Below, in pieces: positions 1-64,000 of a stretch of 64,000 nucleotides of DNA (the first letter of the stretch is position 1; each line of letters starts with the position of its first letter). The position numbers and the translations under genes are program-made. The stretch is from Actinomyces sp. oral taxon 170 str. F0386 (GTDB lineage Bacteria > Actinomycetota > Actinomycetes > Actinomycetales > Actinomycetaceae): contig NZ_GL882517.1 of NCBI RefSeq assembly GCF_000195595.1, positions 25,523 through 89,522 on the forward strand, in the 5' to 3' direction. The notes below the pieces were generated by a model. The model did no database searches. It saw only the letters and a list, made by a program, of their open reading frames with translations, and was not told the DNA's origin.

Positions 1-28
1 GGCGCGACCGCTTGAGAGCGGTCGCGCC
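1..28 (-). terminator. Hairpin terminator after the sortase operon
   Basis: A perfect 12-bp inverted repeat (1-12 against 17-28, loop TGAG) lies about 20 bases beyond the stop of the small gene at 50-208 on the minus strand. It fits a GC-rich intrinsic terminator, although no long T tract is visible inside the window. Confidence 0.6.
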
Positions 29-49
29 CCGTGAGGCCTGAGGCGGGCG

Positions 50-208
50 TCAGCCGACGTCGGCGTTGCCGGAGATGTGCCAGGTGGCGTTGGCCCAGGG
101 GAAGACGTACTGCATGAGCACGTAGACGATCCCGGCGGTGAGGATGAGTGCCTCGATGGCCTTGAGCCAGGCCGGCCCGGGCAGGTGGCGCCAGATGAAG
201 CCGTACAT
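50..208 (-). CDS. Small single-pass membrane protein coupled to sortase E
   Basis: This 52-codon gene has one hydrophobic segment (about residues 17-38), an N-terminus MYGFIWRHLP and a short polar C-terminus ending NADVG. Its ATG overlaps the sortase stop as TGATG, a classic translational-coupling arrangement, so the two proteins are very probably made together. I recall similar small proteins with a W-R-HLPGP start directly downstream of class E sortases in other actinobacteria, but I know no function for them. A sortase accessory or membrane-anchoring role is inference. The gene is too short for most ORF filters; the tight overlap and membrane-protein character are the support. Confidence 0.72.
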   Translation of the reverse strand: MYGFIWRHLPGPAWLKAIEALILTAGIVYVLMQYVFPWANATWHISGNADVG

Positions 209-981
209 CAGTTGACCCCTGGGTCGTTGAGCACCGACGCCGGGCGCCCCTCGGCACGGTCCATCCAGTACTCGAACTTCGCGTGGACGATCCAGCGCTG
301 GTCGTTGCCGAACTCGCCGGTGGTCGACCCGTGGCAGGTGGTCAGCGTGATGTACCGCTCGGTTGGCTGGACGTCGGGCTGGTTGGGCACCGGGGCGATG
401 ACCTCCACCTGCTCGGGCTGGACGAGCTCGTGACCGGTCACCTTGAACACGTACCAGGTGTTGGCGGTGGAGACGACGATCTCATCGCCCTCCTGGAGAA
501 GGTCGATGCGGCGGAAGGAGTTGCCGTAGGTGCGGCGGTGCCCGGCGATGGCGAAGTTGCCCAGCTCCCCGAGCTGCTGGGAGTCGGGGTAGTGGCCCGC
601 CGCCGCCTGGTCCAGGACGTCGGAGCCGGTGCCCTCCATGATGGGCATGTTGTTGTTCGTGACGCCGTACCACTTGGGGACGACGAGCATCCCGATGGTC
701 TCGCCGTAACCGACCTTCTCCATCACCGGGGGATCGTCGTAGTGCTTGGTGCCCTCGGTCTTCGGGGACTCGACCTGCTTGTCGTGGAACTGGGTGGCCA
801 CCGCCTGCGCACTGGCATTGGCGTCGATACCGGTCCACCACAGCTGCCAGACGAGGAACAGCGCCACGACGAGACCTGCGGTGATGAGCAGCTCGCCGAT
901 CCCGGTCAAGGTGCCGTTGAAGATTCGTACAGCACGGCTCTGGCCAGGTGCACGATGTCGCACAAGACCTCCTCTAGCCAT
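208..981 (-). CDS. srtE: Class E sortase (housekeeping cysteine transpeptidase)
   Basis: The protein (257 residues) cleaves sorting signals of secreted proteins and joins them to the cell wall. An N-terminal transmembrane segment (about 28-50) is followed by the sortase fold. The catalytic triad is visible: His148 in AIAGHRR, Cys216 in TLTTCHG and Arg229 in DQRWIVHA. TLTTC is the usual class E signature. I chose the ATG at 981 (MARGGLVRHR) because GAGGAGGGG lies just upstream; the frame is open to 1047 without such a site. It is translationally coupled to the small gene at 50-208 and divergent from crgA, its usual neighbour in actinobacteria. The anchored protein at 6364-9204 is a possible substrate, though its IPLTG signal differs from the LAxTG often linked to class E enzymes. 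Confidence 0.9.
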   Translation of the reverse strand: MARGGLVRHRAPGQSRAVRIFNGTLTGIGELLITAGLVVALFLVWQLWWTGIDANASAQAVATQFHDKQVESPKTEGTKHYDDPPVMEKVGYGETIGMLVVPKWYGVTNNNMPIMEGTGSDVLDQAAAGHYPDSQQLGELGNFAIAGHRRTYGNSFRRIDLLQEGDEIVVSTANTWYVFKVTGHELVQPEQVEVIAPVPNQPDVQPTERYITLTTCHGSTTGEFGNDQRWIVHAKFEYWMDRAEGRPASVLNDPGVN

Positions 982-1109
982 CGCCCCTCCTCGAGACTGA
1001 GACATCATCGGGTTAGCGGCCAGTCTAAGGTGACACACCCCGCCCATGACCAGCCGGGAGTGGTGGACGTATCACAGAGCACACCGTGAGGAAGCTTCTT
1101 CGCATGTCC

Positions 1110-1115
1110 TAGGCT
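1110..1115 (+). promoter_or_regulatory. Probable -10 element of crgA
   Basis: TAGGCT fits the TAnnnT -10 pattern seen before several genes of this window. It lies about 60 bases upstream of the chosen crgA start, in the gap shared with the divergent sortase gene. No convincing -35 is visible. Confidence 0.4.
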
Positions 1116-1175
1116 AGGCCCGGATGTATTGCGGTGGTCCGGCGCCACCACCCCCAACCAGTGAGGAGACCCAGG

Positions 1176-1676
1176 GTGACCTCGGAGAAGAAGTCCACCA
1201 AGGACGACGCCGACAAGGGCTCGGAGAAGGTCTCGAAGAAGAGCTCCGGCAAGAGCGGCGCGAAGAGCTCAGCGAAGGACTCCCAGAAGATCGCCACCGC
1301 CTCCGAGAAGAAGGACAAGGCGGACAAGGACACGAAGAAGAGCTCGTCGTCGAAGAAGAAGCACCCTGAGCGCTCGGGCAACCCGGCCAAGGCGGCCAAG
1401 GCCCTCGAGGAGGAGTCGCGCGCTGCGGCGAACCGGGTCTCACGTACCCCCACCAAGGTCAAGGACACCGCCTCACCGCGCTGGTACGCCCCCACGATGG
1501 TGACGCTCATGGTCATCGGACTGCTGTGGGTGGTCACCACCTACCTGTTCAACGGTCTGTACCCGCTGCCGTACTTCGCCAAGCACCACGCCACCGACTG
1601 GCTGTTCAACGGCAACCTCTACATCGGATTCCTCATCATGATGTCGGGATTCCTCGGCCTGCTGCGCTGGAAGTAG
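1176..1676 (+). CDS. crgA: CrgA septation protein with long charged N-terminal extension
   Basis: CrgA is a small integral membrane protein of the actinobacterial divisome that recruits or steadies division and wall-synthesis proteins at the septum. The last 80 residues hold the two transmembrane helices (around WYAPTMVTLMVIGLL and NLYIGFLIMMSGFLGLL) and the typical C-terminal LLRWK. Family members are usually about 85-95 residues; this one is 166 because some 90 residues rich in Lys, Ser, Glu and Ala precede the core. The GTG at 1176 is chosen because GAGGAG lies 7 bases upstream; an ATG at 1134 lacks such a site. The neighbouring sortase gene is divergent. A disordered cytoplasmic tail that binds partners is plausible but is inference. 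Confidence 0.9.
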   Translation: MTSEKKSTKDDADKGSEKVSKKSSGKSGAKSSAKDSQKIATASEKKDKADKDTKKSSSSKKKHPERSGNPAKAAKALEEESRAAANRVSRTPTKVKDTASPRWYAPTMVTLMVIGLLWVVTTYLFNGLYPLPYFAKHHATDWLFNGNLYIGFLIMMSGFLGLLRWK

Positions 1677-1722
1677 CACAACCTGGCGCGTCCGCCAGAG
1701 GCGCGCCGACCGACCCGCCCCC

Positions 1723-1752
1723 GAGGCCCCCGAGCACAGGCTCGGGGGCCTC
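1723..1752 (+). terminator. Terminator of crgA
   Basis: A 12-bp perfect inverted repeat (1723-1734 and 1741-1752, loop CACAGG) lies 46 bases beyond the crgA stop. Confidence 0.65.
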
Positions 1753-1812
1753 GTCGTACCCGCAGCCGTGCCGCCCCGTCCCCCGGCCGGCCACAGCGGT
1801 CCACAGACATCC

Positions 1813-1929
1813 TGTGGATCAGTGGATAGACGCGTCCCCACAACTCACCCCGACTTTCCCCAAGTGTGGACACACCTGTGGATAACTACACCGATGTGTT
1901 TCCACACCTGTGTCCCCAGGTGTGGATGA
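1813..1929. other. Cluster of DnaA-box-like nonamers between convergent genes
   Basis: The 311-base gap 1677-1987 between convergent crgA and rhomboid genes holds one exact DnaA box (TGTGGATAA, 1877-1885) and three one-mismatch versions: TGTGGATCA at 1813, TGTGGACAC at 1865 and TGTGGATGA at 1921, all in the same orientation. A perfect 10-bp inverted repeat (1901-1910 and 1917-1926) sits inside the cluster and could serve as the rhomboid-side terminator. DnaA binding is inference from the words. Confidence 0.45.
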
Positions 1930-1987
1930 ACCACACGTATGTTCTTCCACCGATGTCATTGCCTCTCGTCCGGGCGGTGGCGGCAGG

Positions 1988-2827
1988 TCAGGCGATGAGG
2001 GCCCGAGCGACATTGAGTCCCACGAGCACCGCCAGGACCGCCGCGGTTCCGGCGATCCCCACGGCCTTCCGCTTCCCGCGGGGCGCCCACGCGTAGACCG
2101 CTGCGATGATCCCCCCGACGACGAGTCCGCCGAGATGCCCCTGCCAGGAGATGTTGGCCCCCAGGAAGGAGACGACGGCATTGACCGCCAGGAGCGCCAC
2201 GATTCCCGAGGTGTCCCGCCCGAAGCGCCGCTGCACCACGAACATGGTGGAGAACAGACCGAAGACCGCTCCTGAGGCCCCCACCGTCATCGTGACCCAG
2301 GAGTTGGTGTCCGGCCAGGAGAGCCAGTAGATCGCCGTCGAACCGCCCAGGGCGCTGAGCAGGTAGACGGCGGTGAAGCGCCAGCGCCCGAGCACCGGCT
2401 CGAGGGCGCCGCCCAGCACCCACAGAGCCCACATGTTGAAGCCGAGGTGCATGTAGTTCGCGTGGAGGAAGGCGGTCGTCAGGAACCGCCAGGGCTCGTA
2501 GGCGGCCGCCACCGGCACGAAGGCCAGCCAGGAGTCCAGAGCGGGGGCGAAGACCTCAAGCGCGTAGGCGACGACGCACAGGCCGATGAGCACCTTGGTG
2601 ATGACGGCGTCGGAGACCATGGCCCCGCCCAGGAGCGTGCGCGCCTGGCGCCGGCCGGCCTGCGACTGACGGGCGCAGTCCACGCAGTGCACGCCCACGG
2701 AGCTGGGAACCTGGCAGGCCGGGCAGGCCGGTCGGTCGCAGCGCTGGCAACGCACGTAGGCCACCGTCTCCGGGTGGCGGGGGCACACCGGCGGGGCCTG
2801 CTCAGTGGATGGATTCGTTGAGGTCAT
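1988..2827 (-). CDS. Rhomboid family intramembrane serine protease with N-terminal zinc ribbon
   Basis: This 279-residue multipass protein cleaves transmembrane substrates within the membrane. The catalytic dyad is present: Ser185 in GASGAVFG and His231 in QGHLGG. HANYMHLGFNMW (about 122-133) is the conserved segment of the second helix region. The first 55 residues carry seven cysteines (C15, C27, C30, C35, C38, C48, C51) in CxxC pairs, a B-box-like zinc ribbon common in actinobacterial rhomboids. The ATG at 2827 has AGGAG 6 bases upstream; the frame is open to 2863 but lacks a site there. It is convergent with crgA and follows the cyclophilin gene on the same strand. Its substrate is unknown. 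Confidence 0.9.
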   Translation of the reverse strand: MTSTNPSTEQAPPVCPRHPETVAYVRCQRCDRPACPACQVPSSVGVHCVDCARQSQAGRRQARTLLGGAMVSDAVITKVLIGLCVVAYALEVFAPALDSWLAFVPVAAAYEPWRFLTTAFLHANYMHLGFNMWALWVLGGALEPVLGRWRFTAVYLLSALGGSTAIYWLSWPDTNSWVTMTVGASGAVFGLFSTMFVVQRRFGRDTSGIVALLAVNAVVSFLGANISWQGHLGGLVVGGIIAAVYAWAPRGKRKAVGIAGTAAVLAVLVGLNVARALIA

Positions 2828-2900
2828 CGAGTACTCCTGTGGGGATGATCGGCGGACGATCAAGGCTCAGCATGTTGTGGTGTGGCGGGCCGGGTACGAC

Positions 2901-2932
2901 GACGCCGCCGGGATACTGGTCCCGACGGCGTC
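2901..2932 (-). terminator. Terminator after the cyclophilin gene
   Basis: An inverted repeat (2901-2913 and 2920-2932, one mismatch, loop TACTGG) lies 60 bases beyond the cyclophilin stop on the minus strand. Confidence 0.5.
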
Positions 2933-2991
2933 ACAGGGGCGAATCACACCCGGTACTGGTGACTGCTGGTGTCTCAGCGCCCTCCTCGCGG

Positions 2992-3513
2992 CTACTCGGT
3001 GATCTCCACCGAGGTGATGATGACATCCTGCACCGGGCGGTCGCGCGGATCGGTCTCAACAGCGGAGATCGCGTCGACGACGCCGCGAGAGGCCTCATCG
3101 GTGACGGCGCCGAAGATCGTGTGCTTGCCCTGGAGCCACTCGGTGGGGGCGGTGGTGATGAAGAACTGTGAGCCGTTGGTGCCCTTGCCCAGGCGGCGAC
3201 CGGCGTTGGCCATGGCCAGGACATAAGGGGCGGCGAAGGTCAGGGAGGCGTCGATCTCGTCGTCGAAGACGTAGCCGGGGCCGCCGGTACCGGTGCCCAG
3301 CGGGTCGCCGCCCTGGATCATAAAGCCGGGGATGACGCGGTGGAAGATGACGTTGTCGTACAGGGGTGCGTGGGACTCCTCTCCGGTACGGGGATCCGTC
3401 CAGGCCTTCTGGCCGGTGGCCAGCCCCACGAAGTTGGAGACGGTCTCGGGCGCTTGCTCGGGGTAGAGCTCCAGGCGGATGTCGCCGAGGTTGGTGTGAA
3501 GAGTCGCTTCCAT
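2992..3513 (-). CDS. Cyclophilin-type peptidyl-prolyl cis-trans isomerase
   Basis: A cytoplasmic prolyl isomerase (173 residues) that speeds protein folding. The cyclophilin core is complete: FHRVIPGFMIQGGD (about 57-70), LAMANAG (99-105) and GSQFFITT (114-121). There is no signal peptide. Two in-frame starts, at 3522 (MAPMEATLH) and 3513 (MEATLHTNL), both lack a clear Shine-Dalgarno site; I chose 3513 because the conserved fold begins there. A ppiA gene in this position, between gyrA and crgA, is recalled from mycobacteria. Specific substrates cannot be inferred. Confidence 0.9.
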   Translation of the reverse strand: MEATLHTNLGDIRLELYPEQAPETVSNFVGLATGQKAWTDPRTGEESHAPLYDNVIFHRVIPGFMIQGGDPLGTGTGGPGYVFDDEIDASLTFAAPYVLAMANAGRRLGKGTNGSQFFITTAPTEWLQGKHTIFGAVTDEASRGVVDAISAVETDPRDRPVQDVIITSVEITE

Positions 3514-3689
3514 AGGGGCCATGGTGGCACGCCGCCGCGCCTGTCGGCATGAACCCTGAGCGGTGTGCGGCACTGTTCACCCCAGGCAAAACGCCTGGAC
3601 ATCTTGTGGGCGCGATCGCCCAACGGTGCGAACATTGGTGCACGTTACACAACGACCGTCTGTATCCGTATCCGACCTGGGAGGCGATC

Positions 3690-4235
3690 ATGTCCTGCCT
3701 GACGAAAATATGCTGCGACAAGAAACTCGACACTACTCATCTGCGCAAGGAGGCAGCATCCTTCGCCGGGTCCGTCGTCGATCAGGCTGAGCGGGCCGCC
3801 CTGTGGGCGGCTCCGCACGTGAGCAAGGCCGCCGAGGAGGTAGGGCGCAGGGCCAAGGACGCACAGGAGCGTCTGGAGCCGGTGGTCCATGAGGCTCGCC
3901 AGCGGGTTGTCGAGGACTACATTCCACGTGCGCAGCGCGCCGCCGTGGCTGCCCAGGCCGCCGCGGGTAAGGACGGTACCCTGACAGAGCGCGCCCAGCG
4001 CGTGGCTGTTGCCGCAAAGTCCGCCGCATTGGAGGTTCCCGTGAAGAAGCAGAAGAAGCACCGCGTGCTCAAGACCCTGGGTTGGCTGGCCGTCGCCGGC
4101 GCGGCCGCTGCTGGCGCCTACGTCGTGTGGCGTCGTAGCCAGCCGGTCGAGGACCCGTGGGCCGAGGAGTACTGGGCCGACTCCACCGAGGATGAGGCCG
4201 GCTACGGCATCAGCCCCGAAGACGCTCAGGCCTGA
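3690..4235 (+). CDS. Alanine-rich helical protein with one membrane segment
   Basis: I do not recognise this 181-residue protein. Residues 1-15 are cysteine-rich (MSCLTKICCDKK). Residues 16-115 form a long Ala/Arg/Glu-rich helix or coiled coil. One hydrophobic segment (about 127-147, after the basic KKQKKHR) is followed by an acidic tail with PWAEEYWAD. The layout resembles actinobacterial YtxH-like or apolipoprotein-like stress proteins, but no defining motif is present. The ATG at 3690 follows GGGAGG by about 6 bases. The gene stands alone, with a strong terminator after it and a cyclophilin diverging upstream. Confidence 0.75.
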   Translation: MSCLTKICCDKKLDTTHLRKEAASFAGSVVDQAERAALWAAPHVSKAAEEVGRRAKDAQERLEPVVHEARQRVVEDYIPRAQRAAVAAQAAAGKDGTLTERAQRVAVAAKSAALEVPVKKQKKHRVLKTLGWLAVAGAAAAGAYVVWRRSQPVEDPWAEEYWADSTEDEAGYGISPEDAQA

Positions 4236-4254
4236 GAGCATCACAGACCCGTCA

Positions 4255-4296
4255 ACGACGACGCCGCGCCGGTTCCCACCCGCGCGGCGTCGTCGT
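4255..4296 (+). terminator. Strong terminator hairpin
   Basis: A perfect 15-bp inverted repeat (4255-4269 and 4282-4296) lies 20 bases after the stop of the helical membrane protein. Confidence 0.75.
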
Positions 4297-4358
4297 CTCG
4301 TGAGGCCGTCGTACTGAAACGCAGTCCCTCCCCCGGCGACGTCGTCACACGCCGCGGG

Positions 4359-4364
4359 TAGCCT
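4359..4364 (+). promoter_or_regulatory. -10 element, probably a leaderless start
   Basis: TAGCCT ends 7 bases before the ATG of the aldo-keto reductase, so transcription would begin at or next to the start codon. A GGGAGG between them is too close to the ATG to act well as a ribosome binding site. Confidence 0.45.
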
Positions 4365-4371
4365 GGGAGGC

Positions 4372-5226
4372 ATGTGCGCGCTGTCCGTTCCCACCATCGC
4401 CCTGACTCGCGGAACCAACGGGGAGGAGGTGCTCATCCCCCAGCTGGGACTCGGTACCTACAAGATCCCCGACGACGAGGCCGAGTGCGTGGTCCGCGAT
4501 GCCCTGGCAGTGGGTTACCGGCACATCGACACCGCCCAGATGTATGGCAACGAGGCCGGGGTGGGGCGAGCGATCGCCGCCTGCGGTCTGCCGCGCCGGG
4601 ACCTGTTCGTCACCTCCAAGCTCGACAATCCCAACCATCGGCGCGACGACGCGCTGCGCAGCCTCGACGCCACGATGGGAGCGCTGGGACTGGAGGTTCT
4701 CGACCTGTTCCTCGTCCACTGGCCACTGGCCACGTCGACCGGGATCGACCTGGTGGACACCTGGCGCACCATGATCGAGATCCTTCACAGCGGACGGGTG
4801 CGCGCTATCGGCGTCTCCAACTTCCAGCCCGACCACCTGCGCCGGATCGTGGAGGCCACAGGCGTGGTTCCGGCGGTCAACCAGATCGAGCTGCACCCCT
4901 GGCTGGCCCAGTCCGAGTTGCGTTCGACGCACGCGCAGATGGGCATCGCCACGGAGTCCTGGTCACCGCTGGGGCGGGGCAGATTGCTGACGGATCCCGT
5001 CGTCGTGAGGATCGCCGAGGCCGTTGGGGTGAGCCCGGCCCAGGTCATCATCCGCTGGCACCTGCAGAACGGGCTCGTGGTCATCCCCAAGTCGACTCAC
5101 CGTGAGCGCATGATCGCCAACGCCGACGTCATCGGCTTCACTCTCGACGACGCTCACATGGCGGCGCTGGACGCCTTGGACCAGGGGGTGCGCACCGGGT
5201 CCCACCCCGACCAGGTCCAGGTCTGA
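4372..5226 (+). CDS. Aldo/keto reductase (2,5-diketogluconate reductase-like)
   Basis: A cytoplasmic NADPH-dependent carbonyl reductase of 284 residues with a TIM-barrel fold. The catalytic tetrad is present: Asp53 and Tyr58 in HIDTAQMYGNE, Lys83 in TSKLDN and His116 in LVHWPL. The cofactor-binding end carries VIPKSTHRERMIAN. Overall it resembles the AKR5 group that reduces 2,5-diketo-gluconate and small aldehydes, but the substrate cannot be fixed from sequence. It stands alone between a terminator and the convergent DUF364 gene. Its promoter geometry suggests leaderless translation. Confidence 0.9.
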   Translation: MCALSVPTIALTRGTNGEEVLIPQLGLGTYKIPDDEAECVVRDALAVGYRHIDTAQMYGNEAGVGRAIAACGLPRRDLFVTSKLDNPNHRRDDALRSLDATMGALGLEVLDLFLVHWPLATSTGIDLVDTWRTMIEILHSGRVRAIGVSNFQPDHLRRIVEATGVVPAVNQIELHPWLAQSELRSTHAQMGIATESWSPLGRGRLLTDPVVVRIAEAVGVSPAQVIIRWHLQNGLVVIPKSTHRERMIANADVIGFTLDDAHMAALDALDQGVRTGSHPDQVQV

Positions 5227-5269
5227 GCGGCGCGCCCCTGCGTCACCCCGGCGGCTTGTCCATTTCGTC

Positions 5270-6028
5270 TCAGACCCGGTGGCGGTGGACCCGGAAGCCG
5301 GGTCCGATGTCACCGGCCGGCACCAGCTCAGCCAGGGCGGCCGGGTCGGAGAGCGAGCGCGCTGCGATGAAGCCGGTGACGGTGTCCACACCGTAGTCGA
5401 GGAGCACCGGGTTGAGCGGCGTCGACGGGCCGACGAGGACCGTGTGCGCATCACGGGAGAGCTCGATGAGCCTGGGCGCGGTCTTGTTGACGAAGCTCGA
5501 TGAGGAGATGAAGACGACGTCGCACTCGGGCAGGACGTACTCGCAGGCGCTGTCCGGCCAGTCGCCGGGCTGAAGGTTGCGCTCGAGGCAGATGTACTCC
5601 CCGGCACCGGCCAGAGCGGCCTCGGCGAAGGGGAAGTGCCCGATCACTGCGACCTTCCTACCGGCAATCATCTTCTGGTAGGGATCGAAGACCTGACGCC
5701 AGGTCAATCCCTCCCCGGTGGGCTCGAACCCGTTGGCGGCGGCCGTCTCCTCACGCGAGTACCAGGAGTTGATAGCGGCCTGGCCGATACTGGCCTCGGC
5801 GAGGTTCCAGGACTTCACCAGGGCACCGACGTCGCGCAGCGGTCGGCCGTCGAGCGAACCATCAGCGAGGGCCGGGCGGCTGCGGACATCCATGGTCCAG
5901 GCCGTGCCGACACCGCCGGCGGAGTTGAGGACACGGGTCCAACGCGCCCCCTGACCCGACGCCCGCACAACGACGTCGCCGGGCAGTCCGTCAAGAAGCG
6001 TGTCGTAGATCTCCCAGGGCTGTGACAT
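5270..6028 (-). CDS. DUF4213/DUF364 protein, putative heavy-metal chelation
   Basis: This 252-residue protein has the two-part DUF4213-DUF364 layout. An N-terminal half (ending near the NSWYS stretch) is followed by a Rossmann-like half with KVAVIGHFPF, DVVFISSSSFVNKT and VLVGPSTPLNP. The family is proposed to bind heavy metals and often sits with metal-uptake genes; no enzymatic activity is established that I can cite. The ATG at 6028 has AGGAGG 8 bases upstream; the frame is open to 6067. A DtxR/IdeR-like iron box at 6054-6076 overlaps the likely promoter, so iron control is a reasonable inference. It is convergent with the aldo-keto reductase. Confidence 0.8.
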   Translation of the reverse strand: MSQPWEIYDTLLDGLPGDVVVRASGQGARWTRVLNSAGGVGTAWTMDVRSRPALADGSLDGRPLRDVGALVKSWNLAEASIGQAAINSWYSREETAAANGFEPTGEGLTWRQVFDPYQKMIAGRKVAVIGHFPFAEAALAGAGEYICLERNLQPGDWPDSACEYVLPECDVVFISSSSFVNKTAPRLIELSRDAHTVLVGPSTPLNPVLLDYGVDTVTGFIAARSLSDPAALAELVPAGDIGPGFRVHRHRV

Positions 6029-6053
6029 GACCTCATCCTCCTGCACCACGTAG

Positions 6054-6076
6054 TAACTGAGCCTCACCTATCCTAA
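6054..6076 (-). promoter_or_regulatory. Candidate iron box (DtxR/IdeR operator)
   Basis: On the minus strand TTAGGATAGGTGAGGCTCA begins with the nine bases TTAGGATAG of the classic tox operator and matches the 19-bp iron-box consensus at 13 positions. An overlapping 17-mer, TAGGTGAGGCTCAGTTA, matches the core consensus at 13 of 17. It lies 26-48 bases upstream of the DUF364 start. Confidence 0.5.
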
Positions 6077-6363
6077 GCAGTCCCGACCGACGACGCAGCC
6101 CTTTGAGTTCGGCCGTCTCACGGTCCCGCACAACATCGTGTCAGCAACGGCAAACCCTCACCGGGTTCTTCCTGTGGAACCACGTGCTCGCCCGCGCCGA
6201 AAGATCACCGAAGAATTACTTTCCAACCGATGACGTAGATAGTGACGACACTCAACCGTAATATTGATTGCTGTTAAGTTGCGAGGACTCTCACCAGATT
6301 CTCAGTTAATTACCTCGATGCTACCGTGGCAAGGCCCATGCTCCTGAACCGAGGTACCTCTCC
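6077..6363 (+). promoter_or_regulatory. AT-rich upstream region of the surface-protein gene
   Basis: The gap between the DUF364 gene and the divergent surface-protein gene is visibly AT-richer from about 6205 to 6320, in a GC-rich chromosome. It holds TTGATT and TAATAT-like words but no single convincing promoter. I see no coding sequence in it. Confidence 0.35.
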
Positions 6364-9204
6364 ATGCTTCGCCGCCTTTTCGTTCGATCACACCGGCCAG
6401 CGCTGACGTCAGCGCGTCGGTCATCATGTCGTTCGCGTCGACGTAGACGGGCTGGCGCCTCGATCTCCGCTCTGGCCCTGGCCAGTACCGTGCTGGGTAC
6501 TGTCGCGCTTCCGGTCCCCCAGGCGGAGGCTGTTCACGGCAATCCATCCGGAGGAGGAAAATTCACTCGGGTGATCGACTGGATCGACTGGACAGGAATG
6601 ACCAACACCCGGTGGGAGAACTCGAAAAGAATCCTTCCCGACGGAGCATCCGGCGTCACGTGGTCCACTCCTTCACAGATTTCTAGCGACCTATGGCGTA
6701 CCAGTCGATGCACAATCTCCGACGTACGAACCACGGCTGCAGGGCGCAACGATCCCAAGTTAACGACACACGCCGGCATACAGGTCGAGTACAAGCCAGG
6801 ATCCTGGTGGGGTGACGGTCTTGCCCGCCTCTACAACGATGGCAGGAACTACTCGGCCGGCGTTGCCAAGAATCCTAATGTCACCTCATCCAACCTGCCC
6901 CTCGGTATCGCCAATCTCCAGGACGCATCAACCCATCAATTCAAGATCGACTGCCAGGCATACGTCGTCACTTCCTCCACCCAGCCACGCAAGGCTGATC
7001 TGGAGAACTTTCCCAACAAGACCGAGGTTCCGATGGAGGGAATGGTGTTCGCGGACGCCGAAGCCTCCAACTGGAGTGCTCAGGGATCACAGGAATATAT
7101 TTCTGTAGCCCCAGAACCCAGCAATCCGGGTCAGAATGTTTCCTACTACCTGATGGAGAGCGCCCGAACCGCTGGATGCACCACGAATTCTTGGGTGGGA
7201 GTACTTGATATTTCAACGGCATCCGGAACAAGGCGGGGTCTCAAGCTGCGCCCGGATGCCGGTGAGTGCAGCTATCAAATCAGTAGGGGTTACGGCCCTT
7301 CTTCTGTGATGTTCATCAGCAACAGCAAGAGTGGCTACGTTGAGATTCACGGCGGCGGTAACAGCGCGGTCGCCCTCGGCGTCGTGTCCTACATCGATCT
7401 GGGAGACGCACCGGCAACGTATGGCGCCGCTGGTAGCGTGTTCCAGCCCTTATGGAGCGGCGGACTACTATCCGGCCGCGGTCAGAGCAACATTCCGCCT
7501 CAAACAGGTCCGGACCAGGCTGAACCAGGAATTTGGTACAACCTCAGCCAGGCCGCGGACCAGAACCGTATGGCCACCGCCAAGTCCGCGCTCGTCCGTC
7601 TAGGAGCTCTGACGGACACCGACGAGGGCATCGCTCAGACGACCGACGCCTCGGGTGACGACGTCACCGACACCGATGACGAGGACGCTCTGCCCGACGA
7701 CTGGGACCGAGTCATCTGGACCGACATCGGTCAGAAGTGGAGCCAGCAGATCAGCTGCTCGGGCACCGACACCAAGGTCGCCGGCTGGGTCGACTGGAAT
7801 CGGGACGGCTCCTTCTCCTCCGATGAGCGCTCCGAGGTGACCTCCTGCTCCAGAGCCGGCAAGGCCAATCTGACCTGGACCGTCCCCCAGGGCGCCAAGC
7901 GAAGCACTCTCAACGGCGATGGCGCAGCCACGTTTATGCGTCTGCGCATCACCGGCCCACTGGCCAACGGTCAGGCGGCCGAGGACCCTCAGCCCACCGG
8001 CATTGCGCTCAACGGAGAGGTCGAGGACCACCAGGTTCAGGTCCAGCTCCCCAATCTCACCATGGTCAAGGAGGTCGACAACACGGCGGCCGGGTCTCTG
8101 GGCCTGTCCGCCAACGACTGGACACTCACCGCCTCCCCCAAGAGCGGCACTGCGGTCTCCGGAGCCGGTGGCTTCAGCGCGTCCTACCTGCCCCAGGGCA
8201 AGACGGTCCTGTCCGAGTCCTCCTCATCGGCCAAGTCCGCCGGGTACAAGGCCACCATCACCTGCGCACCGCACCCGAACTCGGATCTCAGGAATCCGGC
8301 GTCGACTCTCGACGCCGCCTCGAAGACCCTGGATCTCGCCACCGGCGAATGGATGACGTGCACGGTCCTCAACACCGCCCTGCCCGGCCAAGTCATCTGG
8401 AGCAAGGTCGACGACGCCGGCAATGCCCTGGCAGGGACGGTCTTCACCTTGGCCTCGAGCTCCGTGAACAACGGCCAGGTGGAGGTGGCCGACTGCGCCA
8501 CTGGCAGCGGCGAGGCCGCTTGTCCCAACGGTTCCGTCGATCAGGATCCCCGAGCCGGGTACTTCAAGGTCGTTGGGCTGACCTGGGGCGAGTACTCCCT
8601 CACCGAGACCCAGGCACCAACCGGATACCAGATCTCCGGTGAGACACTGACCAAGACCCTGGACGGATCGGCGCCCGCCGCCGGCGATGACGACGCCACT
8701 CCCACCCTCGACCTTGGCCAGCTCACCAACAGCCGGATCAAGGGGTCGGCCACCTGGACCAAGACCGATGAGCGGGGCAACGCCATCAAGGGAGCCCAGT
8801 GGTCGCTGACACCCCTCGACCCCAGCGGCGAGCCCCTGCCGGATCTGGCCCGCACCATCACCGACTGCACAGACAGCTGCACCCAGGGCGGCCTGGACAC
8901 CGATGCGAACCCCGGTGCCTTCAAGCTGACGGACCTGGGTTACGGCTCCTACCGGCTCATTGAGACCAGGGCGCCGGCCGGCTACATCCTCGACGCCACA
9001 CCCCACACCATCACCATCTCCACTCAGGACCAGGTGGTGGCGCTGGGCAACATCTCCAACCGCAAGTCGGTGGTTCCCGCCATCCCCCTCACCGGAGGAA
9101 GCGCCGCCACCACCTACCTCATCGCCGGAGGGGTCCTGCTGGGAATCACGGCGCTGGCCGTACTCGTCCAGGCCCGGCACCGCCGTCGCGCCCGGGACTC
9201 GTGA
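6364..9204 (+). CDS. Sortase-anchored surface protein with SpaA-like domains (IPLTG signal)
   Basis: A 946-residue secreted wall protein, probably an adhesin or fibril protein. It has an Arg-rich N-terminus and signal peptide ending near PQAEA (about 57). A large N-terminal region shows no fold I recognise. It is followed by an acidic stretch (DDVTDTDDEDALPDD) and a CshA/GEVED-type domain ending GEVEDHQV. Two SpaA/prealbumin-like domains with E-T-x-APxGY motifs (near 760 and 885) come next, and then the sorting signal: IPLTG at 907-911, a hydrophobic helix and RHRRRARDS. The 5' half uses clearly more AT-rich codons than the 3' half, suggesting a mosaic origin. The start has only a weak GAGG about 9 bases upstream. 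A strong terminator follows. Confidence 0.88.
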   Translation: MLRRLFVRSHRPALTSARRSSCRSRRRRRAGASISALALASTVLGTVALPVPQAEAVHGNPSGGGKFTRVIDWIDWTGMTNTRWENSKRILPDGASGVTWSTPSQISSDLWRTSRCTISDVRTTAAGRNDPKLTTHAGIQVEYKPGSWWGDGLARLYNDGRNYSAGVAKNPNVTSSNLPLGIANLQDASTHQFKIDCQAYVVTSSTQPRKADLENFPNKTEVPMEGMVFADAEASNWSAQGSQEYISVAPEPSNPGQNVSYYLMESARTAGCTTNSWVGVLDISTASGTRRGLKLRPDAGECSYQISRGYGPSSVMFISNSKSGYVEIHGGGNSAVALGVVSYIDLGDAPATYGAAGSVFQPLWSGGLLSGRGQSNIPPQTGPDQAEPGIWYNLSQAADQNRMATAKSALVRLGALTDTDEGIAQTTDASGDDVTDTDDEDALPDDWDRVIWTDIGQKWSQQISCSGTDTKVAGWVDWNRDGSFSSDERSEVTSCSRAGKANLTWTVPQGAKRSTLNGDGAATFMRLRITGPLANGQAAEDPQPTGIALNGEVEDHQVQVQLPNLTMVKEVDNTAAGSLGLSANDWTLTASPKSGTAVSGAGGFSASYLPQGKTVLSESSSSAKSAGYKATITCAPHPNSDLRNPASTLDAASKTLDLATGEWMTCTVLNTALPGQVIWSKVDDAGNALAGTVFTLASSSVNNGQVEVADCATGSGEAACPNGSVDQDPRAGYFKVVGLTWGEYSLTETQAPTGYQISGETLTKTLDGSAPAAGDDDATPTLDLGQLTNSRIKGSATWTKTDERGNAIKGAQWSLTPLDPSGEPLPDLARTITDCTDSCTQGGLDTDANPGAFKLTDLGYGSYRLIETRAPAGYILDATPHTITISTQDQVVALGNISNRKSVVPAIPLTGGSAATTYLIAGGVLLGITALAVLVQARHRRRARDS

Positions 9205-9230
9205 GCTGAACGGACTGCCGGGACGTACCC

Positions 9231-9265
9231 GATGGGCCGCAGGCACCCAGTGTCTGCGGCCCATC
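9231..9265 (+). terminator. Terminator of the surface-protein gene
   Basis: A perfect 12-bp inverted repeat (9231-9242 and 9254-9265) lies between the convergent surface-protein and AraC genes and may act in both directions. Confidence 0.7.
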
Positions 9266-9290
9266 TGCATGAATCCTTAAACCGGACTTC

Positions 9291-10139
9291 TCACAGGAGT
9301 GGCAGGAGGATGTCGGTAACCGCGTGGGCGGGCGGGGTGGTCGCCGGATCGGTGAGGTACTCCTCGACGATCGGATGGTCTCGCGGCTCCTCGCCCGAGC
9401 TCGGCAGCCACTGGCCGTAGAGCCACAGGTAGGCGGCATGCATCGAGGAGTAGGGGCCGACGTAATGCATGATCGCGTACCGTCCGGCCGGCACTGTCCT
9501 CTCGACGAGGTCGTGGGGGATCGTCGTGCCGGGATCGACGACGGTCCCAGCCGCTGAGCGCAGATCGGCTCGGGGAACGGCGTCAGGATCGTCCTCATAG
9601 ATGGCGACCATCGGGCTCCCGGCTCCCATACGGTCTCTGACTCGGCTGAATGCCCGGCCGATATCCATATACGCCCCACGATGCTCGGATACGGCGAGTC
9701 GGTGGCCGAACCGCGCCTCCACGCGCACCGGCCACTCCGGAGTCTCTCTCGCCGACGACGTCGAGCCAGAACCGCTGCTCATCACCGGCGAGCCGGGCGA
9801 TGCCGGGAACTCGCCGGTGCGGAATCGGCCTGGGGTCGTCCCGTAGGAGCGGAGGAAGGATCGGCTGAAGACCTCGGTGCCGGTGAATCCGGCTTCCCGG
9901 GCGATTCGTTCCACCGGCCACGAGGTCTCGGTGAGCATGGCTGCCGCCCGCTCCAGGCGGAGACGGCGCACGGTCTGAGCGGCCGTCTCCCCGCGCACCG
10001 CTCGGTAGATGCGGTGCCAGTGATACGCGGAGAAGCCCGAGACGTGCGCGAGGATCTCCAGGCTGAGGTCGTCGTCGAGATGGGCGTAGATGTAGTCGGT
10101 GACGGCGTCGAGGTGGCGCTGATACTGCTCGGCCCTCAT
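9291..10139 (-). CDS. AraC-family regulator with GyrI-like effector domain
   Basis: A transcription regulator of 282 residues. Residues 1-105 contain the two helix-turn-helix motifs of the AraC family, including FSAYHWHRIYRAVRGE and GFTGTEVFSRSF. Residues about 125-282 form a GyrI-like (SOUL/BmrR-type) small-molecule-binding domain with EHRGAY and VPAGRYAI. This pairing is typical of Rob/BmrR-like multidrug-responsive activators. Its ATG overlaps the stop of the upstream GyrI-like gene as ATGA, so the two are co-translated. Its ligand and targets are unknown; the downstream gene pair itself is a likely target. Confidence 0.88.
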   Translation of the reverse strand: MRAEQYQRHLDAVTDYIYAHLDDDLSLEILAHVSGFSAYHWHRIYRAVRGETAAQTVRRLRLERAAAMLTETSWPVERIAREAGFTGTEVFSRSFLRSYGTTPGRFRTGEFPASPGSPVMSSGSGSTSSARETPEWPVRVEARFGHRLAVSEHRGAYMDIGRAFSRVRDRMGAGSPMVAIYEDDPDAVPRADLRSAAGTVVDPGTTIPHDLVERTVPAGRYAIMHYVGPYSSMHAAYLWLYGQWLPSSGEEPRDHPIVEEYLTDPATTPPAHAVTDILLPLL

Positions 10140-10585
10140 GCGTCCGACAGGACACCGATGGACAGGTGGGTCGAGCCGTCCGGCCCGTAGTACTCGTAGT
10201 CGGCGCGGTAGTCACGGGCCAGATCGGCACGTTCCCAGACGCCCACCCACGCCTGGTAGACACTCTCGGGACGGGCGTCGGCCACCGTGACGATCTCGCG
10301 AGTAGAGGCCGGGACCGTCACAGTCACCTGGCCCGGAGGAACCGGACCCCCGACCTCAGTGCGCCTGCCGATGACGAGGGTGTAGACGCCGTCGACATCG
10401 TCGCCGGGAGTCTCGTAGTCGGTGTAGACAGCGTAGATACCAGAGCCGGCACCCTGTTCCCCGGATTCGAGGATTCCGGCGTCGGCGGCGGCCCGCCAGT
10501 GAGGAGGAATGGTTCGGGCCGCCTCACGGTTCGATGTCCGAAGAGGCAGTCCGACGACGTCGAAGGAGTTGATCGTTTCTCTCAT
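10136..10585 (-). CDS. Stand-alone GyrI-like effector-binding protein
   Basis: This 149-residue protein consists of one GyrI-like domain. It begins with INSFDVVGLPLRTSN, has GIYAVYTDYE in the middle and ends with the YQAWVGVWER region common in this family. Such single-domain proteins bind small hydrophobic or cationic molecules and may sequester or hydrolyse them. It overlaps the AraC/GyrI regulator gene by four bases (ATGA), forming a two-gene operon in which both products carry the same kind of ligand domain. The start is uncertain (ATG at 10585 or 10594); neither has a good ribosome binding site. Confidence 0.8.
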   Translation of the reverse strand: MRETINSFDVVGLPLRTSNREAARTIPPHWRAAADAGILESGEQGAGSGIYAVYTDYETPGDDVDGVYTLVIGRRTEVGGPVPPGQVTVTVPASTREIVTVADARPESVYQAWVGVWERADLARDYRADYEYYGPDGSTHLSIGVLSDA

Positions 10586-10648
10586 GCGCACCATGATGCT
10601 CGCATGGCTCCCGGAGGTCACCGACGATTCTTGCGGACCTGGGGGCCG

Positions 10649-11617
10649 TCAGTCCTGAACGTGGGCCAGGATGATCTTGCCGGTGGTGGAGCCTGAGCGG
10701 ACGGCGGCGACGGCCTGCGCAGCATCCTGGATCGGGACCTGGTCGGTGACGTGGACGCTGAGCTCTCCGGCCGCCACGAGCTCCACCGCACGCCTCAGGT
10801 GGCGTCCGACGAGCGCAGGGTCTACCCGGCTGAACGCCCCGAGGTTGAAGCCGATGACACCAATGCCTCGCAGCCACAGTGACGTGGTGCTCACCCGCTG
10901 ATCCTCCTCCTGGGAGGCATCACCCAGGACCAGAAGCCGGCCACCTGTGCGCAACAGGTCGAGGCTGCGCAGCCTGGACGGACCGGCAACAGGATCAGCG
11001 ATGACGTCGAACTGGGCGGGTTCGACGTCAGCGAGGTCCTCGGTGAGCCAGGCCTCGTCATAGCCCAGGTCCAGGATCTCCTGACGCTTGGCCTCGCTGC
11101 GGGTGACACCGACGACGCGACTCGCTCCGAGCAGCCGGGCCACCTGACCCATCTGCGAGCCAAGACCACCGGCGGCGGCATGGACCAGCACGCTCTCACC
11201 GCGGCGCAGGTGGGCGATCTCCTCCAGAGCGACGAGCGCCGTCGTCGAGTTGGCCGGAACGGCAGCGGCCAGGACCGGGTCGAGTCCGGCGGGCAGCGGC
11301 GTGACGAGCTCGGCCTGTGCCACGGCCACCTGACCGTAGCCTCCACCACCGGTGATGGTCAGGGCGACGACGGTGTCCCCGACCCGGTATCCACCCACTC
11401 CTTCACCGAGGGCGCGGACACGACCGGTCACCTCCAGTCCAGGAGTCCAGGGCAGGTCAAGAGGGACGAAGCCTTCGGCGAAGAGCGCCTCGACATAGCC
11501 GACGCCGGCATAGTCCACATCCACGGCGATCTGGCCCGGCCCGGGCTCGGGGGCGGGGGCATCCTGGTAGCGCAGCCCGGCGGGGCCGTCGAAGCTGACG
11601 ATCTGCATGGCCTTCAT
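10649..11617 (-). CDS. Zinc-independent quinone oxidoreductase / medium-chain dehydrogenase
   Basis: An NADPH-dependent reductase of the MDR superfamily (322 residues) resembling quinone oxidoreductase. A GroES-like domain comes first, with PGLEVTGRVRALG. The Rossmann domain contains VHAAAGGLGSQMGQVARLLGA, the usual AAxGGxG nucleotide motif. The cysteines of the structural zinc site are absent, as in the QOR subgroup. The ATG at 11617 is chosen because AAAGG lies 8 bases upstream; a GTG at 11626 is too close to that site. An imperfect palindrome upstream suggests a local repressor, perhaps the adjacent MarR protein. The physiological substrate cannot be told. Confidence 0.87.
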   Translation of the reverse strand: MKAMQIVSFDGPAGLRYQDAPAPEPGPGQIAVDVDYAGVGYVEALFAEGFVPLDLPWTPGLEVTGRVRALGEGVGGYRVGDTVVALTITGGGGYGQVAVAQAELVTPLPAGLDPVLAAAVPANSTTALVALEEIAHLRRGESVLVHAAAGGLGSQMGQVARLLGASRVVGVTRSEAKRQEILDLGYDEAWLTEDLADVEPAQFDVIADPVAGPSRLRSLDLLRTGGRLLVLGDASQEEDQRVSTTSLWLRGIGVIGFNLGAFSRVDPALVGRHLRRAVELVAAGELSVHVTDQVPIQDAAQAVAAVRSGSTTGKIILAHVQD

Positions 11618-11650
11618 GTGAGACACCTTTCTGTATCAGTAATTAACACC

Positions 11651-11668
11651 GTATCAGGTAACTGACAC
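11651..11668 (-). promoter_or_regulatory. Candidate operator of the quinone-oxidoreductase gene
   Basis: GTATCAGGTAACTGACAC forms an inverted repeat with 7-base arms (one mismatch) and a 4-base centre, about 35 bases upstream of the start. TATCAG occurs again near 11634, so the region holds two related words. Binding by the neighbouring MarR protein is inference. Confidence 0.35.
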
Positions 11669-11841
11669 TTCGTGCGAGGCAACGTCCCTCACGATCCGTG
11701 GAAGCAGTCCTGACCTCGCGACCGCACCTTCGGGCTCGTGTTCGAGGGGTAGGAGGTGGGAACCCGCGCCGTCAGGCACGTCCGCACAAGCGCTTCACTG
11801 TCACCACAGGTCCTGGGACGGGGCCGACTACCACCCGGCCG

Positions 11842-12342
11842 CTACTCGGCGTTGAGACTGCCCCGCAGGAGAGCAGTGACCCTCTCAAGCATCTCGGTGA
11901 GCTGCTCGCGCTCCTTCGCGGAGAAGGCCTCCGCCATGCACTGCTCAATGCGACGCGCGGCCTCATCGGCACACAGAACCAGGACCTCGCCTTCGGGGGT
12001 CAGTGAGGCGATGAGGACCTTGGCGTGGTCGGAGGAGGGGTGCCGGGTGACGAGCCGCTTCTGCTCCAGCTTGGCGATAACGGTCGCCATCGTCTGCGGA
12101 GTGACCGCAGCAGCCCTGGCCAGCTGGGCCGACGACTGCTCGGGCACGTAGTACAGGGAGAGCATGGTGGCGTACTGGGCCACTGTGACACCGAAGCTCC
12201 GCAGGGCCTCGGTCTTGGCAGCCATCATGGCCTGCTCCGCTGCCTTGATATGCAGGCCCAGCCGCACCCCGGTGTCCTCGGCGAACTCACGACGCCCCCG
12301 CCTCGGGGGCGGAATGTCTACAATGCGGCTCACAGTGGCCAT
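11842..12342 (-). CDS. MarR-family transcription regulator
   Basis: A winged-helix repressor of 166 residues. Helices around VTVAQYATMLSLYYVPEQSSAQLARAA and the recognition stretch VTPQTMATVIAKLEQKRLVTR are followed by the wing with HPSSDHAKVLIASLTPEGE; the last helices would form the dimer interface. It begins two bases after the stop of the XRE gene, so it may be the last gene of that operon, although its ATG has no clear ribosome binding site. Target genes are unknown; the quinone-oxidoreductase gene downstream on the same strand is a candidate. Confidence 0.87.
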   Translation of the reverse strand: MATVSRIVDIPPPRRGRREFAEDTGVRLGLHIKAAEQAMMAAKTEALRSFGVTVAQYATMLSLYYVPEQSSAQLARAAAVTPQTMATVIAKLEQKRLVTRHPSSDHAKVLIASLTPEGEVLVLCADEAARRIEQCMAEAFSAKEREQLTEMLERVTALLRGSLNAE

Positions 12343-12343
12343 C

Positions 12344-12547
12344 CTAGGACGCGTCGTCGTCGGGGAAGAAGATCTCCTCGATGGTCAGGCCGAAGACGCG
12401 CGCGATGGTGAAAGCCAGAGGCAGGGAGGGGTCGTAGCGGCCGGCCTCCAGGGCGTTGACCGTCTGGCGGGAGACCCCCAGCTCCTCGGCGAGCCTGGCC
12501 TGGGTCCAGCTGCGCTGGGCGCGCAGCACCTTGAGATCGTTCCTCAC
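12344..12547 (-). CDS. Small XRE-family (Cro/C1-type) regulator
   Basis: A 67-residue one-domain DNA-binding protein. RSWTQARLAEELGVSRQTV is the helix-turn-helix, followed by the family ending IEEIFFPDD. It starts with GTG overlapping the TGA of the upstream membrane-protein gene (GTGA), so it is translationally coupled. Pairs of a small multipass membrane protein and a YozG-like XRE regulator are common in Gram-positive bacteria. The likely role is autoregulation of the operon through the palindromic promoter at 13086-13123, which is inference. Confidence 0.85.
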   Translation of the reverse strand: MRNDLKVLRAQRSWTQARLAEELGVSRQTVNALEAGRYDPSLPLAFTIARVFGLTIEEIFFPDDDAS

Positions 12548-12933
12548 CGGTACCGCCAGGCGGAGCGAATCATCCCGATCGTGTAGAACACGATCCAGAC
12601 ACCCGATATCCAGTGCCAGTTGAGCATGGGCGCCCCGACGTGCTGCAGGAATCCGTAAGCGATGGAGACGAAGATAGTTCCGGCAGATGCCAGGATGAGT
12701 CCCTCGAAGAGCTTGCGCACCTGCATCTCGTCCGCCTCTCGAGCAAACCTCATCAGCGCCCATACGCAGATACTCACCCCAACCATGGGGAGTAAGGAGA
12801 CGGCAAAGCGCCACAGACTCTCCTGCAGAGAACGGCTCCAGAAGGCACTCACCACGATGGCGAGGGAGTACAGAGCCGCACCGATACCGAAACGAAGGAA
12901 GTAGGCTCTGTGGGCTTTGTAGTCTCTGTTCAT
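12544..12933 (-). CDS. Four-helix membrane protein paired with XRE regulator
   Basis: A 129-residue protein of unknown function with about four transmembrane segments (near 15-35, 42-62, 75-95 and 103-122) separated by short charged loops such as RFAREADEMQVRKL. The ATG at 12933 has GGAGGG 4-5 bases upstream; the frame is open to 13014 but nothing supports an earlier start. It is the first gene of an operon with the XRE regulator and possibly MarR. A leader of about 145 bases separates it from a near-consensus promoter. A role in sensing or envelope stress would be a guess. Confidence 0.8.
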   Translation of the reverse strand: MNRDYKAHRAYFLRFGIGAALYSLAIVVSAFWSRSLQESLWRFAVSLLPMVGVSICVWALMRFAREADEMQVRKLFEGLILASAGTIFVSIAYGFLQHVGAPMLNWHWISGVWIVFYTIGMIRSAWRYR

Positions 12934-12973
12934 GACACCCTCCACGCTCGCAGGAGCGGGAAAGAAGGGCGAC

Positions 12974-13351
12974 TCACGGAGATATTGCAGGGTCCAGAAG
13001 GGCGTCCAGCGCACACGAACAACACCAAGGAAACGGCTCTACCGAGACCCTTCTTGGTATTGACAGAACGTGAGACCATGCTCTCATTATAAAGTGACCT
13101 TGACATCTAGTCAAGGTCACTTTCCGTATGCGGTAGCCCTCGACCGAGGCGGCCGCCATGAGAACACCCATGGCACCGATCCCCAGATTGACCTGCTCGC
13201 GAGAAAGACCGTTGCGCCGAACGTCCTCGGGCAGGAGGGGAATCCTATCCATCGCCGAATGCGTCCAGCCGGGCATCGTTGCCAGCTCCTCGAGGTCGTG
13301 GACCAGCCATGAGAGGAACAGGCCCCCGGTCGCCAGCGAGACGGAGTCCAT
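12974..13351 (-). pseudogene. 5' fragment of an HXXEE-domain membrane protein gene
   Basis: The ATG at 13351 (GAGGTGAT upstream) opens a typical HXXEE protein. His18, Glu21 and Glu22 in WLVHDLEELATMPGW give the family its name, and a second membrane segment follows near residues 56-70. HXXEE proteins are usually 150-200 residues or more with several further helices. Here similarity stops near residue 75, exactly where the 33-bp palindrome (13091-13123) begins. The remaining frame to 12974 is unlike a protein and lies under the promoter and leader of the membrane/XRE operon. I read it as a truncated gene joined to foreign promoter sequence. Expression of a short product cannot be excluded. Confidence 0.6.
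13086..13123 (-). promoter_or_regulatory. Near-consensus promoter embedded in a 33-bp palindrome
   Basis: On the minus strand TTGACT (13109-13114) and TATAAT (13086-13091) are spaced by exactly 17 bases. A perfect inverted repeat with 14-bp arms (13091-13104 and 13110-13123) and a 5-base centre covers the space between them. This is what a tight repressor-operator would look like; the XRE protein of the operon is the obvious candidate. Confidence 0.72.
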
Positions 13352-13383
13352 ATGATCACCTCAGATGTCGACGCCTTACACCG

Positions 13384-13423
13384 AAAATCCGCTGAAGCAA
13401 TGTGATATGCCTCAGCGGATTTT
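13384..13423 (-). terminator. Terminator after tRNA-Ala
   Basis: A 12-bp inverted repeat (13384-13395 and 13412-13423) with A and T tracts at its ends lies directly beyond the 3' end of tRNA-Ala on the minus strand. Confidence 0.75.
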
Positions 13424-13428
13424 ATCGG

Positions 13429-13501
13429 TGGAGCCAACGGGACTCGAACCCGTAACCCCCTGCTTGCAAAGCAGGTGCGCTACCAATTGCGCCATGGCCC
13501 C
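13429..13501 (-). tRNA. tRNA-Ala (anticodon TGC)
   Basis: A 73-base cloverleaf. The acceptor stem GGGGCCA pairs with TGGCTCC, the anticodon loop CTTTGCAAG presents TGC, and the T-loop is GGTTCGAGTCC. The CCA end is not encoded. With tRNA-Ile it forms the pair usually found beside gyrA in actinobacteria. Confidence 0.95.
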
Positions 13502-13534
13502 TTCTCGGAAGAGATCGTCTCATCGCGTCGGTTC

Positions 13535-13669
13535 CTAATCGACGGGATCAGTGACCTCAGCCCATGCGGTTCGCTCCATGCGAGCCGCCTCGAACCTGAG
13601 CCACGCGGCATAGCCGGCTGCGGCCAGGAACGAAAAGACCGCGGCTGATACGACTGCACGGTTCCTCAT
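13535..13669 (-). CDS. DLW-39 family small protein
   Basis: A 44-residue protein with an N-terminal hydrophobic segment (about 5-24) and the C-terminal pattern TAWAEVTD, which corresponds to the DLWTEATD-type motif of the DLW-39 family. Members of this family are tiny single-pass proteins found next to the tRNA-Ile/tRNA-Ala pair in many actinobacteria; their function is unknown. GAGGAGG lies 4 bases before the ATG, strong support for translation. It is sandwiched between the two tRNA genes on the same strand. Confidence 0.85.
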   Translation of the reverse strand: MRNRAVVSAAVFSFLAAAGYAAWLRFEAARMERTAWAEVTDPVD

Positions 13670-13699
13670 GAAACCTCCTCATCGTCTCACCGCGGACGG

Positions 13700-13773
13700 T
13701 GGGCCTAGCTGGACTCGAACCAGCGACCTCATCCTTATCAGGGATGCGCTCTAACCAACTGAGCTATAGGCCC
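13700..13773 (-). tRNA. tRNA-Ile (anticodon GAT)
   Basis: A 74-base cloverleaf with acceptor stem GGGCCTA, anticodon loop CTGATAAG presenting GAT and T-loop GGTTCGAGTCC; CCA is not encoded. It lies about 50 bases downstream of the DUF3566 gene, as in mycobacteria. Confidence 0.95.
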
Positions 13774-13822
13774 TTGCGACCGGAGAAGATTAACCTACCC
13801 GGCCACGGGAGACCAAATCCGA

Positions 13823-14308
13823 TTACTCGTCCGCCAGCGTGAGATGGATCCCACCAACGAGGGTGGCGGTGATGTTGTAGAGAAAAGCGCCCAGGGTGGT
13901 CAGTGCCGTCACAAGCACCATGTCCACCACGGCGATGATTGTGGAGACGGCCAGGGCTCGCGGCAGCTCCAGGTAAGCGACGATCGCAGAGAAGGTGTTG
14001 GAGCGCTCGCCGGCCACCGTCTTGACGAGCTCCTCGATGGTGGAGAAGACGTGCATGGCGTCCAGCATGAACCACACGACCGCGGTGGCGACGATGAGCA
14101 TGATGCCGCCGGCGAAGCTGAGCAGGAAGCTCGCCTTCATCACCGACCACGGGTCCACCCGGGTCAGCGCCAGGCGCACGCGGCGCGGTCCGGCGATGGT
14201 CTTCTTGCTCTTCTTGCTCTTGCCGCCCGACGCATCCGCACCGCCCACAATGGATGCGGCACCTGCGGACTGCCCGCCGTCAGGGGACATGGAAACCGGC
14301 TGGCTCAT
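13823..14308 (-). CDS. DUF3566 membrane protein
   Basis: A 161-residue protein whose gene lies immediately downstream of gyrA, the conserved place of the DUF3566 family (Rv0007-like). A Gly/Ser/Lys-rich cytoplasmic N-terminus (1-42) leads to [23 protein letters not shown], the family hallmark, and then two transmembrane helices (about 60-82 and 118-145). Its ATG overlaps the gyrA stop (ATGA), so it is co-expressed with gyrA. The function is unknown; links to envelope or division proteins have been suggested from its location only. Confidence 0.9.
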
Positions 14309-16986
14309 GCTTCGACCTCACTCTCGTTGTCTTCCAACGCTACCGTGTCAGCCGCTGAGTCCGCAGGAGAGTCGCCAGTCTCACCTTCCGGGGTCGTGGG
14401 GGCCTGCTCCTCGCCGGTGGAGTCCGCCGAGTCGGCACTCGGGGCGCTATCGGCGGCGTCGACCGCCTCCTCCATGTCCCGCTCGGTGCTACGAGCCACC
14501 GCGATGATGCGGTCCCCGGCGTCAGGCTTGGCGAAAGTCACGCCCTGCGTGGTTCGTCCCGTACGCGAGACCTCGACGACGGCGGAGCGAACCACCTTGC
14601 CCGAGGCCATGATGCACAGCACCTCGTCACCGGAGTCGGTCACCAAGGCACCCACGAGGTTGCCTCGCGCCTCCACAAGGTTGGCGACCTTGACGCCGAG
14701 GCCGCCGCGGCCCTTGACGGGGTAGTCGACGACGTTGGTGCGCTTGGCGTAGCCGCCCTCGGTGACGACGAACAGGTCGGCGTCCTGCCAGGAGGGGTCG
14801 ACGACGTCCATCGCCAGCAGGTAGTCGTCCTCGCGGAACCTCATGCCGGTGACGCCGCTGGTGGCTCGGCCCGTGGGGCGCAGGGTGTCGTCGTCGGCGT
14901 GGAAACGCAGCGACTGACCGGCGTGGGAGACCAGGAGGAGGTCCTGGCCCGTGCTCAGGAGCCTGGCGGAGACGAGCTCGTCGTAGTTGCCGTCCTCGTC
15001 CTGGCGCAGGTTGATGGCGATGACGCCGCCGGAGCGGTTGGAGTTGTACTCGCTCAGGCGCGTCTTCTTCACCAGACCGCGGCGGGTGGCCAGGACCAGG
15101 AAGTCGGCCTGGTCATAGTCCTGAAGCTCCATGACCTGGGCGATCTCCTCACCCGGTTGGAAGGCCAGGAGGTTGGCCACGTGCTGACCCTTGGAGTCGC
15201 GGCCGCCCTCGGGGAGCTCATAGCCCTTGGCCCGGTAGACGCGGCCGTAGTTGGTGAAGAACAGCAGCCAGCGGTGCGTCGTCGTGACGAAGAAGTGGTC
15301 GACGACATCATCCTCGCGCAGCGTGGCCCCGCGGATGCCCTTGCCGCCGCGGTGCTGGGAGCGGTAGGAGTCGGTGCGGGTGCGCTTGGCGTAGCCGGAA
15401 CGGGTGATGGTAACGACCACGTCCTCCTCGGGGATGAGGTCCTCCATGCTCATCTCGCCGTCGAAGGGCACGATCCGGGTGCGGCGCTCGTCCCCGTACT
15501 TCTCGACGATCTCGGCGAGCTCGTCGGAGACGATGCCCCGCTGACGCTCCGGGGAGGCGATGATCTCGCGCAGGTCCTTGACCCGGGCGCGCAGCTCCTC
15601 GGACTCCTGCTGGATCTTGAGGCGCTCCAGGGCGGCCAGGCGGCGCAGCTGGAGGGAGAGGATGGCCTCGGCCTGGGCCTCGTCGACGTCCAGCAGGCCC
15701 ATGAGGCCGGTGCGGGCCTCCTCGGTGGTGGGCGAGCGCCGGATGAGGGCGATAACGGCGTCGAGGGCGTCGATCGCCTTGAGCAGGCCCTCGAGGATGT
15801 GGAGGCGCTCCTCGGCCTTGCGCAGGCGGAAGCGGGAACGGCGCACGATGACGTCGATCTGGTGGCTCACCCAGTGGCGCACGAACCCGTCCAGGCTCAG
15901 GGTGCGCGGTACCCCGTCGACCAGGGCGAGCATGTTGGCCGGGAAGTTGTCCTGAAGCTGAGTGCGCTTGTAGAGGTTGTTGAGAACCACCTTGGCGACG
16001 GCGTCGCGCTTGAGGACGATGACGAGTCGCTGGCCGGTGCGCCCGGAGGTCTCGTCGCGGATGTCGGCGATGCCGGTGACCTGGCCGTCGCGCACGAGCT
16101 GGGCGATCTTGTCGGCCAGGTTGTCGGGGTTGACCTGGTAGGGCAGCTCGGTGACCACGAGGCACTGGCGCCCCTGGATCTCCTCGACATTGACCACGGC
16201 CCGCTGGGTGATGGAGCCGCGCCCGGTGCGGTAGGCGTCCTCGATGCCCCGGCGGCCCAGGATGGTGGCGCCGGTGGGGAAATCGGGTCCGGGGATCCGC
16301 TCGATGAGGGCGTCGAGCAGCTCCTCACGCGAGGCGTCGGGGTGCTCGAGGTACCACTGGGCGCCACGGGCGATCTCGCGCAGGTTGTGCGGAGGGATGC
16401 GGGTGGCCATGCCGACGGCGATGCCCTCGGAGCCGTTGACCAGGAGGTTGGGGAACCGGGCCGGCAGGATGACCGGCTCCTGGTTCTTGCCGTCGTAGTT
16501 GTCCTGGAAGTCGACGCTGTCCTCGTCGATGTCCCGGAGCATCTCCATGGCCAAGGGCGCCATCTTGCACTCGGTGTACCGGGGGGCGGCAGGCCCCAGG
16601 TTGCCGGGCGTGCCGAAGTTCCCCTGACCGGCCACCAGCGGGTAGCGCATCGACCACCACTGGACCAGGCGGGCCAGAGCGTCGTAGATGGCGCTGTCGC
16701 CGTGGGGGTGGTAGTTACCCATCACCTCGCCGACGACGCGAGAGGACTTGGAGAAGGAGGCGGTGGGGCGGTAGCCGCCGTCGTACATGGCGTACAGGAC
16801 GCGGCGGTGGACCGGCTTGAGCCCGTCGCGCACGTCGGGCAGGGCCCGGCCCACGATGACGCTCATCGCGTAGTCGAGGTAGGAGCGCTGCATCTCCATC
16901 TGGAGGTCGACCGGCTGGATGCGCTCGGGCGTGACGACGTCGGTCAGCCCCTCGTTGCCGATGATCTCTTCAACTTCGTCGCTCAC
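14305..16986 (-). CDS. gyrA: DNA gyrase subunit A
   Basis: The breakage-reunion subunit of gyrase (893 residues), which introduces negative supercoils as an A2B2 complex. The catalytic tyrosine is Tyr137 in AAPRYTECK. The quinolone region reads [13 protein letters not shown] with Ser98 and Asp102 at the positions of E. coli Ser83 and Asp87, the susceptible type at those sites. The C-terminal pinwheel repeats are complete and contain the GyrA box near QHRGGKG. The last 60 or so residues form an acidic Ser/Asp/Glu-rich tail. GTG at 16986 follows AAGGA. It lies 68 bases downstream of gyrB and is coupled to DUF3566. Confidence 0.98.
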
Positions 16987-17054
16987 AGGATTCCTTCGTG
17001 TTCAGAGGAGGTCGCCGGCAACGGGCCGGCGGTTCACGTGTCGCTCGGTGCCGC

Positions 17055-19082
17055 TCAGATGTCCAGGAAGCGGACGTCGGAGGCGTTGCGCTGGATGAAG
17101 GAGCGCCGCTGCTCGACGTCGTCGCCCATGAGGATCGCGAAGGTCTCGTCGGCGTCGGCGGCCTCGTCGAGCGTGACCTGCTTGAGGATGCGGGTCGTGG
17201 GGTCCATGGTGGTCTCCCACAGCTCGTGATCGTTCATCTCACCCAGGCCCTTGTAGCGCTGGATCCCGCCGTCCTTGGGCAGGCGGCGGCCCTTGTCCTG
17301 GCCGACGGCCAGCAGCTTGTCGCGCTCGGCGTCGGAGTAGGCGAACTCGTGCTCGGCGTTGGACCATTTGAGCCGGTACAGCGGCGGCATGGCGATGTAG
17401 GTGTGGCCGTGCTCGATGAGGGGGCGCATGTAGCGGAACAGGAGGGTCAGCAGCAGTGTGGCGATGTGCTGGCCGTCGACGTCGGCGTCGGCCATGATGA
17501 CGATCTTGCCGTAGCGCAGCTTGGTGAGGTCGAAGTCCTCGCCGATGCCGGTGCCGAAGGCGGTGATGAGGCTGCGGATCGTGTCGGAGGACAGGGCCCG
17601 GTCCAGGCGCGCCTTCTCCACGTTGAGGATCTTGCCGCGGATCGGCATGATCGCTTGGTGCTCGGGGTCCCGGCCGCCGACGGCGGAGCCACCGGCGGAG
17701 TCACCCTCGACGATGAAGATCTCCGACTCCTCAGCGATCTTCGAGGAGCAGTCGCGCAGCTTGCCGGGCATGGAGGCGGACTCCAGGACGCCCTTGCGAC
17801 GCGTGGCTTCGCGGGCCTTGCGGGCGGCTAGGCGCGCGGCGGCGGCCTGGGAGGCCTTGGTGATGATGGCGCGGGCGTCACTGGGATGGGAGTCCAGCCA
17901 GTCACCCAGCTGCCCGTAGACCGTCTGCTGGACGAAGGTGCGGGCCTCGGTGTTGCCGAGCTTGGTCTTGGTCTGGCCCTCGAACTGGGGCTCGGAGAGC
18001 TTGACGGAGATGACGGCCGTCAGTCCCTCGCGGATGTCGTCACCGGTGAGGTTGTCGTCGCGCTCCTTGAGCAGGCCCCTGTCCCGGGCGTACTTGTTGA
18101 CCAGCGTCGTCAGCGCCGTGCGGAAGCCCTCCTCGTGGGTGCCGCCCTCAGTGGTGTTGATCGTGTTGGCGTAGGTGTGGACCGACTCGGAGTAGGAGCT
18201 GGTCCACTGCATCGCGATCTCGAGGCTGATGGAGTGGGTCTCACCCAGGGTCTGCTCGGCCTCGAAGTCGATGATCTCGGGGTGGACGAGCTCGGCCTTC
18301 TTGGACTTGTTGAGGAAGGCGACGTAGTCACGCAGGCCGTGCTCGTAGCAGTAGGAGTCGGTGCGGAAGCCGACCTCGGGGGCGTCGGGGGCTGAGTCGT
18401 CACCAGTGATCTCGTCCCCGGCATCCTGGACGCCGACGCGCTCGTCGGTCAGGGTGATGCGCAGGCCCTTGTTGAGGAAGGCCATCTGCTGGAACCGACG
18501 GCGCAGCGTCTCGTAGTCGAAGTCGACCGTCTCGAAGATGCTCGGGTCCGGGTAGAAGGTCTGGGTGGTGCCGGTGTCCTCGGTGGCCTCGCCCTTGACG
18601 AGCTCGGTGATGGGGCGCCCGCCGTCGGCGAAGGACATGCGCCACACGAATCCTTGACGGCGGACCTCAGTGTCCACCCGGGTGGACAGGGCGTTGACCA
18701 CAGAGATGCCCACACCGTGCAGACCGCCGGAGACCGCGTAGCCGCCGCCTCCGAACTTGCCTCCGGCGTGCAGGATCGTCATGACGACCTCGACGGTGGG
18801 CCTGTGCTCGGTGGGATGCTCGTCGACCGGGATGCCGCGCCCGTTGTCGCTGACGCGCACGCCGCCGTCAGCCAGGATGGTGACCTCGATGTGGTCGCAG
18901 TAGCCGGCCAGGGCCTCGTCGACGGAGTTGTCGACGACCTCATAGACGAGATGGTGCAGGCCGCGCTCACCGGTGGAACCGATGTACATGCCGGGGCGCT
19001 TCCGGACTGCCTCGAGCCCTTCGAGGACGGTGATGTCCGAGGCTCCGTAATCATGATTCACAGTGGCGTCCTGGTCAGACAC
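17055..19082 (-). CDS. gyrB: DNA gyrase subunit B
   Basis: The ATPase subunit of gyrase (675 residues). The GHKL ATP site is intact: [17 protein letters not shown] and GGLHGVG. The Toprim region shows VEGDSAGG, the metal-binding [10 protein letters not shown] and [15 protein letters not shown]. The C-terminus has the [15 protein letters not shown] segment. Length is normal for an actinobacterial GyrB. GTG at 19082 follows GAGGAG by about 11 bases. It is separated from DUF721 by a leader of about 317 bases with its own likely promoter. Confidence 0.98.
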
Positions 19083-19399
19083 GTGTCAGTTGCTCCTCAA
19101 TCTGTGCGCATCGGGACCTCAGTGGTCCGATGTCTCCGTCCGGGCCCTTCACACGACGATCCTGAGGAGGATCGTGCGCACACGTAGGTGGGTACATCAG
19201 GACGGTCCTGGGCGCACCTTGGGCGGTTTCACCGCATTCTAGCGTAGAAAGGGTCCTGAACCGTCGTGCTGAGGGCAGCTGGGAGCGTGCCCGTGGTCAC
19301 CTCTGTTGCGCGTCGGTCACCGAGCCGTGCGATGTCTTGCGTCTGCCTCATGTCTCGCCGACGACGCCGACAGTCGCCAGGTCCTCACGATGGTACTTG
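19083..19399 (-). promoter_or_regulatory. gyrB promoter and leader
   Basis: A 317-base gap without coding signal. On the minus strand TAGAAT (19236-19241) is a good -10 about 155 bases before gyrB. A stable hairpin (19156-19163 and 19168-19175, loop GAGG) would form in the resulting leader. Supercoiling control is common for gyr promoters but cannot be seen here. Confidence 0.45.
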
Positions 19400-20107
19400 C
19401 TAGCCGTACGTATCGCGCGGACCGCGAGCGCCGCGCAGGCCGACGCCGCGCCGTTTCCAGGAGGGGCCGGCCGGCCCCAGGATCCGCAGCTCCACACCGT
19501 CCCCGGTGCTGATGCCCCCGGCCTGGCGTCCGCCGGGACCCGAGCGCAGCGCCTCGACGATCCGGGCCTCGATGGTCGGTTGGAGGAGGCGGAGCTGCTG
19601 GGCCCAGCTCGATGACGAGGCGCGCAGGGTGATGCGTCCGGCCTCGAAGGACTCGATCGTGCAGTGCTCGGCGACCTGGTCACCCACAATGGTCTGCCAC
19701 CGGGCGACGACGCCGGCCACCGCGAGCTTGCCGGCCCAGCCGTTGTCGGCCACCATGCGGCGCAGCTCCCGCTTCCCGGTGCGGGGGTCGAAGGGGGTGG
19801 GGCCGGGGCGGTCACGGCCGCGAGCCAGTCCGGGGCCGCGATCGGCCGGGTCGTCCGGGTTCTGACCCAGCGCCCGGGCCAGCTCGCGCCGCTGGTCCCA
19901 CGGCGCCGTCCGCTCCGTACCGCCGCCCCCGCTGGAACCGTCGGCCGACTCACGCAGCCTGCGAGCGGGAACACGGCTGTCCCCCTTCTCCCAGGCCCGG
20001 GCCCGTTGGCGGGTCAGCGCCCGCTGGGCGAGGACATCGGGAAAGGGGCCGCCGCCGGTGCCGTTGCCACCCGGCCGCGCGCCGGTCGGCCCGAACTGCT
20101 CAGCCAC
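19400..20107 (-). CDS. DUF721 (DciA-like) protein
   Basis: A 235-residue protein next to recF in the place where actinobacteria keep a DUF721 gene. Residues 1-115 are low-complexity, rich in Arg, Gly and Pro. The KH-like DUF721 core follows (LAVAGVVARWQTIVGDQVA, FEAGRITLRASSSSWAQQL, IEARIVEAL). In many bacteria DUF721 proteins act as DciA, the loader or operator of the replicative helicase DnaB; that this copy does so is inference supported by its position in the dnaA-gyrA cluster. The GTG at 20107 overlaps the end of recF, with GAGG a few bases upstream; a GTG at 20119 is possible. Confidence 0.85.
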   Translation of the reverse strand: MAEQFGPTGARPGGNGTGGGPFPDVLAQRALTRQRARAWEKGDSRVPARRLRESADGSSGGGGTERTAPWDQRRELARALGQNPDDPADRGPGLARGRDRPGPTPFDPRTGKRELRRMVADNGWAGKLAVAGVVARWQTIVGDQVAEHCTIESFEAGRITLRASSSSWAQQLRLLQPTIEARIVEALRSGPGGRQAGGISTGDGVELRILGPAGPSWKRRGVGLRGARGPRDTYG

Positions 20108-21317
20108 GGGTGACCTCACCGTCGGTCACGCGGTACCGGGCGCCAGCGAGTTCGGCGGGGACGTCGTCGTCGACGGCGGCGGTCAGCAGGACCTGCTGGG
20201 CCCCGGCGACCATCCGGGCCAGGGCGCGGCGGCGCTGCTCGTCGAGGGAGGCGAAGACGTCGTCGAGGATGAGGACGGGCTCACCGTCCCCGCCGTAGGC
20301 GTCGACATCGGTGCGCAGCATGTCGTAGGAGGCCAGGCGCAGCGCCAGGGCCAGGGACCACTGCTCGCCGTGGGAGGCGAATCCTCTGGCGGGCAGGCCG
20401 GTGAGGAACAGGGACAGGTCGTCGCGGTGCGCGCCGACGAGATTCGCGCCGCGATCGATCTCGCGGGCGTGAAGCTCGCCCATGGCGCTCTCCAGGCGTG
20501 TGGTGACGGCGGCCTCGTCAAGGAGCGACTCCTCGCCGGCGAGCCAGGCCGCCTCGTCATGAGGGTCGGGATCCGGGGATCCCTCGTGGCCGAGCAGGCT
20601 CGACCGGTAGGCGAGCTGCGCGCGGGAGCGCTCCCCGGAGCTGCCTGAGACGGTCTCATAGGCGGAGGCCACCCAGGGACGCAGTCGCCGTACGACATCG
20701 ACCCGGGCGGTGATGAGCCGGGCGGCCGCCGCGGCGAGCTGGGTGTCCCAGACCTCCAGGGTGGAGAGCATGGAGGCGGTCGATGAGCGGGCGGCGCGTG
20801 CGGACTTCAGGAGGCTGGCGCGCTGGGCGAGGATCTTGTCATGCTCGGCGCGCACACCGGCCAGACCCGGGCGCAGCGTGACCACGAGGTCGTCGAGGAA
20901 CCCCCGGCGCACACCGGGCTCATTGCGTACGAGGGAGAGGTCCTCGGGGGCGAAGACGACCGTGCGCAGCACCCCGAGCAGATCGCGGGGTCGGCAGCTG
21001 CCCCGGTTGAGGCGGGCGCGATTCGCCTTGCCCGCGATGATCTCGATCTCCAGGACGCTGGGTCTCTCACCGTGGACGGCTCGGGCGCGGACGACGGCGC
21101 CCGCCGGCTGACTCTGACCGGGCACCGCTCGTCGCACGAGGGCGGTGTCGGCCCCGATCCGGTGGGAGGAGAGTGTCGCCAGGTAGACGATGGCCTCGAC
21201 CAGGTTGGTCTTGCCCTGCCCGTTGGATCCCACGAAGGCGCTGGGGCCGGGCTCCAGGGACAGGACCAGGTTCCGGTAGGAGCGGAAGTCGTCCAGAGAG
21301 AGGTCGGAGACGTACAT
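20100..21317 (-). CDS. recF: RecF recombination mediator ATPase
   Basis: An SMC-like ATPase (405 residues) that acts with RecO and RecR to load RecA at gaps and stalled forks. The Walker A motif is GSNGQGKTN (30-38), the signature region is SHGEQWSLALALRLA and Walker B is VLILDDVFASLD. The ATG at 21317 is chosen because the RecF fold (MYVSDLSLDDFRSY) starts there; the long frame upstream is not RecF-like. It begins 13 bases after dnaN and overlaps DUF721, so dnaN-recF-DUF721 form one transcription unit. Confidence 0.96.
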   Translation of the reverse strand: MYVSDLSLDDFRSYRNLVLSLEPGPSAFVGSNGQGKTNLVEAIVYLATLSSHRIGADTALVRRAVPGQSQPAGAVVRARAVHGERPSVLEIEIIAGKANRARLNRGSCRPRDLLGVLRTVVFAPEDLSLVRNEPGVRRGFLDDLVVTLRPGLAGVRAEHDKILAQRASLLKSARAARSSTASMLSTLEVWDTQLAAAAARLITARVDVVRRLRPWVASAYETVSGSSGERSRAQLAYRSSLLGHEGSPDPDPHDEAAWLAGEESLLDEAAVTTRLESAMGELHAREIDRGANLVGAHRDDLSLFLTGLPARGFASHGEQWSLALALRLASYDMLRTDVDAYGGDGEPVLILDDVFASLDEQRRRALARMVAGAQQVLLTAAVDDDVPAELAGARYRVTDGEVTRG

Positions 21318-21330
21318 GCCCCGTGGAGTC

Positions 21331-22461
21331 TCAGGCTCCGAAGCGGATCGGCATGAGCAGGTAGCGGAAGGTGGAGTCCTCGGTGCCGCCGATGGAGTCC
21401 ATGCCGGTGAGCACCGCCGGCTTGGAGGCGTGGGTGAAGTCGAGGCGGACGTAGGGCTGGTTGAGGGCGCCCAGGCCGTCAAGGAGGTACCCGGGGTTGA
21501 AGGCGGTCGAGATGTCGTCACCCTCGAGGTGGGCCACGAGCTGCTCGGTGGCCTGGGCGTCATCGCCCTGTCCGGCGTCGAGCTCCAGGTTTCCCTGGGT
21601 GAAGGACATGTGGATGGGGGTGGAGCGATCCGCGACGAGGCTGACGCGGCGCACCGCCGCCATGAGCTCGTCGGTGCCCACGGTGGCGTGGATCGAGGTG
21701 GACTCCGGGAAGAGACGACGCACCGGCGGGTAGTCGCCGTCGGTGAGCAGCGAGGTGGTGCGCCTGCCTCCGGCCTCGAAGCCGATGAGGCTGGAGGCGG
21801 CCGACTCGCTGCTGAGGGCCACGGTCACGTCACCCGAGGAGGTCAGGGACTTGGCGACGTCGGACAGGGTGCGGGCCTTGAGCAGGGCCGTCGTGGACAG
21901 ATCCGTGTTGGCGGGCGACCAGGTCAGCTCCCGCATGGCCAGGCGGTAGCGGTCGGTGGCCATGAGCACGAGCGAGCTGCCCTCGACCTCTATCTGGACG
22001 CTGGTGAGCAGGGGCAGGGTGTCGTCGCGGGAGGCCGCGATGGAGACCTGGGCGACGGCGCGGGCCAGGTCGTGGGCGTCGATGGTTCCGGCGACTGCGG
22101 GCATGACCGGCAGTGCCGGGTAGTCGTCGGCGGCCATGGCCGCCAGGGAGAAGCGGGCCGAGCCGCAGGAGACGGCCACCTTGTTGCCCTCGACCTCCAG
22201 GTCGACGGGCTTGTTCGGCAGGGCCTTGGCGATATCGGCCAGGAGCCGACCGGAGACGAGAACGACGCCGTCCTCCTCGACGTCGGCGACCACTTCGCAG
22301 TGGGCCGAGACCTCGTAGTCGAAGGACGCCAGGACCAGGCTGGAGCCCTTGGCCTCCAGGCGCACCCCGGCCAGTACCGGCACCGGTGGGCGGGCGGGCA
22401 CGGATCGTGCAGTCCAGGTGACGGCTTCGGCGAGGATGTCTCGGTCAACCCTGAGCTTCAC
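21331..22461 (-). CDS. dnaN: DNA polymerase III sliding clamp (beta subunit)
   Basis: The 376-residue processivity clamp, which forms a dimeric ring on DNA and tethers polymerase and repair proteins. The three-domain clamp fold is complete from VKLRVDRDILAEAV to the C-terminal RYLLMPIRFG, a near-universal ending. GTG at 22461 has GGAGG 8 bases upstream; the extension to 22629 is not clamp-like. The gene follows dnaA on the same strand after a 567-base gap that holds origin-like sequence. Confidence 0.97.
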   Translation of the reverse strand: MKLRVDRDILAEAVTWTARSVPARPPVPVLAGVRLEAKGSSLVLASFDYEVSAHCEVVADVEEDGVVLVSGRLLADIAKALPNKPVDLEVEGNKVAVSCGSARFSLAAMAADDYPALPVMPAVAGTIDAHDLARAVAQVSIAASRDDTLPLLTSVQIEVEGSSLVLMATDRYRLAMRELTWSPANTDLSTTALLKARTLSDVAKSLTSSGDVTVALSSESAASSLIGFEAGGRRTTSLLTDGDYPPVRRLFPESTSIHATVGTDELMAAVRRVSLVADRSTPIHMSFTQGNLELDAGQGDDAQATEQLVAHLEGDDISTAFNPGYLLDGLGALNQPYVRLDFTHASKPAVLTGMDSIGGTEDSTFRYLLMPIRFGA

Positions 22462-23028
22462 GGTAGGTGCCTCCGTCAATCGTGGTAGGTCGGTCAGTGG
22501 AGCGGGGTGCCACCAATGAGCCGAGCAGGAAACATGCGTGCCGGCAGGTCGCCGACAGATCGTCATACGGGGACCGCGTTGCTCGCAGCGCAGTCCTGGG
22601 TCGAGAGTGTAGACGGTAGACCGTAGCAATCGCTCCCGTCACCAGCGATCACCCATCCTCATCCCATGAGCCTCCCTGAATGACAAGCGCCCGGGGTCCG
22701 GATCCGCCTCGTTGGCCGATCGTGCTTCGCGATTCCTGTCATTTAGGTTTGTAGGTGTAGTAGCACGTGTGGATGCTGGGGATAACAGGACCTTTCGTTG
22801 TGATAACACCGATCTCACTGGGGAACGACACGTGGGTGGTTCTGGTGGGCAAGCAAGGGTCTTGGTGGAGAGGGCGAATGACATCCGTGTCATTCCACAG
22901 TGGGGGTGCTCTACCTCCACAGCGACACGCTTGCTCCTCCACCTGCCGTCCTCAGCACCGTCCACAGCCGCGTTCCCTGTACCCGACCACTTATGTCGCA
23001 ACGTATGTGACGCGGGACCGTCGTCGGG
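22462..23028. other. dnaA-dnaN intergenic region (part of oriC)
   Basis: A 567-base gap with no gene. Its DnaA-box-like words are imperfect: TGTGGATGC (22768), TGGGGATAA (22777) and CCGTCCACA (22958). Just before the first lies a T-rich stretch with repeated TAG words (22743-22763), which resembles a DnaA-trio element beside a box. In many actinobacteria this gap is the origin; here its boxes are weaker than those upstream of dnaA. Confidence 0.5.
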
Positions 23029-24735
23029 TCAGGCTGGTGACTGGGCGGCCTGCTTGATGCGGCTGGTCAGCTCGGTGACCTGGTTGAAGGTGGAGCGCCG
23101 CTCGGCCATGAGGGTACGGATCTTCTTGTCGGCGCTCATGACGGTGGTGTGGTCGCGTCCGCCGAACTCCCGGCCGATCTTGGGCAGGGAGAGGTCGGTG
23201 AGTTCGCGGCACAGGTACATGGCGATGTGGCGGGCCGAGACCATGGTGCGCGAGCGGTTGGCCGAGCACAGGTCGTCGATGGTGATGCCGAAGTAGTCGG
23301 CGGTCTGCGCCATGATGAGGGAGGTGGTGATCTCCTGGCCCTCGGGATCGGAGATGATGTCCTTGAGGACCATCTCCGCCAGGGTCTGGTCGACGGGCTG
23401 CTTGTTGAGGGAGGCGAAGGCCGTCACGCGGATGAGCGCGCCCTCGAGCTCGCGAATGTTGGTGGTGATGCGCGAGGCGATGTACTCCAGGACGTCGAAG
23501 GGCAGGTCGAGGCCCTCAGCAGTGCCCTTGCGGGAGAGGATCGCGATGCGGGTCTCCAGGTCCGGGGGCTGGACGTCGGCCAGCAGACCCCACTCGAACC
23601 GGGAGCGCAGGCGCTCATCGAGCCCGCCCAGGGCCTTGGGCGGCTGGTCGGAGGTGAGGACTACCTGCTTGCCCGAGGAGTGCAAGGAGTTGAAGGTATG
23701 GAAGAACTCCTCGAGGGTAGATTCCTTGCCCTGGAGGAACTGGATATCGTCGACCAGAAGAATGTCGACCTCACGGTAGCGGCGCTTGAATCCTTCCATG
23801 CGGCCGTCGTCCTGGTTGCCGTCGCGTACGCAGGCGATGAAGTCGGAGACGAAGACCTCGGAGTTGACGTACTTGACGCGGATTCCCGGGTTGAGCGTCT
23901 GGGCGTAGTGGCCGACGGCGTGCAGCAGGTGGGTCTTGCCCAGTCCGGAGCCGCCGTAGATGAACAGGGGGTTGTAGGCACGGGCCGGGGCCTCGGCCAC
24001 CGCCAGGGCAGTGGCGTGGGCGAACCGGTTGGAGGAGCCGGTGACGTAGGTGTCGAAGGTGTAGCGCGGGTTGAGCTGGGAGACGTCGTTGGCCGCCGTC
24101 GGCGTGAGCAGCCCCGCGGAGTTCTGGGGGCCGGCGGTTCCGGGGCTGAAGGCGCCGGGGAATCCTGACATGGCAGGTGCGGGGCCCGACGTCGGTGAAG
24201 GAGCTGAGGCCGCCGAGGCCTGGGAACGGGGCATCGGTGAAGGGGCCGATACCTGGTAGCCCGGCGGGTCACCGATCTGCTCACCGTAGGCGGGCACGCC
24301 GGGGCTGCCGGCTGGATTGACGGTTGGGGCCATGGCTCCAGCGGCGTTGGGAACCGCGGGCGGAGCGGACACGGGCGACGGCCCTGACGGGGACGGAGGG
24401 GCCGGCGGAGACACTGATGCAGATGCGGTGGCCAGGTTGACAGGTTCGGCAGCCGTGGGCGGCATCGGCGCGCGCGAGACCTCCGACGAGGTGTCGACTG
24501 TGACCTCGATGGGCATGGGGCGTCCCCAGACCTGCGTGATCGCGGCACCGATGGGGGCGCGTGCCTGCTCAACGATGTCCTTGGCGAAGGCCGAGCCGAC
24601 GACGAGGACAAGAGTTCCGTCGACATCGATGAGGTGGGTCATGCGGATCATGGACATCTTGCCCTGGCCCAGCTCTCCGGAGCTGGAGAGCACCTCAAGG
24701 GCTGAGAGCCATTTGGTGTTGGCAGCGTCGGGCAC
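23029..24735 (-). CDS. dnaA: Chromosomal replication initiator DnaA
   Basis: The 568-residue initiator that binds DnaA boxes, opens the origin and loads helicase. Domain I (about 1-85) starts [16 protein letters not shown] long Pro/Ser/Ala-rich domain II (about 95-230) is typical of actinobacteria. The AAA+ domain has Walker [14 protein letters not shown], Walker [15 protein letters not shown] and sensor regions. Domain IV ends with the box-recognition motif [14 protein letters not shown]. The GTG at 24735 is chosen because AGGAG lies 6 bases upstream; the frame is open to 24927 but the extra residues are not DnaA-like. Confidence 0.98.
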
Positions 24736-25335
24736 GACGGACTCCTGATCGGCATGGTTGGTGGTGAACCCGGTGGTAGCAGCCTGACCGGCGTCGGCCA
24801 GGGCACTGCGTCGATGATGACAGGGATGTGTGGAAGTGGCGAACCGGAAGGTCCTGACCGGGCATCCCATGATGCTGTTTCTCCACAGCCTTGTCCACAT
24901 CTGGGGACACAGAGAGCAAAGACTCACAGGTTTTATTCAGAATAAACTCTGAGATCATCAGGGTTATTTGGTCCCGACCATGCCGCACGAGCCCGCAGAA
25001 TGACAGATGTGTAGCCGTTTCCGCGGCTCCTGCGAAGATGCACGCAGATCAGTAAGTTATCCACATATCCGCAAGGTTGTGGACAGATGGCTTCCCACAG
25101 CGGTGGACGCGGACGGATCCTGGCTGTGGATGACATGTGGACGAGATGTGGATGACGCCATCGGTCACAGTGGTCACAGTCGGCCGCATCCGTTTGACCG
25201 GCAAGAGGGCCAAACGTAGGCTGTTGCAGACGTTCGCGCGGAGTCACGTCCCGATCCATGGGGCAGCCGCGTGAGCGACAGTGCCGCGATCCTCGCGATG
25301 CACTGTTCCGATCACCTCAAGCAGGAGTTACGCCC
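24736..25335. other. dnaA-rpmH intergenic region with DnaA-box cluster (likely oriC core)
   Basis: A 600-base gap where transcription diverges. DnaA boxes: TTCTCCACA (24879), exact TTGTCCACA (24891), exact TTATCCACA (25057), then TGTGGACAG (25078), TGTGGATGA (25125), TGTGGACGA (25136) and TGTGGATGA (25147), the last four in one orientation. An AT-rich stretch (about 24929-24971), unusual for this chromosome, could be an unwinding element or the dnaA promoter. No coding sequence is seen. Confidence 0.65.
25194..25222 (+). promoter_or_regulatory. Promoter of rpmH
   Basis: TTGACC (25194-25199) and TAGGCT (25217-25222) are separated by exactly 17 bases, about 113 bases upstream of rpmH and just beyond the DnaA-box cluster. 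Confidence 0.7.
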
Positions 25336-25473
25336 GTGAGCAAGCGGACCTACCAGCCGAACAACCGTCGTCGTGCCAAGGTGCACGGCTTCCGTAAGCG
25401 CATGTCCACCCGCGCAGGTCGCGCTGTCCTCGCTTCGCGACGCCGCAAGGGTCGCGCTCGCCTCGCCGCCTGA
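25336..25473 (+). CDS. rpmH: Large ribosomal subunit protein bL34
   Basis: A very basic 45-residue ribosomal protein, complete from [18 protein letters not shown] to the Arg/Lys-rich end. GTG at 25336 has AGGAG 8 bases upstream. It is the first gene of the rightward rpmH-rnpA-yidD-yidC-jag-rsmG cluster and is divergent from dnaA, the standard arrangement. The rnpA start lies one base beyond its stop. Confidence 0.97.
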
Positions 25474-25474
25474 G

Positions 25475-25855
25475 GTGCTCGGCGCGGCGCACCGGTTGGC
25501 GCGGGGTGAGGACTTCACTACCGCGATCCGTCGGGGTACGCGTTGCGGGAACCGCAGGCTGGTTGTGCACTACCACGCCGGCGGGAGAGGGGATGAATCC
25601 CCGGCTCTCGTCGGCGTCGTCGTGCCCAAGAAGCAGATCCCGCTGGCGACCCACCGCAACCGTGTCAAGCGTCGCGTGAGAGCTCTCATGGCTCAGCGGG
25701 TTGGTGGGCTTGAACCAGGAGCCCGCGTCGTCGTGCGCGGACTGGCCGGAGCCGATGGCGCCGACAGTCGCACCCTAGGGAGAGATCTGGACAGGCTTCT
25801 CAACCGGTGCCGAGAGCGTGACGGTGAGCGCCGGGTCCACGGGCAGCAGCGGTAG
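25475..25855 (+). CDS. rnpA: Ribonuclease P protein component
   Basis: The 126-residue protein subunit that assists the RNase P RNA in maturing tRNA 5' ends. It starts VLGAAHRLARGEDF, matching the family N-terminus, and carries the RNA-binding RNR motif in HRNRVKRRVRAL. The GTG at 25475 lies one base after the rpmH stop, suggesting coupled translation. A longer frame from 25373 would overlap rpmH and is rejected. Confidence 0.95.
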   Translation: MLGAAHRLARGEDFTTAIRRGTRCGNRRLVVHYHAGGRGDESPALVGVVVPKKQIPLATHRNRVKRRVRALMAQRVGGLEPGARVVVRGLAGADGADSRTLGRDLDRLLNRCRERDGERRVHGQQR

Positions 25856-25873
25856 GACGGATACGAGTGAGCA

Positions 25874-26158
25874 ATGAGTAGATGGCTGACGCGAGCTCTT
25901 CTGGCTCCAGTGCGTCTCTATCAGCGCTTCATCTCACCGCTCCTGCCGGCGTCGTGCCGCTATTACCCCACCTGCTCGGCCTACGCGGTCACGGCGGTGG
26001 AGGTGCACGGTCCCATCAAGGGCGTGCTGCTGGCCACCTGGCGTCTGCTGCGCTGCAACCCGCTGACTCCCGGTGGAGTCGACCATGTTCCGGACAAGGG
26101 GCGCTGGCGCTACGACCATCCCCGTGATGTCCCGCGCTTCAGGGTTGAGGAAACCTGA
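25874..26158 (+). CDS. yidD: YidD membrane protein insertion efficiency factor
   Basis: A 94-residue protein with the family core: [11 protein letters not shown], then [13 protein letters not shown] with its conserved cysteines, then [13 protein letters not shown]. An amphipathic N-terminal helix attaches it to the inner face of the membrane, where it helps YidC. It lies between rnpA and yidC as usual, 18 bases after rnpA. Confidence 0.95.
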
Positions 26159-26253
26159 TCGATCCCGGCGAACCGATTGACATAGTGCCGACTCGCGCTC
26201 CGAGCTCGCGCTGATACTGCTCTCCCACGAGAATCCCCACACAAGGAGTACGG

Positions 26254-27465
26254 ATGGACACGATGCTATGGCCCCTCAAGGTGGCCGTGGCCTGGGTCAT
26301 GGTCACGATCCACAAGGGCCTGGTCCTCATCGGATTCCCCGACGGGCCGGGTATCGCCTGGGTGCTGTCCATCATCGGTCTGACGATCGTGGTGCGGCTG
26401 CTCATCATGCCGCTGTTCGTCAAGCAGATCCGTGCCTCGCGTGGGATGCAGCTCCTCCAGCCGGAGATGAAGGCGCTCCAGGCCAAGTACAAGGGCAAGA
26501 AGGATCCCGAGTCGCGCCAGCGCATGAACGAAGAGATGATGGCGCTCTACCGCAAGCACGGGACCAATCCCATGGCCTCCTGCCTGCCGATCCTGGTGCA
26601 GATGCCCATCTTCTTCGCCCTGTTCCGCGTGCTGGCCTCGCTGGGCGCTGTCGCGGGCGGCACCTACGGTCGTCCTTCGATCGGCCCACTCACGCAGCAG
26701 CTGGCCGAGCAGGTGCAGGCCTCCAGCGTCTTCGGCGCCAGCCTGTCCTCCTCCTTCATGAGCAGCGCTGACACGCAGGTCAAGATCGTCACGGTGGCCA
26801 TGATCATCATCATGTCGGTGACGCAGTGGTACACCATGGCGCAGCTGACGATGAAGAACATGTCGGCGGAGTCCATGGACTCCGACAACCCCATGATCCG
26901 GTCCCAGCGGATGATGATGTACGTGATGCCGGTCATCTTCGCCATCTCCGGCGTCAACTTCCAGATCGGTGTACTTGTCTACTGGGTGATCTCCAACCTG
27001 TGGACCATGGGCCAGCAGTTCTTCACCATCCGCAACATGCCCGCACCCGGCAGCGAGGCCGAGAAGAAGTATCGCGCCCGGGTCAACGCCAAGCGGGCGC
27101 GCAAGGGCCTGCCCTCCCTTGAGGAGGAGGAGCGAGCCGAGGCGGCCGCCAAGGCCGAGGCCGAGGGTCGCACCGGCGGACAGCGGGTGCAGCCGGTGCG
27201 TAAGAACCGGCGGAAGAAGTCCGGTGGCCAGGGCGAGGCGCACGGTGAGACTCGCAATGAGGCTCAGACTGACGCCGTCGGAGAGTCCGACGACGATGAG
27301 GCGTCCGGCGAGGACATGAGTGGCTCCAAGGGGTCGGCATCCTCCAAGAGTGGTGGCCTCAGCGACGAGGAGATCGCTCGACGTCGTTACGAGCGCCGGG
27401 CCCGTCAGCGTCGCGAGGCGGCGGCCCGACGCAAGGCTCAGGCCAAGAAGAAGCGCAACCGCTGA
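26254..27465 (+). CDS. yidC: Membrane protein insertase YidC
   Basis: A 403-residue insertase that places proteins into the cytoplasmic membrane alone or with SecYEG. The Gram-positive-type core has five helices, starting near residues 3-40. The conserved Arg in the first core helix (VVRLLIMP) and the coiled hairpin KYKGKKDPESRQRMNEEM are present. Residues about 275-403 form a long, highly charged Lys/Arg/Glu/Ser tail, as in actinobacterial homologues, likely for ribosome binding. An AAGGAG site lies about 5 bases before the ATG. Confidence 0.96.
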   Translation: MDTMLWPLKVAVAWVMVTIHKGLVLIGFPDGPGIAWVLSIIGLTIVVRLLIMPLFVKQIRASRGMQLLQPEMKALQAKYKGKKDPESRQRMNEEMMALYRKHGTNPMASCLPILVQMPIFFALFRVLASLGAVAGGTYGRPSIGPLTQQLAEQVQASSVFGASLSSSFMSSADTQVKIVTVAMIIIMSVTQWYTMAQLTMKNMSAESMDSDNPMIRSQRMMMYVMPVIFAISGVNFQIGVLVYWVISNLWTMGQQFFTIRNMPAPGSEAEKKYRARVNAKRARKGLPSLEEEERAEAAAKAEAEGRTGGQRVQPVRKNRRKKSGGQGEAHGETRNEAQTDAVGESDDDEASGEDMSGSKGSASSKSGGLSDEEIARRRYERRARQRREAAARRKAQAKKKRNR

Positions 27466-27518
27466 GAGCTGCTCAGCGGCAGGACAACCCGGTTCCCATC
27501 ACAGATACGGATGACATC

Positions 27519-28154
27519 ATGAGTGAGCAGCACAGTAACGACTCCTCCCAGCAGTCCGCAGGCAGGCCTGTGAGCAGCACCGTCTCGCGCCTCGAGGAGG
27601 AGGGCGAGATCGGCGCCGACTACCTGGAGGAGCTTCTCGACATCGCCGACCTGGGAGGCGACATCGATATCGACATCGACCACGGACGCGCCTCGATCGC
27701 CGTGGTCGCCTCCGAGGAGGGTGACGAGCGCGAGCTCGCTGATCTTGTCGGACGCGATGGTGAGGTTCTGGAGGCCGTTCAGGAGCTGACCCGTCTCGCG
27801 GTCCAGGCTCGCACCGGCAACCGGTCCCGGCTCATGCTCGACATCAACGGTTACCGCGCCGATCGTCGCACCGAGCTCACCAAGGTCGCCCAGGAGGCCG
27901 TTACCAAGGTGCTCACCTCAGGTGAGACCGTCAGCCTGGAGCCGATGAATCCCTTCGAGCGCAAGGTGTGCCACGACGTCGTCGCCTCCGCCGGCCTGGT
28001 CTCAGAGTCCGAGGGCGCCGAGCCCCACCGCTACGTCGTGGTTCTGCCGGCCGACGAGGCTGATGACCAGGACGGTGATGACGCCGACGGCGTGGACGTC
28101 GTCGAGAAGGCCGGCGAGGAGTCGGAGTCGGTCGCGGAGCGCTCTGACGCATGA
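27519..28154 (+). CDS. jag: Jag/KhpB RNA-binding protein (KH + R3H)
   Basis: A 211-residue RNA-binding protein. The KH domain covers about residues 47-105 (with VGRDGEVLEAVQEL), and the R3H domain follows with LEPMNPFERKVCHDVV. The C-terminus is a long Asp/Glu/Val-rich tail not seen in short homologues. KhpB proteins affect cell elongation and division in Firmicutes; in actinobacteria the role is inferred from its place after yidC. Its stop overlaps the rsmG start as ATGA. Confidence 0.93.
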   Translation: MSEQHSNDSSQQSAGRPVSSTVSRLEEEGEIGADYLEELLDIADLGGDIDIDIDHGRASIAVVASEEGDERELADLVGRDGEVLEAVQELTRLAVQARTGNRSRLMLDINGYRADRRTELTKVAQEAVTKVLTSGETVSLEPMNPFERKVCHDVVASAGLVSESEGAEPHRYVVVLPADEADDQDGDDADGVDVVEKAGEESESVAERSDA

Positions 28155-28795
28155 GTGAGGAGCAGCGGGCCCAGGTGGAGGAGCCGACGTCGGAGATGCG
28201 GGAGATCTTCGGGGTCTCCTTCTCCGCGGCGGAGCACTTCGCCCAGATGCTCGCTGAGGAGGGTGAGCTGCGCGGTCTCGTGGGGCCGCGTGAGCTTCCC
28301 CGCCTGTGGAGCCGGCACATCGTCAACTCGGCCGCCGTGGTCCCTTTCCTCCCGGCCCGGGGAAGCGTGGCCGACGTTGGTTCCGGGGCCGGTTTCCCCG
28401 GTGTGGTGGTCGCGCTGCTGCGACCCGACCTCGACGTCACTCTCATTGAGACGATGGAGCGGCGCACCCAGTGGCTCTCCGACGTCGTCGAGGAGCTGGA
28501 CCTGGACAACGTGACCATTCGACGAGCACGCGCCGAGGAGATCAAGGACCGCTATGACGTGGTCACGGCTCGTGCGGTGGCGAACCTGTCCAAGCTGGTG
28601 AGGCTGACCGCACCGTTGCTCCGGCCGGGGGGTGCCTTGCTCGCCCTCAAGGGGATGCGAGCACAAGCCGAGGTCGACGACGCCAAGTACGTTATTAAAA
28701 ATAAAAAGTTATCAGTTGCTGTAGTTCATGAGGTTGTTACTCCCGGCGATGAAACGACTGCCGTGGTTGAGATTCGCCGCCCGAAGAACCGGTGA
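28151..28795 (+). CDS. rsmG: 16S rRNA (guanine-N7)-methyltransferase RsmG
   Basis: The 214-residue SAM-dependent enzyme that methylates G527 of 16S rRNA. The SAM-binding loop is DVGSGAGFPG (about 75-84), followed by VTLIETMERR and the ARAVANLSKL region. It is coupled to jag. Oddly, about 50 bases near the 3' end (28688-28740) are strikingly AT-rich and include the rare codon TTA, unlike the rest of the gene. The reading frame stays open and ends normally. Confidence 0.95.
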   Translation: MSEEQRAQVEEPTSEMREIFGVSFSAAEHFAQMLAEEGELRGLVGPRELPRLWSRHIVNSAAVVPFLPARGSVADVGSGAGFPGVVVALLRPDLDVTLIETMERRTQWLSDVVEELDLDNVTIRRARAEEIKDRYDVVTARAVANLSKLVRLTAPLLRPGGALLALKGMRAQAEVDDAKYVIKNKKLSVAVVHEVVTPGDETTAVVEIRRPKNR

Positions 28796-28902
28796 GATAC
28801 GGCGCGCGTTCGGTGTAACGCGTAAGGATCGACCTGCTCGCGTAGACTCGTAACTGCCCGACTGGCTCGGGCCGTTGGATCGTCGTCCGAGGAGAAGCAG
28901 GT

Positions 28903-29805
28903 TTGTCCGGATCGTCTATCTTCGATCAGCTCCAGGCCGAGCACCTCGCCCTAGACGAGGTAGCGGGTGGAGAGTTCCCACATCCCGAGCGAACCCGGGT
29001 CGTCGCGGTCGCGAACCAGAAAGGCGGCGTCGGAAAGACGTCGACCGCAGTCAATCTCGCCGCTGCGCTGGCCGAAGGAGGATTGCACGTCCTCCTCATC
29101 GATGCTGACTCGCAGGGCAATGCTTCGACCGCACTGGGGGTGGAGCATGGTGATGACAATGCGTCCATCTACGATGTTCTTGTCGACGGGGTATCCATTA
29201 AGGATGTCGTGGCCAAGACCCGCTTCTGTGAGACCTTGTGGTGTGTGCCGGCAACAATTGACGTCGCCGCCGTCGAGATCGAGCTCATCTCCACCGCTGA
29301 GAGGGAGTCACGTCTGCGGCGTGCGCTCGTGGACTACCTGGTTTCACGTGAAACCGATGGACAGGAACCGCTCGACTACGTCATCATCGACTGCCCTCCC
29401 AGCCTCGGTATCATGACGATCAACGCCTTCGTCGCAGCCGACGAAGTCCTTATTCCGATGCAGGCCGAGTACTACGCCCTTGAGGGACTGGCCCTCCTGA
29501 CACGATCCATCGATCGGATCGCTCGCATTCACAATCCGGGCTTGGGTGTCTCGATGATTGTGCTCACCATGTTTGACGGACGCACCACCTTGGCGCGTGA
29601 GGTGGAGTCCGAGGTTCGTTCCTATTTCCCTGATGCGACGCTGGACACCAAGGTGCCGCGTTCCATCCGTGTTGCCGAAGCTCCCTCCTTCGGCGCTCCC
29701 GTGGTGTTCTGGGATCCCCGGTCCACCGGCGCGATTGCGTATAAGAAAATGGCTCGTGAAGTTGCTCTCCGGGGCGCTCCCCGAAATGAAGGCGAGGAAG
29801 CCTAA
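28903..29805 (+). CDS. parA: Chromosome partitioning ATPase ParA
   Basis: A 300-residue ParA/Soj ATPase that binds DNA in its ATP form and moves ParB-parS complexes. The deviant Walker A motif KGGVGKTST is at 40-48; [11 protein letters not shown] and [11 protein letters not shown] are the A' and B motifs. A 32-residue N-terminal extension precedes the fold. It begins with TTG after GAGGAGAAG. Residues VSRET (147-151) are encoded by a perfect parS site, which replaces a variable loop without breaking the frame. Its stop overlaps parB as TAATG. A TAGACT -10 word lies at 28843. Confidence 0.96.
29341..29354. promoter_or_regulatory. parS site inside parA
   Basis: Perfect 14-bp palindrome GTTTCACGTGAAAC, read in frame as VSRET. 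Confidence 0.9.
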
Positions 29806-31457
29806 TGGCTCAGAAACGGCGCGGACTCGGACGGGGTCTGCAGGCGCTGATTCCAGAGGCGCAGAAGGAGAAGGTCTCTGCGTCTCGTCCTTCTGACGTG
29901 TTCTTTCCTGATTCGAGGAAGGCGGAGGTCCAGGATGAGAAAGCACCTTCTGAGCCCGAGCATGCCGCCCCGGAGCCGGAGGCGGAAGCTCGGAGCACCC
30001 GCGATCTGACGGCGACTCTCCTGGCTCCTTCTCAACGGAAGCGGGGGTCGAAGAGTCGCTCAACGCGTTCGACGTCGTCTAAGACGACAGAGAAGAGTAA
30101 ACAGACAACGTCTGTTTCACGTGAAACCACGCCGGATTCGGTTGCCGCGACGGATACCGCCGCTACTGCTGCGAAGAAGACCGGAAAGACCTCGTCAGCT
30201 ACCTCGGCCAAGCGCACCCGATCGACGGTTCAGAGGAAGACAACGGCACAGAAGCGTCCGGCGAAGAAGGTTCCGGAGGCTGTGGAGCCGGCTGAGGAAG
30301 CAGTGGAGGAGCTGACAGCGCAGCCGGAGGTCGCTGAGACGTCATCTGCTGCGATTGCTCAGTCGGCGCAGGATATCTCGACCGAGGTTGAGGCTGTTGC
30401 TGAATCCTCTCCGGAGACAGTCGTCACCTCCGAAGAGCCTGTTGTTTCACGTGAAACGGAGGAGGGACACTCCTCGGTCATCGATGCCGAGCCCACTGAG
30501 TCCTTGCGCTCCGATGAACAGCCGTCTGCCGACATGTCGGAGAAGCCTGATACTCGCGCTGATTCACATGACGCGATCGATGGCGAAGATGATGCTGCGG
30601 ACGCTGATGCGTCCGATCTGGTTCCAGTCCCCGGTGCCCGTTTCGCTGAGATTCCGGTGGAGCTGATTCACCCGAATCCTCGTCAGCCTCGGCAGGTATT
30701 CGATGAGGAGGACATCTCAGAGCTGGCTGCGTCTATCGCGGAAGTGGGACTGCTGCAACCAATCGTGGTGCGGCAGGTGCCGACCGCTTCGGGAGAGGAT
30801 CCGCGTTACGAGCTCATCATGGGTGAGCGTCGTCTGCGTGCTTCTAAGGAAGCCGGCCTGGAGACGATTCCGGCTGTTGTCCGGGATACTGACGACGTCG
30901 ATCTTCTGCGAGACGCACTGCTGGAGAACCTGCACCGCGTCCAGCTCAACCCCCTGGAAGAGGCTGCGGCCTACCAGCAGCTGCTGGAGGACTTCCAGTG
31001 CACTCACGCGGAGCTGTCCGAGCGGATCGCTCGTTCGCGCTCACAGATCTCCAATACGCTGCGCCTCATGAAGCTACCGCCGCTGGTTCAGCGTCGGCTC
31101 GCCGCCAATGTCATCTCGGCCGGCCACGCTCGCGCTCTTCTCGGACTTCCGAACGCTGCGGAAATGGAACGTCTCGCTCAGCGTGTGGTGGCCGAGGGAC
31201 TCTCAGTTCGAGCAACAGAAGAGCTTGTTGCGCTCCACGAGGAGCCGGAACCGGGCTCGGATCAGCCAAAGGTACTGCGGGCGCGCAGCACCCCTCTCCC
31301 GGCGCTGTCAACGCGGCTCTCGGATGCTTTCGACACTCGCGTCAAGGTGACACGTGGAGCGAAGAAGGGTCGCATCACTATTGAGTTCGCCGGGGATGAC
31401 GATCTCGCTCGTATCGTTGGTGCGCTGGCGCCGGGGACATCGCTCGACGAAGAGTAG
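29805..31457 (+). CDS. parB: ParB centromere-binding CTPase with long disordered linker
   Basis: A 550-residue ParB. The N-terminal [13 protein letters not shown] (about 5-17) is the ParA-interaction motif. The ParB N-lobe starts near 277, with the CTP-binding GERR at 340-343 and the helix-turn-helix around [19 protein letters not shown]. The C-terminal dimerisation segment ends [10 protein letters not shown]. Most ParB proteins have 280-380 residues. Here about 255 low-complexity residues (Lys/Ser/Thr-rich, then Glu/Ala-rich) separate the ParA motif from the core. Two perfect parS sites lie in the linker-coding DNA, both read as VSRET (residues 104 and 214). A strong terminator follows, and then the parS array. 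Confidence 0.96.
30114..30127. promoter_or_regulatory. parS site inside parB (first)
   Basis: Perfect GTTTCACGTGAAAC, in frame as VSRET in the ParB linker. Confidence 0.9.
30444..30457. promoter_or_regulatory. parS site inside parB (second)
   Basis: Perfect GTTTCACGTGAAAC, in frame as VSRET in the ParB linker, 330 bases after the previous copy. Confidence 0.9.
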
Positions 31458-31483
31458 CTGACGCCGAATGTGACAACAACGGC

Positions 31484-31514
31484 GGGGGCTGAGACAGAAA
31501 CTGTCTCAGCCCCC
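31484..31514 (+). terminator. Terminator of parAB
   Basis: A perfect 14-bp inverted repeat (31484-31497 and 31501-31514) with loop AAA, 27 bases after the parB stop and followed by a T-rich run. Confidence 0.85.
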
Positions 31515-31602
31515 ATTTCTCGTTGTGATGAAGCAACGGAGGCGGATGACGCTTCGTCTTCCTCGGGTGAGGTGCTGGAGTTCAGAGGGACCTGCAGATC
31601 GT

Positions 31603-31616
31603 GTTTCACGTGAAAC
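31603..31616. promoter_or_regulatory. parS site 1 of the array
   Basis: Perfect GTTTCACGTGAAAC, about 90 bases beyond the parB terminator. Confidence 0.92.
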
Positions 31617-31950
31617 GGTGCAGCCTTGCTGTTAGTGCCCGGGATGAGATCTAAGAACCAACGGTGCATGGCACATCTCTCGGCCTACCGAGTGAGCGTC
31701 GTTTAACCGAGGTGTCAAGGCCGATGTGCTCCTTCTGGGTGGGGCTCGCCGTCTTGTCTCAATACCTTTCCCGAGAAGGCGACCTGCTTCGGGTGGATGC
31801 TGGCCGTCATCGTTGTCGGCAGCTAGCCTGATATGGCGTGGCTAGTGATGCCGCGGGAGAACCGACTCCTCCTGGTGAACTGGAACCGGCGATCGACTGA
31901 GGGTAGCGGGCTGACAGCATCCGTTGTCGGGGTAGATCCTTCCGACGTTG

Positions 31951-31964
31951 GTTTCACGTGAAAC
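31951..31964. promoter_or_regulatory. parS site 2 of the array
   Basis: Perfect 14-bp palindrome, 348 bases after the previous copy. Confidence 0.92.
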
Positions 31965-32108
31965 CGGTGAAGAGCTTCTAGCAGGCCACTGACCGGCAGA
32001 CGTCGTCACATAGCTCGTCGTGGAGGAGGGCAGCGACGCAACGAGGTCTATTGCTGGCCCTCTCCCGAGAGATGTCCGGCTGGTCTTCTACGGCGCGGTA
32101 GAGAGGCC

Positions 32109-32122
32109 GTTTCACGTGAAAC
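32109..32122. promoter_or_regulatory. parS site 3 of the array
   Basis: Perfect 14-bp palindrome, 158 bases after the previous copy. Confidence 0.92.
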
Positions 32123-32547
32123 GTCGATCAGTTCCCTATGGGGTACGCGTGCGTGGCACATACGAATGTGTGAATCGCCGGAGGGGCGCCACAGCCACGT
32201 TTCACTCATGTTCTTAATCAGGGCGGTCATAGATCATCCGAACATCAGCTCGCGTAATGTCTATCGTTCGAATCGGTGGTTGATGCTAGTGGCGGGGTGC
32301 CAATGTGGGTGCAACGGTGGCGTAGTCGGCCCGGTTGGTCTGTAGAGGTGGCTTTACAGGCCCAACAGTAGTGAGAGGTACCGACAGGCTTGAGAGTAGC
32401 TTCAGTGTGAAGCACCTGGATCGCCTTGAGTGTCGGAACCCTGTCGGGTGGCCCGTTCTCTGACGGGCCGCCGATGGCGCAGACAACAGTCTGCTCCCGA
32501 CTTCGGCGGCGGTACGGATCGGTTGTCATCGACGGAAGCCCGATTTG

Positions 32548-32561
32548 GTTTCACGTGAAAC
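32548..32561. promoter_or_regulatory. parS site 4 of the array
   Basis: Perfect 14-bp palindrome, 439 bases after the previous copy. Confidence 0.92.
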
Positions 32562-32879
32562 GGAGATAGGAGCACTGCTACAGCTTGAGACAGCTTCGTT
32601 CCCTTCCTGAAACGATAGCTACGTCGGTTCAGGCTGGTGATGCTGCTCATGCCGGGAAGGCGTGGGTAGGTGTGCTGCTCTTCCATACTTTGTATGTGGC
32701 ACAGAAGAACGGATGTACTGACGGGACCGTCGTGACCCGAATCGTCTTCCTCGGTGGAGACGTTATCAATGGGTGCAGGAGGCTGGAATGCCGTCCTGGG
32801 TTGGCGAACTAAGGACTGAAACCAATTTGATGTTGCAGCAGAAGGGGGAACACTCGGTGATCAGGCCAACTCGATGCTG

Positions 32880-32893
32880 GTTTCACGTGAAAC
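32880..32893. promoter_or_regulatory. parS site 5 of the array
   Basis: Perfect 14-bp palindrome, 332 bases after the previous copy. Confidence 0.92.
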
Positions 32894-33201
32894 GTACGTG
32901 TGGGGCTGCGGAAAGACAATCGAGTTTTGACCCGTGTGGATTGCTCTCCTGCCGCTCCGGCTGGATGAGTGCGGGGTGCGAGGAGTAGATGGTTGTGTGT
33001 CGGCGTCTTCGCTACGGATGAGCATGGGCGGAATCGCCAACGGAGCACAGAGGCAACTTGCACTGGAAGACGAGTGTCATGCCTCGGCGTAGTGTCCTCG
33101 GCTCCACGCGGAAGAAGTGGGGTCTACTCTGTGCTGGTCGTGACCTACGTTCCAAGGATCGAACCTGCACTCGCCGCATACCGAGCGGACCGCCGGGGGT
33201 G

Positions 33202-33215
33202 CTGTCACGTGAAAC
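33202..33215. promoter_or_regulatory. Degenerate parS site (array position 6)
   Basis: CTGTCACGTGAAAC differs from the perfect site at two bases of the left arm; the TCACGTGA core and the right arm are intact. It sits at the spacing expected for the array. Confidence 0.7.
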
Positions 33216-33616
33216 CGATGGTTCTCGAGGCTCTCCAACATTGGTGCCCACGCCGATGTCGATGACAGCGCACTGAGCTGTTTCGCACGCGATGAATCCG
33301 TGATGCTTCCAGAGCACGCGCGGAGTTGTGCCGCTGGATACTTGTGACACGGAGTAGTGAGGCGAAGACCTGCCCGTTCTAATGGAACGTGCCGGGGGCT
33401 CGTTGACCAGGGTGGTGGACAGTAGCTCATCCCGGGATGTTCAAAGATTTTCGCTGACTTTCAGTGGGCATATGATGTCGAGTACAGGGAGCCCGTGCTG
33501 CAGACTCGCCGTTGCCTGATGGGGATGGTGCCTTTCGATGTACCTGAATGGCCGAAGTGCTCACAGAGGCGTGGTCGGCTTGGCCGCGGCGGAGAGGCGT
33601 TATTTCAACGGCATTG

Positions 33617-33630
33617 GTTTCACGTGAAAC
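33617..33630. promoter_or_regulatory. parS site 7 of the array
   Basis: Perfect 14-bp palindrome, 415 bases after the degenerate copy. Confidence 0.92.
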
Positions 33631-33825
33631 TCAGATACCTGCGTTCCGAGCACCTGGCGTCCCTCAGAGGTTGAGATTCATACTTCTGAGGGCGATTCGC
33701 CTCGCCCCTACCCCGAATGGGAGAGGAGGGTACCTAAGGACGTGAGAGACGAGTCAACACTCAAGGAGCATCATGCCTGACCCTCGATCGATATTGCCCA
33801 TGAGACGCCCCGGGATGGGAAGTAG

Positions 33826-33839
33826 GTTTCACGTGAAAC
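33826..33839. promoter_or_regulatory. parS site 8 of the array
   Basis: Perfect 14-bp palindrome, 209 bases after the previous copy. Confidence 0.92.
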
Positions 33840-34290
33840 CGATCGAGTCGAGATGAGGTTGAGTGATGCACGTTGCTGAAGCCTATGCTCGATGTTGCCG
33901 ATGTGGATGGTTGCCTGGTCGCGCATGGTGAGCCTGCTGTAGTGGATGGACAGAACCGGCTGCGGCTGTTGGCGGCACGGTCACAGAAACTGGCAGGCGG
34001 TTCGACTCCACCAACATCTTAGGAAGCATTGGCCGAGCAGGCCTCACTCCGCATGGCGAGGTCATGACAGAGTCCAGCGTCTACCCGAGGGAATCGAGGC
34101 CTCCGGTTCGATGAGGTGATGACTTTAGCTCCACCTGAGATGCTTCGGAGGACTCGCCATGTCCAGATACCGGGCCGTCACTCGCTCTCTCCTGAATCGC
34201 TTGAGTTGAGGAAGAAGACCTGTACGGAGTCGAGAGCGACGCACTCACACGGATACCTCTTCAACTAGAAGGCGACGCGTTTAGTTAGAC

Positions 34291-34304
34291 GTTTCACGTG
34301 AAAC
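34291..34304. promoter_or_regulatory. parS site 9 of the array
   Basis: Perfect 14-bp palindrome, 465 bases after the previous copy, the widest gap in the array. Confidence 0.92.
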
Positions 34305-34597
34305 GGGATGTCAACCAGATCGTGTTGCGAAAGTATGCGATCTCAAGGGAGCGGCTGGGCACTGATCCGTCGTAGACGACCTTAGCTGTCGACTGCGGAC
34401 GTCGCGGGTGTATTCCCTAGACCCTCATGTGCATCCACGAGCTCCGGCAGCAACGTTATAGAACTGTCTCAACAGGCTGGTTCACGAGACTGGCTCGCAA
34501 CCAGTTGGACAACACTGTCTATGAGGCGATGATGTGCCGCGAGCTGCTTCTTCTGGGGAGGACGGAGTTGTCTTGTAGTGCGCTCTTCAGTAACGAC

Positions 34598-34611
34598 GTT
34601 TCACGTGAAAC
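34598..34611. promoter_or_regulatory. parS site 10 of the array
   Basis: Perfect 14-bp palindrome, 307 bases after the previous copy. Confidence 0.92.
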
Positions 34612-34769
34612 TGAGTCTCGCGTTGATGATGCCGATCGGGACCCGCCTCGCTGCGCATCGAGCCTGAACGGAGAGTTAACCTCCGGTCGTCGTTGCCATT
34701 CCCTCCCCTGAGGAGAGGCCTGTCGTGGTCATCCTGAGACGCTGGCATGTCGAAGCTGCATCGACATGT

Positions 34770-34783
34770 GTTTCACGTGAAAC
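34770..34783. promoter_or_regulatory. parS site 11 of the array
   Basis: Perfect 14-bp palindrome, 172 bases after the previous copy. Confidence 0.92.
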
Positions 34784-34843
34784 CAGAGGAGCTCCGTAAC
34801 TCACTCTATCGCCGTGCGGCGCAGTCTCATCGTCATTGCATAC

Positions 34844-34879
34844 AACAGTGGCTCCGCTCAAAAGAGCGGAGCCACTGTT
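34844..34879 (-). terminator. Terminator of the ligase operon, fused to a parS site
   Basis: A perfect 16-bp inverted repeat (34844-34859 and 34864-34879, loop AAAA) lies 22 bases beyond the ligase stop on the minus strand. Its right arm shares its last three bases with the adjoining parS site. Confidence 0.85.
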
Positions 34880-34890
34880 TCACGTGAAAC
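34877..34890. promoter_or_regulatory. parS site 12 of the array, overlapping the terminator
   Basis: Perfect 14-bp palindrome only 107 bases after the previous copy. It lies between the ligase stop codon and its terminator stem and overlaps the stem by three bases. Confidence 0.9.
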
Positions 34891-34900
34891 CGAACAGGAA

Positions 34901-35848
34901 CTATGGGTGGACGAGTGGGTTCCTCACTAGCGCGTCGTACAGGCCCTCCAGACCGCCTTCTGCTTTTGCAGCGATCGGGAGCAGAGAGGTCTCTGTCATT
35001 CCTGGAATGACGTTGACGTCAATGAACCAGGGCGTCCCCTCCTCATCGAGAATGAGGTCGGTTCGAGAGAGATTCCCGAGTCCGAGGGTGGAGTGAACCG
35101 TGACAGCGGTGCTCTTGACCATCTCAATAACCGAGTCATTCAGACGCGCGGGAACGAAGTACTCCGAGCGGCCCGGGTTATAGCGTGCATCGAAGTCGTA
35201 CTGCCCATCAGTCACTACCTCAACGGGCGGGAGCGCGCGTGGCCCCTCTCCCGTATCCACGACGGACACTGCGAGCTCCGTGCCGGGGACATAGCGCTCG
35301 ATGAGGGCTCGCTCGTCATACGCAAAACATGCCACCATCGCGGATCGCAGCTCGTCCGCCGTCGATGCGTAGGAGACGCCGAGTCCAGAACCTCCCTGAT
35401 GGGGCTTCACCACCACGGGAAGCCCGAGATGACCAGCGACAACAGTCAGAACCTCCTGCGCTCCAAGCTGACTGAAGTAGGAATGTGGAAGTGTTAACGA
35501 GTCAGGAGTAATCACTCCTCCGGTTCGGACACTCGCCTTAGCGGTCGGTTTAAAGGAGGCCCGTTGGCAACCGTCTGAGTGCGTGCCGACGTACGGCAGC
35601 CCCAGAGCGATGAGCATGTTCTGCAGACCTCCGTCCTCCCCGGGACCGCCGTGGACCAGTGGCCAGACGACGTCGGGCCCGAAGGTCTTGAGCGACCCAA
35701 TGGTGCGCGCATCGATGTCCAGGACCAGGACGGTGTGCCCGAGGTGCTTGAGGACCTGGGCAACGCGATGCCCGGATCGCAGCGAGATGTCGCGCTCGTG
35801 GCTCAGTCCACCGGCGAGGACAGCGATACGGAGTGGAGACTGGTTCAT
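34901..35848 (-). CDS. ddl: D-alanine--D-alanine ligase family protein (ATP-grasp)
   Basis: A 315-residue ATP-grasp ligase that would join two D-alanines for peptidoglycan. Motifs in order: GGLSHERDISLRSG at the N-terminus, VHGGPGEDG, the ATP-grasp lysine in VVVKPHQGGSGLG, and SRTDLILDEEG followed by DVNVIPGMTETSLLP. The last is usually E-x-N-T-x-PGMT; here Asp replaces the metal-binding Glu. A tyrosine in DARYNPG fits D-Ala rather than D-lactate as second substrate. Length is near the DdlB class. The start lies 8 bases after the aminotransferase stop, so the two form an operon. It may be a second ligase, since actinobacteria often have a longer Ddl elsewhere; that is inference. Confidence 0.87.
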   Translation of the reverse strand: MNQSPLRIAVLAGGLSHERDISLRSGHRVAQVLKHLGHTVLVLDIDARTIGSLKTFGPDVVWPLVHGGPGEDGGLQNMLIALGLPYVGTHSDGCQRASFKPTAKASVRTGGVITPDSLTLPHSYFSQLGAQEVLTVVAGHLGLPVVVKPHQGGSGLGVSYASTADELRSAMVACFAYDERALIERYVPGTELAVSVVDTGEGPRALPPVEVVTDGQYDFDARYNPGRSEYFVPARLNDSVIEMVKSTAVTVHSTLGLGNLSRTDLILDEEGTPWFIDVNVIPGMTETSLLPIAAKAEGGLEGLYDALVRNPLVHP

Positions 35849-35856
35849 CGTCAACC

Positions 35857-37170
35857 TCAGATCTGATCGGGTGCGGGCGCGTGAACGCCTTCGGATGGAC
35901 GGGGACTGTGGGTGGGACCGAACAGGTCCAGCAGCTCGAGATCGCGGGTGACGACGCCGGAGAGTCTTCGTACGCCTTCGCGGATCTCGACGGGCTCGGG
36001 ATAGCAGAAGGACAGTCTCAGATGGTCCTGCCCCTCCCTCCCACCGGCGTAGAAGGCCGTTCCGGAGACGTAGGCGACCAGGCTGGTGACTGCTCGCGGC
36101 AGCATGTCCTTGGCGTCGAGTCCTTCGGGGAGCCTCACCCACACGTAGAAACCACCGTCGGGGACGTTCCAGTGGCACATCGGCAGGAACTCCTCCAGCG
36201 CCGCCACCATGGCGTCGCGCCGCCCTCGGTACATGGCTCGGAAGTCCACGATCTGCTGCTTCCAGTCGAACTGGTCCAGGTACATGGAGATGGAGAACTG
36301 CCCCGCCGACGACGGGCACAGGATCGCCGCCTCTGAAGCCAGCTTCATCTTCTCCCGCACGGCCGGCGGCGCCACCGCCCAGCCCACGCGGTAACCGGGA
36401 GCGAAGATCTTGGAGAAGGAGCCGAGGTAGACGACGTCGTCGGGTGCGAGGGTTTTGAGAGCGGTGTAGGTCTGCCCCTCGAAGCCCAGAAGACCGTAGG
36501 GGTTGTCCTCCACGATGAGGATGTGATGGCGCCGGCAGATCTCGATGACCTGCGGACGGCGCTCCTCGGTGAGCGTCACCCCGGCGGGGTTGTGGAAGTT
36601 GGGCAGGCAGTAGAAGAACTTGATGCGACGCCCCTCGCGCTCAAGACGGACGATCATCTCCTCCAGAGCCTCGGGGATGACGCCGTCAGCGTCAATGGGT
36701 ACCTGCTGCACGTCGGCCTGATAGGTTGCGAAGATCGACAGGGATCCGACGTACGTGGGCGCCTCGGTCAGGACGACATCGCCGGGATCGACGAAGAGTT
36801 CTGTGACGATGTCGACGGCCTGCTGGGACCCCGTGGTGACGATGACGTCCTCCGGGTCCGTCTCGATGCCTTCGAGGGCCATGACCTCGGTGATCTGCGC
36901 CCGCAGTCGCGGCAGTCCTTGGCCGTTTCCGTACTGCAGCGCCTTGCCGCCGTCCTTGCGGATCATCTGCGCCGTGGCCTCCGCCAGCCGCTCCAGTGGA
37001 AGGTCCTTGAGATTGGGCATTCCGCCCGCCAGCGACACCACTTCCGGTCGTGAGGCGACGGCGAACAGTGAGCGAGTCTCCGAGGCGCGCAGACCATGAG
37101 CTCGCGCGGCATAGCTGTCCAGCCACGGATCGAGTCGGTTGCCCTTCACCTGGTTACTGCTCTCACTCAC
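35857..37170 (-). CDS. PLP-dependent aminotransferase, class I/II (Aro8-like)
   Basis: A fold-type I aminotransferase of 437 residues. The sequence shows GGMPNLKDLPLE, NPAGVTLTEERR, the cofactor region IVEDNPYGLL and the PLP lysine in SFSKIFAPGYRVGW. It resembles the 2-aminoadipate/aromatic aminotransferase and MocR-catalytic group without the winged-helix domain. The GTG at 37170 has GGAAGGA about 6 bases upstream; the frame is open to 37350. It leads directly into the ligase gene, suggesting a link to amino-acid supply for the wall, though the substrate is unknown. A parS site lies about 100 bases upstream. Confidence 0.88.
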   Translation of the reverse strand: MSESSNQVKGNRLDPWLDSYAARAHGLRASETRSLFAVASRPEVVSLAGGMPNLKDLPLERLAEATAQMIRKDGGKALQYGNGQGLPRLRAQITEVMALEGIETDPEDVIVTTGSQQAVDIVTELFVDPGDVVLTEAPTYVGSLSIFATYQADVQQVPIDADGVIPEALEEMIVRLEREGRRIKFFYCLPNFHNPAGVTLTEERRPQVIEICRRHHILIVEDNPYGLLGFEGQTYTALKTLAPDDVVYLGSFSKIFAPGYRVGWAVAPPAVREKMKLASEAAILCPSSAGQFSISMYLDQFDWKQQIVDFRAMYRGRRDAMVAALEEFLPMCHWNVPDGGFYVWVRLPEGLDAKDMLPRAVTSLVAYVSGTAFYAGGREGQDHLRLSFCYPEPVEIREGVRRLSGVVTRDLELLDLFGPTHSPRPSEGVHAPAPDQI

Positions 37171-37270
37171 CTTCGGTCCTTCCTTGGTGGCCACTGCTGC
37201 GTCCGTGGATCCAAGTCTGCCACGCCGCACTGGCGGGCAGGCCTCGGCGAGGACAGGAGTAATCCGCGGT

Positions 37271-37284
37271 GTTTCACGTGAAAC
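37271..37284. promoter_or_regulatory. Outlying parS site upstream of the aminotransferase gene
   Basis: Perfect 14-bp palindrome with the flanking T and A of the full 16-bp consensus, 2.4 kb from the array and about 100 bases upstream of the aminotransferase start, where it may overlap the promoter. Confidence 0.9.
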
Positions 37285-37327
37285 ACTGAAGCGTTCCCAA
37301 GACGGGTGAGACGACGCGGTGAACGAG

Positions 37328-37365
37328 AACGCTCCGCGCACCATGGACATGATGCGCGGAGCGTT
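37328..37365 (-). terminator. Terminator of thrC
   Basis: A perfect 13-bp inverted repeat (37328-37340 and 37353-37365) lies 33 bases beyond the thrC stop on the minus strand. Confidence 0.8.
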
Positions 37366-37397
37366 GAGAGGCAGTGTCCCGGCGTGGGGCGACTCGC

Positions 37398-38837
37398 TCA
37401 GGAGCTCAAGGCATGCTCCTCGATGAGAGCGCGCAAAGGGGCCTGGTCATTGTCGATCGTCTCCACCTTTTGTGGCTGAGCGAGCAGATCGGCGATGACG
37501 TCGGGAGTCTCCGGCCCGGTCCCGAGCGCCTCGGCCACCGTCTGCGGGAACTTCGCGGCCTTTGCCGTCTCCATGACGAGCGTGGGGAAACCCGGTTCCA
37601 TGGTGCGTAGAGCCACCGTGACGCCGTCGGCGGTGTGCGGGTCAATGAGACGGCCGGAGCGCTCCTTGACGCTGCGAATGGCCTCCAGCCGGTCGGTGTG
37701 CGACGACGCTCCGGCCACGAAGCCGAGTTCCTCTCCCAGGCGTGCACGCTCATCGCGCAGGTCGAGCGTGCCGGTGGTCTCCAGCTCCGCCCAACGCTGG
37801 ACGAAGGCCTCCGGCCCCAGCAGGGCCCAGATGAAGCGCTCCAGGTTCGAGGCCTTGGAGATGTCCATGGACGGGCTGGAGGTGGCCAGCGTCTCCTCCG
37901 CTGAGCGGGGCCGGTAGACGCCCGTGGTGAAGAACTCCTCGAGGACGTTGTTCTCGTTGGTGGCCAGGATGAGGCGGCGGATCGGCACCCCCATGGACCG
38001 GGCCAGGAACCCGGCGTAGATGTTGCCGAAGTTGCCCGAGGGCACGCACACGTCGACGCGGTAACCGGGGCGGACCTCCTCCTCCACCGCGTCGGTGACT
38101 CGCAGCCAGGACCAGACGTAGTAGACGGCCTGTGCGGCGATCCGGCCGATATTGATGGAGTTGACGGCACCCAGATGATGGGCCGCCTTGAAGTCCGCGT
38201 CATTGCTCAGGGCCTTGACCAGCGCCTGGCAGTCGTCGAAGACCCCCCGTACTGCGATGTTGTGGATATTGGCGTCCTGGAGGGTGTACATCTGGGCCCG
38301 CTGCACCGGGCTCATCCGACCCGCCGGTGAGAGCATGAAGACGCTGACGCCCTCCTGCCCCCGGAAGGCGTGCTCGGCCGCTGAGCCGGTGTCTCCCGAG
38401 GTGGCCCCCAGGATGTTGAGGACCTTGCCCTGCTTGGCCAGCACGTAGGGAATCGCCTGCCCCAGAAACTGCATGGCCAGGTCCTTGAAGGCCATTGTCG
38501 GTCCCTCGGACAGGCCCACGAGCACCAGGCCGTCGGCGACGTCGCCCAGCCCGGTCACTGGGACGACCGGTTGTGGGAACCGTGCCTCGCTGTAGGCTGC
38601 TCGGGTCAGAGCGGCCAGATCCTCACGCGGGATGTCGGCGGCGAACAGACCGATGACCTCGGTGGCCAGCTCTGCGTAGCCCAGGGACCTCCAGGCCTCG
38701 AGCTGCGCCGGCGTGAGTGACGGCAGCCGGTCCGGTACCGCCAGACCGCCGTCGGGAGCCAGGCCCGCCAGAAGAACGTCCGTGAACCCGGCGGGCGTCA
38801 TCTGGCCGCGGGTGGAGATGTACTGGGTGTGCTGCAT
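37398..38837 (-). CDS. thrC: Threonine synthase
   Basis: The 479-residue PLP enzyme that makes threonine from O-phosphohomoserine, of the longer yeast/E. coli-type subgroup. The N-terminal signature is YISTRGQ. The PLP lysine is in PTMAFKDLAMQF, the phosphate region is LGATSGDTGSAAEHAF, and PSGNFGNIYAG is the glycine-rich cofactor loop. The ATG at 38837 follows AGAAGG; the open frame beyond is not ThrC-like. A TAGAAT -10 word lies about 70 bases upstream. It has its own terminator and lies far from other threonine genes. Confidence 0.95.
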   Translation of the reverse strand: MQHTQYISTRGQMTPAGFTDVLLAGLAPDGGLAVPDRLPSLTPAQLEAWRSLGYAELATEVIGLFAADIPREDLAALTRAAYSEARFPQPVVPVTGLGDVADGLVLVGLSEGPTMAFKDLAMQFLGQAIPYVLAKQGKVLNILGATSGDTGSAAEHAFRGQEGVSVFMLSPAGRMSPVQRAQMYTLQDANIHNIAVRGVFDDCQALVKALSNDADFKAAHHLGAVNSINIGRIAAQAVYYVWSWLRVTDAVEEEVRPGYRVDVCVPSGNFGNIYAGFLARSMGVPIRRLILATNENNVLEEFFTTGVYRPRSAEETLATSSPSMDISKASNLERFIWALLGPEAFVQRWAELETTGTLDLRDERARLGEELGFVAGASSHTDRLEAIRSVKERSGRLIDPHTADGVTVALRTMEPGFPTLVMETAKAAKFPQTVAEALGTGPETPDVIADLLAQPQKVETIDNDQAPLRALIEEHALSS

Positions 38838-38987
38838 GTGCTGCCTTCTTGCCGTATCGCATGCCGGGATGCCACTGCGATTCCGGTGCGATTCTACGGG
38901 GCCGCGGCCGAGGGTGACAGGCGCGGTCAACCAGGCACGGGAAGTCATCAGACAACTTGTGGGCCTACGGTACGCGCATGGACGACG

Positions 38988-39056
38988 GCTGCCGCGACGC
39001 CGGCCTCATTCATCACCCCGGTGAGGGATATCGAACGAGGCCGGCGTCGCGGCAGC
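38988..39056 (-). terminator. Long-stem terminator of trxA
   Basis: A perfect 20-bp inverted repeat (38988-39007 and 39037-39056) with a 29-base loop, 27 bases beyond the trxA stop. Its length is exceptional for this window. Confidence 0.75.
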
Positions 39057-39082
39057 TGGTCAGGACTGGTGGCAGCCAGGTA

Positions 39083-39409
39083 TCAGGCGAGGACCTTCTC
39101 CACCTCGGTCTTGAAGGAGGCCTTGGGGCGGGAGCCGCTGAACTGGTGGAAGACCTCACCGTCGCGCACGACCGCGAAGGTCGGGATGGAGCGCACACCG
39201 TAGGAGCGGGCGGTGGCCGGGTTGGCGTCCACGTCGATCTTGACGAACTTGACCTTGTCGCCGAAGTCGGCGGCGACCTCGTCCACGATCGGCGCCATCT
39301 GGCGGCAAGGGCCGCACCACTCGGCCCAGAAGTCGATGACGACGGGGACCTCGGACTTGAGGACCTCCTCCTCGAAGGTGGCGTCGGTGACGGCGAGTGC
39401 CTCAGACAT
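39083..39409 (-). CDS. trxA: Thioredoxin
   Basis: A 108-residue cytoplasmic disulfide reductase with the active site WCGPC (31-35) in FWAEWCGPCRQMAP and the cis-proline region SIPTF. It has no signal peptide. AGGAG lies 7 bases before the ATG. It lies 111 bases downstream of trxB, its electron donor, in the trxB-trxA order conserved near parB in actinobacteria. Confidence 0.97.
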   Translation of the reverse strand: MSEALAVTDATFEEEVLKSEVPVVIDFWAEWCGPCRQMAPIVDEVAADFGDKVKFVKIDVDANPATARSYGVRSIPTFAVVRDGEVFHQFSGSRPKASFKTEVEKVLA

Positions 39410-39479
39410 GGTTATTCTCCTCGAACGTTGTGGATGGGTGAGTCGGGATGGGCTCAGCGCAGGTCCTCCGACGACGTCG

Positions 39480-39522
39480 GAGCCGGCCCGCTCTGAGCAG
39501 GGCTGAGGTGCGCGGCCGGCTC
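39480..39522 (-). terminator. Hairpin at the end of trxB
   Basis: A 9-bp inverted repeat (39480-39488 and 39514-39522) overlaps the trxB stop codon region. It may attenuate transcription into trxA. Confidence 0.35.
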
Positions 39523-40447
39523 AGGCCTGCAGCGTGGTGAGATAGTGCTCGGCATCCAGAGCGGCGCGGCAGCCGGATCCGGCCGCGGTGATCGCCTGCT
39601 GGTAGGTAGGGTCGGCGACGTCACCACAGGCGAAGACGCCGGGAATGCGAGTGCGCTGCGAGGGGACCTCGACCTTGATGTAGCCGGCCTCGTCGAGCTC
39701 GAGGGCCTCAGCGACGAGCTCGCTGCGTGGGACCTGGCCGATGGCGACGAACAGTCCCGTGGCCTCGATCCGGCGACGCTCCCCGGTGACGGTGTCTTCC
39801 AGGGTGATGCCGGTCAGCGAGTCCTCACCGTGGAGCTCGACGACGCGCGAGTTCCAGGCGAAGGAGATCTTCGGGTCCTCCTGGGCGCGCTTGGCCATGA
39901 CGGCTGAGGCGCGCAGCTCGTCGCGGCGGTGCACCACTGTGACGGAGCGGGCGAAGCGGGTCAGGAAGGTGGCCTCCTCCATGGCCGAGTCCCCACCGCC
40001 GACGACGACGATGTCCTGGTCCTTGAAGAAGAACCCGTCGCAGGTGGCGCAGTAGGACACGCCATGACCGGAGAGACGCTCCTCCCCGTCGACCCCCAGG
40101 TGCCGGTACTCCGAGCCGGTGGAGATGATGACCGTGCGGGCCTCGTAGGCGCCGTCGGAGGTGGTGACGCGCTTGACGTCGCCCTCCAGCTCGAGGGCGG
40201 TGACGTCCTCGTAGCGGATCTCCGCACCGAAGCGCTCGGCCTGCTCCTGCATCTGGTTCATGAGCTCGGGGCCCATGATCCCCTCGATGAAGCCGGGGTA
40301 GTTCTCCACCTCGGTGGTGTTCATCAGCGCGCCGCCCGCAGTGACCGAACCGGCCAGGATGACCGGGTTGAGCTGGGCGCGGGCCGCGTAGATGGCGGCC
40401 GTGTAGCCGGCGGGGCCGGAGCCGACAATGACGACGTCGTGAATCAT
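39521..40447 (-). CDS. trxB: Thioredoxin-disulfide reductase
   Basis: The 308-residue NADPH-FAD enzyme that reduces thioredoxin. FAD motif GSGPAGYTAA (9-18), redox pair C133-A-T-C136 in SYCATCDG, NADPH motif VVGGGDSAMEEA and the C-terminal FAD motif GVFACGDVAD are all present. CAGGAG lies 4 bases before the ATG. It lies directly after murJ on the same strand and precedes trxA. Confidence 0.97.
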   Translation of the reverse strand: MIHDVVIVGSGPAGYTAAIYAARAQLNPVILAGSVTAGGALMNTTEVENYPGFIEGIMGPELMNQMQEQAERFGAEIRYEDVTALELEGDVKRVTTSDGAYEARTVIISTGSEYRHLGVDGEERLSGHGVSYCATCDGFFFKDQDIVVVGGGDSAMEEATFLTRFARSVTVVHRRDELRASAVMAKRAQEDPKISFAWNSRVVELHGEDSLTGITLEDTVTGERRRIEATGLFVAIGQVPRSELVAEALELDEAGYIKVEVPSQRTRIPGVFACGDVADPTYQQAITAAGSGCRAALDAEHYLTTLQA

Positions 40448-40533
40448 GACTCTCCTGATGAGCGGACGGTAGCCGCGGTGGGCGGTCGCCTAGTGCAACT
40501 GGTGATCAATGCAGCCTGTTCCCAGGGAGGGAC

Positions 40534-43500
40534 TTATTTGAATGTGATCTCAGTCGCAGTTGCTCTGTAGGGGCGATCGGCTCCCGGGCTCATGGGAAGT
40601 TTAGTGATCCGCACGACGATGGTATCCACGTCTTGGGGCTTGTCGATGGGGAGGGTCGTCGTTCCTGAGGCGAAGGGCCCATGGGTGAGCAGCGGACCGT
40701 TGGCGTTGGAGGCGTGGACCTCGATCTGACCACCCTCGTGGGTGCCCTGGATCTCGATCTGCGAGACCTTGGCAGGGCTCTTGAGGTTGAGCGTGATATC
40801 GATTGGCGCGGTCTCGGGGCTCGCGGAGTAGTGAGAGGACCATTCCTTACTCGTGTCACCATCGGTGAGGGTTCCAGCCTGAGAGGAGGCAAAGCCACTG
40901 CTGGCTTCGTCAACGACGCTCACGTTGACGATCTCAGGCTTGGTGTCCTGGGTCGGTGTCTGAGCCGGTGTCGTAGAAGCCGGCTGCTGCGTCTGGCCGC
41001 CCCCGCCGCCGGCCTCCTGGGCGCTGGCCGAGGGAACGGTGTCAGCGGCCGCGCGGTCCTCGTCCGCGAAGGGGATGCCGATCGTCCGGTAAATGATGTA
41101 GCTGGCGGCCACCAGTAAGACGACGACGATGACGGCCAAAGTGGCCAGAACGCTGTTGGTGGTGCGCTGCTCCCGGCGAGTGACCTCGGGGTCGATCTCC
41201 TCCTCGTCATCCTCGAAGACCGCGAAGCTGCCGGTGAAGGGCTCTGCCGGGACCGGTGCGGGCCCGGGGACGGTCTCGGAGGCGGTCGCCAGGACGTTCG
41301 GGATGGGGTTCGTCGGCCCGGTGACCTGGATGTAGGTGTCGCTCGCCGGTTGCTCCGGCACGGCCTGGGACCCGACCTGCTGCGGGTCAGAGGTCGGGGC
41401 CACGGCCTCCTCGGCAACGGAGGAGGCCGGCATGACGGAGGTCTGCTCCGCCGGTACGTCGGTACCGGCCGGCGCGGCCGGAACCTGGCCGGGCTGAGCC
41501 GACGTGGGGGCCGACTGACCTGCCGACGGGGCGACCGTGGCGCCCTTGCCGACACCACTGCGCCGCAGACGGTCCAGGACCCCGCGAGCCGCACTGGCGA
41601 CGCCGGCTCCGGCGGCACCGGCCGCGGCCGGTGCACCCGCGTTCGCGGAGCCCCCGCCGTTGACACCAGCGGACGACGCCGGACGCTGAGCCGGCGGAAT
41701 CGGCGTCGAGCCGGACTCGTGGTAGCCGACCACCGTGTCCCAGGTGCCCAGTGAGCGGGCCACCTCCGCCGAGGAGGTGGGGGGCTGACTGCTCCAGGTG
41801 CGTTCGCACAGCTCATCCAGGATCGGGTCGATCCCCGGCACGAGCGTGGAGGGCTTGACCGGGGCACCGCCCAGACGCGGGGCCGAGGGGATGCCGGGGC
41901 GCTTGCCCGGCCACCGGCCGGTCAGACCGTAGTAGAGGATCTCCACCAGCGCGCGGGCGTCGGCGCGGTCGGCGGCCGACGGGTCGTGGCCGGCCACCCG
42001 GCTCTCCAGGTCCAGGGCGGCGGCCTCGATCCCCAGGCCGCTGACCTTGACCGTGCCGTCGGGAAGAACGCGGATGGACTCGGGAGACAGGTTGAGGTGG
42101 TGCAGGCCCTTGCGAGCGCCGGCGTCGAGCGCCTGAGCGGTCTCACCGATGATCGCGCGCGCCTGCGTCGGAGGCATGCCCCGGGAGACCAGGGAGGAGA
42201 AGGTGCGTCCGGTCAGCGGCTCGGTGACGATGACGGAGGGCTCTGCGCGCTCGACGTCATAGACCTGTTGGAGACGCTGGTCCTCGACCAGCACCGCCCT
42301 GCTGGCGGACTCCAGGACGTTGTCTCGGTGGAGCGTCGCGTCGGTGAGGACCAGGATCGTGACGTCCCGGTCCAGGATCGTGTCAACGCCACGGTGCCTG
42401 ACGATGCGCGGCAGCGTGGTGGACAGCGTTCCCAGGAGTCCGTAGCGACCACTGCCGATGGGCGTCGCCTCCGACATGCGTCTCCTTCCTTGAGATGGTT
42501 GTCCATCTACACCAGTTGACCCCATCGTAACTGTCTGAGGGCTCCAAACCGGGGTGATGTGGCTCGTGTGGGCAGAGGTGTGGGGCGGGTAGGGGGCGGA
42601 CTGCCCTGTGGCCACCGGGGAAGGCGGGATGCTCGGGGGAAGCGAGGGCGGGATACTCCCGGGAGTGTTGGCCGGGACGTGATCCGGAGCCTGGGCGCGG
42701 TGGGAGGCGTCGGCGGCGTAGTCGGCGCTCGTGGGCGGCGGTGGAGCTGTTGCCTGCGAGGGCGCCAGAGGCGGCGGGGCGAGCGGGTAGACCGGCTGTC
42801 CGTCCTGGGTGTAGCCCGCAGGGGCCTGGGAGGACCAGCCGCCGGCGGACCGCTGCTCCATTTGACCCGGCTGTCCCCAGGGGTGCGTCTGCACCTGCGA
42901 GGGCGGTGGTGGTGCGGGCGGGGCCGCCTGGGCGGTACCGGGGGTGTAGCCAACAGCACCATGTGCGGCCGGGTCCGTTGAAATACCTGACGGGTCGGAA
43001 GCGGGTTGAGCCGGCGGCGGTGGAGCCGGGGTCTGGACGGCCGGCATCTGAGTGGTTGTCTGCGTCGTCGGCTCCGGCGGTGACAGCCAGGCCGCGATCG
43101 CCAGGACCACTCTCCCGGGCGTACCGGGCAGGCGACGACCGACGGTGGACAGGATCCGTGAGAAGGGCCGGAAGGCGACGGTGATCTCCTCGATCCCCAC
43201 GACGCGCCCCATGAGCAGGTAGACCAGCGACATGACGGCGGCGACGACGCAGATGTGCCCGAAGGCCGCGAGCATCTTGGCCAGGGAGGAGTCGGCGTCG
43301 ACGTTGCCCATGACCAGGTTGAGGACGATCCCGACGACGACCGCGGGCGCCACCGCCATGACCAGACGCAGGTGGGTGGCGATGATCTTGCGGCCGTCGA
43401 GGCTGGGCAGGTGGGAGCGCATCATGGGGATGACCACCACGGTGCCCCCGATCTGGCTGATCGTGTTGGCCGCGCCGGCCCAGGTCATCCAGTGGTTGGC

Positions 43501-44838
43501 CGGTGCCACGAAGTAGGCCATGACGCACAGGACCACGGGGATGACGCCGACGACGACGTCGGCCAGGAGCAGCCGCTTGGTGTCGGAGTAGGCCAGCATG
43601 ACCCGCTGGGCCCCGAACCAGATGCCCTGCGGGACGATGCCCAGTGCCAGGGCGATGAGCATGGGGGCACTGGCCTGGGCCTCGGGCAGTGTGATCGACG
43701 GCGTGAAGAGCTGAAGGGCCGGGACGGCCAGGACGCAGACGCCGGCAGTGGCCAGGACGGTGAAGACGCCCGCCGAGCGCAGCCCCAGGGAGAGGTCCTC
43801 GCGCACGCCGGCGCTGTCGCCGGCCGCGGCCTTCTCACTCATACGGGTGAACAGGGCGGTGATGATGGAGGTGACCACCAGCGACTGGGGCAGCATGTAC
43901 ACCAGGTAGGCGTTGAGCCACATGGTCGTCGAGGGCACGATGACGTCCGCGTACTCGGGCTGCTCGGAGGCCGTCACCGCGTAGGAGCCCAGGTTGGAGG
44001 TGATCCAGTTACTCAGGCTGGCCACGCCCACTCCGGCCAGTGCCCACAGGGCCACCTTGACGGTCTTGCCCAGTCCCAGGCCCCGCACCCCGAAGATGAT
44101 GCGGGGCCTGAAGCCGGAGCGCACCAGCGGGATGTAGAGAATGAGGGCCTGAACCGCGATGCCCAGGGTCGTCGTCGCCCCGATGAGCGTGATCCGGCCC
44201 CAGTCCCAGAGCTCTGGTCCCTGACCGGAGGTGTAGCGACCGTAGACACGGAGGTAGAACAGGATCGATGCGATTGAGATGATGTTGTTGAGCACCGGGG
44301 ACCACATGTAGGGCCCGAAGCTCGAGCGGGCGTTGAGCACCTGCCCCCACAGGGCGTACAGGCCGTAGAAGAAGACCTGTGGCATGAACCAGAACGCGAA
44401 GGCGAAGGACAGCGTGCGCCACTGCCCCTGGGCCAGGGAGTTGGCGTTGAGGGTGAAGATGAGGGGGGCGGCCGCGGTCGCGATGCAGGTGACCACCAGC
44501 ATGAGTGTGGCTGCGGCGGTCAGGAGCCGATTGACGACCTCCTCGCCGTTGCGCCGTCGCAGCGCCTGGACGATCTGCGGCACCAGAATGGCGTTGAGGA
44601 TGCCGCCGATCATCATGTTGTACAGGTAGGTGGGCAGGTTGTTGGCCGTGTTGAAGGCGTCGGCCGCGCCCGAGCCGGTGGCGCCGAGCGCCATGACGAT
44701 GAGGGCGTTGCGCACCATGCCCAGGACGCGGGAGACCAGGGTTCCCGAGGCCATGATGGCCGAGGACCGCGCCAGGGACGCCTGACTGCGTCCCTGGGAG
44801 GAGGAGCGCGTGGCTCGTGAGTTCTTGATCATGCTCAT
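40534..44838 (-). CDS. murJ: MurJ lipid II flippase fused to a pseudokinase and extracellular domain
   Basis: A 1434-residue protein with three parts. Residues 1-575 form the MurJ/MviN flippase (about 14 helices) that moves lipid II across the membrane. A Pro/Gln/Ala-rich linker (575-785) follows. Residues about 785-1060 resemble a Ser/Thr kinase that has lost catalysis: HLNLSPESIRV replaces the HRDxKPxN loop and VSGLGI replaces DFG. Another low-complexity stretch, one transmembrane helix (about 1230-1250) and an outer discoidin-like domain end the protein. Mycobacterial MviN has a similar pseudokinase that docks FhaA when phosphorylated by PknB. It overlaps DUF6049 as ATGA. Phosphorylation by the PknB encoded nearby is inference. 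Confidence 0.95.
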   Translation of the reverse strand: MSMIKNSRATRSSSQGRSQASLARSSAIMASGTLVSRVLGMVRNALIVMALGATGSGAADAFNTANNLPTYLYNMMIGGILNAILVPQIVQALRRRNGEEVVNRLLTAAATLMLVVTCIATAAAPLIFTLNANSLAQGQWRTLSFAFAFWFMPQVFFYGLYALWGQVLNARSSFGPYMWSPVLNNIISIASILFYLRVYGRYTSGQGPELWDWGRITLIGATTTLGIAVQALILYIPLVRSGFRPRIIFGVRGLGLGKTVKVALWALAGVGVASLSNWITSNLGSYAVTASEQPEYADVIVPSTTMWLNAYLVYMLPQSLVVTSIITALFTRMSEKAAAGDSAGVREDLSLGLRSAGVFTVLATAGVCVLAVPALQLFTPSITLPEAQASAPMLIALALGIVPQGIWFGAQRVMLAYSDTKRLLLADVVVGVIPVVLCVMAYFVAPANHWMTWAGAANTISQIGGTVVVIPMMRSHLPSLDGRKIIATHLRLVMAVAPAVVVGIVLNLVMGNVDADSSLAKMLAAFGHICVVAAVMSLVYLLMGRVVGIEEITVAFRPFSRILSTVGRRLPGTPGRVVLAIAAWLSPPEPTTQTTTQMPAVQTPAPPPPAQPASDPSGISTDPAAHGAVGYTPGTAQAAPPAPPPPSQVQTHPWGQPGQMEQRSAGGWSSQAPAGYTQDGQPVYPLAPPPLAPSQATAPPPPTSADYAADASHRAQAPDHVPANTPGSIPPSLPPSIPPSPVATGQSAPYPPHTSAHTSHITPVWSPQTVTMGSTGVDGQPSQGRRRMSEATPIGSGRYGLLGTLSTTLPRIVRHRGVDTILDRDVTILVLTDATLHRDNVLESASRAVLVEDQRLQQVYDVERAEPSVIVTEPLTGRTFSSLVSRGMPPTQARAIIGETAQALDAGARKGLHHLNLSPESIRVLPDGTVKVSGLGIEAAALDLESRVAGHDPSAADRADARALVEILYYGLTGRWPGKRPGIPSAPRLGGAPVKPSTLVPGIDPILDELCERTWSSQPPTSSAEVARSLGTWDTVVGYHESGSTPIPPAQRPASSAGVNGGGSANAGAPAAAGAAGAGVASAARGVLDRLRRSGVGKGATVAPSAGQSAPTSAQPGQVPAAPAGTDVPAEQTSVMPASSVAEEAVAPTSDPQQVGSQAVPEQPASDTYIQVTGPTNPIPNVLATASETVPGPAPVPAEPFTGSFAVFEDDEEEIDPEVTRREQRTTNSVLATLAVIVVVLLVAASYIIYRTIGIPFADEDRAAADTVPSASAQEAGGGGGQTQQPASTTPAQTPTQDTKPEIVNVSVVDEASSGFASSQAGTLTDGDTSKEWSSHYSASPETAPIDITLNLKSPAKVSQIEIQGTHEGGQIEVHASNANGPLLTHGPFASGTTTLPIDKPQDVDTIVVRITKLPMSPGADRPYRATATEITFK

Positions 44839-47420
44839 GCCGTCTCCTGTGCAGCCGGGGCCACCGCGGTGCGGCGACCTCGTCGTACGGTCCTCACAGT
44901 ACCGATCACCACGATGGAGACCAGCAGGCCGACGATGATGCCGGTGCCCCGGCTCTCCCAGTCGGCGCGGACTCTCATGTCGACGGTGGTGGGCCTGCCC
45001 ACGGTGGTGCCGTCCGCGGCGAGCACCTGCACCGTCAGGCCGACGTCGCCCGAGCCGACGGCCCGGATCGGCACCGTGACCTTGGCCTGCTGGTTGGCCG
45101 GGACCTTCACGGTGGTGGTGCGCGGGACCTGGAGGCGCTTGTTGTCCGAGACCAGGTAGACCTGGACGGTGACGTCCTGGTCCAGTGAGGAGGTGATCCG
45201 TACCGGCAGCTGCGCCTCGGAGCTGATGAGGTTGATGGTCGACGACGGCACCGCTGCCAGCGAGGAGGTGACCCCGGTCCCGGCTGCCTCGGCGGCCGGG
45301 ACCTGTGCGCTGCGAGTCGCGGGGTCGGCCCGCCAGGACGCCGAGGCGACGACGCTCTCCAGGCCCGTGTAGTCGCCCAGCAGCGCGGGCGGGTCGGAGA
45401 GGACCGAGGAGACCGACTGCAAGGTAGCGGCCGTCCCACTGGCGGCGGTGAGGAGATCTGCGGGCAGCTCGTCGTCGTCGATCACCTTCTCCGGCGGCTC
45501 GGAGCGCTCAACGTGGGACGTGCCCTCATCGGTGGCCTCGACCTCCGCCCGGGTGTGCTCCTGAAGATCGCCCAGGGACTGGGGCCGGATCCAGGAGGCC
45601 GAGCGCAGGGCGGCCACGCGCTCGTGCACGGCTGAAGGATCGGCGGTGGAGGCTGCCCGGCGGGGCATCGCCACGACGACGTCGCGCTCCAGCGCCGGGG
45701 CCTGACGGACCAGGATCGCGCTGTCGCCGCGCAGCAGCTGGCGGGTATCGAGCTCGGCGGCCTGATCGGTCTGAGCAGTCTGAGGGGACCGAGTGTCATG
45801 GGTGGCCTGAGTGGCTGCGCCGTTCTGGTCGGAGGCGCCGGTCTGGGAGGCCTCGCCGGTGAGCGTCTCCGACAGGGACTGCTCCGGAAGCAGGACCGCG
45901 CGGTCCCCGAGCGCGCCGAGCCCGGAAGGGGTGTAGGTGAGCTCGTCGGCGGCCGGTAGGGAGGTGGGCGAGGCGATGACGGTCGAGGTCGACTGCGGCA
46001 GCGTACCGACCGTCGTGGAGTCCAGGACGCTGGAGGCCAGCCAGGCCAGCGACGTCGGCGCCCCCGCCTTGACGATGGCCGACTCCTGGGTGCGCTGCGC
46101 GGCCGTCTCGATGAGGCTCGTCTGCTGCAGGTGCGCCAGCGCCGCGGTATCGGAGTCACCCCATGGCAGGGCGACCAGGCCGCCGGTGCCGATGGCCCGC
46201 ATGAGGGCGGCGGAGAGCTGGGTGACGTCGTCGGGGGTCTTCGTCGATGGTGCCGATGAGGATGGACCGGCGCTCGCCGACGGCGTCGCGGATGCCGAGG
46301 ATGAGGGCGGCGTCGATGATGCTGATGAGGACGGGCCGGCGCTCGCCGAGGGTTCCGACGTGGGTGCCGTGGACACTGCTGACGCGGACGAGTCGGCGCC
46401 TTGAGGCGCCTGAGTGGCCCCGTCCGGTGACGCGGGCTGGGAGCCGCTGTTGCGGGCGGCCTCCTCCAGACTGGTCGGTGTGACGCCCAGGGCCTCGACC
46501 AGCGCCGGATCGACCGCCATGACGACACCGTCGCCGGCCATGCCCAGCAGGCCGAGGACCCGGCTGCGGATGCCGGTCACGGCCTCCTCGCGCTCCTGGG
46601 TGCGTGGACCGGCCAGAACCGCCATCTCCTGCGCGGAGGCGGTGACCGGGATGAAGGCGGTCAGGTGTACCGGCGTGACGGAGGCGCCGCTGTCCCACAC
46701 GAGGACGCTGCGGTCCTGGGCCAGGGAGCCGCCCTGGGACTCCAGCCTGACGGCGACGCCGCGCGGTCCCCACTGGTCGGCGCTGCTCAGCGGCAGCTCG
46801 TCGGCCGGAACGGTGATGGAGAACTGGGCGGCCTCGCCCGGTTGGAGATCGCGGCCCAGCGGCACCGTGACGGGGTCCGACAGGCCCGACTCGTCGATTC
46901 CGGTCAGCCACTTCTTCAGGCTCTGGCTCGTGACCTCCGTGGATCGCTGCACCCTGGTCACCAGATCCGCTCCGGTGATGACCTGGCCGGTGCCGTTGGT
47001 GATGGATCCGGTCAGGACCAGGTCCTGGTCGCTGTGCAGCACCTCGGGGGCCATGGCGTCGATACTCATCGTCACCTGGTTGGCGGCCGCCTCGGCTCGC
47101 GGTGCCTGTGAGCCCTCGGTGCCCTGACTCGACTTCCCCGCCGAGGCCGACGGTGAGGCCGATGACGACTCGGACGGCGTCGTCGGTGCCGACGGCTTCG
47201 TCGAGGCCACTGGTGAGATATCGGCCGAGATCCCATCGGCTCGCGCGGTGAGGGGCGTGCCGGGGGCCTGGTCCGCGCGGGCCGTCGGCAGGACGGTCAG
47301 CGGCAGAGCCACCAGGCTCGCCACGCCCAGCAGGGCGGCAATGGTCACCATCGCCCTGCTCCGCAGCCGGGAGCCCAGCGTGGTGACCACCGTCGTGCAC
47401 AGGTCGGTGGCGCCGGTCAT
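44835..47420 (-). CDS. DUF6049 secreted/membrane-anchored protein
   Basis: An 861-residue protein in the conserved slot between the Nudix gene and murJ (Rv3909-like). A signal sequence (about 24-49, ending near TARADQ) is followed by Ser/Thr/Pro/Ala-rich segments (about 65-110 and 330-400). Several beta-rich domains without motifs I recognise follow, then one C-terminal helix (GIIVGLLVSIVVIG) and a basic tail RRGRR, so most of it lies outside the cell. The function is unknown; its strict linkage to murJ suggests wall synthesis. The ATG at 47420 overlaps the Nudix stop as ATGA. Ser/Pro repeats make the central region variable. Confidence 0.87.
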   Translation of the reverse strand: MTGATDLCTTVVTTLGSRLRSRAMVTIAALLGVASLVALPLTVLPTARADQAPGTPLTARADGISADISPVASTKPSAPTTPSESSSASPSASAGKSSQGTEGSQAPRAEAAANQVTMSIDAMAPEVLHSDQDLVLTGSITNGTGQVITGADLVTRVQRSTEVTSQSLKKWLTGIDESGLSDPVTVPLGRDLQPGEAAQFSITVPADELPLSSADQWGPRGVAVRLESQGGSLAQDRSVLVWDSGASVTPVHLTAFIPVTASAQEMAVLAGPRTQEREEAVTGIRSRVLGLLGMAGDGVVMAVDPALVEALGVTPTSLEEAARNSGSQPASPDGATQAPQGADSSASAVSTAPTSEPSASAGPSSSASSTPPSSSASATPSASAGPSSSAPSTKTPDDVTQLSAALMRAIGTGGLVALPWGDSDTAALAHLQQTSLIETAAQRTQESAIVKAGAPTSLAWLASSVLDSTTVGTLPQSTSTVIASPTSLPAADELTYTPSGLGALGDRAVLLPEQSLSETLTGEASQTGASDQNGAATQATHDTRSPQTAQTDQAAELDTRQLLRGDSAILVRQAPALERDVVVAMPRRAASTADPSAVHERVAALRSASWIRPQSLGDLQEHTRAEVEATDEGTSHVERSEPPEKVIDDDELPADLLTAASGTAATLQSVSSVLSDPPALLGDYTGLESVVASASWRADPATRSAQVPAAEAAGTGVTSSLAAVPSSTINLISSEAQLPVRITSSLDQDVTVQVYLVSDNKRLQVPRTTTVKVPANQQAKVTVPIRAVGSGDVGLTVQVLAADGTTVGRPTTVDMRVRADWESRGTGIIVGLLVSIVVIGTVRTVRRGRRTAVAPAAQETA

Positions 47421-47926
47421 CCATCCCCCACCAGGATGTTCCAGGCCGCGGCCACGATACGGCGCTCGTTGGGGTAGGCCAGGCGGTGGGAGACGTCGTC
47501 GAGGGCGACCCACTCGACGTCCTCGGCCTCGTGGTCCGGGTCGTTCTCCGTGGTCAGGGTGCCGCTGACCGCCTCCAGCAGGAAGTGGTGCACCACCTTG
47601 TGGACGCGGTGCTCGTGACCGGCGAACCAGTAGTCGATCGTCGCCAGGTGCCGAAGAACCCGACCGGTGATCCCGGTCTCCTCCATGATCTCGCGGACCG
47701 CGGCCTGCTCCGGGGTCTCGGTGCCCTCCAGGTGGCCCTTGGGCAGGCACCACTCCAAGCGGCCGCCCCGGTTGCGTCGGGCGATGACCGCTGTGAAGGC
47801 CTGACCGTTCTGAACGTCGACGACCAGGCCGCCGGCGCTGGTCTCGTTGACGATCGGCAGTGCGCGTGCACTCGCCCGATGAGCCGGGTTTCCGGCGCGG
47901 GGCGTGCGAGTGCGTGGCGAGGGCAT
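47417..47926 (-). CDS. Nudix hydrolase (MutT4-like)
   Basis: A 169-residue pyrophosphohydrolase. The Nudix box is complete (G-H-L-E-G-T-E then REIMEETGI, about 63-85), with the motif lysine in WCLPKGHLEG. Homologues in this position (MutT4) hydrolyse oxidised or diphosphate nucleotides; the true substrate here is not known. Its ATG follows a TAGAGT -10 by six bases, so it is probably leaderless. It heads a three-gene operon with DUF6049 and murJ and is divergent from the CCA-adding enzyme. Confidence 0.92.
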   Translation of the reverse strand: MPSPRTRTPRAGNPAHRASARALPIVNETSAGGLVVDVQNGQAFTAVIARRNRGGRLEWCLPKGHLEGTETPEQAAVREIMEETGITGRVLRHLATIDYWFAGHEHRVHKVVHHFLLEAVSGTLTTENDPDHEAEDVEWVALDDVSHRLAYPNERRIVAAAWNILVGDG

Positions 47927-47932
47927 AGGGAC

Positions 47933-47938
47933 ACTCTA
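47933..47938 (-). promoter_or_regulatory. -10 element of the Nudix-DUF6049-murJ operon
   Basis: TAGAGT on the minus strand ends six bases before the ATG, the geometry of a leaderless transcript. Confidence 0.55.
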
Positions 47939-48102
47939 GGGCGTCCGGGCCGCTGCATGCCTCTGGCCGAGTACGTCGTCGCACACAACTGCGCCGCCTG
48001 CGGGCGGCCGTCCCGGGGGACGCGCGAGACGGTTCTCACGGCGGTGTCGAGGGTGTCCCCGACGACGGCGCGTCCACCGGGGTTCATGGCAGGCTTGGGC
48101 CG

Positions 48103-49614
48103 ATGACTGCGCACCCCGCTCCCACCGATCCCGTCGAGTCCGCCGATCCCATCGACGACCTCGCGGACGCCTCTGCCGACAACCGCGGCCTGACCGCGCG
48201 GGCCCGCGCGGCCCTCGAGGGACTGCCGCCCGCCCTGGCGGCCCTGGGACACGCCTTCGTGCGCGCCGGCCATGAGATCGCGCTCGTCGGTGGGCCCGTG
48301 CGGGACGCCTTCCTCGGCGTCGCCCCCCACGACCTGGACCTGACCACCTCGGCGCGCCCCGAGCAGACCGAGGAGATCCTCAAGGCGTGGGGTGAGACCA
48401 CTTGGGACGTGGGCCGAGCCTTCGGCACTATCGGCGCGCGCAAGGGCTCCACCATCGTGGAGGTGACCACCTACCGCACCGAGGACTACGAGGTGGGTTC
48501 GCGCAAGCCCCAGGTCACCTACGGCGACACCCTCACCGGGGACCTCACCCGCCGCGACTTCACTGTCAACGCCATGGCGCTGCGCCTGCCCGACCTCGAG
48601 CTCGTCGATCCCTGCGGTGGCCTGAGCGACCTGGCCTCCGGCGTCCTGCGCACCCCCGTGAGCGCCGAGCAGTCCTTCGACGACGACCCCCTGCGCATCA
48701 TGCGGGCCGCCCGCTTCTCCGCCCAGCTCGGCTTCGACGTCGAGATGGACGTCATGGCCGCCATGGAGGAGATGGCCCCCCGCCTGGAGATCGTCTCCGC
48801 CGAGCGCGTGCGCGCCGAGCTCGAGCGGCTGCTCATCGGCCGCTGGCCCCGGCGCGGACTGGAGCTGCTGGTTCATACCGGCGTGGCCGACGTCGTCCTG
48901 CCCGAGCTGAGCGCCCTGCGTGAGACCGTGGACGAGCACAGGCGGCACAAGGACGTCTACGAGCACACCCTGACCGTCCTGGACCAGGCCGTCGACCTGG
49001 AGACCGGGCCCGACGGCCCCGTTCCCGGCCCCGACCTGGTCCTGCGCCTGGCCGCGATCCTCCACGACATCGGCAAGCCCGCCACCCGACGCTTCCTGCC
49101 CGACGGCACCGTCACCTTCCACGGGCACGACCACGTCGGTGCCCGGATGACGGCCAAGCGCCTGCGGGCGCTGCGCTTCGACAAGCAGACCATCAAGGAC
49201 GTCTCCCGGCTGGTCGAGCTCCACCTGCGCTTTCACGGGTACGCCGACGCCGCCTGGTCCGACTCGGCCGTGCGTCGCTACGCCACCGACGCCGGTCCCC
49301 TTCTCGAACGCCTCCACCGGCTCACTCGGGCCGATGTCACCACCCGCAACCGTCGCAAGGCCGCCATGCTGGACCGCGCCTACGACGACCTCGAGGAGCG
49401 CATCGAGTCCCTGCGCGCCGCCGAGGAGCTGGCCGCCATCCGCCCGGACCTCGACGGCGGCCAGATCATGGCCGAGCTCGGCGTGCCCCCCGGGCCGATC
49501 GTCGGCGAGGCCTACCGTTTCCTCATGGACCTGCGCATGGAGAGGGGACCGATCGGCGAGGATTTGGCCCGCCAGGCACTGCACTCCTGGTGGGCGGCCC
49601 GTCAGAAGAGCTGA
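48103..49614 (+). CDS. CCA tRNA nucleotidyltransferase (PcnA-like, with HD domain)
   Basis: A 503-residue polymerase-beta-type nucleotidyltransferase that adds or repairs the CCA end of tRNAs; neither tRNA in this window encodes CCA. Head motifs are LVGGPVRDAF, the catalytic DLDLTT and RRDFTVNAMA; the neck has RIMRAARFSAQLGF. A C-terminal HD phosphohydrolase domain starts near ILHDIGKP. In actinobacteria annotations alternate between cca and pcnA; CCA addition is more likely. A CAGGCT word seven bases upstream of the ATG may be a leaderless -10. Confidence 0.93.
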   Translation: MTAHPAPTDPVESADPIDDLADASADNRGLTARARAALEGLPPALAALGHAFVRAGHEIALVGGPVRDAFLGVAPHDLDLTTSARPEQTEEILKAWGETTWDVGRAFGTIGARKGSTIVEVTTYRTEDYEVGSRKPQVTYGDTLTGDLTRRDFTVNAMALRLPDLELVDPCGGLSDLASGVLRTPVSAEQSFDDDPLRIMRAARFSAQLGFDVEMDVMAAMEEMAPRLEIVSAERVRAELERLLIGRWPRRGLELLVHTGVADVVLPELSALRETVDEHRRHKDVYEHTLTVLDQAVDLETGPDGPVPGPDLVLRLAAILHDIGKPATRRFLPDGTVTFHGHDHVGARMTAKRLRALRFDKQTIKDVSRLVELHLRFHGYADAAWSDSAVRRYATDAGPLLERLHRLTRADVTTRNRRKAAMLDRAYDDLEERIESLRAAEELAAIRPDLDGGQIMAELGVPPGPIVGEAYRFLMDLRMERGPIGEDLARQALHSWWAARQKS

Positions 49615-49627
49615 AGGCGGTGAGTCG

Positions 49628-50920
49628 ATGACACCGATGCAGACGAGGGGCCCGACCCCGGGCCCGGGAGGCGGGCGAGAGGAGCCCGAGAAAGTGCTTG
49701 AATCATCAAGGGAGCTGCGGGTCGGCGTCGTCGGCATCGGGGCCCGCTGCTACCTGGCAGCGCTCGCGGACTCCTCGCCGGTCCCGGCCCGGCTCGTCGC
49801 CGCTGCCGACACCGCTCCCGACGCCGCTGAGCGCGCCGAGCGCCTCCTGCCCGAGGGCGTGGCGGTCGTGGGCGACCACCGCGGCCTGCTGGAGCTCGGG
49901 ATCGACGCCGTCATCCTGACCACGCCCGACGACACGCACGAGGAGCTGGCCTGCTTCTTCCTGCAGGCCGGTATCCCGGTCTACCTGGAGAAGCCCCTGG
50001 CCATCACCATCGAGGGCGCCGACCGCATCCTGGCCACGGCCCGGCGCACCGGTACCCGCCTCTACGTGGGCCACAACATGCGCCACATGGAGGTCGTGCG
50101 GCTGCTGAGGTCGATCATCGACTCCGGGCGCATCGGCGAGCTCAAGGCGATCTGGTGCCGCCACTTCGTGGGCAACGGCGGGGACTACTACTTCCGGGAC
50201 TGGCACGCCGAGCGCCGCCACGTCACCGGCCTGCTGCTGCAGAAGGCCGCCCACGACATCGACGTCATGAGCTGGCTGGCCGCCTCCGAGCCGGCCCGCG
50301 TCGTCGGCATGGGCGGGCTCATGGTCTACGGGGAGGCCGAGCGGCGCCCCGCCGGGACGAGCGCCGGCACCGTCATGCAGGACTGGTTCAACCTCGACCA
50401 CTGGCCGGCCGACGAGGTCAGTGACCTCAACCCCGTCATCGACGTCGAGGACCACTCCATGCTCATGATGACCATGCGCAACGGAGTCATGACCTCCTAT
50501 CAGCAGTGCCACTTCACCCCTGACTACTGGCGCAGCTACACGGTCATCGGCACCCGCGGCCGGGCCGAGAACCTCGGCGACGGCGCCGGAGACGTTGTCA
50601 AGGTGTGGACCGAGCGCACCGAGCACTACGCCGAGCGCGCCGCCGAGGAGTACATCATCGCCGAGGAGGGCACCGGGCACGACAGCGCCGACCAGCTCGC
50701 CATCGACGAGTTCCTGCGCTTCGTGCGCGACGGCGGCGCCACCGACGCCTCCCCGGTCTCCGCCCGTGAGGCGGTCGCGGCGGGCGTGCTGGCCACCCGG
50801 TCCCTGCGCTCGGGGTCCGTGCCCTACGACGTGCCCGAGCTCGACGCGGAACTAGCGGCCTACTTCCACCGCGGCCAGCGGGGCCAGCAGGACCCGGACT
50901 CACCGACATCTTCTTCATGA
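49628..50920 (+). CDS. Gfo/Idh/MocA-family oxidoreductase
   Basis: A 430-residue NAD(P)-dependent sugar oxidoreductase. After a Pro/Gly-rich start, the Rossmann motif VGVVGIGARC is at about 32-41. LEKPLAI is the family EKP motif with its catalytic lysine, followed by GHNMRHM and the HDIDVMSWL region of the substrate domain. It begins 13 bases after the CCA enzyme and 135 bases before a GH36 alpha-galactosidase, so a role in galactoside or related sugar catabolism is likely. The exact sugar cannot be deduced. Confidence 0.9.
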   Translation: MTPMQTRGPTPGPGGGREEPEKVLESSRELRVGVVGIGARCYLAALADSSPVPARLVAAADTAPDAAERAERLLPEGVAVVGDHRGLLELGIDAVILTTPDDTHEELACFFLQAGIPVYLEKPLAITIEGADRILATARRTGTRLYVGHNMRHMEVVRLLRSIIDSGRIGELKAIWCRHFVGNGGDYYFRDWHAERRHVTGLLLQKAAHDIDVMSWLAASEPARVVGMGGLMVYGEAERRPAGTSAGTVMQDWFNLDHWPADEVSDLNPVIDVEDHSMLMMTMRNGVMTSYQQCHFTPDYWRSYTVIGTRGRAENLGDGAGDVVKVWTERTEHYAERAAEEYIIAEEGTGHDSADQLAIDEFLRFVRDGGATDASPVSAREAVAAGVLATRSLRSGSVPYDVPELDAELAAYFHRGQRGQQDPDSPTSSS

Positions 50921-50976
50921 GCTGCACGGAGCGGCGTCACCTATGAAGAGGATGTCGATACGGCGGCGCCATCACG

Positions 50977-50982
50977 TACAGT
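50977..50982 (+). promoter_or_regulatory. Candidate -10 of the alpha-galactosidase gene
   Basis: TACAGT lies about 75 bases upstream of the galactosidase start. A weak -35-like word sits 17 bases further upstream. Confidence 0.35.
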
Positions 50983-51055
50983 GCGAGCCGGGCGGGGCCG
51001 GGGTCTCACGAGGACCTCGCCCGCAGGCCGGACAGGCAGGATCCGAGGAGAGCGC

Positions 51056-52564
51056 ATGATTCACCACATCACCCTGACCGGGCGGAGTATCGCCCTGGCC
51101 TGCGACGGCACGGTGACCACCCAGCACGGGGCGGGCGGCGCCACCGGCGCGGTCTACATCGAGGCCTCCCACCTGACCCTTCTGCACGACATGCGCGACG
51201 GCGAATTCTACCGCACCGGGCAGAACTCCTGGTCGCCGTCGGGTTGGCGCCGCCTGAGCGAGGCGCCGATGCGCATCGCGAACCAGCAGCGCCGTCGGAC
51301 CGCCGACGATGACCCCTGGGACGACCCGGCCCGCCACCACTCCGCCTGGATGGCGGTCCTGGAGGACGCCTCCGGAGCGCTGCTCGTGGGCTGCCTGGAC
51401 GGGCGCACGCCGCGGGTGCGCGCCGACACCGCGGTCCTGGAGGCCTTCACCGAGTCCGGTGACTCGGCGCGCTGGGTGATCCTGCCCGGCCCGGCCACCG
51501 CCGTCATGGCCCGGTACGCGCGCGAGCTCTGCGAGAGCCTGGGCAGCCGCCCCATTGAGCCCCAGAGCGTGTGGTGCTCCTGGTACTCCTACTACGAGGG
51601 CATCTCGCAGGAGGCCCTCGAGCGTGAGATCCCGCAGGTCGCTGAGCTGGGCTTCTCCACGCTCCAGATCGACGACGGCTGGGAGGTCGCGGTCGGCGAG
51701 TGGGAGGCCGGTGAGAGCTTCGGCGACGGCATGGAGGCCGCCGCGACCCGGATCCGCGAGGCCGGGATGCAGCCGGGTCTGTGGGTGGCGCCCTTCATCG
51801 CCCTGCCGGGCTCGCGGGCGGTGCGCGACTACCCGGAGATGTTCGTCCACAACGCCGACGGCGGCCTGGCCGTGGCCGGCTCCAACTGGGGCGGCGACTA
51901 CTACGCGCTGGACACGACCCACCCCACCGCCCAGACCTACGTGCGCAAGCTCATCGCCAAGATCGTCCACCGGTGGGGCTTCAGCTACCTCAAGCTCGAT
52001 TTCATCAACGCCGCCGCCATCCCCGGATACCGTCACCGGCAGATCGATCGCGAGGAGGCCTACCGCACCGGGCTGCGCCTCGTGCGCGACACCGCCGGCG
52101 ACGAGACCTTCCTCCTGGGCTCCGGGGCCCTCATCATGCCCTCCATCGGGTTGCTCGACGCGGTGCGGGTGGGACCGGACGTGGCCCCCATGTGGGAGAA
52201 CTACGCCTCCGACGACTTATCCGACGCCAAGGCCTACAACGCCCTGCACGCCGGCATCAACCGGCTCTGGCTGGGGCGGGTCATCGGGGTCGACCCCGAC
52301 GTCGTCTTCTTCCGCCACCGCCGCAACCTCCTGGACGACACCCAGATGCAGTGGCTGCGCGACGTCGCCGAGGCCAGCCGCTACCGGTGCCTGTCGGACC
52401 AGATGACCTGGCTCGACGACGAGGAGAAGGAGGCCGTGCGCGCCTACCTCTCCGCCGAGGACGAGCCCCTGGAGATCCTGGGCCGCTACCGCTTCAGCCT
52501 GGGCGAGCGCGAGATCGACCTCACCAGGGCCGTCGAGGGGACGTCGTCGGCCTACCCGCTGTGA
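51056..52564 (+). CDS. GH36 alpha-galactosidase
   Basis: A 502-residue glycoside hydrolase that removes terminal alpha-galactose. The barrel shows SVWCSWYSYY and LQIDDGWE. The nucleophile is Asp315 in YLKLDF, and Asp375 in RVGPDVAP is the acid/base, 60 residues later as is typical. There is no signal peptide, so it acts on imported sugars. Family GH36 members with full N- and C-terminal domains have about 700 residues; this is a shorter form. GAGGAG lies 5 bases before the ATG. It probably works with the preceding oxidoreductase. Confidence 0.92.
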   Translation: MIHHITLTGRSIALACDGTVTTQHGAGGATGAVYIEASHLTLLHDMRDGEFYRTGQNSWSPSGWRRLSEAPMRIANQQRRRTADDDPWDDPARHHSAWMAVLEDASGALLVGCLDGRTPRVRADTAVLEAFTESGDSARWVILPGPATAVMARYARELCESLGSRPIEPQSVWCSWYSYYEGISQEALEREIPQVAELGFSTLQIDDGWEVAVGEWEAGESFGDGMEAAATRIREAGMQPGLWVAPFIALPGSRAVRDYPEMFVHNADGGLAVAGSNWGGDYYALDTTHPTAQTYVRKLIAKIVHRWGFSYLKLDFINAAAIPGYRHRQIDREEAYRTGLRLVRDTAGDETFLLGSGALIMPSIGLLDAVRVGPDVAPMWENYASDDLSDAKAYNALHAGINRLWLGRVIGVDPDVVFFRHRRNLLDDTQMQWLRDVAEASRYRCLSDQMTWLDDEEKEAVRAYLSAEDEPLEILGRYRFSLGEREIDLTRAVEGTSSAYPL

Positions 52565-52635
52565 GGTGGGGGTGAGTCCCTGCTCGATGGCGTCGGCCAG
52601 GCGATCGAGAACATGCCTTCTCTGCGAGGACTGCG

Positions 52636-52682
52636 TTCTCCCGTAGACGACTGAGGGCAGACCCCAGTCGTCTACGGGAGAA
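52636..52682. terminator. Bidirectional terminator, 18-bp stem
   Basis: A perfect 18-bp inverted repeat (52636-52653 and 52665-52682) with an 11-base loop lies between the convergent galactosidase and DUF4832 genes. Confidence 0.75.
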
Positions 52683-52702
52683 GTACGTTCCCGAGGCGAA
52701 TC

Positions 52703-52732
52703 GCAGTCCCCGATGCGTGCACCGGGGACTGC
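52703..52732. terminator. Second terminator hairpin
   Basis: A perfect 10-bp inverted repeat (52703-52712 and 52723-52732) stands 20 bases from the first, 35 bases beyond the DUF4832 stop. Confidence 0.6.
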
Positions 52733-52767
52733 GTCGTCGGAACGGTCGCCAGCAAGGCCGGCCCGCC

Positions 52768-54345
52768 CTACCTCGTGGGGGTGCGGCCCAGGGTGAGGTA
52801 GCCGGGGAGCGTCTGGTCCTGGCCGGCGCTGGAGAACCGCAGTGGCTGGCCCGATGGGAGCGGGTTGACCACGCGCACCAGGATCGTGTTCTCACCGGCC
52901 GGATCCTCCGGCAGCTGCCCGGAGAAGGTCTGGGTCTTGCCGATCTCGATCTTGCGCAGGTCGCCGCTGAGCGTCGTGCGCCCGACCTCCGTTCCGGTCG
53001 AGGCGTTGACGGCCACCGCCTCCACGCTCCAGTTGTAGTAGAAGGGCGCCACCCCGTTGTTGGCGATCTGCACCTCGACCTTGCCGTTGCGCATGCGCCA
53101 GCGCGCCACCGACAGGTCGTAGCCGGTCTCGGAGGAGGCCTGCACGGTGCGCTCGCGCTCGGTGCTGTTGAGCGTCGTCGTGAAGGCCCAGTTGTCCACC
53201 AGCCAGCTGGCGTGCGTGGCCTTGATGGAGGCGTCGATGTCCACCGTTGCGCCGTTGGAGCCCGAGGACATGCAGCTGCCCGGGTTGCGCACCGAGCACT
53301 CCTGGATCCCAGGGTAGACCTCGCCGCCGATCGGGTACTGCTGCCAGGCCTGATCCGCCTTCGCGTTCTTCAGCTGCGGCAGGAAGTGCCAGTTGGCGGT
53401 CCCCGTGGTCTCGTAGCCGAAGGAGTCGTCGTGGTAGCCGACGCCGCGCTTGACCGTCTCCGCCGACGGGTAGCGGGCCATCGTCGGCGTCACCTGGAAG
53501 GCGCTGTCCCAGGTGTCGATGAGGGTGTTCTGGTTCGCCGTCGATGGCATCCAGTTCTCGCCGGAGGGGTTCTCCCCGGAGACCTTGCCGTTCATCGGGT
53601 AGGTGTGCTCCTCGCCCCAGAAGCCCACGAGGCCGTGAGTGATGAAGGCCAGGCGCGCATCGCCGTCGTACCTCTGGCCCAGGGTGGAGACGAAGCCGGT
53701 GAGCATCGACATCATCTCGGGGTCGTTGTAGTCGGGTGCGAGCGACTGGCCCGGCGCGTTGCCGTTGACCGTGTACTCGTGGGTCGGGACCTCGTGGGAG
53801 CTCAGCATGTAGGCCGGCATGCCGCTGGGACGCCCGGGGTAGTCGACGTAGAAGCGCAGCACCGCCTGGTGCCCGCGTGAGGCGATGGCGTTGAGGTGCG
53901 CCTCGAGCCTGTCCCACGAGTAGGAGCCGGGCCCGGTGACGACGTCGCTGACCGGCAGCGTCAGCCACTCCATCGTGTAGGGCGGGGCCGACTCGGGCAG
54001 TCCCGGTGAGTAGGAGGCGTCCGACGGCGCGAAGGGCATCATGCCCTTGAGCGGGTTGGACTCGGGTGTGGTTCCCGCCGAGACCTCGGTCCAGGCCCGG
54101 CTGCAGTTGCAGGCCCGGAACCCGGTCGACAGGGACACGACGGCGACGAGCGCCATGATGATGGCGCCGAGGCGCGGTTTGCGGCCCTTGCGGAGCCGGT
54201 TGAGCATCTGACGGCTCAGTGCCTGAGAGCTCGGGGTGCGGGGACGATCTGTGCCTCCGCCGTTGGAGGGCGCTTCCTGCGCGGCTCCGAAGATGGGAGC
54301 TTCGGAGGCTGACGAGCGGTTGTCGTCGTTCTGTGATGTGATCAT
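52768..54345 (-). CDS. DUF4832 (with DUF4874) membrane-anchored glycoside-related protein
   Basis: A 525-residue protein. A polar cytoplasmic N-terminus (1-57) precedes one transmembrane helix (LGAIIMALVAVVSLSTGF, 59-76). Outside the cell comes a barrel-like DUF4874 region (NPLKGMMPFAP, YTMEWLTLPVSDV, VLRFYVDYPG) with ITHGLVGFWGEEHTYP in its centre, and then the beta-rich DUF4832 domain. The families are thought to be related to glycoside hydrolases or carbohydrate binding; no activity is established that I know of. The ATG at 54345 has no clear ribosome binding site. It is convergent with the galactosidase and divergent from serC. Confidence 0.83.
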   Translation of the reverse strand: MITSQNDDNRSSASEAPIFGAAQEAPSNGGGTDRPRTPSSQALSRQMLNRLRKGRKPRLGAIIMALVAVVSLSTGFRACNCSRAWTEVSAGTTPESNPLKGMMPFAPSDASYSPGLPESAPPYTMEWLTLPVSDVVTGPGSYSWDRLEAHLNAIASRGHQAVLRFYVDYPGRPSGMPAYMLSSHEVPTHEYTVNGNAPGQSLAPDYNDPEMMSMLTGFVSTLGQRYDGDARLAFITHGLVGFWGEEHTYPMNGKVSGENPSGENWMPSTANQNTLIDTWDSAFQVTPTMARYPSAETVKRGVGYHDDSFGYETTGTANWHFLPQLKNAKADQAWQQYPIGGEVYPGIQECSVRNPGSCMSSGSNGATVDIDASIKATHASWLVDNWAFTTTLNSTERERTVQASSETGYDLSVARWRMRNGKVEVQIANNGVAPFYYNWSVEAVAVNASTGTEVGRTTLSGDLRKIEIGKTQTFSGQLPEDPAGENTILVRVVNPLPSGQPLRFSSAGQDQTLPGYLTLGRTPTR

Positions 54346-54683
54346 GAGAACTTTTAGGTAGGCGTGAGGGTGAAGGCAACCCTACCGGTCAGTCGGTCGA
54401 CGTCTCTGTGCTATCGCTGACAACGTGCAGAGTTGACAGGCATGAAGCGCTGTGCTCCTTCGCATGGCGCTAGGTGTCATCAACCTGCGTGGGGTCGGTG
54501 GGATCCAGATTACTCCGCTTTTCAACGGTCGTACGTCACAGTCATATCGCTGAGCGTCACGACTGTGTGTCGGCCGTGGAGGACGCCCAGCGCTCGAGAG
54601 GGGACGGGCTGAGGGGGCGGGGCGCCGTCGTCGCCAGGTGGGACGAGATTGCCGCCGCGCGTATAAGCGGCAATGATGACTCC
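54346..54683. promoter_or_regulatory. Divergent intergenic region, DUF4832 and serC
   Basis: A 338-base gap with no gene. TATAAG at 54662-54667 is a plausible -10 for serC, giving a very short leader. A run of AGG/CCT words near 54348-54385 looks faintly like an iron box but matches poorly. Confidence 0.35.
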
Positions 54684-55763
54684 GTGCGCGTCTTCAATTT
54701 CTCCGCCGGTCCTGCCCAGCTCCCTCTGCCCGTCCTCGAGCAGGCCGCCTCCGAGCTCACCAGCTGGGGCGGATCGGGAATGTCTGTCCTGGAGGTCTCC
54801 CACCGCGGAGCCGACTTCGTGGCCTGCGCGGCCGACGCCGAGGCCACCCTGCGCCGTCTCCTGGCCGTCCCCGAGAGCTACCGCGTCCTCTTCCTCCAGG
54901 GCGGGGCCAGCGCCCAGTTCGCCGGCATCCCCCTCAACCTGACCGCCCCCGGGGACACGGTCGCCTACCTCAACACCGGCCAGTGGTCCGCCAAGGCCAT
55001 CAAGCAGGCCGGCGCCTACGAGCTCGACGTCGTCGTGCCCGCCGACGAGGCCGCCTCCTCCTACACGACCACGCCCGAGCCCGGCTCCTTCACCGTCCCC
55101 GAGGCCGCCCGCTACCTGCACTACACGCCCAACGAGACCATTGGCGGCGTCGAGTTCGACTACGTGCCCGATACCGGTGACGTCCCGCTCGTGGCCGACT
55201 TCTCCTCCACGATCCTCTCGCGGCCCATCGACGTCTCCCGCTACGGCCTCATCTACGCCGGCGCTCAGAAGAACATGGGGCCCTCGGGCCTGGCCGTCGT
55301 CATCGTGCGCGAGGACCTGCTGGGGCGGGCCCGCCCGGTGACCCCCACCGTCCTGGACTACCAGAAGATGGCCGACGCCGACTCCATGCTCAACACGCCC
55401 CCCACCTTCGCCATCTACCTGCTGGGGCTCATCGGCCACTGGATCGAGGACGGCGGCGGCCTGGAGGCGATGGCCGAGCGCAACCGCGCCAAGGCCGAGC
55501 TCCTCTACGGCTTCATCGACTCCTCCGACTTCTACGCCAACCCGGTTCAGGAGCGCTCGCGGTCCTGGATGAACGTGCCCTTCACCCTGGCCGACCCCGC
55601 CCGCGACGCCGACTTCCTGGCCGGTGCCGAGGCCGCCGGGCTCGCCAACCTCAAGGGGCACCGCTCCGTGGGCGGCATGCGCGCCTCCATCTACAACGCC
55701 ATGCCGATCGAGGGTGTGCGCGCCCTCATCGACTACATGACCGACTTCGCCGCCCGGGCCTGA
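54684..55763 (+). CDS. serC: Phosphoserine transaminase
   Basis: A 359-residue PLP enzyme that converts 3-phosphohydroxypyruvate to phosphoserine, step two of serine synthesis. It starts RVFNFSAGPAQLP, the family N-terminus, contains FLQGGASAQF, ADFSSTILSRP and the PLP lysine in YAGAQKNMGPSG, and ends with GGMRASIYNAM. The GTG at 54684 is the only start that fits the fold; there is no Shine-Dalgarno, consistent with a short leader. It precedes serA by 86 bases in pathway partnership. Confidence 0.96.
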   Translation: MRVFNFSAGPAQLPLPVLEQAASELTSWGGSGMSVLEVSHRGADFVACAADAEATLRRLLAVPESYRVLFLQGGASAQFAGIPLNLTAPGDTVAYLNTGQWSAKAIKQAGAYELDVVVPADEAASSYTTTPEPGSFTVPEAARYLHYTPNETIGGVEFDYVPDTGDVPLVADFSSTILSRPIDVSRYGLIYAGAQKNMGPSGLAVVIVREDLLGRARPVTPTVLDYQKMADADSMLNTPPTFAIYLLGLIGHWIEDGGGLEAMAERNRAKAELLYGFIDSSDFYANPVQERSRSWMNVPFTLADPARDADFLAGAEAAGLANLKGHRSVGGMRASIYNAMPIEGVRALIDYMTDFAARA

Positions 55764-55849
55764 GCACTCGGCGCCCCGCCCTGACTCTGAGCCCAGCTTC
55801 CTGCCAGAACCGCCTTCTCCATCCGGACCGCTCTGAAGAAAGTACCTCC

Positions 55850-57040
55850 GTGACCACCAGCAGCGCTGACCACAAGTTCCGCATCCGCACCCTCAACGCC
55901 ATTTCCGGGGCCGGCCTGTCTCGCCTGCCCGATGACCTCTACGAGGTCGGTGGAAGCGTGGAGGAGCCCGACGCCCTCCTGGTGCGCTCGGCCAAGCTTC
56001 ACGACACCCCCATTGACGACTCGGTCCTGGCGGTGGCCCGCGCCGGCGCCGGCACCAACAACATCCCGGTCGACGTGCTCACCGAGCGCGGTGTGCCCGT
56101 GTTCAACACCCCCGGCGCCAACGCCAACGCCGTCAAGGAGCTGGTCCTGGCGGGCCTGTTCATCGCCTCGCGCAACCTCATCCCGGCGGCCCGCTTCGCT
56201 CACACCCTTGAGGGCGACGACGCCGAGATCGCCAAGGCCGTCGAGGCCGGCAAGAAGCAGTTCGTCGGATTCGAGCTGCCCGGCCGCACGCTCGGCGTCA
56301 TCGGGCTGGGGGCCATTGGCGTGCAGGTGGCCAACGCGGCCCTGGGGCTGGGGCTCAACGTCGTCGGCTTCGACCCGGGAATCTCCGTGGAGCATGCCTG
56401 GCACCTGAGCGCCGAGGTCGAGCGGGCCGACTCCATTGAGGAGGTCTTCCGCCGCGCCGACATCCTCACCGTCCACGTGCCGCTCATCCCCGCCACCCGC
56501 GGGCTGGTGAGCACCCAGCGCCTGGCCCTCATGAAGGAGACCGCGGTGCTGCTCAACTTCGCGCGCGCCGAGATCGTCGACACCGATGCCGTCGTGGCCG
56601 CCCTCGACGAGGGCACGCTGCGCGGCTACGTGTGCGACTTCCCCTCCACGCAGGTCCACAAGCACCCCAAGTGCATCTCCCTGCCCCACCTGGGCGCCTC
56701 CACCAAGGAGGCCGAGCGCAACTGCGCCATCATGGCCGCCGACTCCCTGCGCGGCTTCCTCGAGGACGGCCAGGTCCACAACTCGGTCAACTTCCCCGAG
56801 GCCGTCATGACGCGCCAGGAGGACACGCATCGGCTCGTCATCGTCAATCGCAACGTGCCCAACATGGTTGGTCAGGTCTCCACGATCGTGGCCCAGCACG
56901 GGCAGAACATCGCCAACCTGCTCAACAAGTCGCGCGGTGAGCTGGCGGTGACGCTGGTCGACGTCGAGGGCGAGATCGAGCCCAAGGTCCTTGAGGAGCT
57001 GCGCGCGATCGACGGCGTCCTGTCCGCTCGCGGCATCTGA
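55850..57040 (+). CDS. serA: D-3-phosphoglycerate dehydrogenase
   Basis: The 396-residue NAD-dependent enzyme for the first step of serine synthesis. Substrate and NAD domains show NTPGANANAVKELVLAG, the Rossmann loop LGVIGLGAIGVQVANAA and the region near LPHLGASTKEAE with the catalytic His. A C-terminal ACT domain (about 320-396, from RLVIVNRNVPNMVGQ) suggests serine feedback, and no intervening domain is present, so it is the short form. It forms an apparent operon with serC. GTG at 55850 follows a weak AGAAAG. Confidence 0.96.
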   Translation: MTTSSADHKFRIRTLNAISGAGLSRLPDDLYEVGGSVEEPDALLVRSAKLHDTPIDDSVLAVARAGAGTNNIPVDVLTERGVPVFNTPGANANAVKELVLAGLFIASRNLIPAARFAHTLEGDDAEIAKAVEAGKKQFVGFELPGRTLGVIGLGAIGVQVANAALGLGLNVVGFDPGISVEHAWHLSAEVERADSIEEVFRRADILTVHVPLIPATRGLVSTQRLALMKETAVLLNFARAEIVDTDAVVAALDEGTLRGYVCDFPSTQVHKHPKCISLPHLGASTKEAERNCAIMAADSLRGFLEDGQVHNSVNFPEAVMTRQEDTHRLVIVNRNVPNMVGQVSTIVAQHGQNIANLLNKSRGELAVTLVDVEGEIEPKVLEELRAIDGVLSARGI

Positions 57041-57075
57041 TCCCGGCGTTCCTGCCCGGCCGGGGACAAACGACG

Positions 57076-57106
57076 CGTGCGGGGACAGGATTCCTGTCCC
57101 CGCACG
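57076..57106. terminator. Terminator between serA and the DUF4352 gene
   Basis: A perfect 13-bp inverted repeat (57076-57088 and 57094-57106) lies between these convergent genes. Confidence 0.75.
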
Positions 57107-57137
57107 TGGTAGGCGTACCCGTGGGCACCGTGGAGCG

Positions 57138-57917
57138 TCAGAGATTGTTGATCCAGGCCCGGCGGTGTCCGAACAGCGAGAGCGTGGGCTTGTAGAGCAG
57201 CACGTACTGGCCCCCGGCCGACACATCGGCGTCGAAGCAGACGTCGCCGCTGACCGAGCCGCCCGCGATGAGCTTGGAGGCCGACAGGTGGTTGCTCGAC
57301 CCCATGAAGCCGCTGTTGCTGATCGCCCCGGCCGGGTCCTGCAAGGTGAAGTCCAGGGCGTTGACGTCCAGGGTGTTCTTGGAGCCGTTGGTGATCGTGA
57401 TGGTGGAGCAGGCGGTCGGGCCCAGCGTGGCGTCGCCCGCGGACACCGCCGTGGCGGTCACCTGGATGCCGTCGTCGTCGATCGTGTCGCCCGCGTTGCC
57501 GACGACGTCGCTCGACTGCTTCCCGTGGAAGCTCGGGCCGGAGCCGGTCTTGCCGGTATCTGCCTTCCCGGCATCCGCCTTGCTCGCGTCGTCGTTCTGA
57601 GTCTGCTGCTGCGGGTTGGGGGCCGCGGCGGAGTCCTGGCCGGCGGTCGCCTGCGAGGCGATGCTGGCAATGCTCTGGGCCGCGGGTGAGGTGGCGGCGG
57701 CGTTGGAGCTCCCCGCACCACCGCCACCGTTGAGCGCCGAGGCGACGATGCCGACGGCGACGAATGCGCCGATGCCGGTGAGGATCTTGTGGCGGGCGAA
57801 CCAGGAGCGCTTCGGCTCGGGAGCGGGCCCGGAGGCGGGCGGCATGGGGTAGCCCGGGGCGGGAGTGCCGGCGGCCGAGGACGGGAACGGGCTGGCTGGG
57901 TTGGTTGGGCTGGTCAT
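57138..57917 (-). CDS. DUF4352 membrane-anchored protein
   Basis: A 259-residue protein. A Pro/Ser-rich cytoplasmic start (1-37) precedes one transmembrane helix (about 45-63). A Gly/Ser/Gln/Lys-rich spacer runs to about 135, followed by an outer beta-sandwich of the DUF4352 (telokin-like) kind: IQVTATAVSAGD, CSTITITNGSKNTLDVNALDF, LIAGGSVSGDVCFD. The domain is common in Gram-positive surface lipoproteins and often of unknown function. It is divergent from the sensor kinase gene and could be its target or sensor partner, which is inference. Confidence 0.83.
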   Translation of the reverse strand: MTSPTNPASPFPSSAAGTPAPGYPMPPASGPAPEPKRSWFARHKILTGIGAFVAVGIVASALNGGGGAGSSNAAATSPAAQSIASIASQATAGQDSAAAPNPQQQTQNDDASKADAGKADTGKTGSGPSFHGKQSSDVVGNAGDTIDDDGIQVTATAVSAGDATLGPTACSTITITNGSKNTLDVNALDFTLQDPAGAISNSGFMGSSNHLSASKLIAGGSVSGDVCFDADVSAGGQYVLLYKPTLSLFGHRRAWINNL

Positions 57918-58181
57918 GATGGGTCCTTCGAGATGTGGGAGGAAGACGCTGAGCGGGATGCGGCAGCGCCGATCAGGGTGCGAGTAGTGACTGGAGCTGA
58001 CGGGAGATCAGCTGACGGGAACAACGATCGCCCCGGCCACGCCTCGCGCACATCGACCGATGAGTCCGAGGCGGCTGTCCAAAAGGGCACTCGTCTCGGC
58101 TGTCCGAAAGGACGGCGGTGCCGGCGCTCATCGGCCGGAATCGTGTCCTATCGGGCGATCGTGCGTGTCAGTGCCCGGCTC

Positions 58182-58187
58182 TACAGT
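58182..58187 (+). promoter_or_regulatory. -10 element of the sensor kinase gene (leaderless)
   Basis: TACAGT ends six bases before the chosen ATG at 58194. The rest of the divergent gap 57918-58193 shows no gene. Confidence 0.55.
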
Positions 58188-58193
58188 GAGCAC

Positions 58194-60002
58194 ATGTCAG
58201 TCCCCGGCTACCCGCCCGCCCCCGCGCCCGGCGCCCCGCCCATGCCGGACTGGAGCGGTGGCCCCGGTGTCGGTCGGGCGGCGCCCACCTCCGGGTCCTG
58301 GATCCCGCCGATTCCACAGGGTCGTCCCGCCCACCCGCCCTCTTCCACCTACGCGGGGTATCCGGGGTACCCGGCGTACTCCACGCCCTCTGCGCACCCC
58401 GCGAACCCGACATACCCCGCATACTCCGCGCATTCCCCATCTCCCACGCCTCCGGTCCCTGCCACGGGGGCGGGCCCCTACCGCCAGATGAGGCCGTCGG
58501 CTCCCTATGCCGCCTCCGTCCCGGCGAGAAGCGCTCCGTCGTTCAGGCAGTCCCTGTCCCCGTCACAACGCCGCGCTCTCGAGATTTTCCTCGCGATCCT
58601 GCGCTCCCTGGGCCTGTTCACCCTGTGCCTGCTCGCCTCCATGTGCGCACTGGGATACCACTTCGGTCATGAGCAGGCTCTTAAGACAAGCACCCCACTC
58701 CTTGATGTCGCAGGGTTTCTGGTAGGGCTAGCGCTCCTCGTGGCGGTCTTCCTGCGCCGGCGCTGGCCGGTGGCGATCACGGTCGCCTCAGCGCTCGCGG
58801 GCATCGCGGTCTACCTGGACACCACAGTGGGACTCATCGCCTTCACCACCGTGGTCCGCCGGGCCCGGTCTCTGCGCGATCCCGTGCCCTGGGCCACGGG
58901 CGCCCTGCTCGCCGTCGGCACTCTGGTGGCGCTCTTGCGCGACGCGAGCCAGGGCTCCACCGGGAACTCAACGATCGGCAGAATCACCTCTGCCGGGCCC
59001 GATCCCAGTGCCGTGACCCATGTGTCGGTGCTGCAGGTGCTGTTCCTTGCGGCGGTGGCCATGGTCCTGCCGATCGCCGTCGGGTTGTGGCTGCGCGCGC
59101 GTGACGGGGAGAAGGAGGCGCAACGCCGCGCCCAGGAGGCCGCTGCCGCCTCGGCCCGTGCCGAGCGCACCGCCCAGGAGCAGGCCCAGACCTCAACCCG
59201 ACTGGCGGACACCGTCAGCCTGCAGGCCGAGCGTGAGCGGGTGGCCCGCGAGGTGCACGACGGACTCGGTCACCGTCTGTCGCTGCTCGCCCTTCACGCC
59301 GCGGCCCTGGAGCGAGGTGTGCTCGCGACGTCGGACTCGCGGGGCGCCCCGGATTCTGCGGACGCCGTGGACGAGGACGATCCCCGGGCCGCCGCTCAGC
59401 GCGTACGGGAGGAGGCTCAGGGGGCCATGCGGGACCTGCGCTCCCTGCTGGCCGTCCTGCGCGAGCCGGTGGGCGCGGCCGAGCCCGCCCCGCGTCTGGA
59501 GGACCTCAAGGAAGTCGTCGACGGGGTGCTCGCCGCCCAGCAGCCGCTGAGCTCCTCGATCTATCTCGACCGCGCAGCCGAGGCCGACGAGGTGCTCTCC
59601 CGCGCCGTCTATCGGATCGTCCAGGAGTCCCTGACCAACGCCCGCAAGCACTCGCCCGGCATGAGCGTCCGGCTGCGCGTCGAGGGCGGGCCGGACACCG
59701 GCATCGACATCACCTGTTCCAACCAGGTGCCTCGTCGGAGGCCGGCGGCCGAGAGGGGCGTCCAGGATGCCGAGGACTCCGCCGAAGCTCGAGATGACGG
59801 TGCAGCCCCAGGGGCGGGGGCGGGCTCCGGAACCGGTGCCGTGCCCGGTGACGCCCAGGGCGGCTCGGGCCTGGGAGGCATGGCCCGGCGGGCGGAGATC
59901 TGCGGGGGCACGTTCCACGCGGGTCCTGATGGCCACGGCAGGTTCGTGGTGAGCGCGCATCTGCCCTGGCGTTCCGCTGTGCCACCCCAGGAAGGTCGGT
60001 GA
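58194..60002 (+). CDS. NarL-type sensor histidine kinase
   Basis: A 602-residue membrane sensor kinase. A Pro/Tyr-rich cytoplasmic N-terminus with PxYP-like repeats (1-120) leads to about five or six transmembrane helices (about 135-305). A coiled region and the HisKA_3 box REVHDGLGHRLSLLALHAA with the phospho-accepting His follow. The ATPase part begins RIVQESLTNARKHSPG, is interrupted by a long Ala/Gly/Asp-rich insert and resumes with the G-box GLGGMARRAEICGG. The start is set by the leaderless -10 six bases upstream. It partners the response regulator 112 bases downstream. The signal is unknown. Confidence 0.93.
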   Translation: MSVPGYPPAPAPGAPPMPDWSGGPGVGRAAPTSGSWIPPIPQGRPAHPPSSTYAGYPGYPAYSTPSAHPANPTYPAYSAHSPSPTPPVPATGAGPYRQMRPSAPYAASVPARSAPSFRQSLSPSQRRALEIFLAILRSLGLFTLCLLASMCALGYHFGHEQALKTSTPLLDVAGFLVGLALLVAVFLRRRWPVAITVASALAGIAVYLDTTVGLIAFTTVVRRARSLRDPVPWATGALLAVGTLVALLRDASQGSTGNSTIGRITSAGPDPSAVTHVSVLQVLFLAAVAMVLPIAVGLWLRARDGEKEAQRRAQEAAAASARAERTAQEQAQTSTRLADTVSLQAERERVAREVHDGLGHRLSLLALHAAALERGVLATSDSRGAPDSADAVDEDDPRAAAQRVREEAQGAMRDLRSLLAVLREPVGAAEPAPRLEDLKEVVDGVLAAQQPLSSSIYLDRAAEADEVLSRAVYRIVQESLTNARKHSPGMSVRLRVEGGPDTGIDITCSNQVPRRRPAAERGVQDAEDSAEARDDGAAPGAGAGSGTGAVPGDAQGGSGLGGMARRAEICGGTFHAGPDGHGRFVVSAHLPWRSAVPPQEGR

Positions 60003-60101
60003 TCACCGGCACCGGAGGATATCGGTAAGGGTGCTGGCACCCGGCCTGAAGAAACTTCGCGTCTGGGTCGTTGGGACAGTGATCGTGTCGATGGGCGCAC
60101 C

Positions 60102-60107
60102 TAGGCT
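60102..60107 (+). promoter_or_regulatory. -10 element of the response regulator gene (leaderless)
   Basis: TAGGCT ends six bases before the GTG start, giving the regulator its own leaderless promoter between the two genes of the system. Confidence 0.55.
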
Positions 60108-60113
60108 GGCCCC

Positions 60114-60884
60114 GTGCCCGATCCCTCCGCCGCCCCGACCCCCTCACCCTCCCAGCCCGGCTCCCCGGTACCGCTGGTGTCCCCTGTCCGCATCATCCTC
60201 GTCGACGACGATCCGCTCACCCGCGCCGCCATCAAGCCACTCCTGCGGCCGCGCGAGGACTACCGCGTGGTCGCCGAGGCCGGTGACGGCCGTCAGGCGA
60301 TCGACGTCGTCGGCCGTGTTGAGGCGGACATCGTGCTTATGGACCTGGGCATGCCCGTCATGGACGGGATCGAGGCCACGCGCCAGATCTGCCAGGCGCC
60401 GCGCCACCCCCACGTCGTCGCTCTGACCACCTGGGACGTGGACGACGCCGTCGTGCGGGTCATCGAGGCCGGTGCCGTGGGGTACCTGCTCAAGTACTCC
60501 GCATCCGAGGAGCTCGATGCCGGGCTGCGCCGGGTCATGGCGGGAGAGTCCGTCCTGTCCCCGGGGGCGCTGGCCGAGCTGCTGCGCTACGTGCGCTCCC
60601 AGCCGGCACTCGCGGCACCGGCGCTGGCGGCCTACGACGCCCACGCCGAGGAGCGTCAGCGCGCCGTGGCACAGGCCCGACAGGCCGCGGCCGGGCTCAG
60701 CCGGCGAGAGCTGGACGTCATCACTGCGGCCGCCGAGGGGCTGACCACCGAGGAGATCGCCGGCAGGCTCTACATCTCGGCCTCCACCGTCAAGGCCCAT
60801 CTGCGCAGCGCCCAGGAACGAGTCGGTGCCCGCAATCGGGTGCACCTGGCGGTCCTCGCCGAGCGCGCCGGCCTGTTGGGGTGA
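60114..60884 (+). CDS. NarL/FixJ-family response regulator
   Basis: A 256-residue two-domain regulator. The receiver has the acidic pocket IILVDDDP, phospho-accepting Asp in VLMDLGMPVMDG, then ALTTWD and the LLKYSASEEL lysine. The LuxR-type DNA-binding domain reads LSRRELDVITAAAEGLTTEEIAGRLYISASTVKAHL. A Pro-rich 25-residue start precedes the fold. It is paired with the kinase upstream. Target genes cannot be read from the sequence. Confidence 0.95.
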   Translation: MPDPSAAPTPSPSQPGSPVPLVSPVRIILVDDDPLTRAAIKPLLRPREDYRVVAEAGDGRQAIDVVGRVEADIVLMDLGMPVMDGIEATRQICQAPRHPHVVALTTWDVDDAVVRVIEAGAVGYLLKYSASEELDAGLRRVMAGESVLSPGALAELLRYVRSQPALAAPALAAYDAHAEERQRAVAQARQAAAGLSRRELDVITAAAEGLTTEEIAGRLYISASTVKAHLRSAQERVGARNRVHLAVLAERAGLLG

Positions 60885-60895
60885 CAGGTACGTGA

Positions 60896-60929
60896 CTGGC
60901 CCCTGAGACCGTGACGTCTCAAGGACCAG
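60896..60929 (+). terminator. Terminator of the response regulator gene
   Basis: A 14-bp inverted repeat with two G-U pairs (60896-60909 and 60916-60929), 12 bases after the stop. Confidence 0.6.
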
Positions 60930-60955
60930 CCGTCTGAACGAAGCGATCAGCCCGT

Positions 60956-60978
60956 GTCTGAGGAATGCGCTCTCAGAC
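60956..60978 (-). terminator. Hairpin just beyond pknB
   Basis: A 7-bp inverted repeat (60956-60962 and 60972-60978) adjoins the pknB stop on the minus strand. Confidence 0.4.
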
Positions 60979-60980
60979 GA

Positions 60981-63029
60981 TCAACCGCCGTTGTTCTTGT
61001 CTCCGCCGCCAGGGTTGGGTTGCTGGTTGTTGTTGCCTCCACCGTCCTTACCTTTGGAGACCGTGAGGCTGACGGTCGATCCGGCAGGAACCTGAGTACC
61101 AGCCTGCGGGTCAGTGCCGATGACTTTACCGGCTTCCACCTTGTCAGAAGACTTCTGGTCCTGGACGACGTTGAGGCCGAGCTTCTGCAGTTCAGCAGTC
61201 GCCTCCTCGGCCGTCTTCCCGTTGAGGTTGGGGGGCACCGTCACCGTGCCGTTCGTCGTCGGGGTGGGTGTCGCTCCGGCGCCGCTGGAGAAGTGCACGG
61301 TGACCGTGTCCCCCGCCGAGGCGCTGGAGCCCGCGGTCGGGTCGGAGGAGACGGCCTTGCCCTGCTCGACATCGGCGGATGTGACGTCGTCGCCGCGCTT
61401 GAACTTCAGGCCGGCGTCCTCGATGCTCTTCTTGGCCGTGGCCTCGTCCTGGCCGGTGACATCGGGCACGGAGGCCTTACCGGTGGAGATCACCAGGTCC
61501 ACCGTGGTGCCGCGCTCGACGGACGTCCCCGCCAGCGGGTTGGTGTAGATGACCCGGTCCTTCGCCACGGTTGCGGAGTCCTCCTGGGTGGCGTTGCCGC
61601 CCTCGAGCCCGGCGTCCTTGAGGGCCTTGCGGGCGTCCTCCTGGGTCTTGCCCTCCAGGTCCGGCACCTTGACCATGGCCGAGCCTGTGGAGAAGTGGAC
61701 GGTGACGGTGGCACCCGCCTCGACCTTCGTCCCCTTCTCGGGGTCGGAGGAGACGGCCAGGCCCTCACTGACGGTGTCGTTGGCGACCTCGTCCTTGGCG
61801 AACTTCAGGCCGGCGTCCTCAATGGTCTTCCTCGCCGAGTCCTCGTCCTGACCACTGATGTCGGGCACGTCCACCTTGCTGACGGTGGCACTCGGCGTCG
61901 GGGTCGGCCGGGAGTCGAAGGCGCCGGAGGCCCACCGGCCGGCGACGACGGCCAGGGCGACGAACAGGAGGAACACGAGGACCCAGACCCAGGCGTGGCT
62001 CTTGGACTTCTTCTCAGGCTCCTCGCCCTCCTTGGTCGCCTGTGTCGCAGAGGGCTCGGAGGGCACCTGGGCGAAGGCGGAGGTGGGCTGCTGAACCGGG
62101 TCGGCGGCCGGTGAGGCCATGACCGAGGTGGCCGGGGACCAGGAGTCGGCGGCCGGCGCGGCCACGGACATGCCCTGGGCGGCCGCCTGCAGGTCGGAGC
62201 GCATGTGGGCGGCGTCCTGGTAGCGGTCCTCGCGGCTCTTGGCCAGCGACTTGAGGATCACCCGGTCCAGGGACTCGGGGACGTCGGCCGCCAGCGAGGA
62301 TGGCCGCTTGGGGATCTCCCGCACGTGCTGGTAGGCGATGGCCACCGCGGAGTCCCCCTGGAAGGGGGGCTGACCGGTGAGGAGCTCGTAGAGGAGGCAG
62401 CCGGTGGAGTACAGGTCCGAACGGGCGTCCACGGACTCACCGCGGGCCTGCTCCGGGGAGAGGTACTGGGCTGTACCCACCACCGTGTGGGTCTGGGTCA
62501 CCGTGGAGGCGGAGTCCTCGATGGCCCGCGCGATGCCGAAGTCCATGACCTTCACCGCTCCGGTGGAGGTCAGCATGATGTTTCCGGGCTTGATGTCCCG
62601 GTGGACGATGCCCACCCGGTGGGAGTACTCCAGGGCGTCGAGGACACCGGAGACGATCTCTACCGCTTCCGGGATCGGGACGGCCTCGCCCTCGCTGAGG
62701 AGCTCGCGCACGGTGTGCCCCTCGACGTACTCCATGACGATGTAGGGCACGGTCCGGCTGGCGCCGCCGGGCTGAAGGAGCTCCTCCTCGCCGGAGTCGT
62801 AGACGGCGACGACGGCCGGATGGTTGAGCGCCGCCGCGGACTGGGCCTCGCGGCGGAAGCGGGCCTGGAAGGTGGGGTCGCCTGCGATGTCCGAACGCAG
62901 CAACTTGATGGCCACGACCCGCGACAGGCGAGTGTCGTAGCCGAGGTGCACCTCTGCCATACCACCACGTCCAATGAGGTCGCGGATCTCGTAACGGCCC
63001 GCGAGGACCTGGGGGAACTGACTGGTCAC
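60981..63029 (-). CDS. pknB: Serine/threonine kinase PknB with PASTA repeats
   Basis: A 682-residue membrane kinase that senses wall fragments and phosphorylates wall-synthesis and division proteins. The kinase lobe carries GRGGMAEVHLG, the VAIKLL lysine, HRDIKPGN, VMDFGIAR and the activation-loop TVTQTHTVVGTAQYLSPEQ with its Thr pair. A linker and transmembrane helix (about 350-370) precede four PASTA repeats and a Gly/Asn-rich end. AAGGAGGT lies 4 bases before GTG, which overlaps the pknA stop (GTGA). The pseudokinase-MurJ fusion in this window is a likely target by analogy with mycobacteria. Confidence 0.96.
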   Translation of the reverse strand: MTSQFPQVLAGRYEIRDLIGRGGMAEVHLGYDTRLSRVVAIKLLRSDIAGDPTFQARFRREAQSAAALNHPAVVAVYDSGEEELLQPGGASRTVPYIVMEYVEGHTVRELLSEGEAVPIPEAVEIVSGVLDALEYSHRVGIVHRDIKPGNIMLTSTGAVKVMDFGIARAIEDSASTVTQTHTVVGTAQYLSPEQARGESVDARSDLYSTGCLLYELLTGQPPFQGDSAVAIAYQHVREIPKRPSSLAADVPESLDRVILKSLAKSREDRYQDAAHMRSDLQAAAQGMSVAAPAADSWSPATSVMASPAADPVQQPTSAFAQVPSEPSATQATKEGEEPEKKSKSHAWVWVLVFLLFVALAVVAGRWASGAFDSRPTPTPSATVSKVDVPDISGQDEDSARKTIEDAGLKFAKDEVANDTVSEGLAVSSDPEKGTKVEAGATVTVHFSTGSAMVKVPDLEGKTQEDARKALKDAGLEGGNATQEDSATVAKDRVIYTNPLAGTSVERGTTVDLVISTGKASVPDVTGQDEATAKKSIEDAGLKFKRGDDVTSADVEQGKAVSSDPTAGSSASAGDTVTVHFSSGAGATPTPTTNGTVTVPPNLNGKTAEEATAELQKLGLNVVQDQKSSDKVEAGKVIGTDPQAGTQVPAGSTVSLTVSKGKDGGGNNNQQPNPGGGDKNNGG

Positions 63030-64000
63030 AGTACCTCCTTGACAGGGATGCTCAGCATCAAGGCTGGCATGACCTGATGCGCATGGGCAAGCGTACCCGT
63101 GCTGTGCAGGGTGATGACGGCGAGCGCCGGGATGAGGACCCTCAGGGTCAGCAGGTTGAGGCCGAGGAAGGAGCGTCCGGAGGCGTGCCGGGCGGTGCGC
63201 GACGGTGCCGGCTCCTCGGCCGCGTGACGGCCGGGACGCACCGCGGCCGGTTGCGGCAGCTCACGGGTCCGTGGGCCGCGGCGGCCGGTGGACTCCCAGC
63301 TGAGCGCCTCACGGGGGTCCCATGCGTCCGTGGGCAGGTTCACGACTGCCCGGTCCAGGGCCCGGGCCACCTCGCGCGCCGAGTGCGGGCGGTCGGCGGG
63401 CTTCTTGGCCAGCAGTTTGAGGACGATCGCCTGGACCTGCGGCGGGACGGCGTCGGGAAGGGCGGGCACCTCCTCGTTGACGTGGGCGAAGGCGATGTCC
63501 ACCTGGGTGGCGCCGCTGAAGGGCCGCCGCCCCACCAGGGCCTCGTAGGCGATGATGCCCAGCCCGTAGAGGTCGCCGGCCGGGGTGGCCATGTTCCCCA
63601 TGGCCTGCTCGGGGGCGAGGTACTGGGCGGTGCCCATGACCATGCCGGAGGCCGTCAGCGGGCGCTGGTTGATGCCGGTGGAGATGCCGAAGTCGGTGAG
63701 CTTGGCCAGGCCCTCGCGGTTGATGAGGATGTTGGAGGGCTTGACATCGCGGTGGACGACGCCGGAGTCGTGGACGACCTGGAGGGCGCGGGCCACCTGC
63801 GCCAGGATCGGCAGGATCTCCGCAGGGGACAGGGTGCCCTTCTCGGTGATGATGTCGGACAGGGCGCGGCCCTGGACGAGCTCCATGATGAGCCAGCCAG
63901 TGCCGTCCTTCTCCCCGGAGTCCAGGACGACGGCGAGGTTGGGGTGGCGCAGGCCCTGGGAGTTCTTGGCCTCCGCCCGCAGGCGGGACAGGAAGATCTC
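63026..64000 (-). CDS. pknA: Serine/threonine kinase PknA, 5' end cut by the window
   Basis: The 3' part of a kinase gene; the frame is open through the window edge, so the start and the glycine loop are missing. Visible motifs are HRDVKPSN, LTDFGIST, MGTAQYLAPEQA and GDLYGLGIIAYEAL. After the kinase domain come a short basic linker and one hydrophobic segment near the C-terminus (about LLTLRVLIPALAVITL), so it is membrane anchored without PASTA repeats. The stop overlaps pknB as GTGA. The pknA-pknB pair normally continues upstream into pbpA and rodA. Confidence 0.93.
   Translation of the reverse strand, partial: EIFLSRLRAEAKNSQGLRHPNLAVVLDSGEKDGTGWLIMELVQGRALSDIITEKGTLSPAEILPILAQVARALQVVHDSGVVHRDVKPSNILINREGLAKLTDFGISTGINQRPLTASGMVMGTAQYLAPEQAMGNMATPAGDLYGLGIIAYEALVGRRPFSGATQVDIAFAHVNEEVPALPDAVPPQVQAIVLKLLAKKPADRPHSAREVARALDRAVVNLPTDAWDPREALSWESTGRRGPRTRELPQPAAVRPGRHAAEEPAPSRTARHASGRSFLGLNLLTLRVLIPALAVITLHSTGTLAHAHQVMPALMLSIPVKEVL

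Follow-up and report, generated by a model that had tools for sequence, protein, structure and literature searches.

In the sopC centromere of the F plasmid, repeated ParB-binding sites are packed behind the parB gene as regular short tandem repeats, and in Streptomyces the parS sites are spread, among genes, over a far longer region than at the locus described here. Chromosomal systems resemble this locus in part: many parS lie near oriC in Streptomyces (20–23 in S. coelicolor, PMC7333895; 16–17 in S. venezuelae, PMC12511625), the actinobacterial ParABS of Corynebacterium glutamicum lies near oriC with ten parS, nine of them intergenic, as described in PMC7083940, and in Caulobacter and Pseudomonas several parS placed close together near the origin act as centromere (PMC7022226, PMC5815017). 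Questions described there as open are why parS number should vary although a single site is often enough, and what lies behind the clustering and expansion of parS in evolution (PMC7333895, PMC5815017).

The window, i.e., the whole 64-kb stretch of Actinomyces DNA that was analysed, holds a ParABS system which, judged by its genes and sites, is of the chromosomal type (Table 1). A Walker-type ParA gene lies beside parB, whose product carries the Pfam domains ParB_N (E 1e-33, residues 280–377) and HTH_ParB (E 1e-32, residues 380–476); it is related to chromosomal ParB of known structure, the match to solved structures covering residues 256–477, TIGR00180 scored above its cut-off, and the dimerisation domain ParB_C scored 23.4 bits, just below the cut-off of 23.8. 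The parS lie near a probable oriC, at which seven of the 20 matches to TTRTCCACA in the window (≤ 1 mismatch; 10 expected) are found. SMC_N was detected above cut-off at 4 places in the genome, two of them in frames of > 1100 aa, and ScpA at E 1.5e-39, and the proteins expected of an SMC-loading platform are thus present at the gene level. ParB length was rejected as a correlate of parS number, as the Spearman coefficient was 0.52 across 48 genomes (G029 left out, truncated match) but 0.23 (p 0.19) for the 36 outside the window's clade.

Table 1. Features at the parAB locus (window positions)
Feature	Position	Strand	Basis
Seven DnaA-box-like sites, probable oriC, 6–10 kb left of gap	24879..25155		TTRTCCACA, ≤ 1 mismatch
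rsmG-like gene (name presumed), left neighbour of parA	28151..28795	+	ORF; stays beside parA in relatives' loci
parA	28903..29805	+	AAA_31 E 8e-55
parS inside parA, exact	29341..29354		motif scan
parB, 550 aa, long low-complexity stretch ahead of conserved domains	29805..31457	+	ParB_N, HTH_ParB
parS inside parB, exact	30114..30127		motif scan
parS inside parB, exact	30444..30457		motif scan
parS array, gap between parB and ddl stops, no detectable gene	31458..34900		ORF list, Pfam, Rfam
Hairpin behind parB, resembling a terminator on either strand	31484..31514	+	terminator scan
Gap parS 1, exact	31603..31616		motif scan
Gap parS 2, exact	31951..31964		motif scan
Gap parS 3, exact	32109..32122		motif scan
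Gap parS 4, exact	32548..32561		motif scan
Gap parS 5, exact	32880..32893		motif scan
Gap parS 6, degenerate (2 mismatches)	33202..33215		motif scan
Gap parS 7, exact	33617..33630		motif scan
Gap parS 8, exact	33826..33839		motif scan
Two pieces resembling mobile element with IS4/5-family transposase	33880..34180		matches to L085–L087
Gap parS 9, exact	34291..34304		motif scan
Gap parS 10, exact	34598..34611		motif scan
Gap parS 11, exact	34770..34783		motif scan
Hairpin after ddl, 3-base overlap with last parS	34844..34879	-	sequence; absent from terminator-scan list
Gap parS 12, exact, abuts ddl hairpin	34877..34890		motif scan
ddl-like gene (D-Ala-D-Ala ligase family), convergent with parB, start uncertain	34901..35854	-	Dala_Dala_lig_C E 9e-40
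Class I/II aminotransferase ORF, start uncertain	35857..37350	-	Aminotran_1_2 E 2e-40
parS near aminotransferase ORF 5′ end, possibly upstream of true start	37271..37284		motif scan

The parS sequence GTTTCACGTGAAAC occurs 15 times exactly in the window and once with two mismatches; the shuffled window gave a mean of 0.11 matches (largest 2) with up to two mismatches allowed. As the first-pass annotation had claimed, eleven exact copies and the degenerate one lie in the gap between parB and ddl at intervals of 107–465 bp, three further exact copies lie within parA and parB, and the window is free of parS left of 29.3 kb and beyond 37.3 kb. The only other exact copy found in the window is the outermost one on the right, near the 5′ end of the aminotransferase ORF; its counterpart in the related locus L019 falls outside the aligned aminotransferase protein. 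The same annotation had asked for a genome-wide count. In the whole draft genome (3,135,144 bp, 76 contigs, completeness 99.96), the 15 exact parS are all contained within 8 kb and equally dense groups elsewhere were not found; with up to two mismatches, only the degenerate gap copy was added (reversed-pattern control, 1 match).

Gene content of the gap was judged from ORF lists, Pfam and Rfam scans, and a conservation rule. Up to E 0.1, no Pfam match was obtained for six of the seven ORFs of ≥ 80 aa lying wholly inside the gap (all but the 84-aa ORF at 32809–33063), and no Rfam match was obtained at gathering scores over positions 27000–38000. This agrees with the earlier statement that the sites are separated by no credible gene, to the extent that no known protein or RNA family was detected. 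The GC content of the gap is 0.576 vs 0.657 for the remainder of a 20-kb stretch. Word counts over nine gaps were searched for a second shared motif; words rich in purines and a single CCCCTACCCC word came out slightly more often than in shuffles. Open frames of 200–280 aa occur in the gaps of some relatives. These frames would favour a gene, a small RNA, or a second replication function overlooked in the gap, as would the fact that the conservation rule, by which no gene was detected in the gaps of other loci, missed the contents of the L023 gap and two real genes in the L028 gap that a Pfam scan later revealed. Such a function is nevertheless very improbable: beyond the missing family matches, the gap DNA matched 48 relatives only at gap edges and in mobile-element pieces, when 50 ORFs out of the 85 listed in the gaps of 43 loci were scanned with Pfam, above-cut-off matches came from L023 and L028 only, none of the listed gap ORFs had a relative in non-near loci at 1e-10, and the absence of DnaA-box-like sites from the gap led to rejection of a second origin.

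The first-pass annotation had proposed testing whether gap and site number are conserved in related Actinomyces while the sequence between sites is not, and in alignable gaps the sites were indeed kept and the intervening sequence was not. Between L019 and L022, 13 of 13 parS are kept at an identity of 74% elsewhere, with 5.5% of non-site 14-mers unchanged; 14 of 15 are kept between L022 and L024, 12 of 13 between L019 and L024, and 7 of 11 between L018 and L020 (vs 0.9% of non-site 14-mers). Only 5 of 12 are kept between L021 and L023, which align poorly. In the best aligned gap pairs, spacer identity is about that of four-fold degenerate codon positions, i.e., near neutral. Visible sequence constraint looks limited to the parS palindromes and the hairpins at either edge, with the DNA between them resembling spacer; as parS are kept while this DNA drifts, a compact centromere built of otherwise disposable DNA is suggested. 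Both hairpins covary, with pairing kept and both sides changed in 4 of 13 pairs on the parB side (10 sequences) and in 10 of 16 pairs on the ddl side (13 sequences). Among 13 edges compared (those of relatives and of the window), 10 have an exact parS abutting the ddl hairpin. As this hairpin lacks a T run, its role as terminator is presumed. The sites are spaced more evenly than expected at random (Fisher p 4e-6, 16 groups, worst array of each group; p 8e-13 in an earlier test on 24 of 32 arrays, hand-picked); some arrays lack this evenness, which could stem from duplication alone. Constancy of gap length within the clade was dropped as proof of selection because close pairs differ by few indels.

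Arrays, defined as at least 5 exact parS in a gap of at least 800 bp, were found in 23 of 49 Actinomyces (48 of 48 relatives sampled), at 12 of 40 other family loci (33 other genera and 7 further species, out of 159 matches, own genus included), at 5 of 23 order loci (20 plus 3 same-order loci from the phylum sample, out of 147 matches), and at 0 of 37 other phylum loci (sample of 40 out of 115 other matches, including those 3); as exact 14-mers were counted, lineages with another parS consensus score as empty. Every family array lies upstream of parA, in 8 of the 33 other genera sampled (33 of 35 genera), and at L025 and L114 the array locus extends beyond the available stretch. Such arrays are not unique to this genome and not fixed, and a FastTree phylogeny, in which long branches meet, requires at least 5 changes each for upstream and parB-side arrays. 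Across Actinomyces, 3 to 20 exact parS were counted per genome and 2 to 15 within long parB–ddl gaps; the species group of Actinomyces oris is among those with the array. The parB–ddl distance, measurable in 48 Actinomyces, is ≤ 1050 bp in 26 and ≥ 2400 bp in 22, with none between; the long gap is therefore dispensable over evolution. Gaps of 3.6 and 3.1 kb are retained in L031 and L035 with only 2 exact sites. Altered parS specificity was rejected for these two, as no other frequent palindrome was found, and their lower GC was dropped as a sign of special decay because GC is just as low at the third codon positions of parA and parB in the same two species.

Traces of insertion and duplication were found in the spacers. 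Within the 465 bp that separate parS 8 from parS 9, two pieces (33880–33953, 77–80%; 34022–34180, 71%) match L085–L087, and an ORF of L087 matches DUF4096 and DDE_Tnp_1; no match to the transposase was found at the protein level (E 0.01), and the region is probably a decayed insertion. The intervals of the window's gap gave no self-hit, and the gaps of relatives contain diverged duplications carrying parS. An open transposase gene lies in the L020 gap, integrase pieces (Pfam integrase core) preceded by seven parS in the L023 gap, and a MerR-type gene and a metallo-beta-lactamase-fold gene together with 7 exact parS in the L028 gap, in which the parS before the first gene lie 89, 528, 803, 1184, 2012, and 2078 from the parB stop. 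L028 and L023 still satisfy the array rule, so survey counts are unchanged. On sequence evidence, how such gaps grow can be seen from the diverged parS-bearing duplications and from the mobile elements, live or decayed, that lie in the spacers.

These remains, the duplications, the rate of spacer evolution, and the two genes coexisting with parS in L028 would also be expected if selection acted on the sites only, with insertions and duplications having lengthened a non-coding gap whose gene absence and length are unselected, and which persists because deletions would remove parS. This explanation is considered rather doubtful, since L031 and L035 keep their long gaps with two sites, no genome falls between the two classes of parB–ddl distance, and other genera have similar gaps elsewhere around parAB. 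Gene absence might instead be an effect of ParB itself, dense ParB silencing promoters so that genes cannot live in the gap, which would then be gene-free through ParB and not for its benefit. Pseudomonas aeruginosa ParB represses promoters beside parS3 and parS4 (PMC7022226), and it has been proposed that RNA polymerase has limited access to promoters lying within ParB complexes (PMC10681803). This appears improbable, however, given that parS are present within parA and parB themselves, the L028 array holds genes, parS-dense clusters of other bacteria sit among genes as described in PMC7083940 and PMC5815017, and ParB clusters hardly affected transcription in vitro (PMC10681803).

The gap is probably a compact version of the chromosomal centromere, an array for loading ParB that evolution keeps supplied with parS. 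ParB-CTP clamps would load at 11–12 sites, about one per 300 bp, then slide and bridge within the stretch bordered by the hairpins after the convergent parB and ddl; one dense partition complex would form 6–10 kb from oriC, on which ParA would act and at which SMC-ScpAB may load. Segmental duplication of pieces that carry parS, together with insertions into spacers, would make arrays grow, and point mutation would cost them sites; which gap around parAB holds the array differs from lineage to lineage. The first-pass annotation had taken the stretch to suggest selection for a dedicated, gene-free ParB-loading platform. A dedicated array, with ParB loading predicted, is supported by its compactness and by the kept sites in relatives; selection for a long gene-free stretch fits less well with the short gaps in 26 of 48 Actinomyces, the two-site gaps of L031 and L035, and the genes in L028. 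Against the compact centromere itself further count the 5 of 12 sites kept between L021 and L023, the transposons and genes inside the L020 and L023 gaps, and the sufficiency of one parS in C. glutamicum stated in PMC7083940. On this reading ParB would occupy the array, SMC would load there, transcription would be low, and having many sites and few genes would be of benefit; selection may act on gene-freeness, and the complex may be larger or more stable. More tentatively, the locus might be a regional centromere, i.e., a region next to parAB, poor in genes and flanked by hairpins, that is under selection for length and quietness and whose sequence is free to turn over, with parS number tunable by duplication and point mutation, and able to arise at various places around parAB. 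Function kept while the DNA changes would liken it to eukaryotic centromeres.

No published description of such an array was found in the open-licence PubMed Central literature. Actinomyces offers a natural series: genomes carry 3 to 20 exact sites, gaps are compact or expanded, and the position of the array differs. The growth steps (segmental duplication, insertion, decay) are still legible in this series, and the questions of parS number and clustering thereby become testable. The array differs from sopC and its regular tandem repeats in that the intervals of the window's gap are dissimilar to each other and vary in length, although relatives do contain diverged duplications. Caulobacter and Pseudomonas have four to seven sites, and a gene-free array is not part of the relevant descriptions in PMC7022226 and PMC5815017. 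According to PMC7083940, the ten parS of C. glutamicum lie 73 kb from oriC and are scattered among genes across 35 kb, whereas here 8 kb take in all 15 exact sites and a single 3.4-kb gap next to parAB holds 11, in place of the spread over tens of kb among genes seen in the known actinobacterial kind. The array is a real architectural variant of ParABS.

The parS palindrome at which ParB docks, GTTTCACGTGAAAC, was found in 15 exact copies in the window plus one degenerate copy (two mismatches), whereas shuffled sequence gave a mean of 0.11 at ≤ 2 mismatches. The gap between parB and ddl holds eleven of the exact copies, together with the degenerate one, 107–465 bp apart, as the first-pass annotation had it; the others are in parA (one), in parB (two), and close to the 5′ end of an aminotransferase ORF (one). 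Throughout the draft genome (3,135,144 bp, 76 contigs), exact searches returned the same 15 sites, with no dense group elsewhere, and relaxing to ≤ 2 mismatches added just the degenerate gap copy. Read from sequence, the gap would most economically be a dedicated ParB-loading array.

Coordinates of features, in the window unless a locus is named
Feature	Position	Remark
Exact parS in parA	29341	
Low-complexity ParB stretch	29805–30640	long; between first residues and ParB_N; holds both parB parS
Exact parS in parB	30114, 30444	
Gap	31458–34900	parB stop to convergent ddl
Hairpin after parB	31484–31514	
Probable decayed element	33880–34180	in the 465-bp interval
Hairpin after ddl	34844–34879	
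MerR-type regulator and metallo-beta-lactamase-fold gene	L028:7975–9153	inside array gap; parS-free interval of 1.3 kb

Both ParA and ParB are chromosomal-type proteins; ParB is 550 aa long, and its conserved domains begin near residue 280. The genome also has ScpA and SMC_N matches over cut-off, two of which fall within frames of 1121 and 1278 aa, and a DnaA-box-like cluster lies 6 kb left of the gap. The gap has a lower GC content than the remainder of the stretch (0.576 vs 0.657) and a positive GC skew (0.11). In keeping with its description as gene-free, six scanned of its seven ORFs gave no Pfam match and Rfam gave none either; promoter-like sites are at chance frequency. Within genes, at least one exact parS lies inside parA or parB in 47 of 49 Actinomyces genomes; all 89 such sites (parA 12, parB 77) are read in one frame, Val-Ser-Arg-Glu-Thr, while the frame giving Phe-His-Val-Lys, also open, is never used.

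Both gap edges carry hairpins whose pairing was kept where both sides had changed, in 4/13 pairs on the parB side (10 of 14 edges aligned) and 10/16 pairs on the ddl side (13 edges); an exact parS adjoins the ddl hairpin in 10/13 edges. This suggests that transcription of the convergent genes may stop at the gap borders; at the ddl border we can only infer the stop, because that hairpin is without a T run. Against a dedicated, quiet array, ParB condensation and transcription are mutually tolerated in vitro according to an excerpt of PMC10681803, and one parS is enough for growth of C. glutamicum according to an excerpt of PMC7083940.

The parAB region was taken and measured for 48/48 relatives of the genus; parB matches and exact parS (3–20 per genome) are present in all 49 Actinomyces genomes, the window's included. 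By comparison with named records, the genome belongs to the Actinomyces naeslundii/oris/johnsonii group. Conservation of gap and site number, proposed as a check by the first-pass annotation, extends over the window's clade (window and L016–L026; 3365–4624 bp, with a transposon counted in for L020, and 8–15 exact sites), but does not reach across the genus, where the parB-ddl distance is ≤ 1050 bp in 26 genomes, ≥ 2400 bp in 22, and intermediate in none. L025, whose gap ends at a contig end (8 sites in 2713 bp) and whose parB-ddl distance is not measurable, was left out of this comparison. Outside the clade, L027 and L028 have 9 and 7 exact sites in 3.7 and 3.5 kb, L029 has 10 within 928 bp, and in L052 and L057 the long gap lies between aminotransferase and thrC (9 and 5 sites). 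The tree neighbours L031 and L035 speak against a dedicated array, keeping 3.6 and 3.1 kb with only 2 exact sites; these are either arrays in decay or stretches important beyond parS. Among named species, A. naeslundii, oris, johnsonii, gerencseriae, massiliensis, and israelii have the long gap, and A. bovis, denticolens, gaoshouyii, haliotis, timonensis, and vulturis have a short one; an association of long gaps with human oral, filamentous life is only a lead.

Arrays were defined as gaps of ≥ 800 bp with no conserved gene and ≥ 5 exact parS. By this rule they occur in 23/49 Actinomyces genomes, 12/40 loci (8/33 genera) elsewhere in the family, 5/23 loci from the order's other families, and 0/37 loci of the remaining phylum (at most 2 exact sites per gap); that roughly half the genus and the majority of the family loci sampled lack one also counts against a dedicated array. 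Arrays of the family's other genera lie upstream of parA; L089, for instance, has 8 sites over 3.3 kb, and L111 has 9 over 1.15 kb. L149, from another family, has 8 sites in a 6-kb stretch behind parB. On a 112-locus tree, array labels require 19 changes, with gains and losses indistinguishable; well-supported branches force at least five for upstream and at least five for parB-side arrays. The Pfam scan covered 50 of the 85 ORFs listed for array gaps and three low-site gaps; only L023 and L028 gave matches over cut-off, and an L169 ORF gave a weak RibD_C match below it.

Searched against the 49 genomes, the window's gap matched only itself, its two ends, and mobile-element pieces. Between the window and 11 clade relatives, 0–4% of the gap is alignable; because four-fold degenerate sites are only 58–66% identical, neutral divergence could suffice to explain this loss. 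Nine clade pairs with 75–84% four-fold identity were used for gap alignment. Four aligned over 74–100% of their length at 72–85% identity; three pairs with the contig-end-cut L025 aligned over 39–58%, L021/L023 over 29%, and L021/L025 over 4%, so spacer turnover may in places be quicker than point mutation. Sites are conserved where the sequence between them is not: parS was kept 13/13 in L019/L022 (74% identity elsewhere, 5.5% of non-site 14-mers unchanged), 14/15 in L022/L024, 12/13 in L019/L024 (89% identity), 7/11 in L018/L020 (0.9% of 14-mers unchanged), and 5/12 in the poorly aligned L021/L023. Counted together with its complement, the word CCCCTACCCC appears nine times in 4/9 gaps (the window's among the nine), slightly over shuffles.

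In oris relatives, a parS-bearing segment recurs at a distance of about 388 bp, its copies having diverged to 65–71% identity, and L029 carries a half-kilobase duplication (66%). Upstream of parA in L104, from another genus, five parS stand at exactly 135-bp intervals, likely a young tandem array. Combined over 16 groups, each represented by its worst array, sites are spaced more evenly than chance would place them (p = 4e-6; window alone, p = 0.04), with no signal in several arrays taken singly and clumping in L104; duplication of similar-sized pieces could produce such evenness without selection. Insertions in L020 (an open Mutator-family transposase gene), L023 (integrase-core pieces in two frames), L028, and the window (the decayed element) lie in wide parS-free intervals, and L030 and L033 hold pieces of a Mutator-type transposase gene. 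That the length and quietness of the gene-poor gap are themselves under selection, as in a regional centromere, appears rather unlikely, and slightly more so because of the two genes inside the L028 array.

A dense, gene-poor, hairpin-bordered array with lineage-varying place and free-running spacer was not found described in the open-licence PubMed Central literature; the individual parts of this architecture are already known. The tight clustering here agrees with the role reported, in an excerpt on a bacterium abbreviated B., for clustered parS in assisting the avoidance of Smc collisions.
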